Part shown: positions 1-64,000 of the stretch, piece after piece | Position numbering within the stretch: position 1 is the first letter of the stretch | How the letters are laid out: every line of letters starts with the position of its first letter | Source of the DNA: Paenibacillus azoreducens | GTDB taxonomy: Bacteria > Bacillota > Bacilli > Paenibacillales > Paenibacillaceae | Assembly (NCBI RefSeq): GCF_021654775.1 | Contig: NZ_AP025343.1 | Span: forward strand, 1,889,501 to 1,953,500 | Direction of reading: 5' to 3' | Length of the DNA stretch: 64,000 nucleotides | Program-made: the position numbers and the translations under genes | The notes under the pieces: generated by a model | Seen by the model: only the letters and a program-made list of their open reading frames with translations | Database searches by the model: none | What the model was told of the DNA's origin: nothing

Positions 1-3
1 GAA

Positions 4-50
4 GGAGCCATCCTATCCGGTCTGATTCGACCGGAGGAGGCTCCTTTTTT
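4..50 (+). terminator. Rho-independent terminator of a gene left of the window
   Basis: A stem GGAGCC/GGCTCC encloses a second stem CCGGTC/GACCGG and is followed by six T on the plus strand. It would end a plus-strand transcript whose gene lies outside the window. Confidence 0.8.
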
Positions 51-53
51 GAA

Positions 54-167
54 GATTATAGAATTTATAAATTTTAAGCGGAGCTTAAGAAATCCTATAA
101 TCGCAAGAAAAACATCCGCTAAATGCGGTCTGTCTTCCTAGAAAGTACGTCGATAGACGTTTTTCTT
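54..167 (+). repeat. R1 structured repeat, copy 1
   Basis: First of four copies of a ~115-bp dispersed element. The left part is a hairpin closed by GATTATAG/CTATAATC with an inner stem TTAAGC-GGA-GCTTAA. The right part is closed by AAGAAAAAC/GTTTTTCTT and contains CCGC-TAAAT-GCGG and ACGTC-GATA-GACGT hairpins, ending in a T-rich tract. It lies just past the 3' end of the minus-strand permease gene. All copies share the same plus-strand orientation. Confidence 0.8.
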
Positions 168-176
168 ACATTTTCC

Positions 177-206
177 GGGGTCCCTGCAAAGTAATCGGAA
201 TAAGCT
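177..206 (+). repeat. R2 repeat, truncated copy
   Basis: Carries the opening of the R2 family (GGGGTCCCTGCAAAGTAATC followed by GGAATAAGC) directly after R1 copy 1. The right arm seen in the copies at 21.3, 30.8 and 41.6 kb is absent, so this is a half copy abutting the permease stop codon. Confidence 0.65.
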
Positions 207-1038
207 ACGCCTTGATTCCATTCATCGCAATGCCTTCAATAAAATAACGCTGCAGGAATATAAACAAAATGATGATCGGCAGCGTCGCCATGACCGCACC
301 GGCCATCAGCAGCGGATAGTCGGTGGAATGCTGGCCTTGAAACGTCGAAATGCCGATGGATAGCACCCGCATATCCTCAGAACTGGTCATGATGAGCGGC
401 CACAGCAGTTCATTCCATGAGGCCAAGATAGTAAAAATGGCCAGGGAAACGAGCGCCGATTTGGACAGAGGCAGATAAATGTTCCAATAAATCCGGAAGT
501 AGCTGCAGCCGTCTATTTTGGCCGCCTCCTCCAGATCTTTGGGCAGCGTCATAAAGAACTGCCGCAGCAGGAAGGTACCGAAGGCGCTAAAGATTCCGGG
601 AATGATCAGCACGTAAAATGTATCCAGCCAGTCCAGCTCACGCATGATGACAAAGCTTGGAATCATGACCACCTGGGACGGAACCATGAGGACGGCCAGC
701 ATTGCGAGAAAAATGATGTTTTTGCCCGGGAACTTCAGACTAGCAAAGGAATAGGCGGCTAGCGAACAGAGCAGAAGCTGACCAGCCGTTCGGCTGACCG
801 TAATGAGCAGTGTATTTCCGTAATATCTTGCAAAATCGATGGTTTCCAAAACCTTGGAATAGTTCTCGAAATGCCATTCCGCAGGGAAAAGCGCGGGCGG
901 CACCTTCATGGAGTCGGCAAAAGATTTAAAGGATGTGGACAGCATCCATAGAAAGGGCATGATCATGAGCACGGCTCCTGCGATGAGCAAAATGTGAACC
1001 GCGATCCTGCTTGCTTTGTTGCTGGCGCTGCTTGTCAT
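205..1038 (-). CDS. Carbohydrate ABC transporter permease (MalG type)
   Basis: Inner-membrane subunit of a binding-protein-dependent sugar importer, 277 residues, the usual MalG/CUT1 length. About six hydrophobic segments are visible, and the cytoplasmic EAA loop reads EEAAKIDGCS...LPLSKSAL near residues 170-190, the contact site for the ATPase. The ATG has a GGAAGGAGG ribosome site. It is the last gene of the minus-strand run binding protein-permease-permease. No ATPase gene is nearby, as is common for CUT1 systems that share a general MsmK-type ATPase. The substrate cannot be read from the sequence. Confidence 0.9.
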   Translation of the reverse strand: MTSSASNKASRIAVHILLIAGAVLMIMPFLWMLSTSFKSFADSMKVPPALFPAEWHFENYSKVLETIDFARYYGNTLLITVSRTAGQLLLCSLAAYSFASLKFPGKNIIFLAMLAVLMVPSQVVMIPSFVIMRELDWLDTFYVLIIPGIFSAFGTFLLRQFFMTLPKDLEEAAKIDGCSYFRIYWNIYLPLSKSALVSLAIFTILASWNELLWPLIMTSSEDMRVLSIGISTFQGQHSTDYPLLMAGAVMATLPIIILFIFLQRYFIEGIAMNGIKA

Positions 1039-1056
1039 CGGGCGCGCCTCCTTCCT

Positions 1057-2013
1057 TTATTGATAATGGACCCAGCGCTTCTGGAAGTACATCTGAAAGG
1101 CCGTGATGACGAGGATGATGATAAACAGAATGAAAGCTTGGGCGGAAGCGTAACCCATATTAAAATACTTGAAGCCATCCTCCCAAATGTTGTAGACGAC
1201 GGTCCGCGTCGAATCGAGCAGGGAGGACTGCTGGCCCATCATGATAAAGACAAGATCGAATACCTGAAAAGAGTTGATGAAAGACATAACAAGCACAAAA
1301 AACAGGCTGGGCGTAAGCAACGGCAGCGTAATCCGAAAAAAACGGTACAGCGTACCGGCGCCGTCCAATGAGGCTGCTTCATAGTAGCTGGCGGAAATGC
1401 CCTGCAGGCCGGAGAGAAGAATGACGGCGTTATATCCGATGCTGGTCCACACGCTGACGATTACGATCGAGAACAGAGCGAATTTCTCATCGAAGAGCCA
1501 GTTCGGCTGCGGCAGATGGAGAGTTCCAAGCACGAAATTAATTAGCCCGAACTCCGAGTTGTACAGCCACTTCCAGACCATTCCGACGGCAATGGGCATC
1601 GTGATCACCGGAATAAAATAAAGGGTTCTGTAGAGAACCATGCCTTTGATCTTCTGGTTCAACAGCACGGCTAATATGACGGCAAAAGCAATGGAAAGCG
1701 GTACTGTAGCTATAGTGTAGAGCAGCGTGTTCAACAGCGAGCGGGTGAACTTCCCGTCCGCTGCAAGCTGCGCAAAGTTGTCGATTCCGTTAAAGACGGG
1801 GGAGGACATGCCGTCCCAAGCCGTAAAGGACAGGAACAAGGAAGCGGCGGAGGGGACCATATAAAATATGGCAAGCCCGAGCACAACCGGGAGAATGAAA
1901 AGATATCCCCAGGCCGCTTCACGGATCGAAAGCTTGGAAGGATTGCGCCTTTGCTTTATCGGCGCTTGGGGCTGTTGTTTGGCGGAAGCCGTGGATGCGT
2001 TCACGGACAGCAC
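1057..2013 (-). CDS. Carbohydrate ABC transporter permease (UgpA/MalF type)
   Basis: Partner permease of the MalG-type subunit encoded 18 bp downstream. The product is 318 residues, with a basic cytoplasmic N-terminus (about 30 residues), six predicted membrane segments and an EAA loop YEAASLDGAG...LPLLTPSL around residues 215-235. The first in-frame start is a GTG at 2013; a second GTG at 2004 is better spaced from the AAAGGAAGG ribosome site and may be the true start. Transcribed with the lipoprotein gene upstream. Confidence 0.9.
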   Translation of the reverse strand: MLSVNASTASAKQQPQAPIKQRRNPSKLSIREAAWGYLFILPVVLGLAIFYMVPSAASLFLSFTAWDGMSSPVFNGIDNFAQLAADGKFTRSLLNTLLYTIATVPLSIAFAVILAVLLNQKIKGMVLYRTLYFIPVITMPIAVGMVWKWLYNSEFGLINFVLGTLHLPQPNWLFDEKFALFSIVIVSVWTSIGYNAVILLSGLQGISASYYEAASLDGAGTLYRFFRITLPLLTPSLFFVLVMSFINSFQVFDLVFIMMGQQSSLLDSTRTVVYNIWEDGFKYFNMGYASAQAFILFIIILVITAFQMYFQKRWVHYQ

Positions 2014-2077
2014 CTTCCTTTCATTTCTGTTTGGTTAACTCTTTTGCCCTGAAAGGATAACCGGGTCATCCAAGGGA

Positions 2078-3337
2078 TTAATGTTTGCCTTCGGTGGCGA
2101 GGATCCCGTTCATCTTCTCGGCAATCGTTTTTAAAGCGTCATCAAACGTTTTTTTGCCAAGGAAGGCATCCTGTATTTCCTTCGATTCGATATCCTGCCA
2201 TTCCGCTGTTTTTTCGGATACCGGATAAGGGACCGCAAACTTCAAGCTGTCCACAAATACCTGCAGGTTTAAAGACGGAATGGATTTGAGCCAACCCTTT
2301 TCCGTTCCCTTATAGGCGGGAATGCTGAACCCGGAATCGGCAAGCAGCTGCTCGCCTTCTTTGCCTGACAGCACTTGAATCAGTTCCCATGCTTCCTTTT
2401 CATGTTTGGTTTTTCCGTTCATGGCCCAGCTGAGGCCGTGAACGATCGTTGCTTTTTGTTTTCCGGCCGGCAGCGGGGCTACGCCAAGTTTGTCGCCGAG
2501 AAGTTTATACAGCTCGGGAGCGCTGACGGAGATGGCCGGGAACATGGCGACTTTGCCGGATCCGAAAAGCTGCAGCGGTTTGGTCTCCAGCTGCTGTTGG
2601 GCGCTCGGGGAGATTCCTTTTTCCATCAGGCTTTGCTCCCATTTGAAGGCGGATAAAGTTTCAGGGGAATCGAAACCGGAGCTTTTTTTATCCTCTGAAA
2701 TGATGTAGCCTCCAGCCTGATGAATGAGATCATAATAACCCGACTGGCTGTCAATCAATGCGGCGTAGCCGTAGACGCCATTCTCTTTATTCGTCAATTT
2801 GGCAGCATTTTCTTCAATGGAGTTCCATGTCCAGCTATCGTCCGGGTAGGGGATGCCGGCTTTGTCGAATAATTCTTTATTATAGTAAAGTCCTACGGCG
2901 TCGAGGAAATAGGGAAGGCCGTAAAGATGATCCTTGTAAGAGTAAAGGTTGATAAGCGCGTCCGTGTATACGGAAGCATCGAGCTTGCTTTCGTCAACGA
3001 GGGGTTGAAGATCCTTGATCCAACCGTTGGAGGCATATGCATAGAAGTTCGGACCGTTCATCCAAAAAACATCCGGGCCGCTGTTGCCGGCAAGGCTTGT
3101 CTTGAGCTTCGTCCAATAGTCGGCCCAAGGCGTGTAAGTCACTTTGACTTCGACATCCGGATGGTTTTGATTGTACAGCTGAATGGTTTTGGTGAGAGGT
3201 TCTTTCACGTTTTCATCCCATAAAGCGACATTTAACACCTTTTTGCCGCTCGACTCACCCGTGGAACCGCCGCAACCGGCCAAAACCGCCGCAAACAGGA
3301 ATATGATCGTTAAGAGTCCACAAAAGCTTTTTCTCAT
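2078..3337 (-). CDS. Extracellular sugar-binding lipoprotein of the ABC importer
   Basis: Solute-binding protein of family 1 (UgpB/MalE type), 419 residues. It begins with a lipoprotein signal MRKSFCGLLTII...LAGC, so it should be anchored outside the membrane by the lipobox cysteine near residue 22. The chosen ATG follows AGGAGG by nine bases; the open frame extends 21 codons further upstream without such a site. First gene of the importer operon; the ROK regulator is divergent to it. A candidate catabolite site lies in the shared intergenic region. Confidence 0.92.
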   Translation of the reverse strand: MRKSFCGLLTIIFLFAAVLAGCGGSTGESSGKKVLNVALWDENVKEPLTKTIQLYNQNHPDVEVKVTYTPWADYWTKLKTSLAGNSGPDVFWMNGPNFYAYASNGWIKDLQPLVDESKLDASVYTDALINLYSYKDHLYGLPYFLDAVGLYYNKELFDKAGIPYPDDSWTWNSIEENAAKLTNKENGVYGYAALIDSQSGYYDLIHQAGGYIISEDKKSSGFDSPETLSAFKWEQSLMEKGISPSAQQQLETKPLQLFGSGKVAMFPAISVSAPELYKLLGDKLGVAPLPAGKQKATIVHGLSWAMNGKTKHEKEAWELIQVLSGKEGEQLLADSGFSIPAYKGTEKGWLKSIPSLNLQVFVDSLKFAVPYPVSEKTAEWQDIESKEIQDAFLGKKTFDDALKTIAEKMNGILATEGKH

Positions 3338-3737
3338 CGATACCGCCTCCTCATTTTGGATATAGAACGGATTTAGTTTGAACCGCGATCTTGTATGCAA
3401 AATTACCCCCTTTCCTGACTTATCGGGCCATAGTTTTTCCAGTTATCAAAAAAAGTGGATTCAAGTAAATGAGCTTCTTCGCATTAACATCTTAGGAAGA
3501 CTATGGCTTCTGTTGCGTAAGATTATAACGGTGTCATGCATCTTTTTCAAGTAAGCGTTTACAATTAATTTTTTAATTTAATTCTGTTTTCTTGAAATCA
3601 AGAAGAGAAGTGTATTTTCACCTGTACATATTTTTCTCGGTGGAATAAGTGTTGCGGAGTATGTGAGTCAGCCTATATTTTACGCAGTACATGGAATAAG
3701 ATGGGATTTATAGACGTGTTTTGGTGAAGAAAGGAGA
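3338..3737. promoter_or_regulatory. Divergent promoter region of the sugar importer and ROK regulator
   Basis: About 400 bp without a gene, AT-rich, between two divergent starts. It must hold the promoters of both the importer operon and the ROK gene. The one specific site I can support is the cre-like palindrome at 3549-3563; no clear ROK operator repeat is evident. Confidence 0.6.
3549..3563. promoter_or_regulatory. Candidate CcpA (cre) site
   Basis: AAGTAAGCGTTTACA fits the Firmicute cre consensus WTGNAARCGNWWWCA at 14 of 15 positions. It sits between the divergent sugar importer and its ROK regulator, where glucose repression by CcpA would be expected. Confidence 0.55.
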
Positions 3738-4961
3738 ATGTTGTTGAAACGGATGAGGAAAGGCGATTTGAAGCTGGTTCAAGAGCTTAACCGTTCGTTA
3801 ATATTAGATCAGATCCGCAGCAAAGGCCCGATTTCCAGAATCGATATCGCCAAAGAATGTCATATGAGCCCATCAACCGTCGCTGCGGCCGTTCAGGATT
3901 TGATAAAGGAAGGTTATGTTTCCGAGCTTGGCACAGGTGATTCCAGCGGCGGACGAAAGCCGATTTTGCTGCGGTTTGCGCCTGAGAACCATTTGATCGT
4001 CGCCGTTGATATCACAAATGAAGCGATTCTAATCGCGGAACTGAATCTGGAGGCCGAAGTAAAACGCAAGGTTAGCAGCCCGCTTGAAGGCCGGAAAGGG
4101 AATGAAGCCATCCGATTTATGATGGAAGAACTGGATGGATTCATGCAGACCTGCGAGCGCCTTGACCACTGCGCAGGCATTTCGGTTACTGTTCCAGGCG
4201 TAGTAAACGAAAAGGAAGGGACCGTATATTATAATTCAAGGCTTGGCCTTGACCATGTGCCGTTAAAAAAAATGATCGAAGACCGCTACGGGCTGCGGGC
4301 ATGGGTTGAAAACGATGCAAACGCCGTTGTGCTGGCCGAGCGGAGGTTCGGTAGGTGCCGCGAATGTCCGGATTTGATTTATATTGTCGTCGGAGACGGA
4401 GTAGGCGCGGGTATTCTTGTCAATGACCATATTTTGCGCGGCACCCGCGGGGGCGCAGGCGAATTTGGCCATTTCAGCGTAACCGGAAGCGGCTTAAGAT
4501 GCGGCTGCGGGAATGTGGGATGTCTTGAAAACGCCATTAGTTGGCCTGCGGTTTTTTCGAGAATAGTGGCAGGGATAGCTTTGGGAAGACCAACGGTATT
4601 CAATGAGCTGTGCGGGAAGGACTTCGCGGCGATTCAACCGTCTGTTTATAAAAAAGCGGTTCACCTTGGCGATGCACTCGCAAACGAGATAAATGAAGAC
4701 ATTGCCGAGCATTTAAGCACAGGTATCGTTAACTTGGTGAATCTGTTTAATCCCGGAACGATTATTCTTGGCGGCTGTCTGGCGCTTGATAATCCGGCGC
4801 TGCTTGAGCGGGTGCGGAATCATGTCGACAAACGCGGGCTGCGAGTATTAAAAGATGACATTCGAATCGAACAGACATCGCTTGATCCGGATGCCAATCT
4901 GATTGGCGGAGCTGCGGTTGTGCTTCAGGATATGTTCCGGTTTTCGCTGGTTGATGATTGA
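3738..4961 (+). CDS. ROK-family transcriptional regulator (XylR/NagC type)
   Basis: 407 residues: an N-terminal winged helix-turn-helix (about residues 15-75, ISRIDIAKECHMSPSTVAAAV) followed by a ROK sugar-kinase-like domain. The ROK zinc motif is visible as CGCGNVGCLE, and the DxGxG-type nucleotide loop as VGDGVGAG. It is divergent from the sugar importer, so it is likely its sugar-responsive repressor. The ATG at 3738 is almost on top of the AAGGAG; an in-frame TTG at 3744 has better spacing and may be the true start. Confidence 0.88.
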   Translation: MLLKRMRKGDLKLVQELNRSLILDQIRSKGPISRIDIAKECHMSPSTVAAAVQDLIKEGYVSELGTGDSSGGRKPILLRFAPENHLIVAVDITNEAILIAELNLEAEVKRKVSSPLEGRKGNEAIRFMMEELDGFMQTCERLDHCAGISVTVPGVVNEKEGTVYYNSRLGLDHVPLKKMIEDRYGLRAWVENDANAVVLAERRFGRCRECPDLIYIVVGDGVGAGILVNDHILRGTRGGAGEFGHFSVTGSGLRCGCGNVGCLENAISWPAVFSRIVAGIALGRPTVFNELCGKDFAAIQPSVYKKAVHLGDALANEINEDIAEHLSTGIVNLVNLFNPGTIILGGCLALDNPALLERVRNHVDKRGLRVLKDDIRIEQTSLDPDANLIGGAAVVLQDMFRFSLVDD

Positions 4962-5067
4962 AAAATTCACCGAATCTACACCATACGGGTGTTGAATGAT
5001 GTTGAACCACGGGGTACAATGGTTCACAAGGTTTTGTTAGTTGAATCCGGAAAGGTACTGATCGTTT

Positions 5068-5739
5068 ATGTCATGGCTAAAAAATAAGATTCCTGAGCGG
5101 ATGATGCGCTGGACCCCCCTTTTGCTGATGCTTGTTTTTCCTGTACTTGGCAGCCTTTATCAATTGGTGAATAAACCCAGAAGCCGGGTATATTCCTTAG
5201 TCACGCCCCTGGATGAGGCGACGCCTTTCATTAAATATTTTGCGCTTCCGTATGGGGTTTGGATTTTCTTCATTTATGTATGTATTGTTTATTTTTTCTT
5301 CCATGATCGGAGTTCGTATTACCAGTCTCTGCTGCTGTATACCGTGTGCGCACTGACATGTTATATCATTTATCTGGTATTTCAGACGACTGTGCCGCGG
5401 CCGGAAGTGGTCGGAAATGATCCGTTTTCAAAGTTGATGCAGTATATTTATAACCGTGACAAGCCGTTTAACTGTTTTCCGAGTATCCACTGTTTCTCGA
5501 GTTATATGGTGATGAGGTTGATTTGGAAGAGTCCGGCGCGGAATTGGGTAAACATCATTTTGATCAGCGGAATGTCGCTTTTGATCATTGCATCGACGTT
5601 GTTTGTCAAGCAGCATGTGATCATGGACGTGGTTGGCGCGATTGCACTTGTTGAGATTTATTACTTTATATTCTTCAAGCTTCTGACGAAATACCGCCAT
5701 AAAATGGCTTCCGAGCGCCATCAGGAATTTCATGCATAA
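5068..5739 (+). CDS. PAP2-superfamily membrane phosphatase
   Basis: 223-residue polytopic protein with about five to six hydrophobic segments. Two of the three acid-phosphatase motifs are visible: a PSIH motif in CFPSIHCFSS near residue 140 and KQHVIMDV near residue 182, which supplies the second histidine and aspartate. Members hydrolyse phosphatidic acid, undecaprenyl diphosphate or inositol-phosphoceramide-like lipids; which one cannot be told. Followed by a strong terminator, so apparently monocistronic. Confidence 0.8.
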   Translation: MSWLKNKIPERMMRWTPLLLMLVFPVLGSLYQLVNKPRSRVYSLVTPLDEATPFIKYFALPYGVWIFFIYVCIVYFFFHDRSSYYQSLLLYTVCALTCYIIYLVFQTTVPRPEVVGNDPFSKLMQYIYNRDKPFNCFPSIHCFSSYMVMRLIWKSPARNWVNIILISGMSLLIIASTLFVKQHVIMDVVGAIALVEIYYFIFFKLLTKYRHKMASERHQEFHA

Positions 5740-5783
5740 TAAATATGAATCAGTATAATTTCTTCTGTAATTCTATATGGATT

Positions 5784-5814
5784 TATGAACTGCCCTAAGG
5801 GGCAGTTTTTTTTA
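5784..5814 (+). terminator. Terminator after the PAP2 gene
   Basis: Hairpin AACTGCCC-TAA-GGGGCAGTT followed by eight T. Confidence 0.88.
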
Positions 5815-5960
5815 GATATAAGACTTCCATGCCGCTTCGCGGCACCACTGATAGATGAAAATTTTGTCACTTCGGAGATCTCGCATCCTTATATCGCAAG
5901 AAAAATTACCGTCAAATGCGGTCTGTCTTCTATGAGAGTACGTCGATAGACGTTTTTCTT
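5815..5960 (+). repeat. R1 structured repeat, copy 2 (diverged left arm)
   Basis: The right part (AAGAAAAA ... ATGCGGTCTGTCTTC ... ACGTCGATAGACGTTTTTCTT as separated blocks) matches the other copies. The left hairpin has a different sequence but keeps a stem, GATATAAG/CTTATATC in place of GATTATAG/CTATAATC, and carries its own inner hairpin TGCCGC-TTC-GCGGCA. Confidence 0.75.
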
Positions 5961-6040
5961 ATTACACGCAAAGCCAGAAAGTTTATACATATTATTTTCA
6001 GAAAAATATACATTAATTTTTAAAAATATGTTAGAATGAA

Positions 6041-6059
6041 CCAAACATCGGATGTTTGG
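6041..6059. promoter_or_regulatory. Candidate operator of the GntR regulator
   Basis: CCAAACATCGGATGTTTGG is a perfect palindrome with 9-bp arms around one base. It overlaps the ribosome site of the downstream GntR/FadR gene, so binding could block both transcription and translation. Autoregulation is an inference from position and symmetry. Confidence 0.65.
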
Positions 6060-6069
6060 AGGTATAAAA

Positions 6070-6783
6070 ATGACATTACAGCCCCCGAAAAAACGAACGC
6101 TGGTTGAGCAGATCGTATCTCAATTGGAGCGTTTGATCGAAGAGGGCGTTTGGCCCGTTGGAGAGCGAATCCCTGCGGAGCCCGAGCTTGTAAAAGAGCT
6201 TGGCGTTAGCAGGAACACGGTCAGGGAAGCCATTCACGCTCTTATCCATGCAGGCATGCTGCGGACAAGGCAAGGTGACGGAACGTATGTGTGTTCTGCA
6301 AGCAGCCTGACGCCGGTGCTGGCGCGAAGGCTGGAGCGCTCTAAGTTGAGCGAAACGCTGGAGGTCCGGGCGGCTTTGGAACAGGAGGGAGCCCGTCTAG
6401 CTGCGTTGCGGCGAACGCCGGATGATATCGCACAGATTAAAGCGGCGTATGAGGACTGCCGCAAGGCGGAAGAAGAGGGGAATATCGCCTGCTACATCCG
6501 TTCGGATTATATATTTCACAAAGAGGTTATTGCAGCCGCACATAATTCTATTCTAAGCGATTTGTACGACTCCATAAGCGAAGCCGTAGAACAAGTGTTG
6601 ACTTATGGAAGCGGCAGCTTGGATTTGATAAGGAAGCATTCGGTGCTGAACGGCCGGCTGGTTGCGGCGATCATTGCCCAGGATGGGGTCGAATCCATGG
6701 GGGTCGTTCGGACCTATATCGATGCTACGCATGAAATGCTGCTTGAGGATAGAGAAGGAGGAAATGAATTACATCATGAATAG
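6070..6783 (+). CDS. GntR-family (FadR subfamily) transcriptional regulator
   Basis: 237 residues: an N-terminal winged helix (residues 10-75, EPELVKELGVSRNTVREAIHAL) and an all-helical FCD effector domain (about 90-225). The start at 6070 has GGAGG seven bases upstream; an earlier ATG at 6052 lies inside the operator palindrome and lacks a ribosome site. It overlaps the following CynX-type transporter gene by 20 bp, so it probably controls that gene and itself. The ligand is unknown. Confidence 0.88.
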   Translation: MTLQPPKKRTLVEQIVSQLERLIEEGVWPVGERIPAEPELVKELGVSRNTVREAIHALIHAGMLRTRQGDGTYVCSASSLTPVLARRLERSKLSETLEVRAALEQEGARLAALRRTPDDIAQIKAAYEDCRKAEEEGNIACYIRSDYIFHKEVIAAAHNSILSDLYDSISEAVEQVLTYGSGSLDLIRKHSVLNGRLVAAIIAQDGVESMGVVRTYIDATHEMLLEDREGGNELHHE

Positions 6784-8014
6784 CGTAACACAAGTAAAAA
6801 ACGAGACAGACCAAACGCCTGTATCTACCGGATTAAAGGCAGTCATATTGCTGCTTGGCATTATTATGATTGCAACCACGCTGCGTTCCCCTATTACAGC
6901 GGTCGGGCCGCTTGTTGAAACGATCCGCAATGACACCGGAATGTCCCACACCCTGGCCGGGCTGCTGACGACATTTCCATTGCTCGCATTTGCTTTGATT
7001 TCGCCTCTGGCTCCCAAAATGGCCCGGAAGTGGGGGATGGAGAGAACTCTTTTTGCAGGAATAATTATCGTAACCACAGGAATCATATTGCGGTTTGTGC
7101 CATCCCTGGCAGCTTTGTTTGCCGGTACGATTCTTCTTGGTATTGGTATTGCCGTTGGCAACGTACTGCTGCCCAGTCTGATTAAACGGGATTTCCCGCT
7201 CCGGGTTGGCGTGATGACGGGAATTTATTCCGTATCGATGAACGTGTTTGCGGCGGTTGCTTCCGGTATCAGCATTCCGGTATCCAGACAGCTTAGTTCC
7301 GGATGGCGCGGTTCGCTATTGATGTGGGGCATTTTATCCCTTGCCGCGCTCATCGTCTGGCTGCCGCAACTGCGCTACCGCCACCAAGAAAGAAATGCCC
7401 GGATCTCGTCCCATGGCAGTGTATGGGGCTCCGGGCTGGCTTGGCAGGTGACCATTGTGATGGGACTGCAATCTTTTGTGTTTTATTCCATTGTCGCCTG
7501 GCTTCCCGAAATGTTGACCGAACGGGGAATGAACGCTTCCACGGCAGGGCTGATGCTTTCACTGATGCAGCTGTTCAGCGTGCCGGCTACATTTATCGTT
7601 CCGATTCTTGCAGCCCGGTTTAAAAATCAGCGCGGACTTGTTGTCGCCACGTTTTTGTGTTTTATCCTTGGTTTTGTCTTTTTGCTGGCCGGATCCAATG
7701 CCCTGGTTTCCGTTACCATGATTCTGATCGGCATTGGAACAGGTTCTGCTTTTGGAGTTGTGACCATGTTCTTTACGCTTCGCACGCGCCATACGCATCA
7801 GGCTGCTGAATTATCCGGCATGGCCCAATCCATCGGATATTTGCTGGCAGCTATCGGACCGTTCCTTATCGGTTTTGTCCATGATTTAACGGGCGGCTGG
7901 ATTGCGGCGATTGGACTCCTGTTTTTAGTAGCTATCATCTATATGATGGCGGGATGGGGAGCTGGAAGCGACCGTTATATTGGAGAGGAACATGTTAAAA
8001 CCTCCGTCAACTGA
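6764..8014 (+). CDS. CynX/NimT-family MFS transporter
   Basis: 416-residue major-facilitator protein with about twelve membrane segments. The opening IATTLRSPITAVGPLVETIR and the cytoplasmic loop RKWGMERTL are typical of the CynX/NimT (cyanate/2-nitroimidazole) group. An AAGGAGG precedes the ATG by only two bases; the next ATG (6776) is an alternative. Translationally coupled to the GntR gene by overlap. The stop codon lies in the loop of its own terminator. Substrate unknown. Confidence 0.85.
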   Translation: MNYIMNSVTQVKNETDQTPVSTGLKAVILLLGIIMIATTLRSPITAVGPLVETIRNDTGMSHTLAGLLTTFPLLAFALISPLAPKMARKWGMERTLFAGIIIVTTGIILRFVPSLAALFAGTILLGIGIAVGNVLLPSLIKRDFPLRVGVMTGIYSVSMNVFAAVASGISIPVSRQLSSGWRGSLLMWGILSLAALIVWLPQLRYRHQERNARISSHGSVWGSGLAWQVTIVMGLQSFVFYSIVAWLPEMLTERGMNASTAGLMLSLMQLFSVPATFIVPILAARFKNQRGLVVATFLCFILGFVFLLAGSNALVSVTMILIGIGTGSAFGVVTMFFTLRTRHTHQAAELSGMAQSIGYLLAAIGPFLIGFVHDLTGGWIAAIGLLFLVAIIYMMAGWGAGSDRYIGEEHVKTSVN

Positions 8015-8024
8015 CGGAGGTTTT
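7996..8024 (+). terminator. Terminator overlapping the transporter stop codon
   Basis: AAAACCTCCGTCA-A-CTGACGGAGGTTTTT: long perfect stem with T tract; the TGA stop is within the hairpin. Confidence 0.9.
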
Positions 8025-8044
8025 TGGCCATATGGCTATTTTAA

Positions 8045-8157
8045 GATTATAGAATTTATAAATTTTCAGCGAAGCTGAACAATTCTATAATCGCAAGAAA
8101 AACTTCCGCTAAATGCGGTCTGTCTTCTTAGAAAGTACGTCGATAGACGTTTTTCTT
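8045..8157 (+). repeat. R1 structured repeat, copy 3
   Basis: Left hairpin GATTATAG/CTATAATC with inner stem TTCAGC-GAA-GCTGAA (TTAAGC/GCTTAA in copy 1, a compensatory change). The right part is as in copy 1. Its last 50 bases form the 3' end and stop codon of the minus-strand glycosyltransferase reading frame. Confidence 0.85.
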
Positions 8158-9419
8158 ATGTTCAATAATGGGAGCGGAATATTCGACCTCCGATTTAGAC
8201 GGCTGCCTGATTTTAATGGGATATGCTTTTTGGTCGACTGAAGCACAACCGTTTTTTTTGACTTCATGCGTGTTCCGGATGTCGTCTTGTTCAAGGAAGC
8301 CGGGTTCTCCTTTCTCCGCTGCTTCACTTTAAGTCGTCTGCTTTGTCTAATGCCAATGCCCCCGGATTTACTTAGTGAGATTTTCCGGTTTTTTCGCTTT
8401 AGGAGAAGATATCGGCCTCGGGCACGGACCTTTCTTCTGGAGATTCTGCGTCTAACAGACCGAACGGACCGCGTTTTTTGAGCTGGCCGCAAAGCCGGCA
8501 TTGGCTGAGCTGGATCTAAGGGATCAAATGACTGCGCTGGCCCCGGATGCTCTGCCCCCGCATGGTCTATATGCCCTGCATGTTCTACATGCCTCATTGG
8601 TTCCACTGTCTGCACCAATTGCGCCAGCTGCTCAGAAGGGATTCTCCAGGGAGTCAGGTTAAGGTGATCCTGATACAAGCCGAATCCGGGAGAAAGCGGA
8701 TCCCAGCATTTGATATCGCCTGCAAAGTGCACGATTTTTTGATGAAAGTCCGGTTCTAAACCATTGATGTGGAAGGAGTTAAAACGCTGATCCAATGGAA
8801 GGAAGTTCCGGCCAAACACATGATTCAATACGTCCTGATCCGGCATGGTGGTATCGGGGTGGCTGCGCAAGAAGTTCACCATTTCCTCATACCAGTTCAA
8901 TTTTTGGCGGATATTATTCAACCCGAATAAGATAACACCTGAATTAAAGTAACTCTCCGGATTCAGACCGAAAGCCGCGACGATATGGGCTACGCCCATG
9001 ATGCCTTGATCATGGATTGCCCCCAAATAACAACCGCCCAGATCCGTCGCCCACAGCTCCGAAATGTCCATATTCACGATAACGTCGCAGTCCAAATAAA
9101 TGACTTTATCAGTAGGTATCAGGGAAGGAATCAGCAGCCGGTACATGCTTCCCGATGTCCATCTATTCATCGAAATGGTACCTGCCAACGCTTCAGAAAT
9201 TTCAGGGGGCAGGGTAACCGGATAAAAGTTGATAGTGTGATTAAAAGACGAAGAAAGCTGTACCAGCCTGAGCTTGTTCTCTTCGGTTAAAGTTTCATCA
9301 TGAAGGATATGAACATTGATCTGGGAACCCGTGTTGCGAAAAACCGACGTGAGAACAGCAGCGGCGTGCTCCGCGTAACTTCCATCCCGATCGTTAAAAG
9401 CCAAAGCCAATTCGATCAT
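8109..9419 (-). CDS. Family 8 glycosyltransferase with a basic C-terminal tail
   Basis: 436 residues from the chosen ATG, which follows AAGGAGAG by about ten bases; a 15-codon upstream extension has no such site. Residues 1-260 are a GT8 domain (LgtC-like) with the DxD motif in IYLDCDVIVN and the later FNSGVILF segment typical of the family. They should transfer a hexose from a nucleotide sugar. From about residue 285 onward there is a low-complexity His/Pro stretch and then roughly 130 residues very rich in Arg/Lys (RSVRRRISRRKVRARGR and more), not part of GT8. The last 17 codons come from repeat R1. Confidence 0.85.
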   Translation of the reverse strand: MIELALAFNDRDGSYAEHAAAVLTSVFRNTGSQINVHILHDETLTEENKLRLVQLSSSFNHTINFYPVTLPPEISEALAGTISMNRWTSGSMYRLLIPSLIPTDKVIYLDCDVIVNMDISELWATDLGGCYLGAIHDQGIMGVAHIVAAFGLNPESYFNSGVILFGLNNIRQKLNWYEEMVNFLRSHPDTTMPDQDVLNHVFGRNFLPLDQRFNSFHINGLEPDFHQKIVHFAGDIKCWDPLSPGFGLYQDHLNLTPWRIPSEQLAQLVQTVEPMRHVEHAGHIDHAGAEHPGPAQSFDPLDPAQPMPALRPAQKTRSVRSVRRRISRRKVRARGRYLLLKRKNRKISLSKSGGIGIRQSRRLKVKQRRKENPASLNKTTSGTRMKSKKTVVLQSTKKHIPLKSGSRLNRRSNIPLPLLNIRKTSIDVLSKKTDRI

Positions 9420-9520
9420 TCGGTCAATCACTCTCCTTATCATTATGAATGGTGTATCTCGCAAGAGCTAATTCCGTTAACGCATGTAACTTTCTAGAAA
9501 TTACTTAGGTTCACGAACGG

Positions 9521-10414
9521 TTATGGTTCGGAATTCGGGATATCCGTGTCTTTTTTCAGAAGCTTGGTGACTTCCTCTTGAAGGTTGTGCTTCAGTTTTC
9601 CGCGTTGTTCCGTCATCGCCAGAATCGCTTTAAGATAGCCAAGGGGATCGCCTACATCATGCCAGCGCCCGCTGATTTCGCAGGTGTACATCGCTTCCTT
9701 GACCACAAGCCGGTTCAAAGCGTCCGTAAGTTGAATTTCACCCCCGACGCCAGGCGGTTGATGCTCCAGAATATCAAAGATCGATGGAGTCAAAATATAA
9801 CGGCCGACCATGGCCAGACGCGAAGGTGTTGTACCCACGGGGGGTTTTTCGACTAAACGTTCCACATATTCAAACGACTCAATTAACGGTTTGGAATCGA
9901 CGATGCCATAGGTTGATACTTTGTCTTCGGCCACCGTTTGAACTCCCAGAATTGAAGTTCGGAACCTCTCGAATCCTTCGATAAGCTGTTTTAATGCTGG
10001 AGGTTCAGCCTCGAAGAAGGTATCTCCGAGCAACACGGCAAAAGGCTCTTCTCCTATAAATTTCCTACCAACGCTGATGGCGTGCCCAAGACCTTTGCGT
10101 TCGGATTGGCGGATGTAATGAATGTCTGCGAGTCCGGTAAATTCCCTTACCTTGCGAAGTTCCTCGAACTTCCCTTTTTGTTCCAGGAAGTATTCGAGTT
10201 CATGCGCCGAATCGAAATGATCCTCGATGACTTTCTTCCCTTTTCCAGTAACGACGAGAATCTCTTCGATTCCGGAAGCCGCAGCTTCTTCAATAATAAA
10301 TTGAATGATCGGTTTATCAATAATCGGAAGCATCTCCTTGGGCATTGCTTTGGTAGCTGGAAGAAGCCGCGTTCCGTAACCTGCTGCCGGTATGATCGCT
10401 TTACGAATCTTCAA
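9521..10414 (-). CDS. galU: UTP-glucose-1-phosphate uridylyltransferase
   Basis: 297 residues, normal for GalU. Makes UDP-glucose from UTP and glucose-1-phosphate for wall polymers, glycolipids and glycogen-type sugars. Signature AGYGTRLLPATKAMPKEMLP at residues 11-30 binds the nucleotide; GLGHAI and VEKP motifs follow. Starts with TTG behind AAGGGGGAGG. The GT8 gene lies downstream on the same strand (gap about 100 bp), which fits a joint role in surface glycosylation. Confidence 0.95.
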   Translation of the reverse strand: MKIRKAIIPAAGYGTRLLPATKAMPKEMLPIIDKPIIQFIIEEAAASGIEEILVVTGKGKKVIEDHFDSAHELEYFLEQKGKFEELRKVREFTGLADIHYIRQSERKGLGHAISVGRKFIGEEPFAVLLGDTFFEAEPPALKQLIEGFERFRTSILGVQTVAEDKVSTYGIVDSKPLIESFEYVERLVEKPPVGTTPSRLAMVGRYILTPSIFDILEHQPPGVGGEIQLTDALNRLVVKEAMYTCEISGRWHDVGDPLGYLKAILAMTEQRGKLKHNLQEEVTKLLKKDTDIPNSEP

Positions 10415-11083
10415 GTGGTCCTCCCCCTTATTAGTGCAGTCGTATATGCTGTCATCATATGCCGGAAGGCGTTATGAATAGTGGACATCTATCTAATTGC
10501 GTAAAAAATATATAGCTAACCTGTCCTTTCCGGCAGAACTGCGGGTTCATCACCCATGATCAGTACGGTTGGGGAAAAGAAGGATTGTCCATTCCCCAAG
10601 ATTCTGATCCAATGAATTCTGTGAAGAAACCTTGGTATTGCTTTCGTACTGTGGGAGATCTATAACGAGTTTTACATGGAGATGCCGCTGAAACAACTGG
10701 TGATAAGCGAGAGCATAGAAAGGATATGGGGTGAAGAGTTAGGAGTGAAAAGTGAAGAGTGAAGAGTGAAGAGTGAAGAGTGAAGAGTGAAGAGTGAAGA
10801 GTGAAGAGTGAAGAGTGAAGAGGCGGAAAACGTTATCGGAAATGTCGGAGGAACGAGAAACAAATACATGATATGATGCGATTTGCATTGAAATAATGCG
10901 ATTGAAGGCAGGAAAAGATGCAGAAGGAATCAATTTCATAATGAATAATATTACGGGTATTCGAACAGCGGCATTATGAAATGGTGGATTTAGCAAAATC
11001 CTACATTCCTTATCAATTCGACTATGTTGCAGGAGGCGGCACAAAAATGACTGGCTGTTCCATCCGAAAAGTTGCAAAAGTAC
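10415..11083. other. Non-coding region upstream of galU, left flank of the IS element
   Basis: About 670 bp with no supported gene. It contains the galU promoter region, a heptamer tandem array (10739-10820), and short segments (CATTATGAAATGG near 10971, AATTTCATAATG near 10932) that recur to the right of the IS element at 12549 and 12680. Confidence 0.5.
10739..10820 (+). repeat. GAGTGAA heptamer tandem array
   Basis: About nine perfect GAGTGAA units preceded by two imperfect ones. All three frames are open on the minus strand only because the unit has no stops; it is not a gene. Such arrays change length by slippage. Confidence 0.9.
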
Positions 11084-12320
11084 ACGCCTGTTGATTTACC
11101 AGCATCTGGGTTATGGCAATGCTAAATGGTGAGCCAAATAAACCACCCATTCGGGAGGCAAGGCCGCTAAGCTGATCAGTCGATCGAACTCTGCAAAAGA
11201 TAATCGTGCACTTGGGTGAACCTGGCTATTTCCCTGCTCATACACGTACTGAAGCAGCACGTACACGATTAATGCGGTGTATAATTGTCCGTAAACGGCA
11301 TTTGGTGTCTTCCCAAAAAGTTTGGGCACATTCAGATGCTGTTTAATCCATCGAAAAAACACCTCGATTTGCCAGCGTTGTCGGTAGATTTCTGCTATTT
11401 TCTCCGCCGAGGGACGGTGTAAGTTGGTCGCCAGGACAACCGGGTTGCCTTGGGGATCCTTTAGCTTTACGACCCGAAATCGATATCGGGTCAAAGACGC
11501 TTTTGTTCCGAGCTGACAGGTCAAATCTTGCTCAATTGTATGTTCGTAAGGGCGTTTTCGTTCACGATAAACCGGCTCATGCAGTACCGTATTGTTTCTC
11601 AACCGGATGACAAAATACTGCCGTTGCTCCTGCTCCATGTACGCATCAAACTGCTTATGCTTTCCATATGCACGATCCGCAACCAGAATGAAATTAGAGT
11701 CCGTTACCGCACTGCACAGGGTCGAATCGTGCTGTTTTCCCGTCGATTCCGTAACACGATGGAGTTCGCCGGTCTCAGTCAACAAAGACACGTGCAGCTT
11801 AATGCCACTCTTCTCTCCTTTTACCGATGGAGCCCAAGGCAGCCGATTGTGACCGGCAGAAATGGTCGTGGAATCCACCGCCAGCGGCTCTTTTGGAAGC
11901 CGAAGACGCCTGCGAGTGGAGCGATTGCATTTGCGAATCAGTAGATGAAGCAGTTGCTTAAAGACGCTGAACGGAACTTCTTTCGCTTTTTTGGAGATCG
12001 TGGAGTGATCCGCCGGACGCAATCCACAGGCGACCATTCGCTTTTCTCCGTCTCGATAGCCATCCCACTGCCCAAGCGCCGCTTCAGCAAGAAAGATAAA
12101 GAGCTCGTAAACTGTAAATTTCCTTGCTGTATCAACATAATTGGCTTGCTGTAACAAAGGTTGAAGCTCCTCGTTAGGAATAAGGGATTGAAGAATAGGG
12201 ACTAACATTGTACGATGGTTCATGAGACCGTCTCACCTTCCGTAGGGTTTGTAGGGGTACAAACACTTTACAGAAATGAGCGGTCTTTTTCTACCATTTT
12301 TTTGATAATCAACAGGCGTA
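11084..12320 (-). mobile_element. IS4-family insertion sequence, complete
   Basis: Ends carry inverted repeats ACGCCTGTTGATT (left) and AATCAACAGGCGT (right). The element is flanked by direct copies of CAAAAGTAC (11075-11083 and 12321-12329; a tenth base is ambiguous), a target duplication of IS4-family size. One transposase gene fills the element. The insertion split a TTGCAAAAGTACATC motif. Confidence 0.88.
11111..12223 (-). CDS. IS4-family transposase
   Basis: 370 residues, intact. DDE transposase: the first aspartate is in LAVDSTTIS, the second in ILVADRAYG, and the YREK signature reads YRQRWQIEVFFRWIK (Y-2-R-3-E-6-K). Catalyses cut-and-paste movement of the surrounding element. No frameshift or stop is seen, so the copy is probably active. 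Confidence 0.93.
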   Translation of the reverse strand: MNHRTMLVPILQSLIPNEELQPLLQQANYVDTARKFTVYELFIFLAEAALGQWDGYRDGEKRMVACGLRPADHSTISKKAKEVPFSVFKQLLHLLIRKCNRSTRRRLRLPKEPLAVDSTTISAGHNRLPWAPSVKGEKSGIKLHVSLLTETGELHRVTESTGKQHDSTLCSAVTDSNFILVADRAYGKHKQFDAYMEQEQRQYFVIRLRNNTVLHEPVYRERKRPYEHTIEQDLTCQLGTKASLTRYRFRVVKLKDPQGNPVVLATNLHRPSAEKIAEIYRQRWQIEVFFRWIKQHLNVPKLFGKTPNAVYGQLYTALIVYVLLQYVYEQGNSQVHPSARLSFAEFDRLISLAALPPEWVVYLAHHLALP

Positions 12321-12901
12321 CAAAAGTACATCTATTTTAGCGTTCCAGGCAATTACGGCTAGAAAGCTTGCAAAAGTGCATCTTTTCCCCAGCTTTTAGG
12401 CATAAACAGACGATTCATGGTCCAATGGATGTACTTTCACAACAATTTTGCATTTCACGCTATAACATGCCTGAAAAGGATGCACTTTCGCAACATTTTC
12501 CTGATCACATGATCAACTGTCTGAAAAAGCTTGCGTCCTGAATCAATTTTCATAATGGATTTATATCGGATTCTTGAAGCTAGGTATCTAATAATCTAAT
12601 ACTTATCGATCTATATCCAATCCATTTCATAAAGGATGTATGTCGAATGCTTGAACCTAATTGGATCAACCAGCGGTTGGCATTATGAAATGGATTAGAA
12701 GTACAGTTCCTCAAGCGAAGGCGGACCTTTCTGGAGGAGCCTGCAAATCAGCATCTTTCTTTGAGATTTTGTGTGCTTCATAAGGAAAACCTGCAAATGT
12801 GCAGGCACCCGTTTCTCGGAAGGGTCATAAGAGCTGCTCTACTTGCCTAGAATGTAAAAAAATAATTGTCAATGAAGAGTAGAAACGGACTACAGCAATT
12901 G
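12321..12901. other. Repeat-rich spacer right of the IS element
   Basis: About 580 bp without a gene. It holds several degenerate copies of a 17-bp motif, TTGCAAAAGTGCATCTT, in both orientations (about 12369, 12425, 12478, 12741 and 12791), and copies of the CATTATGAAATGGATT motif (12549, 12625, 12680). Confidence 0.55.
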
Positions 12902-14152
12902 TTAGGCCTGCTCGGAAGACGAACTGACAGTGGGAATGCCGCCCTTCAGCTTAAGCAGCGGGAAGAGAGCCACCACGCCCAGAAGGATAAATAGACCAGA
13001 AATCACAAACACGGAAACTAGCGAGAATGCATTTTTGATAACGCCTGAAAACATCATTGTAACAACCATGGAACCTGTGAAAAGCGGACTCAAAATCCCG
13101 TTGACCCGGCCGATAAACGATTCTTCCGTATTTTGCATCATCAGCGTATTGATTCCGATATTAATGGAAGGAAATGCAAGGCCGCTAATAAATTGAAAAC
13201 CAAGCGTCATCCAATAGTTCGTTGACAGTCCCATGGCAATGATCGTCAAGCTAACAACAGCCATGCTAAACGTCAGAAGTCTCTGCGGCTGCAGCTTGCT
13301 GGAAAAGCTCATCGCCAGCACACCGCCGAAAATCATCGCTACGCCATTAGCGAGCGAGAACCATTGCAAATAATCTTCAGGCTTCCCGAGCCGTTCCGTA
13401 ATAAGGAAGATGCCCAGCGGCTGAATCAGGCCAAAACCCAGTCCTACGGCAAAAAAGCCGGCTCCGAGTTTACGAAGTATCACACTGGAGCGAATATACC
13501 GGAATCCCTCCTTAATGTCCTCCAGCACTTGCGATGGTTCCTGATCCTTTTCATCCTGCCGATCCCGAGGAAGGAAGGTGAGCGATAAAGCGGACAAAAG
13601 AAAGGCGATGGCCATGATGCCAATGGCCGTTTCGATTCCATAACGTTGATATACGAACATGCCGACGACCGGACCGAAGATCATAAATACCGCGAACAAG
13701 GTTTGATATGCCGACATGCCCTTTTGCATTAAATGCCCAGGCACATGTTGTTTAAACAGCTTCAACCCGGCGGGTTGCGAGAATTGGGACAATATGGCCG
13801 ACACAAACGTTGCGAAAAATACGACCTTCCACGAACCGAACATCATGGCGGCAAGAACCACAAGAACGGAAAGCGCGCTTAACAAATCACAGGTCACCAT
13901 CGTTCTTTTGGGGCGCCAGCGGTCTGCAAACGTTCCCCCGATAAACGAAAACACGAAGATCGGGGCGTACTCTGCGACGGAGATCAACGAAACGGCAAAT
14001 GCATCACCGTTCGTCATTTTTTTAACAAAAAGCAAAATAGCGATATTTCGTACCCAAATTCCGATTTGCAGAAACAATGTGGACATCAAAATGACTTGCA
14101 CGAAGCGGTTGCTCAGCAGCGATGAAGCTTTTGCCTGTTTGTTGGCAGTCAT
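12902..14152 (-). CDS. MFS exporter (EntS/multidrug type)
   Basis: 416 residues, about twelve membrane segments in two halves separated by a charged loop near residue 200 (PRDRQDEKDQEPSQ). The motif GGTFADRWRPKRTM after the second segment is the MFS motif A. Closest in character to EntS/BcR-type efflux proteins. Good AAGGGAG ribosome site. Stands alone on the minus strand; substrate unknown. Confidence 0.82.
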   Translation of the reverse strand: MTANKQAKASSLLSNRFVQVILMSTLFLQIGIWVRNIAILLFVKKMTNGDAFAVSLISVAEYAPIFVFSFIGGTFADRWRPKRTMVTCDLLSALSVLVVLAAMMFGSWKVVFFATFVSAILSQFSQPAGLKLFKQHVPGHLMQKGMSAYQTLFAVFMIFGPVVGMFVYQRYGIETAIGIMAIAFLLSALSLTFLPRDRQDEKDQEPSQVLEDIKEGFRYIRSSVILRKLGAGFFAVGLGFGLIQPLGIFLITERLGKPEDYLQWFSLANGVAMIFGGVLAMSFSSKLQPQRLLTFSMAVVSLTIIAMGLSTNYWMTLGFQFISGLAFPSINIGINTLMMQNTEESFIGRVNGILSPLFTGSMVVTMMFSGVIKNAFSLVSVFVISGLFILLGVVALFPLLKLKGGIPTVSSSSEQA

Positions 14153-14737
14153 GAATCTCTCCCTTTCATTTTTATTTCAGGATTTTGCAAAATTCGATTT
14201 CCAACCGCTTCCGGGTACAATATATAGTCAAACTAAACCGTTTCGCTCTATATATTGCTGATGAAAGTCGCTCCTTGGATTTTTGCAAAATTCTTATTTA
14301 TAAACAAAATCAAAATTGCAAAATGGCGGACAGTTAATAAAATTACGGAACATTGTTATGTTCTAAAAATATGAATCTGCACCCTGGTCGGCTATAAAAG
14401 CTGATAATTATTCAGCCGGATCGCATATCGGTATCTATAGCAGTCCATTTTTGTTCAGTTATGTTCGGGTTTAAAATAAAGTTCAGCTTATGGAAGGTAA
14501 AACGCCTCTTAAATCGGCAAAATCGAGCCGCCATGGCCATTTCATTTATCCGCATTAAAAATGTAACATAACATTGTTACGTTGTAAAATAAAAAATGGG
14601 ATATATACCCGTTTTTCTCATGCTTTGAGTAAGGTCGCTCGTGGATTTTAGTCATAAGTTGTTGACAGGAGTTAAGTAGTACAGGCTCCGAGAACTCTGC
14701 ACCGAATCCCTCATAATGATCCTTATAAATGAAAAAA
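14153..14737. other. Intergenic region with no supported gene
   Basis: About 580 bp, AT-rich, between the MFS promoter and the tRNA-derived repeats. A 79-codon minus-strand frame ends here but has no ribosome site and runs into the repeats, so I do not call it. Confidence 0.5.
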
Positions 14738-15008
14738 AGCCACTCCAATGAGTGGCTATCACGTCCCAGGTCTGGGTACACCCCTTCAGGCTGACTGCGA
14801 TGTTACCCTAACGATGCCTATGCTCCGACGAACCCGGGTTCGAATCCCTCTAATGAAAAAAAGCCACTCCAATGAGTGGCTTGACTACGACCCAGGTCCG
14901 GGGTACACCCCTACGGGCTGACTGCGATGTTACCCTAACGATGCCTATGCTCCGACGAACCCGGGTTCGAATCCCTCTAATGAAAAAAAGCCACTCCAAT
15001 GAGTGGCT
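14738..15008 (-). repeat. Tandem units with tRNA-like and terminator segments downstream of tRNA-Arg
   Basis: Three copies of the hairpin AGCCACTC-CAAT-GAGTGGCT (14738, 14862, 14989; periods 124 and 127 bp), each with a T tract on the minus strand. Between them lie two near-identical ~85-bp segments containing GGGTTCGAATCCCTC (plus strand), a T-arm-like sequence, and CCCAGG as at the tRNA end. They look like decayed tRNA copies that were tandemly duplicated with the tRNA terminator. Confidence 0.7.
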
Positions 15009-15010
15009 TG
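14974..15010 (-). terminator. Terminator of tRNA-Arg
   Basis: On the minus strand, AAGCCACTC-ATTG-GAGTGGCTT followed by seven T, just after the tRNA 3' end. Confidence 0.85.
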
Positions 15011-15015
15011 CTTTA

Positions 15016-15089
<74 letters not shown>

Positions 15090-15194
15090 AAAATTTCACG
15101 CAAGAAATATAATATCATATGGGTGGATAATTGGCAATAAGAAATTAATATAATTAATAAAATCGTTTTTGGAAATAGATGAATGTAAGTTTTA

Positions 15195-15309
15195 GATTAT
15201 ATAATATATAAGTTTCAGCAGAGCTTATAGTATTCTATAATCCCTAGAAAAACATCCGCTAAACGCGGTCTGTCTTCCTTGAAAGTACGTCGATGGACGT
15301 TTTTCTCTT
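15195..15309 (+). repeat. R1 structured repeat, copy 4
   Basis: Left stem GATTATA/TATAATC, a less regular inner stem, then AGAAAAAC ... CCGCTAAACGCGG ... ACGTC-GATG-GACGT and a T-rich end. Lies between the tRNA promoter side and the next plus-strand promoter. Confidence 0.8.
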
Positions 15310-15350
15310 AATTGATATTCAGTTAGGCACCCATTTATGCAAGCCGGTTT

Positions 15351-15379
15351 TTTCAACTGCCATGCGGGTATGATATAAT
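15351..15379 (+). promoter_or_regulatory. Extended -10 promoter of the downstream unknown gene
   Basis: TTTCAA, 17 bp, TATAAT, with an upstream TG forming TGATATAAT. It would start transcription near 15386, which makes an ATG at 15390 nearly leaderless. Confidence 0.6.
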
Positions 15380-15422
15380 CAACAATTAATTGATCATACC
15401 GGACAGAAAGGAGGAATCCCCT

Positions 15423-16349
15423 ATTAGCGAATCCACATTCCCCGGAAGAGACAACGTATTTCTCTTTCCAAAGACACTCGACTTCTATCAGATTCAGCTG
15501 ACAGTTATGCTGGAAAACGAACGGTACGGGGAAGCAATGGATCTTCTGCGTTTTTTGCTCCAGTGTCAAGGTCAGGATCAGCGGCATTATGAAGAATGGC
15601 AAGCGCTTCTTGAATGGCTGGAAGCCGCATTTCCCGGGCATATTCCCGGCAAAACGGATGACGGCCAGGGAGAAGCTGAAGAAGAAGGACCGAGCGAGGA
15701 TGAAATGAAGCGCCAGAATGTGCAGGCCAAGCTTGCCGAAGATCAGTTTTATGCGGACAAGCTGATGCACACGGCCATGCAGGAACCATTCAGCGAACAA
15801 AACATGCTGGCGCTCGAGCAGCTTTCTTACCTTGAAGGCCCCGAAATCGACGAAGCGCTGGTGCATTGGCTGCAAAATCATCCGCTGCATCCGCTGCTCC
15901 AATTCAGAGTTTTGCAGACGCTGCGCAAACGCGGAATGCAGGGGAGCATCGAACTGCTCCGCGAGCAGGAACGTGCTAGAATCGAAGTGGAAACGGTCCC
16001 GCTGGGCCCGGATGAGTTTCCGCCCCAGATCGGTTTGATTACGGAAAGGGTAGGCGGCCAGACAGAAGTTCAGGAACCGGCGCTTTATTATTTTGCGCAA
16101 GAGCTGTGGACGCAGTTTATTATGGCTATTTATGGAACCGAAGATTATTATTCCATCGTGGACGAAAATGATGAAACCGTCGATATTTGGGCGGCCGCGC
16201 TGCACCAGATCGTTTCCGAAAGCTTGACGGGAAGCCGCAGCGATGAGGAAATCCGGAGCATGTACGGCGTAACGGATACCATGCGTTTTCGCTTCGAGCA
16301 GGCGTACCGCACCATGAAACAGTTTGTGGCTGCAGGAGCAAATGTATAG
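15423..16349 (+). CDS. Conserved-looking unknown protein, probably ATT start
   Basis: About 308 residues, soluble, acidic, no signal peptide; I do not recognise the family. It looks helical, with TPR-like spacing (QLTVMLENERYGEAMDLLRFLL near residue 20) and an acidic linker GEAEEEGPSEDE. A strong AAAGGAGG lies nine to ten bases before ATT at 15423 and no ATG/GTG/TTG is in range. The alternative ATG at 15390 sits at the transcription start with no ribosome site. It directly precedes tig, which has its own promoter. Confidence 0.7.
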   Translation: MSESTFPGRDNVFLFPKTLDFYQIQLTVMLENERYGEAMDLLRFLLQCQGQDQRHYEEWQALLEWLEAAFPGHIPGKTDDGQGEAEEEGPSEDEMKRQNVQAKLAEDQFYADKLMHTAMQEPFSEQNMLALEQLSYLEGPEIDEALVHWLQNHPLHPLLQFRVLQTLRKRGMQGSIELLREQERARIEVETVPLGPDEFPPQIGLITERVGGQTEVQEPALYYFAQELWTQFIMAIYGTEDYYSIVDENDETVDIWAAALHQIVSESLTGSRSDEEIRSMYGVTDTMRFRFEQAYRTMKQFVAAGANV

Positions 16350-16393
16350 AAAAAACAGGAAGCTCTTCCTAAAGACTTGCCAAAGGGATGCCC

Positions 16394-16422
16394 TTGAAAA
16401 AGGGTACAATCTTGTTTATACT
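16394..16422 (+). promoter_or_regulatory. SigA-type promoter of tig
   Basis: TTGAAA, 17-bp spacer, TATACT, about 65 bp before the tig start. Confidence 0.65.
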
Positions 16423-16489
16423 ATAGTGGTTATTCTGTGCGCGTTAAACTAATGACCATGTGAAATATTTTTGGAGGGGAAAGCATAAA

Positions 16490-17815
16490 ATGAAAGCAAC
16501 CTGGGAAAAAATAGAGAAGAACCTTGGTGTTCTTGAAGTTGAAGTAGAAGCGGAACGCGTATCCGCTGCGATTGACAAAGCCTTTAACAAAGTAGTTAAG
16601 AAAGCGTCCGTGCCTGGTTTCCGTAAAGGTAAAGTGCCGCGGCCGATCTTTGAAGCACGCTACGGAGTAGAAGCTTTGTACCAAGACGCCATCGATATTT
16701 TGCTTCCAGAGGTATATACAGAAGCCGTTAACGAAACGGATATCTTCCCTGTAGACCGTCCTGAAGTTGAAATCGATCAATTCGCAAAAGGACAAGCCTT
16801 CAAATTCAAAGCTAAAGTAACCGTTAAACCTGAAGTTACTCTTGGCGAATACAAAGGCGTAGAAGTACCTGCACAGAAAGTAGAAGTATCCGAAGAAGAA
16901 TTGAACGAAGAACTGAAACGTCTTCAAGAGCGCCATGCCGAACTTAGCGTGATCGACGAAGGCGCAGCGCAAGAAGGCGACATCGCCGTAATCGACTTTG
17001 ACGGTTATGTAGACGGCAATCCGTTCGAAGGCGGTCAAGCAGAACGCTATTCCCTCGAGCTTGGAAGCGGCACGTTCATTCCTGGATTTGAAGAACAAGT
17101 CGTTGGCATGGCAACAGGCGATTTCAAAGACGTTGAAGTGACGTTCCCTGAAACTTACCATGCGGAAGAGCTTGCCGGCAAACAAGCTGTGTTCAAAGTG
17201 AAAGTTCACGAAATCAAACGCAAACAGCTGCCTGAGCTGGACGACGAATTTGCCAAAGACGTAAGTGAATTTGAAACGCTGAACGAATATAAAGAAGATC
17301 TGAAAAAAGAACTTCTGGCTCGCAAGGAACAAGAAGCGAAAGGCAAAAAAGAAGCTTCAGTCGTAGACAAAGCTTCTGAAAATGCCGAAGTGGAAATTCC
17401 GCAAGCGATGATCGACGGCGAAATTCAAAACATGATGCGCGATTTCGACAACCGTCTGCGCAGCCAAGGCATGAACCTTGAAATGTTCCTGAGCTTCTCT
17501 GGCCAAACAACAGACGATTTGAAAGAGCAAATGAAGGACGATGCTGAAAAACGCGTCCGCAATAACCTCGTTCTCGAGCAAATCGCCAAAGAAGAAAACA
17601 TCGAAGTAACGGAAGAAGACATCAATAAAGAACTCGAAACGATGGCTGAAGCTTACAAACGTACCGCTGACGAAATCCGCGGCATTTTGGCGGCTAACGG
17701 ATCGCTGGATAGCCTGCGTGAAGAAATCTCGCTTCGCAAAACGGTTGAACTTCTCGTTGAAAACAGCAAGGAAGTTGAAGTTAGCGAGGAAGCTGCTGAA
17801 GAGAAAGCGGAATAA
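16490..17815 (+). CDS. tig: Trigger factor, ribosome-associated chaperone
   Basis: 441 residues. N-terminal ribosome-binding domain with the signature GFRKGKVPR near residue 44; a central FKBP-type prolyl isomerase domain (about 160-245, GDIAVIDFDGYVDG); then the helical C-terminal chaperone domain, rich in Glu/Lys. The ATG follows TTGGAGGGGA; a 10-codon upstream extension is not needed. It folds nascent chains at the ribosome exit. Immediately followed by clpP and clpX as in Bacillus. Confidence 0.96.
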   Translation: MKATWEKIEKNLGVLEVEVEAERVSAAIDKAFNKVVKKASVPGFRKGKVPRPIFEARYGVEALYQDAIDILLPEVYTEAVNETDIFPVDRPEVEIDQFAKGQAFKFKAKVTVKPEVTLGEYKGVEVPAQKVEVSEEELNEELKRLQERHAELSVIDEGAAQEGDIAVIDFDGYVDGNPFEGGQAERYSLELGSGTFIPGFEEQVVGMATGDFKDVEVTFPETYHAEELAGKQAVFKVKVHEIKRKQLPELDDEFAKDVSEFETLNEYKEDLKKELLARKEQEAKGKKEASVVDKASENAEVEIPQAMIDGEIQNMMRDFDNRLRSQGMNLEMFLSFSGQTTDDLKEQMKDDAEKRVRNNLVLEQIAKEENIEVTEEDINKELETMAEAYKRTADEIRGILAANGSLDSLREEISLRKTVELLVENSKEVEVSEEAAEEKAE

Positions 17816-17874
17816 GAGGCAGATCATTGACAGCGGACATGATAAACGTTATGTCCTTATATGAACTATAAAGA

Positions 17875-17911
17875 GATAAGGCACGTATATTTCATTGCGT
17901 GCCTTATTTTT
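17875..17911 (+). terminator. Terminator of tig
   Basis: ATAAGGCACG ... CGTGCCTTAT hairpin followed by TTTTT. Confidence 0.88.
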
Positions 17912-17916
17912 AACTG

Positions 17917-17961
17917 ATATTATCCATTTTATTCATAAATAATGTATAAAATGGATAATAT
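17917..17961. repeat. Perfect 16-bp palindrome between tig and clpP
   Basis: ATATTATCCATTTTAT and its exact complement ATAAAATGGATAATAT are separated by 13 bases. There is no T tract on either side, and the tig terminator is already complete upstream, so it is more likely an operator or structural element near the clpP promoter. Confidence 0.6.
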
Positions 17962-18145
17962 TCACTCTTACATACATAGTGAGAGCCTGAGGGCTTGCGT
18001 TAGGCTATATTTCAAGACCGGTTTCATACACTGTACTCAGGGGATGAAGCGAAAAAATGACATCATGCTTTGAACATGTTAGAATAATGCTGTAAGCCTG
18101 ATGGATGCAAGCATTACATCTTTAAATGGAAAAGAGGTTGGACAC

Positions 18146-18736
18146 ATGAGTCTGATACCTATGGTTGTTGAGCAAACCAATCGGGGCGAGAGATCATATG
18201 ACATTTACTCCAGATTGCTGAAGGATCGCATCATTTTTCTCAGCAATGCGATCGACGATGATGTTGCCAATCTCGTCATAGCACAGTTATTGTTCCTTGC
18301 AGCTGAAGATCCTGAGAAGGATATCCATTTGTATATCAATTCTCCTGGTGGTTCGGTTACAGCAGGGATGGGTATATACGATACGATGCAATACATTAAA
18401 CCGGATGTATCCACCATCTGCGTTGGCATGGCGGCGAGCATGGGCTCACTCCTGCTGACTGCGGGTGCGCCAGGCAAACGTTATGCGCTAGCAAACAGCG
18501 AGGTGATGATTCATCAGCCGCTTGGCGGTGTTCAGGGGCAAGCTGCAGATATCCAGATTCATGCGAGCTGGATCATCAAAACAAGACAAAAGCTCAATCA
18601 AATATATGTGGAACGCACAGGTCAGCCCCTTGAAAAAATTGAACGCGACACTGATCGTGATTTTTTCATGAGCGCGGAGGAAGCGAAGGCATACGGCATC
18701 ATTGACCAGGTTCTCACTTCACCGATTAAATCCTAA
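18146..18736 (+). CDS. clpP: ATP-dependent Clp protease proteolytic subunit
   Basis: 196 residues, normal ClpP length. Catalytic triad visible: Ser98 in GMAASMGS, His123 in MIHQPLGG, Asp172 in DTDRDFF. Forms the tetradecameric chamber fed by ClpX (next gene) or ClpC. The ATG at 18146 has AAAGAGGTTGG upstream; the frame stays open 15 codons further back but without a site. I see no CtsR heptad repeat in the upstream 200 bp. Confidence 0.97.
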
Positions 18737-18748
18737 AGGGGTGTTTAC

Positions 18749-20005
18749 ATGTTTAAATTTAACGATGAAAAAGGGCAATTGAAATGCTCCTTTTGCGGGA
18801 AATCCCAGGAACAAGTGCGCAAGCTTGTTGCCGGTCCCGGAGTTTATATATGCGATGAATGCATCGAACTCTGCACGGAAATTGTAGAGGAAGAGCTTGG
18901 CCATGACGAAGAGCTGGATCTCAAGGATATTCCGAAACCGAAGGAAATCTGCGATATTCTCGATCAATACGTCATCGGTCAGGAGCAGGCGAAAAAATCG
19001 CTTTCCGTTGCTGTATACAACCATTACAAACGGATCAACACCGGCAGCAAGATTGAGGATGTTGAACTGCAAAAAAGTAACATTCTGCTGCTTGGACCTA
19101 CTGGCTCAGGTAAAACGCTGCTTGCTCAGACGATGGCCAAAATTTTGAACGTGCCGTTTGCTATTGCCGATGCCACTTCTCTTACGGAAGCCGGTTATGT
19201 CGGTGAGGACGTTGAGAACATTTTGCTGAAGCTGATCCAGGCCGCAGATTACGACGTGGAGAAGGCAGAGCGCGGCATTATTTATATTGATGAAATTGAT
19301 AAAGTAGCCCGTAAATCCGAGAACCCGTCGATTACGCGCGACGTTTCCGGGGAAGGCGTGCAGCAAGCCCTCCTGAAAATTCTTGAAGGAACGGTTGCTT
19401 CGGTTCCGCCACAAGGCGGGCGGAAACATCCGCATCAGGAATTCATCCAAATCGATACGACGAATATTCTGTTCATTTGCGGCGGCGCCTTTGACGGCCT
19501 CGAGCAAATGATCAAACGCCGGATCGGCAAGAAAGTCATCGGCTTTAATACGATGACCGAAAATCAGAAGGATCTCAAACCGGGCGAATACCTTGGACTC
19601 GTACTGCCGGAAGACCTGCTGAAATTCGGTCTCATTCCGGAATTCGTGGGACGTCTGCCGGTTATCTCCACTTTGGAGCCGCTGGATGAGAAGACGCTCG
19701 TACGCATCCTGTCCGAACCGAAAAATGCGTTGACCAAACAATATCAAAAAATGCTTGAGATGGATAACGTCACGCTCAAATTCGAGCCGGAAGCATTGGA
19801 AGCTATCGCTAGGGAAGCCATCAAACGCAATACCGGCGCCCGTGGTCTTCGTGCGATCATCGAAGGTATCATGCTGGATGTGATGTATGAAGTGCCTTCC
19901 CGCGACGATATTAAGGACTGCGTCATTACCGAGCAGGTTGTGAAGGAAAAAATCGTGCCGGAACTGCTCAGCAAGAAAGAGAATAAACAGGAAGAAAGCG
20001 CCTAA
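18749..20005 (+). CDS. clpX: Clp protease ATP-binding subunit ClpX
   Basis: 418 residues. N-terminal zinc-binding domain with CSFCGK...CDECIELC (residues 11-41), AAA+ domain with Walker A GPTGSGKT and Walker B IIYIDEID, and the ClpP-docking IGF-type loop ([10 protein letters not shown]). Unfolds substrates for ClpP. Starts 12 bp after clpP, so the two are co-transcribed. Confidence 0.97.
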
Positions 20006-20139
20006 GCCATTTTGAGTTTTTGAGAAGGTAAGGTCCCGCTTTCGGAAATTCATTGCCGTTCTCCACTTCCTCCCCTTCGGCCGCTCGGCTTTGTAGGGGC
20101 GAGGGGTGGAGTCTTGGCGTTATGGGAGAGAAAAAAATC

Positions 20140-21237
20140 ATGTTTTTGCGACAAGACACAAGACCTGTTAAAGTCGGCAATTTGACGATCGGCGGAAGCA
20201 ATGAGGTCATTATCCAAAGCATGTGTACGACCAAAACCGCAGACGTGGAGGCGACGGTCGCCGAGATTCTCCGTTTGGAAGAAGCCGGTTGCCAGCTTGT
20301 CCGCGTAACGGTAAACAACAAGGAAGCTGCCGAAGCGATCAAGGAAATCAAAAAACGCATTCATATCCCGCTTGTGGCGGATATTCATTTTAATTACCAG
20401 CTCGCGCTTCAGGCGATTGAGAACGGCATAGACAAAGTTCGGATTAATCCCGGCAATATCGGCAGCCGCGAAAAAGTCGAAGCGGTCGTCAAAGCGTGCA
20501 AGGAACGCGGAATACCGATCCGGATTGGCGTAAACGCAGGTTCGTTGGAGAACCATCTGCTTGAGAAATACGGTTATCCAACGCCGGAAGCGATGGTGGA
20601 GAGCGCCCTGTTCCATATTAATATTCTGGAAGAACTCGACTTCCACGATATTATCGTGTCGCTCAAGGCATCGGATGTGCCAATGGCGATCGAAGCTTAC
20701 CGGAAAGCGGCAGAGGTCATTCCTTATCCGCTTCATTTGGGGATCACCGAATCCGGAACCTTGTTTTCGGGAACGATCAAAAGTTCCGCCGGCATCGGTG
20801 CGCTTTTGTCAATGGGTATCGGCAGCACGGTTCGGATTTCGCTAAGTGCGGATCCGGTTGAAGAGATCAAAGTTGCCCGCGAGTTATTGAAATCCTTCGG
20901 CCTCATTTCGAACGCCGCAACTTTGGTATCCTGCCCGACTTGCGGACGGCTTGACATCGATTTGTTCAAAATCGCTAACGAAGTGGAAGAGTATATTTCG
21001 AAACTGAAAGTGCCGATTAAAGTATCGGTGCTGGGCTGTGCCGTCAACGGTCCGGGCGAAGCCCGCGAGGCGGATATCGGCATTGCCGGGGGACGCGGCG
21101 AAGGCCTGTTGTTCCGTTACGGGGAAATGATCCGCAAAGTGCCTGAAGCGGATATGGTCGACGAGTTGAAAAAAGAAATCGATGAGATTGTTAAAGTCTA
21201 TGAAGAAACCGGTAAAATCCCGGGGCGCAAGCACTAA
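20140..21237 (+). CDS. ispG: 4-hydroxy-3-methylbut-2-enyl diphosphate synthase (flavodoxin)
   Basis: 365 residues. Penultimate step of the MEP isoprenoid pathway, an iron-sulfur enzyme: cysteines for the 4Fe-4S cluster are in CPTCGR and [12 protein letters not shown], followed by the conserved glutamate. The opening [13 protein letters not shown] is typical. The ATG at 20140 follows GGGAGAG by nine bases; the 29 codons upstream are GC-rich and non-conserved. In Bacillus ispG is elsewhere; here it sits between clpX and lonB. Confidence 0.95.
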
Positions 21238-21254
21238 TCATATCCACGTTTCCA

Positions 21255-21299
21255 AAGCTGCATTCCCTTCGTATGATGAAGGGGCGTGCAGCTTTTTTT
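21255..21299 (+). terminator. Terminator of ispG
   Basis: AAGCTGCA ... CCCTTC/GAAGGGG ... TGCAGCTT hairpin followed by seven T. Confidence 0.85.
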
Positions 21300-21325
21300 A
21301 GCAGTATAGAATTTATAAGTTTTTT

Positions 21326-21393
21326 TGGGGGTCCCCGCAAAGTATTTGGAATAAGCATCGAAGCATAGGCTCCACTTTGTGGGGTTATTTTAA
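21326..21393 (+). repeat. R2 repeat, simple form
   Basis: Starts GGGGGTCCCCGCAAAGTA and ends CACTTTGTGGGGTTATTTTAA; CCCCGCAAAGT pairs with ACTTTGTGGGG. Simplest complete copy of the R2 family, just after the ispG terminator. Confidence 0.75.
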
Positions 21394-21534
21394 AATAGTG
21401 CCGACAAATCATGATTAATGCGTTTTACCCGTGTATGAAACGGCTATACTACCATGTATCAGGCCACCCGTAGGATCATGAACAACGAATGTAGGGGAAA
21501 AAGGCCATTCAAGAGAAACGGGAGGGTTTTCGAA

Positions 21535-23304
21535 ATGAATTTAAGCATGGTTATGATGTTGGTTCAGTTTTTCTTTGCCGTCATCATCGGCATCTATTTT
21601 TGGAATTTGCTGCGTGGACAAAAAACAAACCGTACAGCCGTGGACCGTGAGTCCCGCAAGGAAATGGACAAACTACGGAAGTTGCGTTCCATTTCGCTCA
21701 CGAAACCACTGGCAGAAAAAACAAGACCGCAGTCACTGCAGGATATCGTTGGCCAGAAGGATGGTCTGCGGGCATTAAAAGCAGCGCTATGCAGCAGCAA
21801 CCCGCAGCATGTCATCATCTATGGGCCGCCCGGCGTCGGGAAAACAGCCGCAGCACGCGTCGTGATGGAGGAAGCCAAGCGGAATCCCGCTTCTCCTTTT
21901 AAAGCCGATGCCAAGTTTACTGAAATCGATGCGACGACAGCCCGCTTTGATGAACGCGGTATCGCCGATCCGCTCATCGGTTCGGTCCATGATCCGATTT
22001 ACCAAGGAGCCGGTTCGATGGGAGTTGCAGGGATCCCGCAGCCGAAACCGGGCGCCGTTACGAAGGCCCACGGTGGGATTTTGTTTGTGGACGAAATTGG
22101 GGAATTGCATCCGATTCAGATGAATAAATTGTTAAAAGTACTTGAGGACCGTAAAGTTTTGCTGGAGAGCGCCTATTACAATTCGGAGGACAGCAATACG
22201 CCTGCTTATGTCCATGATATTTTCCAGAACGGGCTTCCGGCGGATTTTCGTCTGGTTGGCGCTACCACGCGTTCGCCGCATGAATTGCCGCCTGCCTTGC
22301 GTTCCCGCTGCATGGAGATCTATTTTCGGCCGTTACTGCCGGAGGAGATCGGCCGAATTGCTGAAGATGCCATTCAAAAAATCGGACTCAAGCCATGTCC
22401 GGAAGCTGTCGGGGTTGTGAAACAGTACGCGACAAATGGACGCGAAGCCGTTAACATTATTCAACTGGCCGCAGGACTGGCCCTGACGGAGAAAAGGGAT
22501 TCCCTAGCCGCATCCGATGTGGAATGGGTGGCGAGCAGCAGTCAGCTTCAGCCGCGCCCCGACCGGAAAATACCGGATCGTCCGCAGGTAGGGCTCGTAA
22601 ACGGTCTTGCGGTTTATGGGCCGAATATGGGAACATTGCTCGAAATTGAAGTGACGGCAGTACCTGTGGCCTCCGGACAGGGGAAATACAATATTACAGG
22701 TGTGGTGGAAGAAGAAGAAATCGGTGGGAACGCCCGGACGCTGCGCCGCAAAAGCATGGCCAAAGGATCGGTTGAAAATGTGCTGACCGTGCTTCGCTCC
22801 CTGGGAATGAATCCTGGTGATTACGATCTGCACATCAACTTCCCAGGTGGAACGCCTATTGATGGTCCTTCGGCCGGGATTGCGATGGCGACGGCGATTA
22901 TGTCGGCAATAAAAGATTTGCCTGTAGACAATCATATCGCCATGACGGGAGAAATCAGCATTCACGGACGTGTAAAGCCAATCGGCGGCGTCATCGCCAA
23001 AGTCGAAGCGGCGTTCCAGGCTGGGGCAACCACGGTGATTATACCGAAGGAAAACTGGCAGACGTTATTTGAAGGACTGGATGGCTTGAAGGTCATACCG
23101 GTGGAATCTGTGCAAGAAGTGTTTCAGCATGTCTTCGGCACTGAGCTGAAACCGGCGGATACAGCCGTACAAGTTCAGGACGATCTCAACGATGTTTTGG
23201 AAAAAAGCGCCACGCCGGAAATTTTCCCGCAGGCCCCCAACGCTCCGTTCTTGCAAGCAAAGTCTGGACGGAACGGACAGATCAGCGATGCGGGTACATG
23301 CTAA
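21535..23304 (+). CDS. lonB: Membrane-anchored ATP-dependent protease LonB
   Basis: 589 residues. One N-terminal membrane segment (MVQFFFAVIIGIYFW-like, residues 8-25), an AAA+ domain with Walker [10 protein letters not shown] and Walker B ILFVDEIGELH, and a C-terminal Lon protease domain with catalytic Ser in PIDGPSAG and the dyad Lys in the GRVKPIGG-to-AGATTV region. In Bacillus LonB acts in the forespore. The ATG at 21535 follows GGGAGG; the 27-codon upstream extension is less likely. lonA follows 89 bp later. Confidence 0.94.
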   Translation: MNLSMVMMLVQFFFAVIIGIYFWNLLRGQKTNRTAVDRESRKEMDKLRKLRSISLTKPLAEKTRPQSLQDIVGQKDGLRALKAALCSSNPQHVIIYGPPGVGKTAAARVVMEEAKRNPASPFKADAKFTEIDATTARFDERGIADPLIGSVHDPIYQGAGSMGVAGIPQPKPGAVTKAHGGILFVDEIGELHPIQMNKLLKVLEDRKVLLESAYYNSEDSNTPAYVHDIFQNGLPADFRLVGATTRSPHELPPALRSRCMEIYFRPLLPEEIGRIAEDAIQKIGLKPCPEAVGVVKQYATNGREAVNIIQLAAGLALTEKRDSLAASDVEWVASSSQLQPRPDRKIPDRPQVGLVNGLAVYGPNMGTLLEIEVTAVPVASGQGKYNITGVVEEEEIGGNARTLRRKSMAKGSVENVLTVLRSLGMNPGDYDLHINFPGGTPIDGPSAGIAMATAIMSAIKDLPVDNHIAMTGEISIHGRVKPIGGVIAKVEAAFQAGATTVIIPKENWQTLFEGLDGLKVIPVESVQEVFQHVFGTELKPADTAVQVQDDLNDVLEKSATPEIFPQAPNAPFLQAKSGRNGQISDAGTC

Positions 23305-23393
23305 AGGAGCTTAATTATTGGTGTTTTCTGTGAACATTTGCTAAAATAAAACCGGATGTTTATCACATGAGAACGGCTGGAGGTGCAAAAGCA

Positions 23394-25730
23394 ATGGGGC
23401 TGAATAAAGCGAAAGGCCGCCGTTTTCCGTTATTGCCTTTGCGAGGCCTTCTAGTCTACCCGAGTATGGTATTGCATCTCGACGTAGGCCGGGAGAAATC
23501 GGTCAAGGCCTTGGAAAAAGCGATGGTGGAAGATAATTTAATTCTCCTTTGTTCTCAGTCTGAAGTGAACATAGAAGAACCAACGCATGATGATATTTTT
23601 CGCATTGGCACGGTTGCCAATGTAAGGCAAATGCTCAAGCTCCCGAACGGCACGATACGTGTCCTTGTGGAAGGAATGGAACGCGCCGAAGTTATACAGT
23701 ATACCGACAACGAGGAATATTACGAGGTCCTCGCCCGGGAACTGCATGAAGAGGACAGCGACAACCCGGAAGTGGATGCGCTGATGCGCACGGTACTGAG
23801 CCAGTTTGAGCATTACATCAACTTATCCAAAAAGGTGACTCCGGAGACGCTGGCTGCCGTTTCCGATATCGAGGAGCCGGGCCGTCTGGCCGACGTGATC
23901 ACAAGCCATCTGTCGCTTAAAATTAAGGACAAACAGGAGATTCTGGAGACTATCGATGTTGGCAAACGGCTCGAGAAGCTGCTGGACATCCTGAATAATG
24001 AGCGGGAAGTACTTGAGCTGGAACGCAAGATCAGCCAGCGCGTCAAGAAGCAGATGGAGAAGACGCAGAAGGAATATTATTTGCGCGAGCAAATGAAAGC
24101 GATCCAGAAAGAGCTGGGCGAGAAGGAAGGGCGCGCAGGGGAAGTTGAAGAACTGCGTGAGCAGATGGGCAAGCAGGAGCTTCCGGAAAAGGTGAAGGAA
24201 AAGGTCGAGAAGGAAATCGACCGTCTGGAAAAAATGCCCGGGAGCTCAGCTGAAGGCGGCGTGATCCGCAATTATGTGGATTGGCTGCTCGCGCTTCCTT
24301 GGAGCAAAAAAACCGAAGATGACCTGGATATTCATAAAGCCGAACAGGTGCTGAACGAGGATCATTACAGCTTGGACGAACCGAAGGAGCGGGTGCTCGA
24401 ATATTTGGCCGTGCAGCAGCTGGTCAAAAAAATGAAGGGCCCTATTCTTTGTTTGGTAGGCCCTCCAGGTGTGGGCAAAACCTCGCTCGCGCGTTCCATT
24501 GCAAGATCCTTGGACCGGAAGTTCGTCCGCATTTCGCTGGGCGGGGTCCGGGATGAGGCTGAAATTCGCGGTCACCGCCGGACCTATGTCGGAGCGATGC
24601 CTGGACGGATTATCCAGGGCATGAAGACTGCGGGGGCTATAAATCCGGTATTCCTGCTCGACGAGATTGATAAAATGGCATCCGATTTCCGGGGCGATCC
24701 GGCCTCTGCTTTGCTGGAGGTGCTGGATCCGGAGCAAAACAATACGTTCAGCGACCATTTTATCGAAATCCCGTTTGACCTGTCTCAGGTGATGTTTATT
24801 ACGACTGCCAACGCGATCCACAACATTCCGCGTCCTCTGCTCGACCGTATGGAAGTGCTGAATATTCCGGGCTACACGGAGCTGGAAAAGCTGCAAATCG
24901 CCAAGCGATATCTGCTTCCGAAGCAGAAGCGGGAGCACGGACTGCAGGAGGATCAGCTGAATATCGGCGACGAAGCATTGCTTAAAGTGGTGCGGGAATA
25001 TACCCGCGAGTCGGGCGTCCGTAATCTGGAGCAGCAGGTAGCGTCGTTGTGCCGCAAAGCGGCGAAGCGGATCGTTTCCGGCGAGACTGGCATAATAACG
25101 ATCGAGCCAGGGGACATCAAGGATTATCTCGGGGTTCCTAAGTTTCGGCATGGCGTGGCTGATCTGGAAGACCAGATTGGCGCCGTTACTGGTCTGGCCT
25201 GGACCGAAGTAGGCGGAGAAACGCTGATGATCGAGGTTACTGTCGTTCCGGGCACGGGCAAGCTGACGCTCACCGGTAAGCTAGGCGATGTAATGAAGGA
25301 GTCCGCGCAGGCCGCATTCAGTTATACGCGCAGCAAGGCGGCGGAGCTCGGCATCGATCCTGATTTCCATGAGAAAAACGACATCCATATTCATATTCCG
25401 GAGGGCGCCATTCCGAAAGACGGCCCATCGGCCGGAATTACGATCGCAACAGCTCTCATTTCGGCTCTTACCAAAAAGCATGTCTCCAAACATGTGGCAA
25501 TGACCGGAGAAATCACGTTGCGGGGGCGCGTGCTGCCGATTGGCGGCCTGAAGGAAAAATCACTGGCGGCCCATCGTGCAGGCTACAAGAAAATATTGCT
25601 CCCCAAAGACAATGAGCGGGATTTGCGCGATATTCCCGACAGCGTCAAAAACGAAGTGGAGTTTGTTCCGGTTTCCCATATGGATCAAGTGCTGAGGCAT
25701 GCGCTTGTGGAACAGACGGGAGTGCATTAG
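23394..25730 (+). CDS. lonA: ATP-dependent protease La
   Basis: 778 residues, full-length LonA. N-terminal LON substrate domain (about 10-200), coiled-coil (about 200-300), AAA+ domain with [11 protein letters not shown] and FLLDEIDKM, and protease domain with catalytic Ser in PKDGPSAG. Degrades misfolded and regulatory proteins. The ATG at 23394 is preceded by GGAGGTG; the earlier in-frame ATG overlaps that site. Confidence 0.97.
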
Positions 25731-25745
25731 AGAGGAATCATTGAC

Positions 25746-26378
25746 ATGAAAGTTACCCAAGCTGAATTTGTAATCAGTGCCGTTGGTCCTGACCAATATC
25801 CTGTGGACGCCTTGCCGGAGATAGCTCTGGCAGGGCGTTCGAATGTGGGAAAATCCTCGCTGATCAACCGCATGATCAATCGTAAGAACTTGGCCAGAAC
25901 CAGCTCGACGCCGGGCAAAACCCAGCATTTGAACTATTACCGCATTAATGAGGAATTGTATTTTGTTGATTTACCGGGTTACGGTTATGCCAAGGTATCC
26001 AAAAGCCAGCGTCAGGTCTGGGGCAAAATGATCGAAAAATATCTGATGGAGCGAGAAGAGCTTAAACTCGTACTGCTCGTTGTGGATCTCCGCCATCCCC
26101 CGACCAAAGATGACGAGCTGATGTACGATTGGCTTAAACATTACGACATACCTATTTGCGTGGTCGCTACCAAGGCTGACAAAATTCCGAAAAGCCGCTG
26201 GCAAAAGCATGCCAAGCAAATGAAGGAAGGCCTGCTGATGCGTAAAACGGATACTTTTGTGATGTTTTCTTCGGAAACCGGACTTGGCAAAGATGATTTA
26301 TGGGCACAGATCGCATCCGAGGCCGGTCTGGGGCCGGCAGAGAACGTGAAACCAATCCCAAAAGAAACCGAAGAATAA
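25746..26378 (+). CDS. ysxC: Ribosome biogenesis GTPase YsxC/EngB
   Basis: 210 residues. G1 motif [10 protein letters not shown]2 region [10 protein letters not shown]3 DLPGYG and G4 TKADK are all present. Needed for 50S subunit assembly. Starts 15 bp after lonA, the same order as in Bacillus, so part of the lon transcript. Confidence 0.95.
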
Positions 26379-26476
26379 CCGGAAATACGGGAAGCAATTC
26401 CTCATATTTTCGATGTATCGCGTAGGGATTCAGACTTTATCCGGCAGGAAAGTGAGCATCCCGTAAAAAGTTTACG

Positions 26477-26503
26477 GAAAAATCCGGATTAATCCGATTT
26501 TTT
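26477..26503 (+). terminator. Terminator of the lonA-ysxC transcript
   Basis: AAAAATC-C-GGAT-TA-ATCC-GATTTTTT hairpin with one bulge and T tract. Confidence 0.7.
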
Positions 26504-26600
26504 ATGAAATTTGAACAAAAATCATGGTTTCGTCTGCAAGCAAACGCTTTGAGATGTGCTGTATAATAATACTAAGGATGTTAGACACACCGCTTTTAGC

Positions 26601-26775
26601 AGTTGTTCAAAAAGTCCGCTTTTGATCACGAAGTGAATCAGGAAGCAAGATCGACATCGAATCTTGAATTCAGCCGGGCCTTCCGGTGCTCACGTACCTA
26701 AATGTACGCTCTGCTCCTCAGTCCCTAGCTTCATTCAACCTTCTCGGTGCTGAAAACCGACCTTTTTGAACACGC
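26601..26775. repeat. R3 inverted-repeat element (MITE-like)
   Basis: Bounded by TGTTCAAAAAGTC and GACCTTTTTGAACA, complementary apart from one base, about 170 bp apart. The interior has further short inverted segments and no open frame. Together with the terminator it fills most of the 490-bp gap before the next gene. Single copy in this window. Confidence 0.55.
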
Positions 26776-26869
26776 ACTTTTAGCGGAAATTTTTCTTATG
26801 ATTATGGAATGTTTGGCTTCTAATAATGTCCACGCTTCCTGATCAGAAAAAAGAATTGAGGAGATTTTT

Positions 26870-27457
26870 ATGGCTCAGCGGTTAGCCACAGAGTATGTTA
26901 AAGCCACTTTACAAATGACGGAGCTTCAATTGAACCAGTTTATGCGTTCGGCTGAATGTTGTCACATGCACGTAATCGTGAAGGTGCTGGGCAGCGGAGG
27001 ACAAGAAATTGTGCTGGAAGACGAAAGCGGTGAGGAGGTTCATTTCCCTCTGGAGCATAAGGATGGCCTGTACTTCTGTGAGTTGTCATGCCGCTTGGTG
27101 AACCCTCGACTGACGAATCTGGTGCGCAAGCTGTTTGTAGCCGCCAAAGGCGAAGGCATTGTCAATCGGATTTATAGTGGATTCACAATGATGTATTATT
27201 ATGAAAACGGCTCTGTCCGTAAGATTACGGAAGTGACCCCGTCTCAAAGCAAGCTGGTATACGAATACAAACATACCGCAGGCGAACTGCAGCGGGTTTA
27301 TCAGCTGAATGATGTGGAGCAGGAAATTTCCCTGCTTTATCAGGACATCAACTATTGGCTCGATGAACGGAACAAGGCGGAAACGAGCGAGCAAATCGCC
27401 CGCATTGACGAAAAGCTGCGGCAGGGCGCCGCAAAATGGTTTGCTTTGGAAGCTTGA
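26870..27457 (+). CDS. Unknown soluble protein
   Basis: 195 residues, good GAGGAG ribosome site, no signal peptide or membrane segment. Two parts: an N-terminal beta-rich half with QEIVLEDESGEEVHFPLEH, and a helical C-terminal half ending in a charged coiled region (EQEISLLYQDINYWLDERN). I do not recognise the family. The codon use looks like neighbouring chromosomal genes. Its terminator is the insertion site of the group II intron. Confidence 0.75.
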   Translation: MAQRLATEYVKATLQMTELQLNQFMRSAECCHMHVIVKVLGSGGQEIVLEDESGEEVHFPLEHKDGLYFCELSCRLVNPRLTNLVRKLFVAAKGEGIVNRIYSGFTMMYYYENGSVRKITEVTPSQSKLVYEYKHTAGELQRVYQLNDVEQEISLLYQDINYWLDERNKAETSEQIARIDEKLRQGAAKWFALEA

Positions 27458-27500
27458 TTTTAATAAATGGTGATTTAACAAAATCTTTAAACAGTAATTT

Positions 27501-27537
27501 AAAGAACTCCTTCCGTGTGAAGGGGTTCTTTTTTGGA
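27501..27537 (+). terminator. Terminator used as intron target
   Basis: AAGAACTCCTTC/GAAGGGGTTCTT stem (one G-T pair) followed by six T; the group II intron begins directly after the T tract. Confidence 0.85.
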
Positions 27538-27538
27538 A

Positions 27539-29422
27539 GTACGCCCAGCATGGGCGTCATCTCTAGGGTGAAAGTCCTGAACGGGGGCTGGCGAGCGCCT
27601 ACCGTTAGCCAAGGGCAAGGGTGTCTGTCGCGAGGCAGAATCTGAAGGAAGCCGGAGGCAAAAGCACGGGCCAAGGTACATGAACTGGATTCGAGGCAGG
27701 GATAGCCGGATGAGTTGCCTTCACACAACGAAATCCCAAGCCGCCAAAGGCTATTCCTGTAAACTCCAGTGGTCGCGGGCGGAAAGATGACGTTCTTATC
27801 TGGGGAGACCTGCGGGAGAAAAAAATGCGAAGTCACTTCGTAACCACAGTCGAAAGGCTGTGCTGAACCCGCAGGAGTCAGCAGAGGCCATAGTACGCGA
27901 GTACGGGACACCGGAAAACGGAAGGGCCGAACCGAAAGGAGAGAGGAAACCGATGCGTTCGAGTGAAAAGCGAAGACAGCCGAATATCCCGCAAGGGAGC
28001 TTCCAGCAGAGAGAAGCGGTGAAGCCGCAAGGGTATGTTGGAGCGCCGAGCTCTTCACCGGCACAAGTCGCCCCTTCCTCTCGCGAAGACCAAAACGACC
28101 TGCTGGAGAACATGCTCGAAGGAGATAACCTTCGGCTCGCTTACAAGCGGGTGGTCCAAAACGGAGGAGGTCCTGGTGTGGACGGTGTAACGGTAGCCGA
28201 GCTACAAGCTTACCTGAAAACTCACTGGGAAACGGTGAAAGCTGAACTTCTGGCGGGAACCTACCGGCCGGCGCCAGTCAAACGGGTGGAAATCCCCAAA
28301 CCCGGAGGCGGCGTACGGCTGCTCGGTATCCCGACCGTAATGGACCGCTTCCTCCAGCAAGCGCTTCTACAAGTGATGAATCCGATGTTGGATGCTCACT
28401 TTTCGTGGTACAGCTACGGCTTTAGACCCGGAAAGCGGGCTCATGACGCAGTGAAGCAAGCGCAGCACTATATCCAAAGCGGCCGAAGATGGGTCGTAGA
28501 TCTGGACCTGGAGAAGTTCTTTGACCAGGTGAATCATGATATGCTCATGGCCAAGGTGGCACGGAAGGTGAAGGACAAGCGAGTGTTGAAGCTGATCCGA
28601 GCTTACCTGAGTGCCGGAGCGATGGAAAACGGAGTTTGCCAAAAGACCGAGGAAGGAACGCCGCAAGGTGGTCCGCTCAGTCCACTCTTGGCCAACATCC
28701 TGCTGGACGATCTGGATCGAGAGCTTCACCGGAGAGGATTGCGGTTTGTCCGCTACGCGGACGACTGTAATATCTTCGTCGCGAGTAAACGAGCAGGAGA
28801 GCGTGTGATGGAGTCGGTGACACGCTATGTAGAAGGAAAGCTAAAACTGAAAGTGAATCGGAGAAGAGCGCGGTGGACCGGCCATGGAACCGTAAGTTTC
28901 TTGGCTTTAGTTTTCTGTCGAACAAGAAGGCTACGATTCGACTAGCCCCCAAGACGATACACCGATTGAAGGAGAAGATCCGGGAGCTCACAAGCCGCAC
29001 CCGCCCGATAGCGATGGAAGAGAGGATTGCTCGTCTCAATCGCTATCTGATGGGTTGGCTGGGCTACTTTCGTCTGGCCTCAGCCCAGAAACACTACGAG
29101 AGATTGGACAAATGGATCCGAAGAAGATTGCGCATGTGCCTATGGAAACAATGGAAGCGAGTACGTACGCGTATCCGAGAACTCCGGGCCTTGGGCGTGC
29201 CAGACTGGGCCACTTTCATCATGGCCAACTCCCGCAGAGGAGCTTGGGAAATGTCCCGAAACATGAATAACGCCCTTCCGACATCCTATTGGGAAGCGAA
29301 AGGGCTGAAAAGTCTGCTTTCTCGTTATTTGGAACTTCGTTAACCTTTTGGAACCGCCGTATGCGGACCCGCATGTACGGTGGTGTGAGAGGACGGGGGT
29401 TCGTCACCCCCTCCTACTCGAT
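27539..29422 (+). mobile_element. Group II intron, probably bacterial class C
   Basis: The 5' end reads GTACGCCCAGCATGGGCG and continues into typical domain I sequence (CTCTAGGGTGAAAGTCC, AAGGGTGTCTGTCGCGA). The 3' end has a domain V-like hairpin (ACCGCCGTATGCGG ... CATGTACGGTGGT) and a domain VI ending in CCTACTCGAT. Insertion right behind a rho-independent terminator and an encoded RT without an endonuclease domain are class C traits. The 5' GTACG departs from the usual GTGYG by one base. Boundaries are good to a few bases. Confidence 0.85.
27953..29343 (+). pseudogene. ltrA: Group II intron reverse transcriptase/maturase, frameshifted
   Basis: The RT domain includes GVRLLGIPTVMDR, GFRPG, the catalytic YADD in RYADDCNIF, and PQGGPLSPLL. 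The maturase (X) domain GYFRLAS...WIRRRLR continues in another frame. The switch is near 28860: after KLKVNR the frame reads RRARWTG, while one extra base would give the expected EKSAVDRPW and join 28873-29343. So a single-base loss in CGG(G)AG breaks it. The likely start is the ATG at 27953 after AAAGGAGAG; no endonuclease domain follows. Confidence 0.88.
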
Positions 29423-29561
29423 TATTAAGAAAGTATTTTCTATCCGGAATGTTTGGAATATTTTTCGAGAAAAATAAAAGGGACGGGTTCTTAAAAAAAA
29501 GTATTGCAATTCGCCCGGATAGATGTTATTTTTAATCTCGTTGAAAAGAATATATTAGGAA

Positions 29562-29635
29562 CCAGGATTCACTCAGGACATTGAATGTTGCGAGAGATTA
29601 TTCCCTCGGGAAGTGAATGACGTAGGTCCTAGCGG
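29562..29635 (+). promoter_or_regulatory. Structured leader of speD
   Basis: Nested complementary segments in the 5' untranslated region: outer TAGGAACC/GGTCCTA, inner ATTCACT/AGTGAAT, with an ATTCCCTCGGGAA hairpin. It lies about 50 bp before the speD ribosome site and behind a TTGCAA/TGTTAT promoter near 29504-29534. Could be a regulatory RNA; I do not recognise it as a known riboswitch. Confidence 0.5.
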
Positions 29636-29681
29636 ATGAAATTTTCAAACATTTTATTCCTAGGAAGGGGGAAACCGGAAG

Positions 29682-30080
29682 ATGGAATACTCAACTTTCG
29701 GAAGACACGTTGCTGTTGATACTTGGGGAGTCGACTTTGATATGCTGAACGACGCGGAATTTTTGCAAGCTCAAATGGTTGAAGCTGCAGAAGCATGCGG
29801 TGCAACAGTTATGTCTGTACAATCCAAGCAGTTTGAACCTCAAGGAGCGACAGTACTTGTTTTGCTGTCGGAAAGCCACCTCTCGATTCATACTTACCCC
29901 GAGAGAGGATTTGCAGCGATTGATTGCTACACCTGTGGCGAAACAGTCGATCCACAACTGGCAATTGATTACCTGGTATCCGTATTAAAGCCTGAAAAAA
30001 CGTATGCCAAGAAGCTTGTACGCGGTTTGGGTGAATTGAAGGTGGAGACGCCTGAGATCAAACAGGTCGAGCTGATATAA
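29682..30080 (+). CDS. speD: S-adenosylmethionine decarboxylase proenzyme
   Basis: 132 residues, bacterial class 1B. Self-cleaves at the Glu-Ser pair in LLSESHLSIHTYPE (near residue 67), the serine becoming the pyruvoyl group; the following His and Cys (CYTCGE) are catalytic. Supplies decarboxylated SAM for spermidine synthesis. AAGGGGG ribosome site. Monocistronic with its own terminator. Confidence 0.96.
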   Translation: MEYSTFGRHVAVDTWGVDFDMLNDAEFLQAQMVEAAEACGATVMSVQSKQFEPQGATVLVLLSESHLSIHTYPERGFAAIDCYTCGETVDPQLAIDYLVSVLKPEKTYAKKLVRGLGELKVETPEIKQVELI

Positions 30081-30117
30081 AGGGCTCTCGGCACTTAAGT
30101 AGATGATAATGGATCAT

Positions 30118-30153
30118 AACCATGGAGGTCTCCTCCATGGTTATTTGTTTTTA
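30118..30153 (+). terminator. Terminator of speD
   Basis: AACCATGGAGG-TCT-CCTCCATGGTT perfect stem, then a T-rich tract. Confidence 0.9.
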
Positions 30154-30221
30154 CGACCCTCAATATACTTATAAGGTATGAACAAGCTTGTTGAAGGACC
30201 TTATAGGGGGGTGTTACCGAT

Positions 30222-30749
30222 ATGAAACGAAAAAAAACCAGAGACCTTTTGTTTATGGGCATGCTGATGCTTTTGCTTATGATTCTTGTCTACCAAGGAT
30301 TTCGGATGATGCGGCCGCATACGGAGCGCGCCGATGCAGAGCAGATGCTGTACGAAGTATCGCTGTTTCAAATGCAGGTGCTGAGCACCTCGCTTATAGA
30401 CGCCGCAAGCAGCGAGAATACAAGTGAACTGAACGCGCTGAAGCTGGCGGCTTATTCGGCCTCCTATACCCATGACAGGCTGGCGAAATCGCTTGGCAGA
30501 GGAAATCTGTACGCTTTTCCTGCTCTCGGCGGATTGGTGGATGCCATTCAGACTTGGCAGATTGGCGGGAACAGACCGTTAAGCGAAGGGGAAAAGGGGC
30601 TTCTTCATGAGTACAGCGAAATCTTTTCCGGTACGCTTGAACCTTACCGGCAGCTGCTTAGCGGAAGCGGTCAAGTGATTTCTTCGAAAAACGATGAGTT
30701 GGAAAAAGAAGGAAAGAAACTTGCCGCCTTGTTTAACATATCAAGATAA
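30222..30749 (+). CDS. Unknown membrane-anchored protein
   Basis: 175 residues with a single N-terminal membrane segment (LLFMGMLMLLLMILVYQGF, residues 9-27) after a basic KRKK stretch, so probably a short cytoplasmic tail and a helical extracytoplasmic domain of about 145 residues. Ribosome site GGGGGGTG. Not recognised. R2 repeats follow the stop codon directly. Confidence 0.75.
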   Translation: MKRKKTRDLLFMGMLMLLLMILVYQGFRMMRPHTERADAEQMLYEVSLFQMQVLSTSLIDAASSENTSELNALKLAAYSASYTHDRLAKSLGRGNLYAFPALGGLVDAIQTWQIGGNRPLSEGEKGLLHEYSEIFSGTLEPYRQLLSGSGQVISSKNDELEKEGKKLAALFNISR

Positions 30750-30755
30750 ACTTCC

Positions 30756-30994
30756 GGGGTCCCCCGCGAAGTAATCGGAATAAGCTTCGAAGTCGACACT
30801 CCGTACTTATGCTTCGCAAAAGCGCCCCTATGTGAGAGGCGTCGGACTTCTTTCCGATACTCTCAGTACTTTTGCTTCGCAAAAGCGCCCTTCAGGCGTG
30901 GACTTCTTTCCGATACTCTCAGTACTTTTGCATCGCAAAAGCGCCCTTCAGGCGTCGGACTTCTTTCCGATACTTTTTATGGGGTTATTTTAAG
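30756..30994 (+). repeat. R2 repeat, expanded form
   Basis: Begins GGGGTCCCCCGCGAAGTAAT and ends TTTTTATGGGGTTATTTTAA as in the simple copies. In between are three tandem units of about 60-70 bp, each with a hairpin such as CTTTTGCTTCGCAAAAG and the segment GGACTTCTTTCCGATACT. The repeat lies between the unknown membrane protein and the hemA promoter. Confidence 0.8.
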
Positions 30995-31135
30995 GGCAAA
31001 TAGACGTGAAGCTCGCCGTCCGTATAAAGCGCCGTAGTTTTTGGCAAGATAGTAAAATACTCCATTGAAACGGAGATCTGATCCTTCATTTTCATAAACA
31101 ATTCATAAAATCATGCAGTGATGACAAACAATTGT

Positions 31136-31143
31136 GATATACT
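31136..31143 (+). promoter_or_regulatory. Probable hemA promoter (-10)
   Basis: Extended -10 TGATATACT about 90 bp before hemA; no good -35 hexamer is obvious. Confidence 0.45.
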
Positions 31144-31232
31144 TAACATTGTCAAAATAGATAGATGCCAAAAAAGTAATCCTGTACTGGATCTTTTTTT
31201 TTGAAATGAACCGTAGGCAGGTGGACATGAAG

Positions 31233-32627
31233 ATGCATATCGTCGTTGTCGGATTAAACTATCGCACAGCGCCTGTTGAAGTAAGAGAACGTTTTACGTT
31301 TGAACAGAGTGAGTTGTCGGAAGCGTTAAGCGAGCTTTTACAGACCAAAAGCGTGATGGAAGGCGTCATCGTTGCAACATGCAACCGCACGGAGATTTAT
31401 GTCGTGGTGGATCGTTTGCATATGTGCGGATATTTTATCCGAAGTTTTATGGAACGCTGGTTTGACATTCCGCGCGAGGAATTTACCAAGCATTTATATA
31501 TATATGAAGACGAACAAGCCATTTCCCATCTGTTCCGTGTTACTTGCGGACTGGATTCCATGGTGATTGGCGAAACGCAAATTTTGGGCCAGATCCGTAC
31601 CGCATTCCTGCAAAGTCAACAGGAAAAAGCGACTGGCACATGGTTTAATATGTTGTTCAAGCAGGCGGTCACGCTGGGTAAACGGGCGCATTCCGAAACC
31701 TCGATCGGGGAAAGCGCCGTTTCCGTCAGTTATGCGGCCGTCGAACTTGGCAAGCGGATCTTCGGCGCGTTTGATGACAAGAAGGTGCTGATCCTCGGCG
31801 CTGGCAAAATGAGCGAGCTAACCGTGAAACATCTCTATGCGAACGGCGCGGAAGAAGTCATTGTGGCCAACCGTACTTTGGCCCGGGCGGAAGAACTCGC
31901 CAGCAAATTTAAAGGAACGCCCTGCACGATTGAGCAGGCGATGAAGCGTCTGCATGAAGTGGACATTCTGATCAGTTCGACGGGAGCCAAGGATTATGTT
32001 TTGAACAGTGCGCAGGTTAGCGAAAGCATGCTGAAACGCAAGTCCCGTCCGATGTTTCTGATCGATATCGCCGTTCCGCGGGATATTGATCCGAATATCG
32101 CCGAGCTGGACAATGTTTTCCTGTATGATATCGATGATCTGGAAGGGATTGTCGAGAGCAATTTGGAAATGCGCAGAGCCGAGGCGGCCAAAATCGAAGT
32201 GATGATCGCCGAAGCGATGGATGAGTTCCAGCAGTGGCTAAAGACGCTGGGGGTTCGTCCGGCGATCCGCGCGCTGCAGGAGAAATCATCGAGCATTCAT
32301 GAAGAAACGCTGCAAAGCTTGTTCAACAAGCTGCCGGAGCTCGATGAACATCAGCGTAAAGTCATCCACCGCCTGACCAAAAGCATCGTCAATCAGATGA
32401 TGCATGATCCGATCAACCGAATCAAGGAAATGACGGCAGGCAAAGATGGAAATGAGGCTCTCGAATATTTCACGCGAATTTTTGCTTTGGAAGAAGATTT
32501 GAAGGAAACCAGAGAAAACGGAAAAACTCCTGAAAAATCCAGTGCCGCCCAAAAAGAACTCAGCAAAGAAAAGCATGAAAACAAACCGTTTGCCATTAAA
32601 GGTTCGCTGACGCCAGCAGGCCTGTAA
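31233..32627 (+). CDS. hemA: Glutamyl-tRNA reductase
   Basis: 464 residues. First committed step of C5-pathway haem synthesis, reducing Glu-tRNA to glutamate-1-semialdehyde. Catalytic cysteine in VATCNRTEIY (near 50), the HLFRVTCGLDSMVIGETQILGQ block, NADPH-binding GAGKMSEL, and the C-terminal dimerisation helix. Start chosen at MHIVVVGLNYRTAP, eight bases after AGGTGG, matching the Bacillus N-terminus. First gene of the hem operon. Confidence 0.97.
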   Translation: MHIVVVGLNYRTAPVEVRERFTFEQSELSEALSELLQTKSVMEGVIVATCNRTEIYVVVDRLHMCGYFIRSFMERWFDIPREEFTKHLYIYEDEQAISHLFRVTCGLDSMVIGETQILGQIRTAFLQSQQEKATGTWFNMLFKQAVTLGKRAHSETSIGESAVSVSYAAVELGKRIFGAFDDKKVLILGAGKMSELTVKHLYANGAEEVIVANRTLARAEELASKFKGTPCTIEQAMKRLHEVDILISSTGAKDYVLNSAQVSESMLKRKSRPMFLIDIAVPRDIDPNIAELDNVFLYDIDDLEGIVESNLEMRRAEAAKIEVMIAEAMDEFQQWLKTLGVRPAIRALQEKSSSIHEETLQSLFNKLPELDEHQRKVIHRLTKSIVNQMMHDPINRIKEMTAGKDGNEALEYFTRIFALEEDLKETRENGKTPEKSSAAQKELSKEKHENKPFAIKGSLTPAGL

Positions 32628-32648
32628 TGGCTGTCAGGGGGAGTGGAC

Positions 32649-33470
32649 ATGCTTACTGGATTTTATGATGCCGGTATCTATATCTATGCCCTGAGCCTTC
32701 TGTTTTTTATCTCGGATTGCATTCGACGCAATCGGGGCGCGAAGCGGATGGGTACAGGGCTTCTTGCTGTTGTTGGCATGCTGCAGGCAGGGGCGCTCAT
32801 TATTCGGGCTCTAGAAGAGAGCGCGCTTCCGATCTTTACGCCGTTTGATTTTTTGCTGCTGCTCTCGTTCAGCCTCGTAGTTGCCTCATTGATTATCCAT
32901 TTGCTGCAGCGGGCGGAATTTGCAGTTCTGCTGCTTAGCATCATCGGCTTTTGCATTCAGGTGCTGAACCGGCTTCGGTTTTCGCCGGGAAATAATCCGC
33001 TTAAGCATTGGGAGACGGTCCACGGGCTGCTTGTACTGCATATTACGCTTGCCAACCTCAGCTTCGTTATTTTTACGGTTGCCACAGTATTTTCGGCAAT
33101 GTATCTTTTCCTTCACCGAAAATTGAAAGGAAAGAAATGGACGAACACGATGCGGCGTCTGCCCAGCCTTGAAATGCTGGACAAATATGCGTATTCCCTG
33201 GCATTGATCGGTACGCCCTTGCTGACGGTATCCTTTATCGTGGCGGCATTGTCGGTTGTTGCGGAAGGCAGGCTGAATCTGCTGCTGGATATGAAGGTAC
33301 TCGCGACGTTCGCGGGACTTTGTTTCTACTATTTTTACCTCTATAAGAAACGTTTGCATCAGCACACGGGGACGTTGATGGCCAAATGGATTTTGGTGGG
33401 ATACGTTTTTATCATCATTATTTTCGCGCTGAATGCCTGGTCTGATTTTCACCGCTGGAACGGGGAGTGA
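32649..33470 (+). CDS. hemX: HemX-like / CcsA-family membrane protein
   Basis: About 273 residues with eight hydrophobic segments and the CcsA/CcmC core with a conserved histidine region (HWETVHGLLVLHITLANLSF). Located directly behind hemA as HemX is in Bacillus, where it lowers the HemA protein level. Start at the ATG behind GGGGGAG; the GTG two codons earlier is possible. Confidence 0.85.
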   Translation: MLTGFYDAGIYIYALSLLFFISDCIRRNRGAKRMGTGLLAVVGMLQAGALIIRALEESALPIFTPFDFLLLLSFSLVVASLIIHLLQRAEFAVLLLSIIGFCIQVLNRLRFSPGNNPLKHWETVHGLLVLHITLANLSFVIFTVATVFSAMYLFLHRKLKGKKWTNTMRRLPSLEMLDKYAYSLALIGTPLLTVSFIVAALSVVAEGRLNLLLDMKVLATFAGLCFYYFYLYKKRLHQHTGTLMAKWILVGYVFIIIIFALNAWSDFHRWNGE

Positions 33471-33476
33471 TGACGG

Positions 33477-34196
33477 ATGCCTGGATATGTGCCTGTCATG
33501 CTGGATTGTGAAAATCGAAGCTGCATGGTTATCGGGGGAGGAAGGGTTGCCGAAAGGAAGATCGGGGAATTGCTTGTGGCTTCGGCGCTCGTGACTGTTA
33601 TTAGTCCCGCGGTGACACCGGTTATCCGGCAGTACCATGAGCAGGGCAAACTTAATTGGATGCCTAAGATGTATACCTGTGGGGATCTGGAGGGCGCGTT
33701 TATGGTTCATGCCGCCACCGATGATTCCAAAGTGAACAGGGCCGTAGCGGATGAAGCACGGGCGAGGGGTATTCTTGCCAACGTGGCCGACCAGCCGGAG
33801 CTTGGCGATTTTATCCATCCCAGCGTCCTGCGGCGCGGCCGGCTTCTTATCGCCGTATCGGCTTCGGGAGCGGGACCGCTTGCGGCTAGGGCCATTCGCC
33901 GAAAGCTTGAAGATGATTACGGGGTGGAATATGAGGCTTACCTCGATGTTTTATATGAGATGCGGCAGGCGATCCGGGAACAGGTTGATGATCCCGAGTC
34001 CCGGCGGGTTTTGTTAAGCAAGGTTGCCGGTGAAGAGATGTTTGCCCTACTGAGGCAGGGCGGTTTCAAATCTTGGAGCCAGGAAGAAATCAAGCATTGG
34101 ATCAAGAACAATCAGGAGGAAAAGAATGCGGACAATCGTAGTGGGCAGCAGACAAAGCGCGCTGGCATTGACACAGACGGGCCAGGTTATCGATGA
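33477..34196 (+). CDS. Precorrin-2 dehydrogenase / sirohydrochlorin ferrochelatase
   Basis: 239 residues, Met8p/YlnF-type. N-terminal NAD-binding [14 protein letters not shown] and the dimerisation region [17 protein letters not shown]. Converts precorrin-2 to sirohydrochlorin and possibly inserts iron for sirohaem. It is placed inside the hem operon and overlaps hemC by 71 bp, which makes sense with the CobA domain encoded two genes later, since CobA makes precorrin-2. Confidence 0.88.
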
Positions 34197-35088
34197 TCTG
34201 AAGAAGCTTTGCCAAGAGCATGGCTTTGAATTCGAATTTGAAGTGAAAAAAATTGTGACCAAGGGGGACCGCATTCTCGATGTGACGCTTTCCAAGGTGG
34301 GCGGCAAGGGATTGTTTGTGAAGGAAATCGAGCAGGCCATGCTGGCCGGGGAAATTGATATGGCGGTTCACAGCATGAAAGACATGCCTTCCATTCTGCC
34401 GGACGGTTTGACGAACGGAGCTGTGCCGCGCCGCGTGGACCCGCGCGACTGCCTGATTACGCTTGACGGAAAAGGCATTGATGATTTGCCGCAGGGGGCC
34501 AGGGTCGGAACAAGCAGTCTCCGCCGCTCAAGCCAGCTCAAAGCCTATCGTCCCGATCTGGAGCTTGAACCGGTTCGCGGCAACATCGATTCCCGTTTGA
34601 AGAAGCTTGAAACCGAAGGTTTCCAGGCGATTCTGCTGGCTGCAGCCGGGCTGTACCGGATGGGATGGGAGGACAGAATCACCTCTTATATCCCCGCAGA
34701 CATTTGTTTGCCTGCGGTCGGACAAGGCGCGCTCGGCATTGAATGCCGCGAGGATGACGAAGAGCTGCTGAAGCTGCTGGCTTTGTACAATGACAAAGAA
34801 TCCGAGATGGCTGTTGCTGCCGAGCGGAGATTCCTTGGGGTGCTGAACGGCGGCTGCCAAGTTCCGATCGGAGCTCATGCGATATTGGTCAAGGCGCCGG
34901 AAGAACATACCCTTGCCGGACAAAACGTTATACAATTGACGGGGATGGTCGGCTCTCCGGAAGGAGATGTCATCCTGAAAGAAACCTTGCTTGGATTGGA
35001 TCCGGTGAAGCTTGGTGAAGAAGTGGCCGGCAAGCTCATTGAACGTGGAGCAGAGAAAATTCTCGAACAAGTCAAGGAAATAGATTAA
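34126..35088 (+). CDS. hemC: Hydroxymethylbilane synthase (porphobilinogen deaminase)
   Basis: 320 residues. Polymerises four porphobilinogens on a dipyrromethane cofactor; the cofactor cysteine is in [10 protein letters not shown], and the active-site region VHSMKDMPS is intact. Has its own GGAGG inside the end of the preceding gene, a long 71-bp overlap implying coupled translation. Confidence 0.96.
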
Positions 35089-35100
35089 GGGGATGAAGAG

Positions 35101-36654
35101 ATGGCGGGAAAAGTATATCTGGTTGGTGCAGGCCCGGGTCATGCCAAGTTAATTACTGTGAAAGGCCTCGAGTGTCTGCAAAAAGCGGATGTGGTTGTCT
35201 ACGATCGTCTTGCCGCTCCCCAGCTGCTTGGGGCAGTCAAGCCCGGAACCCGTAAAATCTATGTTGGTAAGCTGCCGGACCGCCATACGATGAAGCAGGA
35301 GGATATCAATCGGCTTCTCGTTGATCTGGCCATGGAAGGCAGCACTGTCGTCCGCCTTAAAGGCGGAGACCCGGTGATTTTCGGCCGCGTCGGCGAAGAA
35401 GCCGCGCTCCTGAAGAAACATGGCATTCCTTATGAGATCGTTCCAGGGGTTACGGCCGCGACCGCCGTACCCGCATATGCCGGCATCCCCGTGACCCACC
35501 GCGAAGCGGCTTCATCGGTGTCGATTATTACAGGCCATGAAAGCCCGGATAAGCTGGACCTTATGATCGATTGGGAGAAAGTTACAAATGCAACGGGGAC
35601 GCTTGTTTTTATGATGGGCGTATCCAAAATTGGATACATCGCTAATCAATTGATGCGGTATGGACGAGCCGCCGATACTCCAGTCGCTTTGGTGCGGTGG
35701 GGAACCCGTGCCGAGCAGGAGACGCTGGCGGGAACATTGGCGGATATTGAGCAGCGCGTCATTGCCGCCGATTTCAAACCGCCGGCCGTCATTGTTGTCG
35801 GCGATGTGGTCCTTCAGCGGGAGCTGCTTAAGTGGGCAGAAGATCTTCCGCTATTTGGCAAGCGCATTTTGGTTACCCGCGCCAGGTCTCAGGCCGCCGA
35901 GCTTGTCAACCGGATTGATGAGCTGGGCGGCGAGGCCTATGAATTTCCGGTTATTGAAACGGTCTATCCGCAAGACCCCGATATGATTTTCCGGGTGCAG
36001 GAGGCTTTGTCTCGGCTCGATAGCTATGATTGGGTATTATTTACGAGCGTTAACGGCGTCGAATACTTTTACCGGCATTTGGCCGAACAAGGCCGGGATA
36101 TCCGAAGCCTTGCTCAGGCCAAAATTGCGGCGGTCGGACCGGCTACGGCAGACGCGTTGAAGGAGCGGGGGATTCTGCCGGTTGAGCTTCCAGGGCGTTT
36201 TCAGGCGGAAGGGTTGATCGAAACCCTGGGCAGCCGGCTCATCCCCGGTCAGAAAGTGCTGCTTCCGCGGGGGAATCTCGCGCGTACCTGGCTTCCCGAA
36301 AAGCTCGCGGAGATGGGACTTGATGTGACCGCGGTTGATACTTACCAGACCGTGATAAGTCAGGACCAGGATCATGAACTGATTAAGCTTCTTGAGGAAC
36401 AGGCCATTGACATGATCACCTTTACCAGTTCCTCGACAGTGACCCATCTGATCGAAAAGTTGAAACGGATGGGCGTGGAGGATCCTGTTCGGCTGCTCGG
36501 TTCGACCGAGGCGGCGTGTATCGGGGAAATTACGGCCAAGACCGCCCGGGAAGCGGGGCTGCGCGTCAGCGTTGAGGCCGGACAAGCGACCGTTGACGGG
36601 CTGCTGGATTCCCTGTGTGAATACATGAAAAATGGGCGTCAGCACATGAAATAA
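35101..36654 (+). CDS. cobA-hemD: Uroporphyrinogen-III C-methyltransferase / synthase fusion
   Basis: 517 residues with two enzymes in one chain. Residues 1-250 are a SAM-dependent CobA/SUMT (VYLVGAGPGHAKLITVKG, VRLKGGDPVIFGR, VPGVTAATAVPAYAGIP). Residues about 255-517 are HemD, which closes the hydroxymethylbilane ring (GKRILVTRARSQAAELV). The branch to sirohaem and the ring closure for haem are thus on one protein. Fused forms are known in Gram-positives; Bacillus has separate hemD. Confidence 0.95.
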   Translation: MAGKVYLVGAGPGHAKLITVKGLECLQKADVVVYDRLAAPQLLGAVKPGTRKIYVGKLPDRHTMKQEDINRLLVDLAMEGSTVVRLKGGDPVIFGRVGEEAALLKKHGIPYEIVPGVTAATAVPAYAGIPVTHREAASSVSIITGHESPDKLDLMIDWEKVTNATGTLVFMMGVSKIGYIANQLMRYGRAADTPVALVRWGTRAEQETLAGTLADIEQRVIAADFKPPAVIVVGDVVLQRELLKWAEDLPLFGKRILVTRARSQAAELVNRIDELGGEAYEFPVIETVYPQDPDMIFRVQEALSRLDSYDWVLFTSVNGVEYFYRHLAEQGRDIRSLAQAKIAAVGPATADALKERGILPVELPGRFQAEGLIETLGSRLIPGQKVLLPRGNLARTWLPEKLAEMGLDVTAVDTYQTVISQDQDHELIKLLEEQAIDMITFTSSSTVTHLIEKLKRMGVEDPVRLLGSTEAACIGEITAKTAREAGLRVSVEAGQATVDGLLDSLCEYMKNGRQHMK

Positions 36655-36714
36655 ATATTTTGAAACTTCCGGATGATGCAAAATCCGGACAGAGCAAACA
36701 GGAGGTAAATTGAT

Positions 36715-37716
36715 ATGAGTTTTCCGATCGTAAGACATCGCCGTTTGCGTCAATCTACAGGCATGCGTAATTTGGTCCGTGAGACGGTTCTTAACGTTCA
36801 TGATCTGATCATGCCGATTTTTGTAACCTATGGGGAGGGCGTGAAAAACGAAATTTCCTCTATGCCGGGAATTTACCATTTTTCGCTGGACACTTTGAAA
36901 GAAGAAGTGGATGAAATCGTAGCGCTCGGTATTCCGGCCGTTCTGCTGTTTGGGATTCCGGAAACGAAAGACAGCGTGGGAACTTCCGCTTTTGTGGAAG
37001 ACGGGATCGTACAGGAGGCAACCCGCCTCATCAAGAAATGGTATCCGGATCTGCTTGTTGTAGCCGATACCTGCCTATGCGAATTTACGGATCACGGCCA
37101 TTGCGGCATGGTCCATACCTTTGAAGTGGACGGGCATGTTCATGGCGATGTGATGAACGACGAATCGCTGGAGCTGCTGACAAAGACGGCCGTATCACAG
37201 GCCAAAGCCGGTGCGGATATTATCGCTCCGTCGAACATGATGGACGGGTTCGTACAAGCGATCCGCACGGGCCTCGACGAAGCGGGATTTGAACATGTGC
37301 CGATCATGTCCTATTCGGTTAAGTACGCTTCCGCATTCTACGGGCCTTTCCGCGAAGCCGCGGATTCGGCGCCGCAGTTCGGCGACCGCAAAACTTATCA
37401 GATGGATCCGGCCAATGCCCGTGAAGCGCTGCGCGAAGCCGAAACGGACGTTCTGGAAGGCGCGGATATGCTGATGGTCAAACCGGCCCTTGCCTATATG
37501 GACGTGATCCGCACCTTGAAGGATCAATTTGATCTGCCGCTGGTAGCCTATAATGTGAGCGGCGAATATTCCATGGTGAAAGCGGCTGCGCTTCAAGGAT
37601 GGATCAATGAACAGGCGATCGTGCAGGAAATGCTGACAGGTATGAAACGCGCCGGAGCGGATATCATCATTACTTATTTTGCGAAAGACGCAGCCCGCTG
37701 GATGCAGGAGCGTTAA
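36715..37716 (+). CDS. hemB: Delta-aminolevulinic acid dehydratase (porphobilinogen synthase)
   Basis: 333 residues. Zinc-binding cysteines in [15 protein letters not shown], Schiff-base lysines in [13 protein letters not shown] and [10 protein letters not shown]. Condenses two ALA to porphobilinogen. AGGAGG ribosome site. Confidence 0.97.
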
Positions 37717-37741
37717 AATTATTGAAACGGGAGTGACGTTC

Positions 37742-39043
37742 ATGAGCAGTATGTCTGGAATGCGTAAAGAAGAGGCTTCCCGCACCGCGTTTGAAGAAGC
37801 CAAGCATTATCTTCCCGGCGGGGTGAACAGCCCGGTACGGGCTTTTAAATCGGTTGGCCTGACGCCAATCTATGTGGACCATGCCAAAGGCTCGCAGATA
37901 TATGATATCGACGGCAACAGCTTCATCGATTATGTTTGCTCTTGGGGTCCCCTCATTATGGGACATGCTCATCCCGAAGTCATTGCAGCCATTCAGGAAA
38001 CCGCATCGAAAGGCACGAGCTTCGGAGCTCCGACTTTGATCGAAACCGAGATGGCCAAGCTGGTCTGCGAACGCGTGCCTTCGATCGACGTGGTACGGAT
38101 GGTCAACTCGGGCACGGAGGCGACGATGAGCGCGATCCGTCTTGCGCGCGGATTTACGGGACGCGGCAAGATCGTGAAATTCGAAGGCTCGTACCACGGC
38201 CACGCGGACAGTCTGCTGATCAAAGCGGGTTCCGGCGTAGCGACGCTTGGCCTGCCCGACAGTCCTGGCGTACCGGAAAGCGTGGCAACGAATACCATTA
38301 CCGTGCCTTACAACGATCTGGAATCGGTTAAAATGGCTTTTGAACGTTTCGGGGAAGAGATTGCCTGCGTTATCGTTGAGCCGATCGCCGGCAACATGGG
38401 GGTAGTGCCCCCGCTTCCGGGCTTCCTGCAAGGCCTGCGCGACATTACGACGCGTTACGGCAGCCTGCTGATCTTCGACGAAGTGATGACAGGTTTCCGC
38501 GTGAATATCCACTCTGCGCAAGGACTGTTTGGCGTCACACCTGACCTGACCTGTCTAGGTAAGGTGATCGGTGGGGGGCTTCCTGTCGGCGCTTATGGCG
38601 GCAAACGGGAAATCATGGAGCAAGTAGCTCCGTCCGGACCGATTTATCAAGCGGGAACGCTTAGCGGAAATCCGCTGGCCATGGTTGCCGGTTACACGAC
38701 GCTTAAGCTGCTGACTCCAGCGGTTTACGACCAGCTTGAAGAACGTGCAGCGCGACTTGCTGCCGGATTCGAGAAAAATGCCAAGGAACTTGGAATTCCC
38801 ATGACGTTGAACCGGGTCGGCTCCATGGTATGCCCGTTTTTCACCGAAGGTCCTGTCGTGAACTACGATACGGCCAAAGCAAGCGACTTGCAGCGTTTCA
38901 TCAAATATTTTGCTAACCTGGTCGAAGAGGGCGTCAGCGTCGCTCCTTCCCAGTTCGAGGGCATGTTCGTATCGGCTGCGCACAGCATCCGGGATATCGA
39001 TGCGACCATTGAAGCCAATTACAATGCCCTGAAAAAGCTGTGA
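37742..39043 (+). CDS. hemL: Glutamate-1-semialdehyde 2,1-aminomutase
   Basis: 433 residues, class III aminotransferase fold. PLP lysine in [33 protein letters not shown] and FDEVMTGFR are intact. Makes ALA from the HemA product. Start at 37742 behind GGGAGTG; the upstream frame overlaps the hemB end. Its TGA overlaps the ATG of the next gene. Confidence 0.97.
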
Positions 39044-39942
39044 TGACCTGGACGCGCCGCGGACAGTGGCTAGAGTTGACCCCAGGGAAAGGTTTAACGG
39101 GCGCCAAAGACCGGGATCAGGCTGCGGCAGCATGGTTGCTCGATACATTAGGGATGCCGGATAAGCTGCTTAAACAGCTTCAGGCGAACAAAGGATTAGA
39201 ATGGAAAGGGGACCGGCTGCGGCTGGCCCTCTTTCCCGTTCAGCCGGTCGGGATCGATCCGGTGTGGCGTGAACTGCCCGTATTGTTCGAAGATGATTTT
39301 TGCCTGGTGGTCCATAAGCCCTCCGGCATGAACATTCATCCCGATGGACGAAAAGGTGAAACGGAACCTACGCTCGATCATGTCGTTGCCGCGCATTATC
39401 AAATGCAGGGCGAGGACATCGCAGTTAGGCATATTCACAGACTGGACCAGTTTACGTCGGGGCCCGTTTTGTATGCCAAAAACGATTGGGCCCAGCTGAA
39501 ACTGGATGAGGATATGCGACATAAACGCATTGCCCGAAGTTATGTGGCATTTGCGCAAGGCAGGGTGTCGTCCGAACTTAGGGTGATTGATCTGCCTATC
39601 GGCAAAGACCGCCATCACAAGCAGCGAAGACGTGTTTCGCCGACTGGGCAAACGGCGGTAACGCATGTGCGCGTTGACGAGGTATTTAAGCAAGCTACCT
39701 TGGTGCGTCTGGAGCTGGAGACGGGGCGTACGCATCAAATTCGCGTCCATCTCAGTCATTTGGGGCATCCGCTGTTGGGCGACGCGCTTTATGGCGGCAG
39801 TACGGCGTTGATTAACCGGCAGGCGCTGCATGGGGAGAAGCTTGCTTTTACCCACCCGTTTACCGGGGAACGGATCGAAATCACGGACCCTTGGCCAAAC
39901 GATATGCAGCATCTTTATGCAAAGCTGAGCATGAGGCATTGA
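39043..39942 (+). CDS. RluA-family pseudouridine synthase
   Basis: About 299 residues. Catalytic aspartate in HIHRLDQFTSGPVLYAK (the family HRLD block); ETGRTHQIRVHLSHLGHPLLGD is the second signature. Isomerises a uridine in rRNA or tRNA; the exact target cannot be told. The start overlaps the hemL stop (TGATG), so it is the last cistron of the hem operon. The N-terminal S4-like region is weak. Confidence 0.9.
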   Translation: MTWTRRGQWLELTPGKGLTGAKDRDQAAAAWLLDTLGMPDKLLKQLQANKGLEWKGDRLRLALFPVQPVGIDPVWRELPVLFEDDFCLVVHKPSGMNIHPDGRKGETEPTLDHVVAAHYQMQGEDIAVRHIHRLDQFTSGPVLYAKNDWAQLKLDEDMRHKRIARSYVAFAQGRVSSELRVIDLPIGKDRHHKQRRRVSPTGQTAVTHVRVDEVFKQATLVRLELETGRTHQIRVHLSHLGHPLLGDALYGGSTALINRQALHGEKLAFTHPFTGERIEITDPWPNDMQHLYAKLSMRH

Positions 39943-40158
39943 GCTTGAATATAGCATGAAAGCGAATAGTAACTTACAGAAGTCATAACAGACAACCGTA
40001 TATAGCAAGAAAATTATTGGCGCAAACCGCCAGGGCAGGCGCAAAACTGGAATGCCCACCTATTTGGAGCATATAGATAAAATGAGTAACGCTTTTTGGG
40101 CTTATGACATTGAAGCGGCCCTCATGGTTAGAAATATGCCGAAAGGAGGACATGATCT

Positions 40159-41478
40159 GTGTTTGACCAGTCCTACGGTTTGCGTTTTGATATTTATGAA
40201 CGGATTCATTTAACGGAAGAAGTGCCGGGAATCGCGGAATTGGAAGAAATTGAACTGCTGCCTCATATTCAGGTCATTAGTCAGGATGAGCAGGTCGCAC
40301 TCCGCGGCCATTTGCTTTTAACCGGCCTGTATCAAGGCGACGGAGAGGATGACGGCTCGCAGCAATTGGAACATTTTATCCCTGTTGAAATTACCGTGCC
40401 GGCTAACCGGGTGTCTTCGCTGGACGATATTGCCGTTGAGATCGAAAATTTCGATGTGGATCTCTTATCCAAAAGAAGTCTGAATATTACGGGGGTCCTC
40501 TCGCTGCGCGGGATCGAAACCGGGGCAAATGATTCTTCCGCTGCATGGAATGCCGATGAATTTACGGTTGTACATGCGTCCGATGACCCGCCGGTGGCGT
40601 CCGTGCAGGCTTCTTTTGTGGAAGAAGAGGAGGAAAGCGCGGATGAGGCGGAGATCAGGGAAACATTTGATCAAGCCGAGTCGGACGGCGGTGAAACGGC
40701 GGCTATCGCGGCGGCAAGTTTCGCTAGTCCTGAATTTTATGAAACTCCCAGCATTTCCGAAATCGAGGCGCAGCCCGAACAAGCCTTTGAACCGCCTTCA
40801 GTGCAGCGGAACACGGATGAGCCGCCGCAGGCTGAAGAAGAATCCATACCTGCCGCGGTATATACGGACAAGGAATCCGAGGAACGCAGCGGGCATAAAA
40901 AAGAACCCGTCAGCGTTTGGCATTTTGAGCATGAAGAGGAAGCGGAACTGCTATATCCGGAGAAAACGGCCATTCAGGCTGAAGAGAAGTCGGAGAGTGA
41001 GATTCATCTAGCTTCCGTAGAGCAAGAACAACTCTCGGAACCGACGTTTCCGTTCAGCGCCTTCCAGCATGAATCGGTACCGCAGGAAGAAACTCAGGAT
41101 GAGCGGGAAATGAGGGTTGCCCTCGGCAGCAAAAAGGAAAGGAAAGAAAGCGAGAAGGACGCCATTGGTTTTTCCTCGCTCCTCTCTTCAAGCCGCTCCC
41201 TGAAAGAACAGGAGCAGCAGGCGCTGCCGGAAGAGGCCCCGAAAGAGGAAGCTGAACGCGAATCGGCGGGAAATGACGATATTCAGTGGCAAAACCTGTT
41301 TCTTGGAAGCAATTCCGAAAAAAATCAATTCCGCAAGGTACGACTGTGCATCGTGCAGCGCGAGGAAACGCTTGAAACGATTGCGAGCCGCTATCAGATT
41401 ACCGCCCGCGAGATACTGCTGTATAACCGTTTGGCGGAGCAGACTGTTGAGGAAGGACAGATCTTGTACATTCCGTAA
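40159..41478 (+). CDS. SpoVID-like spore coat morphogenetic protein with LysM
   Basis: 439 residues from a GTG nine bases after AAAGGAGG. N-terminal beta-rich domain (about 1-130, LRFDIYERIHLTEEVPGIAELEEIELLPHI in outline), a very acidic Glu/Ser-rich linker (about 165-390), and one C-terminal LysM domain (about 393-439, CIVQREETLETIASRYQIT). The layout and its place between hemL and valS match Bacillus SpoVID, which brings the coat to the forespore surface. Confidence 0.82.
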   Translation: MFDQSYGLRFDIYERIHLTEEVPGIAELEEIELLPHIQVISQDEQVALRGHLLLTGLYQGDGEDDGSQQLEHFIPVEITVPANRVSSLDDIAVEIENFDVDLLSKRSLNITGVLSLRGIETGANDSSAAWNADEFTVVHASDDPPVASVQASFVEEEEESADEAEIRETFDQAESDGGETAAIAAASFASPEFYETPSISEIEAQPEQAFEPPSVQRNTDEPPQAEEESIPAAVYTDKESEERSGHKKEPVSVWHFEHEEEAELLYPEKTAIQAEEKSESEIHLASVEQEQLSEPTFPFSAFQHESVPQEETQDEREMRVALGSKKERKESEKDAIGFSSLLSSSRSLKEQEQQALPEEAPKEEAERESAGNDDIQWQNLFLGSNSEKNQFRKVRLCIVQREETLETIASRYQITAREILLYNRLAEQTVEEGQILYIP

Positions 41479-41554
41479 TACACTGATTGCAAGGAGAGCG
41501 CTGGTGCCAGTATCGGAACCGGCGCCCTTTTTTTGTGCCAATCGAAAAAAAGGT

Positions 41555-41757
41555 TTGGGGTCCCCGCAAAGTAATCGGAATAAGCTTCGAAGGCTGCACG
41601 TCACTTTGTGGGGTTGTTAAAAAGGTTTGTGGTCCCCGCAAAGTAATCGGAATGAGCTTCGAAGGCTATACGTCACTCAGCACTTTTGCTTCGCAAAAGC
41701 CCTCCTCTGCAAGAGGCGTCGTACTTCCTTCCGATACTCTTTGTGGAGTTATTTTGG
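41555..41757 (+). repeat. R2 repeat, two copies in tandem
   Basis: A simple copy (41555-41618, GGGGTCCCCGCAAAGTAATC ... CACTTTGTGGGGTT) is followed after about 10 bp by an expanded copy (41628-41757) with a CTTTTGCTTCGCAAAAG hairpin and the TTCCGATACTCTTTGTGGAG closing arm. Confidence 0.8.
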
Positions 41758-41884
41758 CTGGTATCCCGGAACCACGGTTTAAGATTGGCGCATATGTTAA
41801 TAATAAATTCCAAAGAGCGGCTAGGGCCGCGAAGCTTAAGCCCTATGTTGACTAAAGCCTTGAACCAAGTTATGATGTTTATAT

Positions 41885-42203
41885 ATTTTGTCAAGAACGA
41901 TGATCGGGAATAGTAGGATGACATGCCCTTCAGAGAGTGGAATTGCTGCGCTGTGAGATTCCGCAGGATGCTGTTTCAACCGAAGTCGCCCGGGAGTTGT
42001 CTGCTTGATCCCGTTTTACGGCGGGTTAGAGCTGGCCGGCTGCAGCCGTTATCTGCATGAAGTGTCGCGTACAATTAAGGTCACTGCCCCAGAAGGGCAG
42101 CTTGCCGCTTGCTACCCAAGCGTATTTGCCCTGTTATAACGCGAAACAAAGGTGGTACCGCGAAAGAACAGCCTTTCGTCCTTTGAGGACGAAAGGCTTT
42201 TTT
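41885..42203 (+). promoter_or_regulatory. T-box riboswitch of valS
   Basis: Leader with Stem I landmarks (AGAGAG near 41932, GTGAGA near 41953), specifier loop CGAAGTCGCC giving a GTC valine codon at 41985-41987, and the T-box AAAGGTGGTACCGCG at 42148-42162. A terminator (42171-42203, GCCTTTCGTCC/GGACGAAAGGC plus T tract) follows. Uncharged tRNA-Val would stabilise the antiterminator and allow valS expression. Confidence 0.93.
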
Positions 42204-42268
42204 GTCTTTGACCAAGGTTTTTTGTCAAACCCTGAAAAAAGATGATTTTGTAATGGAGGAGTGCAAGT

Positions 42269-44935
42269 ATGACGGAACAGGACAACAAATTAACGACGGA
42301 GATGCCAACGACATATGATCCGAAGGCGGCCGAAGAGAAATGGTACAAATACTGGATCGACGGCGAGTTTTTCAAGGCGGGACAGCGTAAGGACGCGGAG
42401 CCTTACACGATCGTTATCCCGCCGCCGAACGTAACGGGAATGCTGCACATCGGGCATGCGCTCGATTTTACGCTGCAGGATATCCTGATCCGCACCAAGC
42501 GGATGCAAGGGTACGATGCGTTATGGCTTCCGGGTTCGGACCATGCGGGCATCGCCACGCAAACGAAAGTGGAGCAGAAGCTTCGTGAAGAAGGGATCTC
42601 CCGCTATGACCTGGGCCGCGAGAAGTTCGTGGATAAGGTATGGGAGTGGAAGGAGAAATACGCGGAAACCATTCATGATCAATGGGCGAAAATGGGCTTT
42701 TCTCTCGATTATTCGCGAGAACGGTTTACGCTGGATGAAGGGCTGTCCAAGGCGGTGCGCGAAGTTTTTGTTAAGCTGCACCAAAAAGGGCTCATCTACC
42801 GCGGCAAACGTATTATCAACTGGGATCCGGCTGCCCGTACGGCGTTGTCCGATATCGAGGTTGAATACAAAGAAGTTCAAGGACATCTGTATCATCTCTC
42901 CTATCCGCTGAAGGATGGTAGCGGACATATCACGGTTGCGACCACACGTCCGGAAACGATGCTGGGCGATACCGCGGTTGCCGTTCACCCGAAAGACGAA
43001 CGCTATAAAGATATGATCGGAAAAATGCTCGTGCTGCCGATTGTTGGGCGCGAAATTCCGATTATTGCCGACGAATACGTCGACAAAGAATTCGGAAGCG
43101 GGGCTGTGAAGATTACGCCTGCGCATGATCCGAACGACTTTGAGGTAGGACTGCGCCATGATCTCCCGCAAATTACCGTGATGGATGAGACCGGCACGAT
43201 GAATGAGCATGCTGGCAAATACGAGGGGCTCGACCGCAGCGATTGCCGCAAGCAAATTGTTAAGGACCTGAAGGAGCAAGGCGTTCTGATTCGGATTGAA
43301 GACCATCTGCACCAGGTGGGACACAGCGAGCGCACAGGCGCAGTTGTAGAACCTTATCTGTCCACGCAGTGGTTCGTCAAAATGCAGCCGCTGGCTGAAG
43401 CAGCGATTGCCGCTCAGAAAGCGGGCAAAGGCGTCAACTTCGTGCCTGAACGCTTCGAAAAAACGTATTTGAATTGGATCGAAAACGTACGCGACTGGTG
43501 TATTTCCCGTCAGCTCTGGTGGGGACACCGCATTCCGGCATGGTATTGCGAATCCTGCGGGGAGATTCATGTTGCCCAAGATGAGGTAACGAAATGCTCC
43601 AAATGCGGTTCGGCCGAACTTCATCAGGACGAAGACGTGCTGGATACATGGTTCAGCTCCGGATTGTGGCCGTTCTCGACGCTTGGCTGGCCTGACCAAA
43701 CCGAAGATTTGAAACGTTATTATCCGACGGATGTGCTTGTGACCGGATATGACATCATTTATTTCTGGGTTGCGCGGATGATTTTTACCGCTCTTGAGTT
43801 TACCGGGGAAATTCCATTCAAGGATGTTCTGATGCATGGCTTGGTACGCGATCCGGAAGGCAAAAAGATGTCGAAGTCGCTTGGCAACGGGGTCGATCCG
43901 CTCGATGTTATCGAGAAATACGGTGCGGACGCGATGCGCTATATGATTTCAACCAGCAGCACGCCCGGGCAGGATCTGCGTTTCCGCTGGGAGCGGGTAG
44001 AGCAGGCCCGGAATTTTGCTAACAAAATTTGGAATGCTTCGCGTTTTGCGCTCATGAATCTCGAAGGATTCGCATATGACGACATTGACATAAGCGGTGA
44101 ACTGAGCACGGCTGACCGCTGGATTCTGCACCGACTGAACGAAACTTCCCGCGACATTACGCGTCTAATAGATGCCTATGAATTTGGGGAAACCGGTCGT
44201 TTGCTTTATAACTTCATCTGGGATGATCTTTGCGACTGGTATATCGAGTTTTCAAAACTGTCGCTGTACGGGGAAGACGAAGCGGCGAAGAAAACGACGA
44301 AATCGGTACTTGCTTATGTGCTTGACCGCACACTGCGCATGATCCATCCGTTTATGCCGTTTATCTCCGAGGAGATTTGGCAGCATCTTCCGCATCAGGG
44401 CGAGACGATCACGCTGGCCGCTTGGCCTACGTATGATCCGGCTCTTGAAAATGCCGACGCTGCGCGCGAAATGTCCTTGCTCATGGATATGATCCGCGCC
44501 GTACGCAACATTCGGGCCGAAGTGAACGTACCAATGAGCAAAAAGGTCGAACTTATGCTCAGCGCCGGGGATGATCAGGTACTGCAAATCGTGAACCGCA
44601 ATGAAATTTACGTTCAGCGCTTCTGCAACACGTCGAGCTTTGTTGCTGGAGTTGCACTTGAGGCACCGGATAAAGCGATGACTGCGGTCGTAACCGGAGC
44701 CGAGCTTTATTTGCCGCTTGCGGGGCTGATCGATATCGACCAGGAAATTGCCCGTCTTGAAAAGGAGCTCGCGCACCTGACCAGCGAAGTGGAGCGCGTT
44801 GAGAAGAAACTCGGTAACCAAGGCTTCGTGTCCAAAGCGCCTGCGAAGGTCATCGAAGAAGAAAAAGCCAAGATGGCCGATTACTCCGAAAAACGGAGCA
44901 AGGTGATAGCGCGGATCGAAGAGCTGAAGGGCTGA
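42269..44935 (+). CDS. valS: Valyl-tRNA synthetase
   Basis: 888 residues, class I synthetase. HIGH motif as [13 protein letters not shown] (near 48-60), KMSKS as [13 protein letters not shown] (near 532), a large editing domain between, the anticodon-binding domain, and a C-terminal coiled coil from about residue 820. GGAGGAG ribosome site. Controlled by the T-box directly upstream. Confidence 0.97.
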
Positions 44936-44972
44936 AATTGAGCAGTTACGATTGACCGGGGAGCTTGCAATA

Positions 44973-45074
44973 AGGCGCGATCAAAAAAATAATAGACCAT
45001 TCGATTTGCCTGAATCTTGCAATGACGAGTATTTTTCGTGCAAATCTGATTCACAATTTTTTTTGATCGCGCCT
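44973..45074. repeat. Long inverted repeat between valS and folC
   Basis: AGGCGCGATCAAAAAAA at 44973-44989 pairs perfectly with TTTTTTTGATCGCGCCT at 45058-45074, a 17-bp stem enclosing about 68 bp. The loop holds two partly complementary pieces (GAATCTTGCA and TGCAAATCTGATTC) and an ACGA/TCGT mini-stem. It probably also terminates valS transcripts. Confidence 0.7.
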
Positions 45075-45109
45075 ACCTGGACCAAATATATTCAGAAGGT
45101 GAATGGGAA

Positions 45110-46480
45110 ATGGGAGATCAATTTGAAGCTTCTGCGCATCTGCACACCTATACGGAAGCTGCAGACTGGATTAACGGGCTGATTCCTTTCGGAATCCGCC
45201 CCGGCATGTCAAGAATTGAAAAAATGATGGAAATGCTGGGAAATCCACACCAGCGGCTGAAATTCATTCATGTGGCGGGGACGAACGGCAAAGGTTCGAC
45301 CTGCGCGTTCCTGACACGGGTCCTGCTGCAAAACGGTTATACGGTGGGAACGTTCACTTCCCCCTACATCACCAAATTCACGAACCGGTTTCAATATAAC
45401 GGCGAGGATATTCCCGAGGAGACCTTGCTTGCTCTTACGAACCGCCTTTACCCGATTGTGCAGGCTATTTCAGCGACCGAGCTCGGATCCCCGACGATGT
45501 TCGAAGTTTCGACGGCGCTCGCGATTCTTTATTTTGCTGAGGAATGCGTGCCGGATATTGTCGTATGGGAGACGGGGCTTGGGGGAAGGCTGGATGTAAC
45601 CAATATTGTATATCCAGTGGTCTCGGTCATTACCAATGTAGGTATGGACCATACCGACATTCTTGGCGATACCGTAGAACAAATTGCTTTTGAGAAGGCG
45701 GGGATCATCAAACCAGGTGTGCCTGTGGTAAGCTGCGTTCAGCAGCCTGAAGCAGTTGAAGTTCTGCGGAAAAAAGCGGAGGAATGCCGTTCGACCCTGT
45801 ATTTGGCAGGAGAAACATTCAATTATGAATATACGGGCGAGCAAGGTTCATATCAATCCTTCCATTTTACCGGACCCTTCCGTGAGTATGATATTGAGAT
45901 CAGCATGAAAGGGGAGCATCAAATCGCCAATGCATCCGGGGCCCTGATGGCTCTGGAGGTTTTGCGCCAGTACATGGCTTTTGTCATGGAAGAAGAAGAT
46001 ATTTTGAAAGGATTCCGTGAAACGGCATGGGCCGGACGGATGGAGGAAATATCCGGTCCGCCGCGCATCGTGCTGGATGGAGCCCATAATCCGGAGGGCG
46101 CGGAATCCTTGCGGAAAAGCATTGAACGGCATTATCCGCATAAACACTTAAATTTGATGATGGGAATGCTGTCGAATAAGCATCATGAATCCTATTTGAA
46201 GCATATACTTCCTATAGTGGATACGCTTATCCTGACCGAGCCGGACTTCCGGAGAAAAATGGATGCCGCCGAGCTGCATGAAATTGCGGAGGGGCAGAAG
46301 CATTCCTACGGCAAACCAGGTTTGCAGATCATCGTAGAACCGGATTGGAAAAACGCACTAGAACTACTTAAGTCACGGACAGAAGCGGAGGATTTGGCGG
46401 TGGTATCCGGCACGCTGTATCTAATCTCGGATGTGCGGGCCGCTTTGCTGGGTCAAACCGATTCTGAAAAAGGTTGGTGA
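45110..46480 (+). CDS. folC: Folylpolyglutamate/dihydrofolate synthase
   Basis: 456 residues. Mur-ligase fold: ATP loop [14 protein letters not shown] (near 56-69), Mg-site segment [12 protein letters not shown], and C-terminal [13 protein letters not shown]. Adds glutamates to folates, possibly also making dihydrofolate. Weak ribosome site AGAAGGTG. murC follows with an 8-base gap. Confidence 0.94.
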
Positions 46481-46487
46481 AAATCTG

Positions 46488-47849
46488 TTGAATTCTGAAC
46501 ATGTTCATTTTATCGGTATTGGTGGCTACGGGATGAGCGCCATTGCACGGGTTATGCTTGAAATGGGATACAAGGTCACAGGTTCGGATGTGGCTTCCCA
46601 GGAATTAACGGAAAAGTTGGCTGCCAAAGGCGCCAAAATTTATATCGGACATACGGCCGAACAGGTGCATGGAGCGGATTTGGTCGTGTACTCGACAGCT
46701 TTGTCCAAGGATAATGTGGAGCGGGTGGAAGCGGAACACCTTAACATTCCGATTCTGCACCGTTCACAGATGCTGGCAAGATTGTTGAACGAAAGAAAAG
46801 GCGTGGCCGTTGCCGGAGCGCACGGCAAAACGACGACGTCCTCCATGATCGCATTGGTCATGGAGGAATGCGGAGTTGACCCGACGTATATCATCGGCGG
46901 GGAGATTATGAATGTGGGCACGAATGCCAAGGCCGGCAAAGGCGAATTCGTCGTAGCCGAAGCCGATGAAAGCGATGGCTCGTTCTTGCAGTACCATCCT
47001 TGGATCGGCGTTGTGACCAATATCGAAGCCGATCACCTGGAAAATTACGACGGGGATTTTGGAAAACTGAAGAAAGCGTATGTTCAGTTTCTGAATCAGA
47101 TCCGTGAGGATGGAACAGCAGTTGTATGTGCGGATGATGCCAATATCCGCTCGATCATTCCGGGCATTCACTGCCAGGTGGTCACATACGGCATTGAAGC
47201 CGATGCGGAATATACGGCCGATGAAATTGTTCTCGGCGACCGTCATGTCACCTTCACGATGAAGCATAATAATGTTCCCCTCGGAACTGTTGAGCTTCCT
47301 GTGCCGGGACGACATAATGTATCCAATGCGATGGCTACCATCATTTCATGCCTTAAAGCAGGCATTCCGTTTGAGCAAATCGCCAAAGCGATTTCCAAGT
47401 TTCATGGGGCCAAGCGCCGCTTTCAGGTGCTCGGCGAGAAGAACGATATTCTCATTATCGACGACTACGCCCATCATCCGACGGAGATCGAAGCAACGAT
47501 TCAAGCAGCCAAAGCGACGGGCAAACGCATTGTTGCCGTATTCCAGCCGCAGCGGTATACCCGCACTTTCTTCTTGCTGGATGCCTTCAGCCGCGCGTTT
47601 GGCGAAGCGGATGAAGTAATCATCACGGATATCTATTCGCCGACAGGCGAGAAGCAGATCGAGGGCGTAAGTTCTTCCAAGCTGGTAGAGTTGATCGTTA
47701 AGAACAGCAACGCCAGCGCCAGATATCTTCCGACGAAGGAAGATGTGCTGAACGATCTGCAGCAAAAACTCGAGCCGGGTACTTTGGTGATTACGATGGG
47801 AGCCGGGGACATTTGGAAGGTCGGCTACCAACTGGCGAAGGAGCTATAG
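46488..47849 (+). CDS. murC: UDP-N-acetylmuramate-L-alanine ligase
   Basis: 453 residues from a TTG at 46488, behind AAGGTTGGTG; the 19 upstream codons overlap folC and are not MurC-like. Signature [17 protein letters not shown] at the N-terminus, ATP loop [12 protein letters not shown], and [10 protein letters not shown]. Adds L-alanine to UDP-MurNAc in peptidoglycan synthesis. Confidence 0.95.
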
Positions 47850-47901
47850 CCCCTGCAGGGGCACGGCTGCTTACATAGGATTGTTTCGCCTTAAAGGATA
47901 G

Positions 47902-47947
47902 GGCTGTTTCATTGTGGGGCTTGGCCGCATAATGAAACAGCCTTTTT
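47902..47947 (+). terminator. Terminator of folC-murC
   Basis: GGCTGTTTCATT ... AATGAAACAGCC, 12-bp stem, followed by TTTTT. Confidence 0.9.
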
Positions 47948-48018
47948 GGTTTTTTTCAGGCGGCATAACTTTGGACAATCTGTCATATATACTCTGTAAT
48001 GAGACATGGGTGAGGTGT

Positions 48019-49293
48019 ATGGCCGTGAATAAAGCGAGAATGACTTTTCGTTTTAATGAGGATAGCGCCCGTCAGGTTGAAGTTGTGCAGGAGGAACATA
48101 AAACCGCTCCGATAATGTCCGATGAGGGAACAAGAGGATTTCAAAGGCTGGAGCATAAGGACAGCTGCTTAGATTCCCGCGGGGACCTTGCACGGGATGG
48201 GGGAAATGATGCCTGGAATCACCGGCATGAGATGCCAAGCGCGATACAGATCCGGTCAGAATCCTCGGATCCGGGCGCTGAGCCTTTGAACCAGGATGTT
48301 ACATTAAACGAGATATTGCCCAAGCAGCAGACAGGCCGGATGGAAGAGGAAAACAGGCGGGAGGACGGGGAAGAGTACTGGCGGTACGACAACGGAGTCT
48401 CGGATCAGGGAGAGCCTTGGCGAAATATTGCGGATATGGTGTATCCGCAGCTTGGAGACGTGACCTACCGTCCGAGACGTCCCGTCTCACTGTGGAAGAT
48501 CATTGGAACCGTCACTGGCGCCGTGGTGACGGGAGCGTTGTTCGGGCTGGTTTTGCTCTCCTTCTTCAAGGACGGCACAGGAGCTTCTTTGTTACCGGTA
48601 AAGCCCGGCGCGGAAAACCCGGCTGCGATCCAGAAGGCAACAGTCGACAAGGCGGCGCCTGTTGCCGTGCAAATCCAGGGACAGTCGTATTATGTGCTTC
48701 AATATGGCGTATTTAGCAGCAAAGAGCGGGTCGCTCAGGCTAAAAAGGAGCTCCAGCAGTACGGTATAGCCGCAGAAAGCGATCCGGATCAGGAAAACAG
48801 GGTGTATGCCGGCATCTCGCCTGACCGCGAGCAGGCCAAACTTCTCAGCAGCCAACTGAAGGCCGCCAGGGGAATGGATCTGTACGTCAGGGAAATTTCG
48901 TTGCCTGCGGCAAACGAATTGAAATTTGGCGGGGAAGCGAAGGTCGTTAACCAATATTTTGCTGTGAGCTCCGAGTTTGTTTCAACGCTTTGCAAACTTT
49001 CCGTCACGCTGCTTGGGCAGGAGAAACCGGCTGCTCTGACTTCGGATCAGACGGCAGCGGTCACCGATCTCCACAGCCGCTGGATGGAAGCGATAAAATC
49101 GCTTCAGACCGGGCTTGGGGCGGATGGGGAGAAGCTTGCCTTGCAGCTTGAGCAAACGATGAACAGCGCAATTTCCGCGGTAACGGAATACAATCGGAAC
49201 GCATCCAAGGGACTGCTGTGGGAAGTTCAATCCAGTATGATGAAATATGTCATGCAGCAAAAAGAATTAATTAGTGTACTGGAAAAAGCATAG
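48019..49293 (+). CDS. spoIIB: SpoIIB-like SPOR-domain membrane protein
   Basis: 424 residues. Cytoplasmic N-terminus (about 160 residues, charged), one membrane segment IGTVTGAVVTGALFGLVLLSFF (about 166-187), a SPOR domain (about 210-285, YYVLQYGVFSSKERVAQAKKELQ) that binds denuded septal peptidoglycan, and a helical C-terminal part. Position right before maf matches Bacillus SpoIIB, which acts in engulfment. ATG 48019 chosen for its AGGTG; a 35-codon upstream extension lacks one. Confidence 0.72.
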   Translation: MAVNKARMTFRFNEDSARQVEVVQEEHKTAPIMSDEGTRGFQRLEHKDSCLDSRGDLARDGGNDAWNHRHEMPSAIQIRSESSDPGAEPLNQDVTLNEILPKQQTGRMEEENRREDGEEYWRYDNGVSDQGEPWRNIADMVYPQLGDVTYRPRRPVSLWKIIGTVTGAVVTGALFGLVLLSFFKDGTGASLLPVKPGAENPAAIQKATVDKAAPVAVQIQGQSYYVLQYGVFSSKERVAQAKKELQQYGIAAESDPDQENRVYAGISPDREQAKLLSSQLKAARGMDLYVREISLPAANELKFGGEAKVVNQYFAVSSEFVSTLCKLSVTLLGQEKPAALTSDQTAAVTDLHSRWMEAIKSLQTGLGADGEKLALQLEQTMNSAISAVTEYNRNASKGLLWEVQSSMMKYVMQQKELISVLEKA

Positions 49294-49414
49294 TATGCCA
49301 AACGCTTCCGGCAAGGAACTGGAAATAGTTCCCCATGCCGGATTTCTGTTTGTATTGATGTCCAAATAAACGTATAATAAATTGGGTGTCAAATTATGGC
49401 GAGGGAAGAGAAGG

Positions 49415-49657
49415 ATGAAGAAGAACGTAGGAATACTGCTCTTATTTTTGCTGCTTGGCTGGCTGGCAGGAGCCTGGATCGCAAAGGCCCTGGAACCTGT
49501 TCAAGCCCTTTCTTTTCTGACCGCATCAACGATGATTAAGTGGTCACCACAAGCTAATTTGGACATTATCAGCTACAATATCACCATTCAAATGAAATTG
49601 AGCCTGCTTAGTTTGATCGGCGTCATTATCTCCGTGTGGCTGTATCGCAGGCTGTAA
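49415..49657 (+). CDS. DUF4321-type small membrane protein
   Basis: 80 residues with two hydrophobic segments (GILLLFLLLGWLAGAWIAKAL and LSLLSLIGVIISVWLYRRL) and a short polar loop. Resembles the small proteins commonly found before maf in Firmicutes. Function unknown. Confidence 0.75.
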   Translation: MKKNVGILLLFLLLGWLAGAWIAKALEPVQALSFLTASTMIKWSPQANLDIISYNITIQMKLSLLSLIGVIISVWLYRRL

Positions 49658-49683
49658 CTAACAGAGAAGGAGATCCTTTCATT

Positions 49684-50473
49684 GAAATCAAACACTTCGC
49701 GCCGTATAGTACTTGCGTCGACCTCACCCAGAAGGCAGGAACTGATTGCTTCTCTACATATACCGTATGAGATTCATCCAAGTCATGTAGATGAACATAC
49801 TCCTAAGGAGTGGTCTCCTGAACATATTGTAGAAGAGCTTTCGCTTCGCAAAGCGCAGGCTGTATATGCCGAGATTGCTGATCCAGGGGAGGATGCTGTC
49901 GTTGTCGGCAGCGATACCATCGTTGTCCTGGGGGATGAGGTACTTGGCAAACCTGCGGATGATGAAGACGCCTTTCGGATGCTGAAATCATTACAGGGCA
50001 GAACCCATCAGGTATACACGGGGATCGCCTGTATCGATGCGGCAAACGGACAAACGCAGGTTCGCCACCGCATGACCCTGGTCACGATGAAAGAACTATC
50101 GGATGCCCAGATTAAGGCTTATATCAAGAGCGGCGAGCCGAGCGACAAGGCAGGGGACTACGACACCACAATGCACCTTGGAGACATTGGTCAGTATCGT
50201 GTATTATCTCAGTCGCCAAGCGGACAGCCAGAGGTAATTGTGGGACATACTGTCAGTAAAGTAACGTTTAGACCTATGAGTGACGCGGAAATCGAAGCTT
50301 ATGTAAAAACTGGTGAGCCACTCGATAAGGCAGGAAGTTACGGGGCACAGGGGTTGGGCGCTGTTTTTATTGAAAAAATTGAGGGTGATTTTTTCAGTAT
50401 AATGGGGCTACCCTTAAACCTGTTGTACCAAATGCTCCTGAAATTTGGTATTAGTCCATTTCAAGAAAAATAG
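49684..50473 (+). CDS. maf: Maf-family nucleotide pyrophosphatase with duplicated C-terminal module
   Basis: 263 residues from a TTG behind AAGGAG, about 70 longer than the family norm. Residues 1-155 are a normal Maf N-part (ASTSPRRQELI, GSDTIVVLGDEVLGKP, GRTHQVYTG). The module ELSDAQIKAYIKSGEPSDKAGDY (about 130-160, written here only to show the repeat in part: SDAQIKAYIKSGEPSDKAG) then recurs as SDAEIEAYVKTGEPLDKAGS, followed by the only complete GAQGLG...GDFFSIMGLPL ending. The two DKAG sites are 180 bp apart in frame. Read as the scar of an element integrating in maf. Confidence 0.85.
50144..50154 (+). other. Candidate attachment core, copy 1
   Basis: GACAAGGCAGG, inside the first DKAG block of maf. 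Shares GAYAAGGCAGG with 50324-50334. Proposed recombination core; inferred, no integrase is present to support it. Confidence 0.35.
50324..50334 (+). other. Candidate attachment core, copy 2
   Basis: GATAAGGCAGG, inside the second DKAG block of maf, 180 bp after the first. From here on the DNA no longer matches the usual maf-radC-mreB order. Confidence 0.35.
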
Positions 50474-50484
50474 AGTTTTTCTAA

Positions 50485-50515
50485 CGGAAGGTGCTAAAAT
50501 TTTTAGCACCTTTTT
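50485..50515 (+). terminator. Terminator of maf
   Basis: AAGGTGCTAAAA/TTTTTAGCACCTT stem followed by TTT; bidirectional in appearance. Hairpins with the same GGTG/CACC core end two other genes in this block (62559, 62991). Confidence 0.8.
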
Positions 50516-50796
50516 CGTGGTATTCGACCTTATATACTTGGGTTTCATCTGAAGGACAAAATGTTAGCACATTTAAAAAGCTAAAGGAGAAATCCATAAG
50601 CTGTGTTTTATTTTGTAGAGAATTTGAAATTCGGATTTGGATACACTTGTACGATTTAAACAAGTACGCTAGAATACACAACAACTTTACAATACTTATA
50701 TTTTATGGCGTGGGGGTTGGTCGACCACGAAATGCGACCTTATGTTGAAACTGAACTAACGCGTTTAAGAGAACATCAGAAGGACGGTGATTTCCA
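50516..50796. other. Spacer at the left end of the element
   Basis: AT-rich, no convincing gene. A 22-codon frame (50732-50800, MRPYVETELTRLREHQKDGD...) ends at ATGA, overlapping the start of the next gene; it may be a coupling mini-cistron or a decayed fragment, and has no ribosome site. Confidence 0.4.
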
Positions 50797-51207
50797 ATGA
50801 AGCTCGAGCTAAAAGAAAAGTTGTTCACTCGCTTCCCTTGGTCGATACCAGACAAATCTGACACCATGAGTCCTTGGACACAATATACTTTTGAATGTGG
50901 GGACGGCTGGTATCAAATCCTCTGGGACATGTTCACTGAAATAGAAGAAGTCTATAAAAATAATGGAATCAAGATCAAACTAACTGTTGGGCAAATCAAA
51001 CAAAAATTCGGAGAGTTGAGAGTTTATATTCACGATGCACTTCCCGAAGTCAATGAACTGATAGTTAAGTATCAAGAGATTTCGGTAAAGATATGCGAGG
51101 GATGTGGTATTGAGAGTAGCATTCAGCGGAGAGTGCATTACTGGACAACATTATGCGATGACTGTTACGATAAGCGGATTGAAGAAGCAAGAGTAGGATT
51201 AGGGTGA
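50797..51207 (+). CDS. Small zinc-ribbon protein of a phage/plasmid-type family
   Basis: 136 residues. CGDGWYQILWDMF, then IKQKFGELRVY, and a C-terminal four-cysteine site CEGCG ... LCDDCYD (about 107-128). This order (GDGW, KFG.LR, CE.CG, LCD) recalls a widespread family of unknown function in phages and mobile elements. A diverged paralogue without the cysteines is encoded at 62673. Confidence 0.7.
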   Translation: MKLELKEKLFTRFPWSIPDKSDTMSPWTQYTFECGDGWYQILWDMFTEIEEVYKNNGIKIKLTVGQIKQKFGELRVYIHDALPEVNELIVKYQEISVKICEGCGIESSIQRRVHYWTTLCDDCYDKRIEEARVGLG

Positions 51208-51328
51208 ATGTCTAATATTATAGGTATTTTCGATGGCTTTTTACCATCCTTCGAAAGTGGGTAACGTTAATAAAGATCTGCAGAATGTATCGAGGAATTC
51301 GTAGGGTGACTCCCTTCTACATCACTGG

Positions 51329-51369
51329 CAAGGCTTCACACTAAGTGTGGGGCTTTGCTTTTTTTTTAT
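51329..51369 (+). terminator. Terminator
   Basis: GCAAGGCTTCACAC-TAA-GTGTGGGGCTTTGC stem with mismatches, then eight T. Ends the zinc-ribbon gene transcript. Confidence 0.75.
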
Positions 51370-51453
51370 TTAAGGTTTTTCTTTTCAAATCGACCTCATT
51401 CAAGCTAATGTATTAAAAACGATAACCGGACGTAATTTGGAGGAATGAGAATT

Positions 51454-51894
51454 GTGACAAATATTACGGGCTACTGGAGCCAAGGAGAAATCATTTATAC
51501 ACATATGGAGGAAGAGGGTATCGCTTTCTTTCCTAAAGGAACAGGATTATTAATTTGGTTCAACCCTTATGTAGAAATAATTGATACATTTCACTGGAGG
51601 CATCAGAATGAGAGAGTTTCACTTTTAGGCAAAAAGCAAATTACCTTTCGAGATGATGATCTTTCTGAGATCAAACCTTCTGATCTTAGTGTCGCTGACA
51701 TTTTAATGAATATGGTCAAACGTAAGTCAATCAATAGCGGAACTGTAAAGGCACTTGAATTCCTAGAGCCAATAGGGTATTCATCTGAAAGTCGATTTGG
51801 TTTTATATGCAGGGATATATGGGGTATGGATCATTACAAAAGAAAGCAAGAAGTAATAATGAAATATGGTGAACTCCAGAAAAGTGAAAATTGA
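51454..51894 (+). CDS. Unknown protein
   Basis: 146 residues from GTG 51454, ten bases behind GGAGG; the ATG at 51445 is too close to that site. Soluble, no motif I recognise; the aromatic N-terminal half (GYWSQGEIIYTHMEEEGIAF) suggests a beta-sheet domain. Has its own promoter-length upstream gap and its own terminator, like a cargo gene. Confidence 0.6.
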   Translation: MTNITGYWSQGEIIYTHMEEEGIAFFPKGTGLLIWFNPYVEIIDTFHWRHQNERVSLLGKKQITFRDDDLSEIKPSDLSVADILMNMVKRKSINSGTVKALEFLEPIGYSSESRFGFICRDIWGMDHYKRKQEVIMKYGELQKSEN

Positions 51895-51901
51895 AATACA
51901 C

Positions 51902-51943
51902 AATCAAGGCAGCTTAAATCCTCAAGCTGTCTTGATTTTTTTT
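51902..51943 (+). terminator. Terminator
   Basis: AATCAAGGCAGCTT ... AAGCTGTCTTGATT stem followed by a T tract. Confidence 0.85.
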
Positions 51944-52094
51944 GCACTTAACATACTGCGAGTGATTATTTCTTCAAAAAGAATTTTTAGGGACATGAAA
52001 ATTCTCGATACTTCAACACCTGAAAGTCAACCAAAAACATATTAAGTAAGAACAATTTTTAAACAATGCAAACTAAAAGAACGGAGGGATACAG

Positions 52095-55000
52095 TTGAGT
52101 GAACCAGAATGGATCGAGGAGTATCTTATGGACATGGATGATGAAGATGCCGCCGCGCCTACCGAGATAAGCTTGAACGCTCTAGCGGCAATGGCACAGG
52201 ACTTTGCAACTCTAACTGGACTTGATTCAAGTCAATTGCGACACCTTCTAATGGAAAGGGCATTACTGCCACTAGCCTTGAAGAAAGATTTGAACAACGA
52301 TATAATCCTTTCTTTCAGCAATGAAGATGGCAAGTACAAAGCATTGGTATGTGAGCTATATCCGACTTTGGCTAAGTTAGTGGACAATGTAGATCATTCA
52401 AAGAATCGTCCATATTTACAGGAGCTTCTTACAGTTGCAATGTCATTAGTTGTTTGGAACGCAATCGAGAATAAAGTAAAGGCGAAGTCAATCGATACGA
52501 AGCAGTTTCAAGGAGTTACCCAACAAGTTTGTGACTCTACGGTTTATTTTGAAAACGAAGTCTTTCCGATCACCGACTTTGTAAGATCAGTTGCAGTAGA
52601 GCGCCGCTCCGTAGAGAAGGGTGATTTTGAAGTCATTTCAGATTTGCTTGGGGTATTGAAAGCCTTGAACACTGTCGGAACAGGAAACTCATCGGTTGTT
52701 TCTGAAATAGCCACTGAGCCAACACAGGATAAGCAAACCTATATCAAAGAGCTTGCGGCAAAAGGTTTCTTCCCAAAAGATAATAAGACGTCAGTAGCCG
52801 GGAAGACGGGTATTCATGACACTCTGATTGGCTTAATCAAGCTGTTCTATTCTGAGTCACCAGTAAGTAGTCTTGGCTTCAAGGATAAAGTGTACATGGT
52901 CAATCAATCCCTTTTGGAGTCCAAAGGAGTTAATCCAAAAGGAGTCGATATCTGGAACGCAGCAACGTACACTCTGGACGAAGATTTGATGTTCCGAGTA
53001 TTCATCAAAGAAGACGATATTTCATTTACAGTTCTGATAAAGCTACCAGTAGGAGTCACCAATTTTGATTTCTCGAGAAAGTCCAGCGAATTGGACGCTA
53101 TCCCGTTATTATTCAGCAACATGAATCCTTCAGCGGGAACCGTCTACTCCAGTTCCTTAATGAAACAACCGAGAGTCTGTAACTTAGGCTCAACGAGGAA
53201 AGTTACGGCAGCCTACGATTGTATCGAAATGGTTTTATCCAAGGACTTACTGGCATTCCGAAACGCAAATTGGTCTTTGCGGGATTACATTAGAGCTTGT
53301 CAGGGCGAACAGAACGCCTTTGCTTCATTCGATGATTTGTCTTTAGGTGAGAAGATCGTTGTCGGCGTCATGCCAGGAGCTTTGAAAGCCGAACGATTTG
53401 ACTGTTCAGGAAAATACAATGTGAGCGGTATTGTAGGTGGAGGAGCCGGTTCAGGTAAGACCGCAATGTATGACAGCTTATTGGTGCAATCAGTTGCCTT
53501 ACAGGGGGTTGAAGGTAACGGCGCTGTGGTTTTGATCGACCAAAAGGAAGAATGGGTTCCGATTTGGAGGAAGGTGTTTAACAGCTTAGGAGTACCGTTT
53601 TACGGTTTTGATGGAGAAGTCCTTAACTCTGCAGAATTGAAATGGGGCGACATCAAGCGAGGGGAAAGAGTAGTCGAGAATATTCCCTTTAAGGTCAATG
53701 CTTATATCGGGGGTATCCTTTTTGCCAGAGTGGTTTATCAAACGATTCAGGTTATTCTCAAGGAGACAGGCTGTTCTGACATTATCGAGTTTAATAAAGG
53801 CAATCACAATTACAAGGGAATCACAAGGCTTCCGCGCATCTTCTTTTTGGTCGATGAGCTGAATTCTCTTTATGCAAGCATCAAAGGTGATCCTGCAATT
53901 CCGCAGAGTGTTTACAAAGGATTGATTTTAGCAAGGTTGACCAGAACAAGCGGCTTCCACTGGTTATTAGGTGGTCAAGATCCGAGTAAGACGCTAATCG
54001 CCAGTGATGAGCGAAGCAACTATAACTACAATATCTTCGGCAAGATGGCAGACGAGCGCTATGAGTATTTCGGGGTCACTCAGAATCAAGCGGTTCAAGG
54101 CTATGAGAAGAAGCATGGTACCCTCGATAATCCGAGTCCAATCCTGAGCCAGGGGGTATTTTACGCGGGACCGAAAGGGAAAACGGATTTGGTTAAGAGT
54201 TTGTTTGTTTCGAAGGATGAACGTCTGGACGCAATCAGAGACTTAAATTCTTCACTTAGCGGCATGCAAGAATTGGACAAAATCGTAAGATTAGCTTTAG
54301 CTGAAGGTTATTTTGATGCATTTGAAGTTACATTAGGTAAGCCCAATAACATTGTGTATGTAACCCTTCGTAATTTAGGGGTTATCTCACAAAAGGAATT
54401 TGAATATTACACCGAACGTGTATTGAGCGGAAATAACAATGACACATCGGACGTACTTGATGATGCATTGAATGTGTATGAAGCCGATTTTGTTAAAAAG
54501 AGCCCAACCACGTCCAACGTAGTTGAGCAGAATCGCCCACTCGAGAAAACATATAGTAGGACGATTTTACCCGAAAGACGAGAAGAACCAGACAACGTCT
54601 TGCAATCGAAGAATGCTCGACGTGTAAATCTTAATCCCGTAGTCCATGACCCATACATCCCACCAAGAGAACAAAATGCTTTTTCAGCAACATATGATGC
54701 TCAGATTGATCCCGAGGTAAATCCATTTGAAGTATTCAAAGTTGAGAATCGGGAGAACCTCAATCCGATCTCATCTATGACGGCATTCAGAATGATGTCG
54801 GATATGCTTATGAAGCAGATTAAGCAAATGGTTGGAGATTTGAAAAGGATTGAAAGCTTTGAAGTCACTGGTAATGGTCTTATCATCAACGATGTTGCAT
54901 TTAGACCGAGGTTCTCACAAGAAGTATTGAAATCTATGCCTTATGCAATAAGAGTTCAAGTTGAGAAGGGAAATGTCGTAGAGCTATTCCATTTCAAAAA

Positions 55001-55589
55001 CATCTTTAGGTTCAAAAATTTAGTTTGTCTTCGAATTGATAATGCCCGGCTTGCAGAGGGTCGTGTGAGACGCGAAATTGGTTGGAGTCAGAGAAAGTCA
55101 TGGTTCAAGCTATTCGATCGTTTCCGTTATCTCAGTGAGCTGTATATCGGTGGAGAGTTAATTGCAGATGAGGAGACGGCTAAGGAGTATGACAATCGTG
55201 GTCGCGGCGGATTCACGTTAACGGAAAAGTTGAGAAATGCATTCGGTCTTGGGGTAAATGTGGTTTCGTCCTCTCACATGGAACGTGTTTGGGATTCAAA
55301 GCCGGTAAGAGTCATGGGAAGTGCGGTAGGATGGACACTAGCCTTTAAAGGGGTAACGTTGGCAGCGAGTTTACTCGGTCCTTGGGGGATCGTTTTCGCA
55401 GGTCTTGCAGGTTATAAAGCCTATCAGGAACTAAGAAATCGCCAAGGACATAAACAAACTCAAGTACCAAAACACCTTCAAGGGAAAATGCCAATTCAAC
55501 AACAAAGGCAAAGTCAGTGGCAATGGCAACAGCAACAGCAAACTCAGGACCCAAGATATCGCCAAGGGACAAAGCGAACTAGACGCTGA
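52095..55589 (+). CDS. FtsK/TcpA-like DNA-translocase ATPase of the element
   Basis: 1164 residues from TTG behind GGAGG. Walker A GGGAGSGKT near residues 447-455, VVLIDQKEEW just after, Walker B RIFFLVDELNSLY near 582, and the FtsK-like LTRTSGFHWLLGGQDPSK near 615. The 440 residues before and 400 after are unfamiliar. Near the C-terminus a hydrophobic stretch WTLAFKGVTLAASLLGPWGI (about 1078-1110) is followed by a Gln/Arg-rich tail. Probably the coupling protein or main motor of conjugative transfer; a translocase with another role is possible. Confidence 0.72.
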   Translation: MSEPEWIEEYLMDMDDEDAAAPTEISLNALAAMAQDFATLTGLDSSQLRHLLMERALLPLALKKDLNNDIILSFSNEDGKYKALVCELYPTLAKLVDNVDHSKNRPYLQELLTVAMSLVVWNAIENKVKAKSIDTKQFQGVTQQVCDSTVYFENEVFPITDFVRSVAVERRSVEKGDFEVISDLLGVLKALNTVGTGNSSVVSEIATEPTQDKQTYIKELAAKGFFPKDNKTSVAGKTGIHDTLIGLIKLFYSESPVSSLGFKDKVYMVNQSLLESKGVNPKGVDIWNAATYTLDEDLMFRVFIKEDDISFTVLIKLPVGVTNFDFSRKSSELDAIPLLFSNMNPSAGTVYSSSLMKQPRVCNLGSTRKVTAAYDCIEMVLSKDLLAFRNANWSLRDYIRACQGEQNAFASFDDLSLGEKIVVGVMPGALKAERFDCSGKYNVSGIVGGGAGSGKTAMYDSLLVQSVALQGVEGNGAVVLIDQKEEWVPIWRKVFNSLGVPFYGFDGEVLNSAELKWGDIKRGERVVENIPFKVNAYIGGILFARVVYQTIQVILKETGCSDIIEFNKGNHNYKGITRLPRIFFLVDELNSLYASIKGDPAIPQSVYKGLILARLTRTSGFHWLLGGQDPSKTLIASDERSNYNYNIFGKMADERYEYFGVTQNQAVQGYEKKHGTLDNPSPILSQGVFYAGPKGKTDLVKSLFVSKDERLDAIRDLNSSLSGMQELDKIVRLALAEGYFDAFEVTLGKPNNIVYVTLRNLGVISQKEFEYYTERVLSGNNNDTSDVLDDALNVYEADFVKKSPTTSNVVEQNRPLEKTYSRTILPERREEPDNVLQSKNARRVNLNPVVHDPYIPPREQNAFSATYDAQIDPEVNPFEVFKVENRENLNPISSMTAFRMMSDMLMKQIKQMVGDLKRIESFEVTGNGLIINDVAFRPRFSQEVLKSMPYAIRVQVEKGNVVELFHFKNIFRFKNLVCLRIDNARLAEGRVRREIGWSQRKSWFKLFDRFRYLSELYIGGELIADEETAKEYDNRGRGGFTLTEKLRNAFGLGVNVVSSSHMERVWDSKPVRVMGSAVGWTLAFKGVTLAASLLGPWGIVFAGLAGYKAYQELRNRQGHKQTQVPKHLQGKMPIQQQRQSQWQWQQQQQTQDPRYRQGTKRTRR

Positions 55590-55765
55590 CCTTGAACTGG
55601 CAGTATGACCTTGTCGAATAAAATTGACTTAGCTAATCGGTACATGAGCTTATGGATGATTGTTCAATTTATGCTATTGAAAATTCACTGAATTTCAGGA
55701 CAAGTTCTCCAAGCAAATTTATAGTACATGTAAAGGAAAAACCAAACGTAAAGGAGGAACGACCA

Positions 55766-57355
55766 ATGCCACCTTATGTAAATGAGGATACCAAGATCTA
55801 CTCATCGACCGTATACACTAAGGGCAGCTCTAAACGGACTTTCAGTTTTGTCATCAAAGGTATGATAATAAGCGCAGCATTTCTTGCTGGTATAGCTTCA
55901 GGGGGGATTTCGGCTCTTGCAGCACCGACTCCCTCCATCCCTCCAACCATCGCCGCGCAACAAGTCCAAGTCAATTTCGAAGATGAGGCGACATTAATAG
56001 CCAATCTCAACATGGCGGTTAAAGCGATTAAGGAAGAGGGATGGACGATAGAGAGATTGACCAAGATCATGGATCAATTAACCTTGATTGAGGACAGGTT
56101 ATTTGAAGGGAATATTTTCAAGGGCAAAGGGAAGTTGAGAAGCCCTCTGAAAACTGCTCTTGCCGAAACTGAAAAAGTGTTTACGGCTCATGGAGCTGAT
56201 GGATTGTCTACCCTTCGCGAGAATGATGCTCCTGAAAGATTGTATCGAATGCAGGAAATGCTTGGAATGAAGTCCAACCGGAATAATGTTAATTTAGCGC
56301 CAGTTGGTCAAAAGAACGAGGTAAAGATCGCTTCAACAGTCAAGGACGAGGTAACAGTCTACATCGATGGTGTTAAGCAAAACTTCCCGCAGTCAGCAAT
56401 CGTAAAGAATGGAAATACTCTTGTTCCCTTGAGAGGGGTATTTGAAGCGTTAAAAGCGGAAGTAAAATGGGATCAGCCAACTCAAACAGCTACAGCAACT
56501 AAAGGAAACACGACCATTAAACTCACGATTGGGCAATCAACAGCTTATGTTAATGGTAAAGCAGTACAACTGTCAGCTAAAGGTGAAGTCATTAATGGAG
56601 CGACAATGGTTCCACTTCGCTTTGTTAGCGAAGCCCTTGGGGGAGAAGTTAAATGGGACTCGAAAACAATGACAGCTTATATTGAAAGTGCAAAAGCATC
56701 TGATTCGGGTAAGCAACAGGCAGTTGACGGTATTTCTGTAAAGCACGGTAAACACACATACGCTAGTCGAAACCAGAGTGAGTACGATCAAGTAATGAAA
56801 ATTGTTGAGAATGCGATAAAAGGTTATGACGAATCTGGTTTTGGAGGTGTATATCAGAAGTACTATTACGAATACCTCGATGGAGCTAGATGGTCAGGCG
56901 ATAAATCGGATCGATCCGACCGAAATCGTGGCTTGTATGCTGCAGAGAATTCAATTGGCGATTTAATAAAGGCTGGAGTCAGTAAAGAAGAGATCGTAAA
57001 GGTCGACACAATAGCTTCGATAGCCTATGACTTATTACGAGGGGTACCAGACCCTAAAGATGGCTCTCCGAGATCCGCTTACGACGCCCTTGCACGTTCC
57101 CCTCGCATGACAGATTGCGATTCTGACAGTCAGGTGTTTTCAGCAGTATTTGACGCGATGGGCTATAACACGATGATTGGCTCCAGTCCAAATCATGCTC
57201 AGGTGTACGTTGAGATAGACGGTAATTGGTATTCAATCATATCTGGCTCGTTTTCTAACGCAGGAACTAGTACTGATATTTCAAAATTCCTGAAAGAAAA
57301 CCCAGATAGGGGAATCCATACTCAGCCGACTTTCGGAGCTGTGATAAGCAGATAA
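55766..57355 (+). CDS. Secreted stalk-domain protein with transglutaminase-like fold
   Basis: 529 residues; ATG 55766 has AAAGGAGG and opens a signal sequence (FSFVIKGMIISAAFLAGIAS, then ALAAP). Residues 190-310 hold two copper-amine-oxidase-N-type repeats (LVPLRGVFEALKAEVKWD; MVPLRFVSEALGGEVKWD), a fold common in Paenibacillus surface proteins. The C-terminal 190 residues look like a transglutaminase core: Cys in MTDCDSDSQVF, His in NHAQVYVEIDGNWY, with the Asp following. May cut or cross-link wall or surface proteins. Between the ATPase and the giant secreted protein. Confidence 0.7.
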   Translation: MPPYVNEDTKIYSSTVYTKGSSKRTFSFVIKGMIISAAFLAGIASGGISALAAPTPSIPPTIAAQQVQVNFEDEATLIANLNMAVKAIKEEGWTIERLTKIMDQLTLIEDRLFEGNIFKGKGKLRSPLKTALAETEKVFTAHGADGLSTLRENDAPERLYRMQEMLGMKSNRNNVNLAPVGQKNEVKIASTVKDEVTVYIDGVKQNFPQSAIVKNGNTLVPLRGVFEALKAEVKWDQPTQTATATKGNTTIKLTIGQSTAYVNGKAVQLSAKGEVINGATMVPLRFVSEALGGEVKWDSKTMTAYIESAKASDSGKQQAVDGISVKHGKHTYASRNQSEYDQVMKIVENAIKGYDESGFGGVYQKYYYEYLDGARWSGDKSDRSDRNRGLYAAENSIGDLIKAGVSKEEIVKVDTIASIAYDLLRGVPDPKDGSPRSAYDALARSPRMTDCDSDSQVFSAVFDAMGYNTMIGSSPNHAQVYVEIDGNWYSIISGSFSNAGTSTDISKFLKENPDRGIHTQPTFGAVISR

Positions 57356-57370
57356 TAAGATCAGTATGAG

Positions 57371-57402
57371 GCGATGTCATCCACGACATCGTCTTTTTAA
57401 TT
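57371..57402 (+). terminator. Terminator of the transglutaminase-like gene
   Basis: CGATGTC-ATCCAC-GACATCG stem and TTTTT. Confidence 0.85.
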
Positions 57403-57533
57403 TTGTGAAGATTTTTCAAGACCTAAGCCCAATTTCAAGAGTTGGCGGGACATCTAACTTATAGATACAAGCAAAAGACTGTCATCCAAAACAGTTGAGC
57501 AAAACAAGAACAGCAAAAGGGAGGAAATGAAGG

Positions 57534-60500
57534 ATGAGAAGGATAGTTTCCAGCATGTTAGTCCTCGCCTTGCTTCTTTCGTTATTCGCGGCTTCAGCCT
57601 TTGCGAGTGAAGTTGAGCCTAACGAAGTTGTCCAGAGCGAAATTGGAACAGAAGGAGGAACACAGTCCGAAGCGGTCAATTCAGTCAATGAAGCCACCCT
57701 GACCGAAGAAGTGACCGATGATTTATCCAGTCAGTCCATTCAACCCAATGAGACCGCACAACCCGAAGAGACTATAACGAAAGTCTCTGCCGACAACACA
57801 TCTCTAACAGTAACAGATGGTCTGCACGTTGTAGTTTATTACGATTCTGATCAAGGTACCTACATCCCCGAGTTCAATTTGGAATTATGGAATGTAGCCG
57901 AAGACAAATTGATTAGCAGCGCTGTAGGCAACAGCCAGAACTTCAGTAACGGCAAGTATAGCCTGATTTTCAATCACCCAGGCTACAAGCTTGGCGACCA
58001 GTTTGCTCTAATCCTAAGAAGTGCAGACGGTATCATCGAAGAGGTCAATTTCAATGGATACAGCTTGAAGGTAAACACCCACTTCAAATTCGGCATAGAG
58101 CCATTCGTTTATTATGAAGGGGTAAATGACGAGAAGGTTTTCCAATACCTGACCGCCACGAAGCTTAACCCCATCGAGGCTTCGCTTAAGACCAACGGGA
58201 AAAAGATTGGACTGCAGCTCCAATCCGAATCAGGTTCCCCTTTGAAGCAGTTACCAATCAACATCAAGCTTTTGGAGGGCAAAGGAACCTTAACCGCCAA
58301 GTCAGATGACAGTGGTATGGTATGGCTCGACAGCAACAAGCTAACTTGGAAATTCCTCGTTTCATCGGAAGGTAAGGTCGCCAAGGACGGTTCAAATGGC
58401 AAAGCCGAAATCGAGCTTCCTGCTACAGTTATAGCCAACACGCAGAAGAGCGTCCTGACTTTCCCGATCATATTTGAAAATCAGGTAACCAGCGGCACTA
58501 TGAAGGTAAACTTCACGACCGATGCCAATACAGACCTGAGTAAAGCATGGTCAGAATTCGATATTGCTCTTTCCGATCCGAATGGGGTATCCAGTACTTT
58601 CTCTGCGAATCTGGACACTACGGAGATCGAAGGCATCGCAGACGGCAAATACAAGGCATCGATCACATCCAAGTATGCCGAGGTCAAGTTCAATTCCGAT
58701 GCCCTTGTTACCCTGAGTGATGGTAAAGGGGGCATCGGGGGCATCGTTAAGCCGAAGCATCTCCTCGAAATTAGTAAGGACGGCAAATCATTCAACTTCT
58801 CTGTCATCAACGTTGAGAAGGTTGCGGACAAGCAATACAAAGGCACTAATCCAATCTCATTCGCGGTAACGCCGGGAGAATCGTTTATGATTAAGGATAA
58901 CGATACAGGTAAAGTAGAGACAGTAGCCATCGACGCCAACTCCCCGATCACTAGAGTCGTTTTAGGCGCAGGAGTCGTATTTGGTGGTTCGGCAAGCACA
59001 CCCCATACAGGTGATGACATTGTCTATTTAGTAATTGGTTTTATCCTGTCATTGAGTGTAGCGGCAGGATGCTTTGTTCTCTACAACAGAAAGCGTAAAA
59101 AATCGTCACCTAAGATTTCGGCATTGAGTATTATGCTGGCGGTCGCATTGGTAGCTCCGCTTTTTGCTCCTTCGGGGGTTCACGCAGCTTCTTCGGATGC
59201 AAACGTGGGAGGTACTCCACCTGCATCGGGCGGTGCTAATTCATCAACTGCGGCAGGTACGTTCCAAACCTCCGAGCGGATCGCCGTATTGCAGTTTGGT
59301 TTTATCCCGAACAAGGTAAAATCGGATGGTAAGGGGGTTCTGAATCCCGACTCGAAGAAGGCTGATCTCGAAGATCCGTTCAAGTTCAATTATGAAGACC
59401 TGTTGTTCTACATGGCTCCAAGCAAGACTTCGGACAACTTATTCCGTAAAGCTGGCTCAGGCTTAATCACCTTTGAGCGAGGAACTGGAGTATCGACTCT
59501 TTACGGAAACAACCCACTCTATCCAGCCAGCCCTAAAGGTCAGAGCCATGCCGAGTTGATGAAGCGTACTTTGGATTACGCCGACAAAGCCATAGCCAAA
59601 TCGAGCAACATCAACTACTTCGAGCAAATCATTGCCGATACGCTGTACAATATCGCTCCGAGCGATTCGAACCGTACTCTTTCCGGTGAAGGTAACGTGA
59701 AGGTGATTGGTGATTCCTTGAAAGGGATGATCGAAGCCTACATTCTCCGTCACGGTAGCCAAGATGCAGGAGAGCAGTTCGATGCCCAAGTTATTGGCAG
59801 TCTGATGTTCTCGGGGTATCTGGACTTGATCAAGTCAAAAGGAATCTTGAAAGGCGAGGACTACATCACTTTCGAACAAATGATGCGTGACAAGTTCAAC
59901 AAGAATGAACTGATCTTCTTCGCCCAAACAGTTATCGGTATCTCGGTCAAGGATAGTCGTAGTGCATATGATCGTGACTATGCCTTTATCTCGATGCACG
60001 ATGCAACGGACTGGTATCTCTGGACAAGACAAAAGGCTCGTCCGACCGATTCCGTTCTGCAGGGGTTAACAGCAAATCGAGAATTTGAAGCTGTCTCGAA
60101 AGGTGGAGCTACCTCTGCCGAGCAAGGTTCCCAATCTCCATACAAGGAGAACGGCAACCTCCCGAATACGTTCAGAACATATGCCCGAGACTTCTACGCC
60201 AGAACGTTGAAGCCAGTAAGTTCGGCAATCCCGATGTCATCGGACGCTTCGGTCAATGGATTCGGCGGTTGGGGTTATCAACCTTGGGGTTACGGAGACG
60301 GAGAAGCTGCGAAAAAGCCTGCAATTACAGCTGAGTTGAACGTAACGTTAGTTGACAAAAACGGTAACCCGACAAAAGAATCATTCACGGTTCCAGTCAA
60401 TGGATGGTCAGAAGAAAGCCAGAAGTATTTGGGTGATTTGAAGTCAGCAAGCGATGTATTCATCGCAGGGGGTATGTCTGTAGGGCATAACGGCAAGACC

Positions 60501-62546
60501 TACGACATTCTTCCAGACGAAAGAGCCAAATTTGAACTTATTGATATGAAGGACAAAGAAAATCTCAATAAGCGTCATCTTACGAAAGGAGCAACTGGAG
60601 AAGAAGGGACAATTTCCATTCCTACATCTGGTTCAGACCTTTGGGAAATTGAGCTTGGGTGGGATACTCCGCTTCCGATGGATCTGCATAAGTATTTAGG
60701 TGGAGATGACCCTGCGAACAGTTCTGTAACGGAGAACAAATATAACGGTTCAGATGCTTATTCAAATGCCAAGCTTACTTTGTTCGTGAAAGCTAATGAG
60801 GACTCAATTGAGCCAATCGCTTCGAACTACGATGTTCCTCAATGGAGACTTTCGAAGTATTGGGATAACATCTCAGATAAAGGCATCAACAAAGCGAAGT
60901 TCAATTTGTCTTTACCGATCAGCACGTTCACGAACCCTAAACTTAGTCCTTCTGGAAACACATTGTTCAGCTTAGTTGATCCAGACTTGAGTAATACACC
61001 TTGGGCATTAAGCCGAGCCAAACTGTTTAATGATACACCAACCAAAAACATCTCGGTATACAATCCTTCTGCATCGTTCAATCTAGCTGGCGATCTGTTA
61101 GCTGTTCGAGATAACAATTCGGTAGCGAATATCAAACTGGCTTCATGGTTGAACAATTTCAGTTTATTTGATGGAAGGATCGCTTCAGCAAGTACAGGCG
61201 CAGCTGAGAATAAGCCAGTTGTATCGAAGTCACATGATTTTAAATATGGGGTAAAAAGCCCTTATTCCTCCTATACGTACAGCGAGACGAGATACAATTG
61301 GGTTTCAACGCAGTATGGTGGTTATTATGTTCCATATACTTGGTCGGGGTCGGCAACACCGTCGTATCTGACGGCAGACTATGAAACAAGCATCCGCTTT
61401 AACCGTTACATTCCGAAAGATAGCTCGGCTCCAAAAGCGATTGCCGATGCTTCCGATTCAGCTAACGGTATGCTCTGGCAAGCCAAACAAGGCAAAGAAA
61501 CCTTAAAAGTGAATCCAGAGGTTCTATACGCCTACGATGATGCGTCAGGAAACACAAGTGTTGCCTTCGCCGCGGGCGACAAGCTGAGAGAAATTCGTCC
61601 AGTGAGCTACAATCTGGCTCAATTCGTTAATGTTGGGGTCAAGCCAGAAGTAGTCGGCGCAAGTACGGCGACCGATGCAAATGCAAAAGCCCTAGCGAAG
61701 AATCTGAACGCTGGAGGTAAGCAGGTCATCTATAAGGGGTCAGCGATAACCACGAACTTTGAAGTGACGGGCGAATTGGAGTTGAAGACCTTTGCTCTCG
61801 ACATCGGTTCTTCCGCACTTAAGAAAGCTTGGAATCCATCCTCGGCTTATAGTACGGATGCCATCAATGAAACATACTTGAGCGAGTATGCAACCAAGGA
61901 TGAGGCTACTGGTAGGTGGCAAGTAACCTTCGATGCGAATGGTAAACTGGTCATCGACAATAAGGAGCATGGTGGTCAATCTGCCAAGCTGACAGCAACA
62001 GAGTCGAGTAAAGCTATCAAGGAACACACATTGGAAGTGCGCGGCGGCAAATTGGTTGGGGTTGATGGCAATCGAAACTTAGACAGCCTTCCGCAAGAAT
62101 TGAAGGACGCTCTCACTCGGATGCATATTCTCGGTAACGATAACATCTTCAGTTCCTTCGAGAGCGGCAACGGTGATAAGCTTACTGAGCAAGCTGTTGC
62201 AACCCTCGGTAATGCAGTGAGGGGTTCGAATGATTTGAAAGTTGGTTCTGGATGGTATGCAGAAGATACGACTACCTTGGTCATTCGTGTCTATACAACA
62301 ACCTTCGAATTGCCGAGCCATATGTATGTCGACAAAATACCGATGGAGATTCCAGGGCTTGAGGTGTCTGGCGACAAGAATCAATTCTTCAGCAAGGGCT
62401 TCACTGGGCATACGAAGCTGAGCTACAAAGTTGGTCATGTCGGCATGGTGTTCGACAGCTCCAAGGGCGACTTCGGCGGTAAACGGTCGACAGACTTCAT
62501 AGTGGGTAACACTTCGATAATGGACACGTTCAGTACAGTTCAATAA
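57534..62546 (+). CDS. Giant secreted protein with an internal sorting signal and a second signal peptide
   Basis: 1670 residues in one unbroken frame; AAGGGAGG ribosome site. Residues 1-24 are a signal peptide (VLALLLSLFAASAFA). Residues 75-485 are beta-rich, Ig-like. Residues 489-525 form TPHTG, a membrane span (IVYLVIGFILSLSVAAGCFVL) and RKRKK, the layout of a sortase signal though with T in place of L. At once a second signal-like segment follows (ISALSIMLAVALVAPLFA, cut expected after VHA at about 551). Then come about 1,120 residues of unknown secreted protein, with GFGGWGYQPWGYGDGE near 905. Not recognised as a known family. Confidence 0.75.
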   Translation: MRRIVSSMLVLALLLSLFAASAFASEVEPNEVVQSEIGTEGGTQSEAVNSVNEATLTEEVTDDLSSQSIQPNETAQPEETITKVSADNTSLTVTDGLHVVVYYDSDQGTYIPEFNLELWNVAEDKLISSAVGNSQNFSNGKYSLIFNHPGYKLGDQFALILRSADGIIEEVNFNGYSLKVNTHFKFGIEPFVYYEGVNDEKVFQYLTATKLNPIEASLKTNGKKIGLQLQSESGSPLKQLPINIKLLEGKGTLTAKSDDSGMVWLDSNKLTWKFLVSSEGKVAKDGSNGKAEIELPATVIANTQKSVLTFPIIFENQVTSGTMKVNFTTDANTDLSKAWSEFDIALSDPNGVSSTFSANLDTTEIEGIADGKYKASITSKYAEVKFNSDALVTLSDGKGGIGGIVKPKHLLEISKDGKSFNFSVINVEKVADKQYKGTNPISFAVTPGESFMIKDNDTGKVETVAIDANSPITRVVLGAGVVFGGSASTPHTGDDIVYLVIGFILSLSVAAGCFVLYNRKRKKSSPKISALSIMLAVALVAPLFAPSGVHAASSDANVGGTPPASGGANSSTAAGTFQTSERIAVLQFGFIPNKVKSDGKGVLNPDSKKADLEDPFKFNYEDLLFYMAPSKTSDNLFRKAGSGLITFERGTGVSTLYGNNPLYPASPKGQSHAELMKRTLDYADKAIAKSSNINYFEQIIADTLYNIAPSDSNRTLSGEGNVKVIGDSLKGMIEAYILRHGSQDAGEQFDAQVIGSLMFSGYLDLIKSKGILKGEDYITFEQMMRDKFNKNELIFFAQTVIGISVKDSRSAYDRDYAFISMHDATDWYLWTRQKARPTDSVLQGLTANREFEAVSKGGATSAEQGSQSPYKENGNLPNTFRTYARDFYARTLKPVSSAIPMSSDASVNGFGGWGYQPWGYGDGEAAKKPAITAELNVTLVDKNGNPTKESFTVPVNGWSEESQKYLGDLKSASDVFIAGGMSVGHNGKTYDILPDERAKFELIDMKDKENLNKRHLTKGATGEEGTISIPTSGSDLWEIELGWDTPLPMDLHKYLGGDDPANSSVTENKYNGSDAYSNAKLTLFVKANEDSIEPIASNYDVPQWRLSKYWDNISDKGINKAKFNLSLPISTFTNPKLSPSGNTLFSLVDPDLSNTPWALSRAKLFNDTPTKNISVYNPSASFNLAGDLLAVRDNNSVANIKLASWLNNFSLFDGRIASASTGAAENKPVVSKSHDFKYGVKSPYSSYTYSETRYNWVSTQYGGYYVPYTWSGSATPSYLTADYETSIRFNRYIPKDSSAPKAIADASDSANGMLWQAKQGKETLKVNPEVLYAYDDASGNTSVAFAAGDKLREIRPVSYNLAQFVNVGVKPEVVGASTATDANAKALAKNLNAGGKQVIYKGSAITTNFEVTGELELKTFALDIGSSALKKAWNPSSAYSTDAINETYLSEYATKDEATGRWQVTFDANGKLVIDNKEHGGQSAKLTATESSKAIKEHTLEVRGGKLVGVDGNRNLDSLPQELKDALTRMHILGNDNIFSSFESGNGDKLTEQAVATLGNAVRGSNDLKVGSGWYAEDTTTLVIRVYTTTFELPSHMYVDKIPMEIPGLEVSGDKNQFFSKGFTGHTKLSYKVGHVGMVFDSSKGDFGGKRSTDFIVGNTSIMDTFSTVQ

Positions 62547-62558
62547 AGCTCTACCTTA

Positions 62559-62591
62559 ATGGGAGGTGTCGAGAAATTGGCACCTTCTTTA
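62559..62591 (+). terminator. Terminator of the giant gene
   Basis: GGAGGTGTC ... GGCACCTTC hairpin followed by a T-rich tract. Confidence 0.6.
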
Positions 62592-62672
62592 TATTTGGGG
62601 TTCAATTCACCTTCGTTTCAAGTTATAGTAGATACATTTATTTTCCTACCATTCTTGAAATGAGGTGATGTT

Positions 62673-62987
62673 ATGGCTAAATTATCCGAGTTGTCGTTGT
62701 ATGCCAGATTCAAGTGGGCGGTTCCGGTTGTTCCCACGGTTAAAAAGGATGAGGGGTTCTTCAGTGATCCGAAGCCTTGGGATTTTGAGGAGCTAGTACT
62801 GGAGCTGATTGAACAGATGTTTGTTGAAATCGAGGAGTTCTTTTCTAAGAAGAACATGCCAGTAGAAGTGGCAATTTACGAAATCAGGGAAGTCTTCGAC
62901 CGGCTCCATGTCGAGATGTACAGTCCACATCAGGAAGTCTATATGATCGTGGAGAAGTACAAGAAGCTATCTGAAAACCTATTTTAA
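62673..62987 (+). CDS. Small unknown protein, cysteine-free paralogue of the zinc-ribbon protein
   Basis: 104 residues, GAGGTGATG ribosome site. LYARFKWAVP and MFVEIEEFF ... IREVFDRLHVEMY ... IVEKYKKLSENLF align with LFTRFPWSIP, MFTEIEEVY, IKQKFGELRVYIH and IVKYQEISVKI of the protein at 50797. The GDGW motif and the C-terminal zinc site are missing; the chain stops where the ribbon would begin. Confidence 0.65.
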   Translation: MAKLSELSLYARFKWAVPVVPTVKKDEGFFSDPKPWDFEELVLELIEQMFVEIEEFFSKKNMPVEVAIYEIREVFDRLHVEMYSPHQEVYMIVEKYKKLSENLF

Positions 62988-62990
62988 CTT

Positions 62991-63027
62991 AGTGGAAGGT
63001 GTCGTGAAAATCGGCACTTTCTTTTTA
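62991..63027 (+). terminator. Terminator
   Basis: AAGGTGTCG ... CGGCACTTT stem followed by CTTTTT. Confidence 0.6.
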
Positions 63028-63297
63028 TGGGACGATTATTTTATAAACGCTCGATTGTTTAGTTCGATTTTAATGGGGTTCCTGTAGAAGATTATTACTA
63101 ATCGTTTCAAGCAGGATAAGGTTCCTTTGATTCCCCGCCATCCCTCCAACCTTTGAATGGGATTCGCACAACTATTATTTACAAGCATTTGTATGGAGTT
63201 GGGACGACAAGGGGCTTACATAACTTAACTTCAACACATGATTCAAGAGTCAACAGCTTCTAAGTGATTCAAAATAAATCACTTGGAGGTAAGCGGT

Positions 63298-64000
63298 ATG
63301 AATGAGAAAGATTCGTCGGTTTCAAATGAGGTTCAGAGCATTGATGAAAAGATTGAAGAGTTCAAAGGGAGTGCCGCCAAGGAAGCGGATTTCATTTGGG
63401 GCGTAGATGTATTTTATGGGTGGCAGTCAGCATCCGGTCGTGAAAAGAATGTAGTAGAAGTCACCTGTAAGCTGGACGGTCAAAAGTTCTATTATCTACT
63501 CGAAGACCTGCGAGACATCAAGCAGACGGATCTGGTAATAAAAAGCCTTGGCTCAATTGCACTCATCAAGCGTAGCTACGTTAAGCACTTTGTCGATGTT
63601 GCTGACGGAATGATCATGGAAAAGAAGCAGAAATTGATGGACTGTATCGATGTGTATGTTCCATTTGACTTGGGGTCATTGAATGCCCTGCAGCATTATC
63701 GACTTGTTTATCGGCACTTTCAGGAAAACCAGGAGAAGTTCCCTTCAAAGATCAGCAACACCTTCAATTCGGAGGAACATGAAGGAGCAATCCTTGATGT
63801 AGAGTACCCTGTCGACAAAGAAGGCGTTCTGACAATTGCGTTTTTGCGCGAAGACTTTAGGAGTCTGTTCAGCGTAAAGAATGACAATGAGTACAATCAA
63901 ATTCTTGATGCTCTGCACACTCTTGGGGTTCTGATTCCGAATTCAGGAAAAAAGAACAAGAAGAAATCCGAAGCTTTTACGTTCGAACGTGCTTTGGCAA
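63298..64000 (+). CDS. Unknown protein, runs off the window
   Basis: Open from an ATG with a clear GGAGG nine bases upstream to the window end (234 codons, no stop). Soluble, charged; N-terminus MNEKDSSVSNEVQSIDEKIE, later FIWGVDVFYGWQSASGREK and a lysine run near residue 220. I do not recognise it. The 270 bp before it hold no other gene. Confidence 0.7.
   Translation, partial: MNEKDSSVSNEVQSIDEKIEEFKGSAAKEADFIWGVDVFYGWQSASGREKNVVEVTCKLDGQKFYYLLEDLRDIKQTDLVIKSLGSIALIKRSYVKHFVDVADGMIMEKKQKLMDCIDVYVPFDLGSLNALQHYRLVYRHFQENQEKFPSKISNTFNSEEHEGAILDVEYPVDKEGVLTIAFLREDFRSLFSVKNDNEYNQILDALHTLGVLIPNSGKKNKKKSEAFTFERALA

Follow-up and report, generated by a model that had tools for sequence, protein, structure and literature searches.

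Sorting signals are described as C-terminal features of the proteins that bear them. Two proteins can come from a single frame, as in the Bradyrhizobium cytochrome b/c1 precursor, whose internal signal peptide is where signal peptidase separates the two. C. difficile SrtB uses SPKTG, a PxTG motif without leucine, for wall attachment, and sortase leaves the C. difficile proteins bearing SPSTG and SPQTG unprocessed, according to the part of that report drawn on here (PMC5569036). In the excerpted account of LtaS, the SpsB signal peptidase cuts internally, between the spans and the outer domain, and releases the large outer domain (PMC11898559). Here, we describe a gene of Paenibacillus azoreducens in which a sorting signal and a second predicted signal peptide lie next to each other inside one frame.

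The window analyzed is a 64,000-nucleotide stretch of the P. azoreducens genome, and its positions 57534-62546 on the forward strand translate as a single open frame of 1670 residues with an ATG start and GGGAGG upstream. The frame opens with a predicted Sec signal peptide (57534-57605, +, residues 1-24), recognized by hydropathy only as a hydrophobic stretch at residues 4-22 followed by AFA, with cleavage predicted between AFA and S. The N half that follows (57606-58997, +, residues 25-488) is predicted to be exported and is a multi-domain stalk, all-beta in the structure model and resembling wall-anchored stalks. It ends in the order typical of a sorting signal: the motif TPHTGD (58998-59015, +, residues 489-494), a membrane span (59016-59087, +, residues 495-518; hydropathy 2.39; a helix in the structure model), and the basic tail RKRKK (59088-59102, +, residues 519-523), which the positive-inside rule would place inside the cell. 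An internal signal peptide comes next (59103-59186, +, residues 524-551, with VHA at 549-551), beginning where the separate genes of split relatives begin, and the remainder of the frame is the C half (59187-62543, +, residues 552-1670), predicted to be exported and lacking a membrane span. In a 19-residue hydropathy window, the only strongly hydrophobic stretches of the protein are 4-22, 496-514, and 528-546 (2.34, 2.39, and 2.18); outside them, the maximum is 1.25 in the N half and 0.93 in the C half. The first-pass annotation had placed TPHTG, the span, RKRKK, and a VHA ending at 551 at exactly these residues, and translation and hydropathy bear it out.

Conservation was assessed by several searches. 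The first protein search returned 36 relatives, giving with the window protein 37 rows: 28 fused, five C halves with a signal-peptide-like start, two proteins starting in the span, one fragment (P0031), and one distant standalone C half (P0037). The five C halves belong to the close family (P0021, P0023, P0024, P0025, and P0028), and their signal-peptide-like start falls at the same place. A search with the N half only found 12 standalone N halves, of which 11 are complete, and all 11 end in PHTG, a span, a basic tail, and a stop. A search from P0037 gave 97 rows, made up of 77 more of the P0037 kind (P0050-P0126), seven new fused proteins, P0129 (which starts in the span), P0135, the query P0037, and 10 rows found by the earlier searches, and thus the fused total is 35 (28 from the first search and seven from this one). 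P0033, P0034, and P0129, C-half proteins that begin within the membrane span, were excluded from the counts; given that start, their N half must end further upstream or in a different frame. We call the 77 rows clostridial-type, a label that rests on two named members, an Anaerovoracaceae MAG and Sinanaerobacter. By eye, a signal-peptide-like stretch opens nearly all of them, a few seem truncated at one end or the other, and no printed PxTG match in the 77 rows precedes a span and basic tail. In seven of these C-half relatives (P0109, P0111, P0114, P0120, P0121, P0123, and P0124), the last 35 residues are identical from a conserved RGG site onward, as if the same intron-like insertion had gone into the gene at a single site.

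At the genome level, six of 200 relatives and 11 of 392 members of the order (the window's genome counted) gave a match; the G371 match, counted among the 11, is only a 48-residue fragment containing stops. Seven genomes (G000, G012, G038, G178, G239, G251, and G329) have an open frame across the junction, and the pair is split in four (G041, G049, G295, and G311). The fused gene of Gordonibacillus kamchatkensis (G178, L003:7929-12605) has a frame break late in its C half.

The layout of the junction is conserved. All 35 full-length fused rows carry P-x-T-G-D, a span (hydropathy 1.9 to 2.9), and then a second hydrophobic core with [AVT]-x-A, joined by a linker whose net charge is +4 to +6; in these 35 rows, as in the window protein, the sorting signal is internal and not C-terminal. 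Among the fused rows of the first search, identity to the window protein falls as low as 29%. The N-half alignment of 37 rows has 17 invariant columns, three of which are the P, T, and G of the motif. The first motif position in the fused rows is T, S, I, N, R, A, or V, never L, and P0017 and P0019 carry SPKTG and SPQTG. For the second signal, we tested 31 fused rows, the 35 minus the near-copies P0002, P0004, P0005, and P0133. An [AVT]-x-A lies 5-15 residues past the second hydrophobic core in 31 of the 31, against a mean of 19.5 and a maximum of 28 in 5000 within-row shuffles, and past the first span in only four. At the putative cleavage site, position -1 is A in every row and -3 is V in 16, A in 14, and T in one, counts that are partly so by construction because whoever placed the sites did so manually and knew the pattern, the shuffles and the first-span count serving as controls. 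Position -2 holds ten kinds of residue, and 19 of the 31 rows have P at -6. The C half is thus preceded by an n-h-c signal peptide with small residues at -3 and -1, at which cleavage is predicted, and the second hydrophobic stretch with its [AVT]-x-A has, as far as sequence can tell, the pattern of a used signal-peptidase site.

The same pair exists as two genes. In G041, G049, G295, and G311, the N half ends in PHTG, a span, a basic tail, and a stop, and an overlapping C-half gene starts with a signal peptide, the overlap being 13, 13, 11, and 11 nt, respectively. A scan finds a Shine-Dalgarno sequence with a start within the basic-tail codons at three of the four split loci; at the fourth, G295, the scan reports none and a purine-rich, Shine-Dalgarno-like stretch is visible by eye in those codons. 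At seven distinct fused loci (the window, humicus, turicensis, G038, G012, G251, and Gordonibacillus), the junction holds no Shine-Dalgarno sequence with a start. Small linker changes separate the split from the fused forms. The first-pass annotation had proposed that each half be searched separately to see whether other elements encode them as adjacent genes; they are indeed two overlapping genes in the four genomes, and standalone N and C halves also occur in further records. Its reading of a wall-anchored protein joined to a second exported one therefore holds for the layout and for the existence of two separable proteins.

The history of the link is not a single event. On a C-half tree (29 rows, six split), the split state needs three changes and on an N-half tree (33 rows, 11 split) it needs four; a single change suffices in 0% of 200 bootstrap trees for either half, and the AU test against a single split clade gives p values of 3e-117 (C half) and 1e-4 (N half). 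A single origin of the split state is rejected on both counts, and the trees scatter that state among fused relatives at three or four points. In a broader tree that takes in 12 clostridial-type rows, fused proteins are the deepest of those with an N half, on long branches of unsure placement. Repeated fission of a fused ancestor would be the simplest reading; we infer the direction, because the outgroup, the clostridial-type relatives seen, lacks the N half.

The surroundings of the gene look mobile. Identity to G239 and G329 rises from ~71-80% to 95-98% at window positions 50144-50147, which fall in the 3' part of maf, and records of P. humicus and P. turicensis have the same left junction. 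The block in common with G239 reaches its right end at ~126.3 kb on the window's scale; from 126.9 kb onward, identity is 72%. A large serine recombinase (L060:9210-11177; Pfam Recombinase, E 3.8e-24) is followed by radC and mreB; the high-identity block with G239 stops ~0.4 kb short of it, identity inside the recombinase is 72%, and the recombinase likely belongs to the element. The identity steps at both ends place the fused gene in what, by sequence comparison, is an integrative element between maf and radC. Its size is ~76-78 kb, with 76 kb as the minimum and 78.5 kb if the recombinase is included, and its left part (50144-64000) runs past the window toward the recombinase and radC. Besides a D5/DUF5906 protein, the element encodes an FtsK/TcpA-like ATPase (52095-55589, +) with a weak match to TcpA (6o1w; E 0.003, residues 554-660) and a match to the PHROG FtsK/SpoIIIE-like family (E 3.5e-4). 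No relaxase model was matched in the 25 element ORFs scanned with Pfam. A further element protein of 1726 residues (L014:13171-18351) has a signal-peptide-like start, hydrophobic stretches, and no Pfam match, and is possibly a channel part of the transfer machinery.

Directly upstream of the fused gene lies a secreted-looking protein (55652-57355, +) with a Pfam match to Cu_amine_oxidN1 and a C-terminal Cys/His motif that we take to be transglutaminase-like. Its homologue stands upstream of the pair, fused or split, at 10 of 10 loci, at a spacing of 66-176 nt in eight and with another ORF intervening in two (L003 and L021), and the Cys and His of the motif are retained in all nine intact relatives. 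The upstream protein may act on the fused or split pair. The upstream gene and the fused gene of G012 are separated by an ORF (L007, 1-1209 on the reverse strand) identified by eye as a reverse transcriptase of the group-II-intron type.

Taken together, we favor a bacterial secreted polyprotein as the probable reading: a chain cut by signal peptidase after residue 551 and by sortase within TPHTG to give a wall-linked stalk and a released partner. Signal peptide 1 would route the N half outward via Sec until the span after TPHTGD halts transfer, with RKRKK remaining cytoplasmic. The next hydrophobic stretch would re-enter the translocon, behaving there like any signal peptide, and export the C half, which host signal peptidase I would release by cleaving after VHA-551. 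Host sortase would afterwards cleave between the T and G of TPHTG and attach the N half to the wall. Each round of translation would then yield one wall-linked stalk and one released partner, probably acting together. A fuller account, in which belief and doubt are for us about evenly matched, makes this a true secreted polyprotein of a mobile element of Gram-positive bacteria, matured by the host's signal peptidase and sortase, that delivers stalk and partner in equal yields at the same translocon and has repeatedly been split into two overlapping genes, the basic-tail codons of the first also serving as the ribosome-binding site of the second.

Three other explanations have to be weighed against the cut precursor. 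That the fusion is an artefact, whether from a lost stop, a sequencing frameshift, or a decaying gene, draws on the smallness of the linker differences between split and fused forms, yet the fused frame recurs in seven genomes and 35 rows, down to 29% identity where measured, with the junction signals intact. At the family level, this refutes the artefact, to which we attach practically no credence; the first-pass annotation's own caveat, a stop lost to sequencing error, falls likewise, because seven genomes keep the frame uninterrupted across the junction. An uncut chain, in which a two-span membrane hairpin displays both large domains outside, is permitted by topology and would agree with the fused state being the commoner one (28 of 37 rows, the window counted). 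We nevertheless regard it as quite improbable: [AVT]-x-A is retained in 31 of 31 rows, the link is dispensable on trees that call for three or four changes, and distant C-half relatives resemble, by eye, ordinary secreted proteins. Hence, of the two outcomes that the first-pass annotation had left side by side, the precursor with its predicted cuts fits better and the uncut hairpin worse, given a signal-peptidase site that persists amid variable neighbors and a link that was repeatedly broken or made.

A less remote but still unlikely alternative accepts the signal-peptidase cut and release of the C half and holds that the N half is no sortase substrate, staying in the membrane by a two-helix hairpin. 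The anchor model TIGR01167 (LPXTG_anchor) scores 10.3 bits for the full protein and 13.3 for the N half, both below its cut-off of 15.9, and across the 37 rows it matches 10 at E up to 1 (best 7e-4), while Pfam Gram_pos_anchor matches one of 37 (E 0.009). A sortase is found in all six genomes with a match among the 200 relatives, which is weak evidence because 161 of the 200 genomes have one, and no sortase lies within the element by the Pfam model. That the motif's first position is never L, that the window genome's only sortase by the same model lies outside the element and adjoins an LPKTGE protein, and that, in the part of the C. difficile report drawn on, the SPSTG and SPQTG proteins go unprocessed (PMC5569036) would all suit an N half that escapes sortase. 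Against it stand the invariance of P, T, and G in 37 rows while the following span varies, and the 11 complete standalone N halves, all of which end in classic sorting signals. We expect, then, that the polyprotein with both cuts is the better description.

The fused layout combines two well-known processing signals in a new way and is not a new kind of signal, and it is widely conserved in the family; within the portion of the open-licence PMC literature consulted, no description of it was found. If the reading is true, an internal sorting signal with a working signal peptide behind it would mean that a longer precursor can contain a sortase substrate as one of its parts and, therefore, that surveys of C termini only would miss them. 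The naturally fused and split versions would also make a clean system in which to study the benefit of exporting two proteins as one chain.

Among known systems, LPXTG-type wall proteins are alike in the whole of the N half, with its signal peptide, beta stalk, PxTGD, span, and basic tail; they differ in that the signal of the fused form is internal and followed by a second exported protein, and in that the first motif position here is not L. The cytochrome b/c1 precursor shares the logic of one frame and two proteins, but its products are respiratory membrane proteins and no sortase is involved, unlike the fused protein here. The C. difficile SrtB substrates have the leucine-less PxTG in common with it, whereas their signals, in the part of the source drawn on, are C-terminal (PMC5569036). 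LtaS, as the excerpt presents it, carries neither a sorting signal nor a second exported protein, and its cut inactivates or regulates an enzyme (PMC11898559). Finally, the TIE adhesin of the pLS20 conjugation operon, which in the sections of its report used here has no sorting signal and is sortase-independent and unfused, is likewise a beta-rich surface protein carried on a mobile element (PMC8092201).
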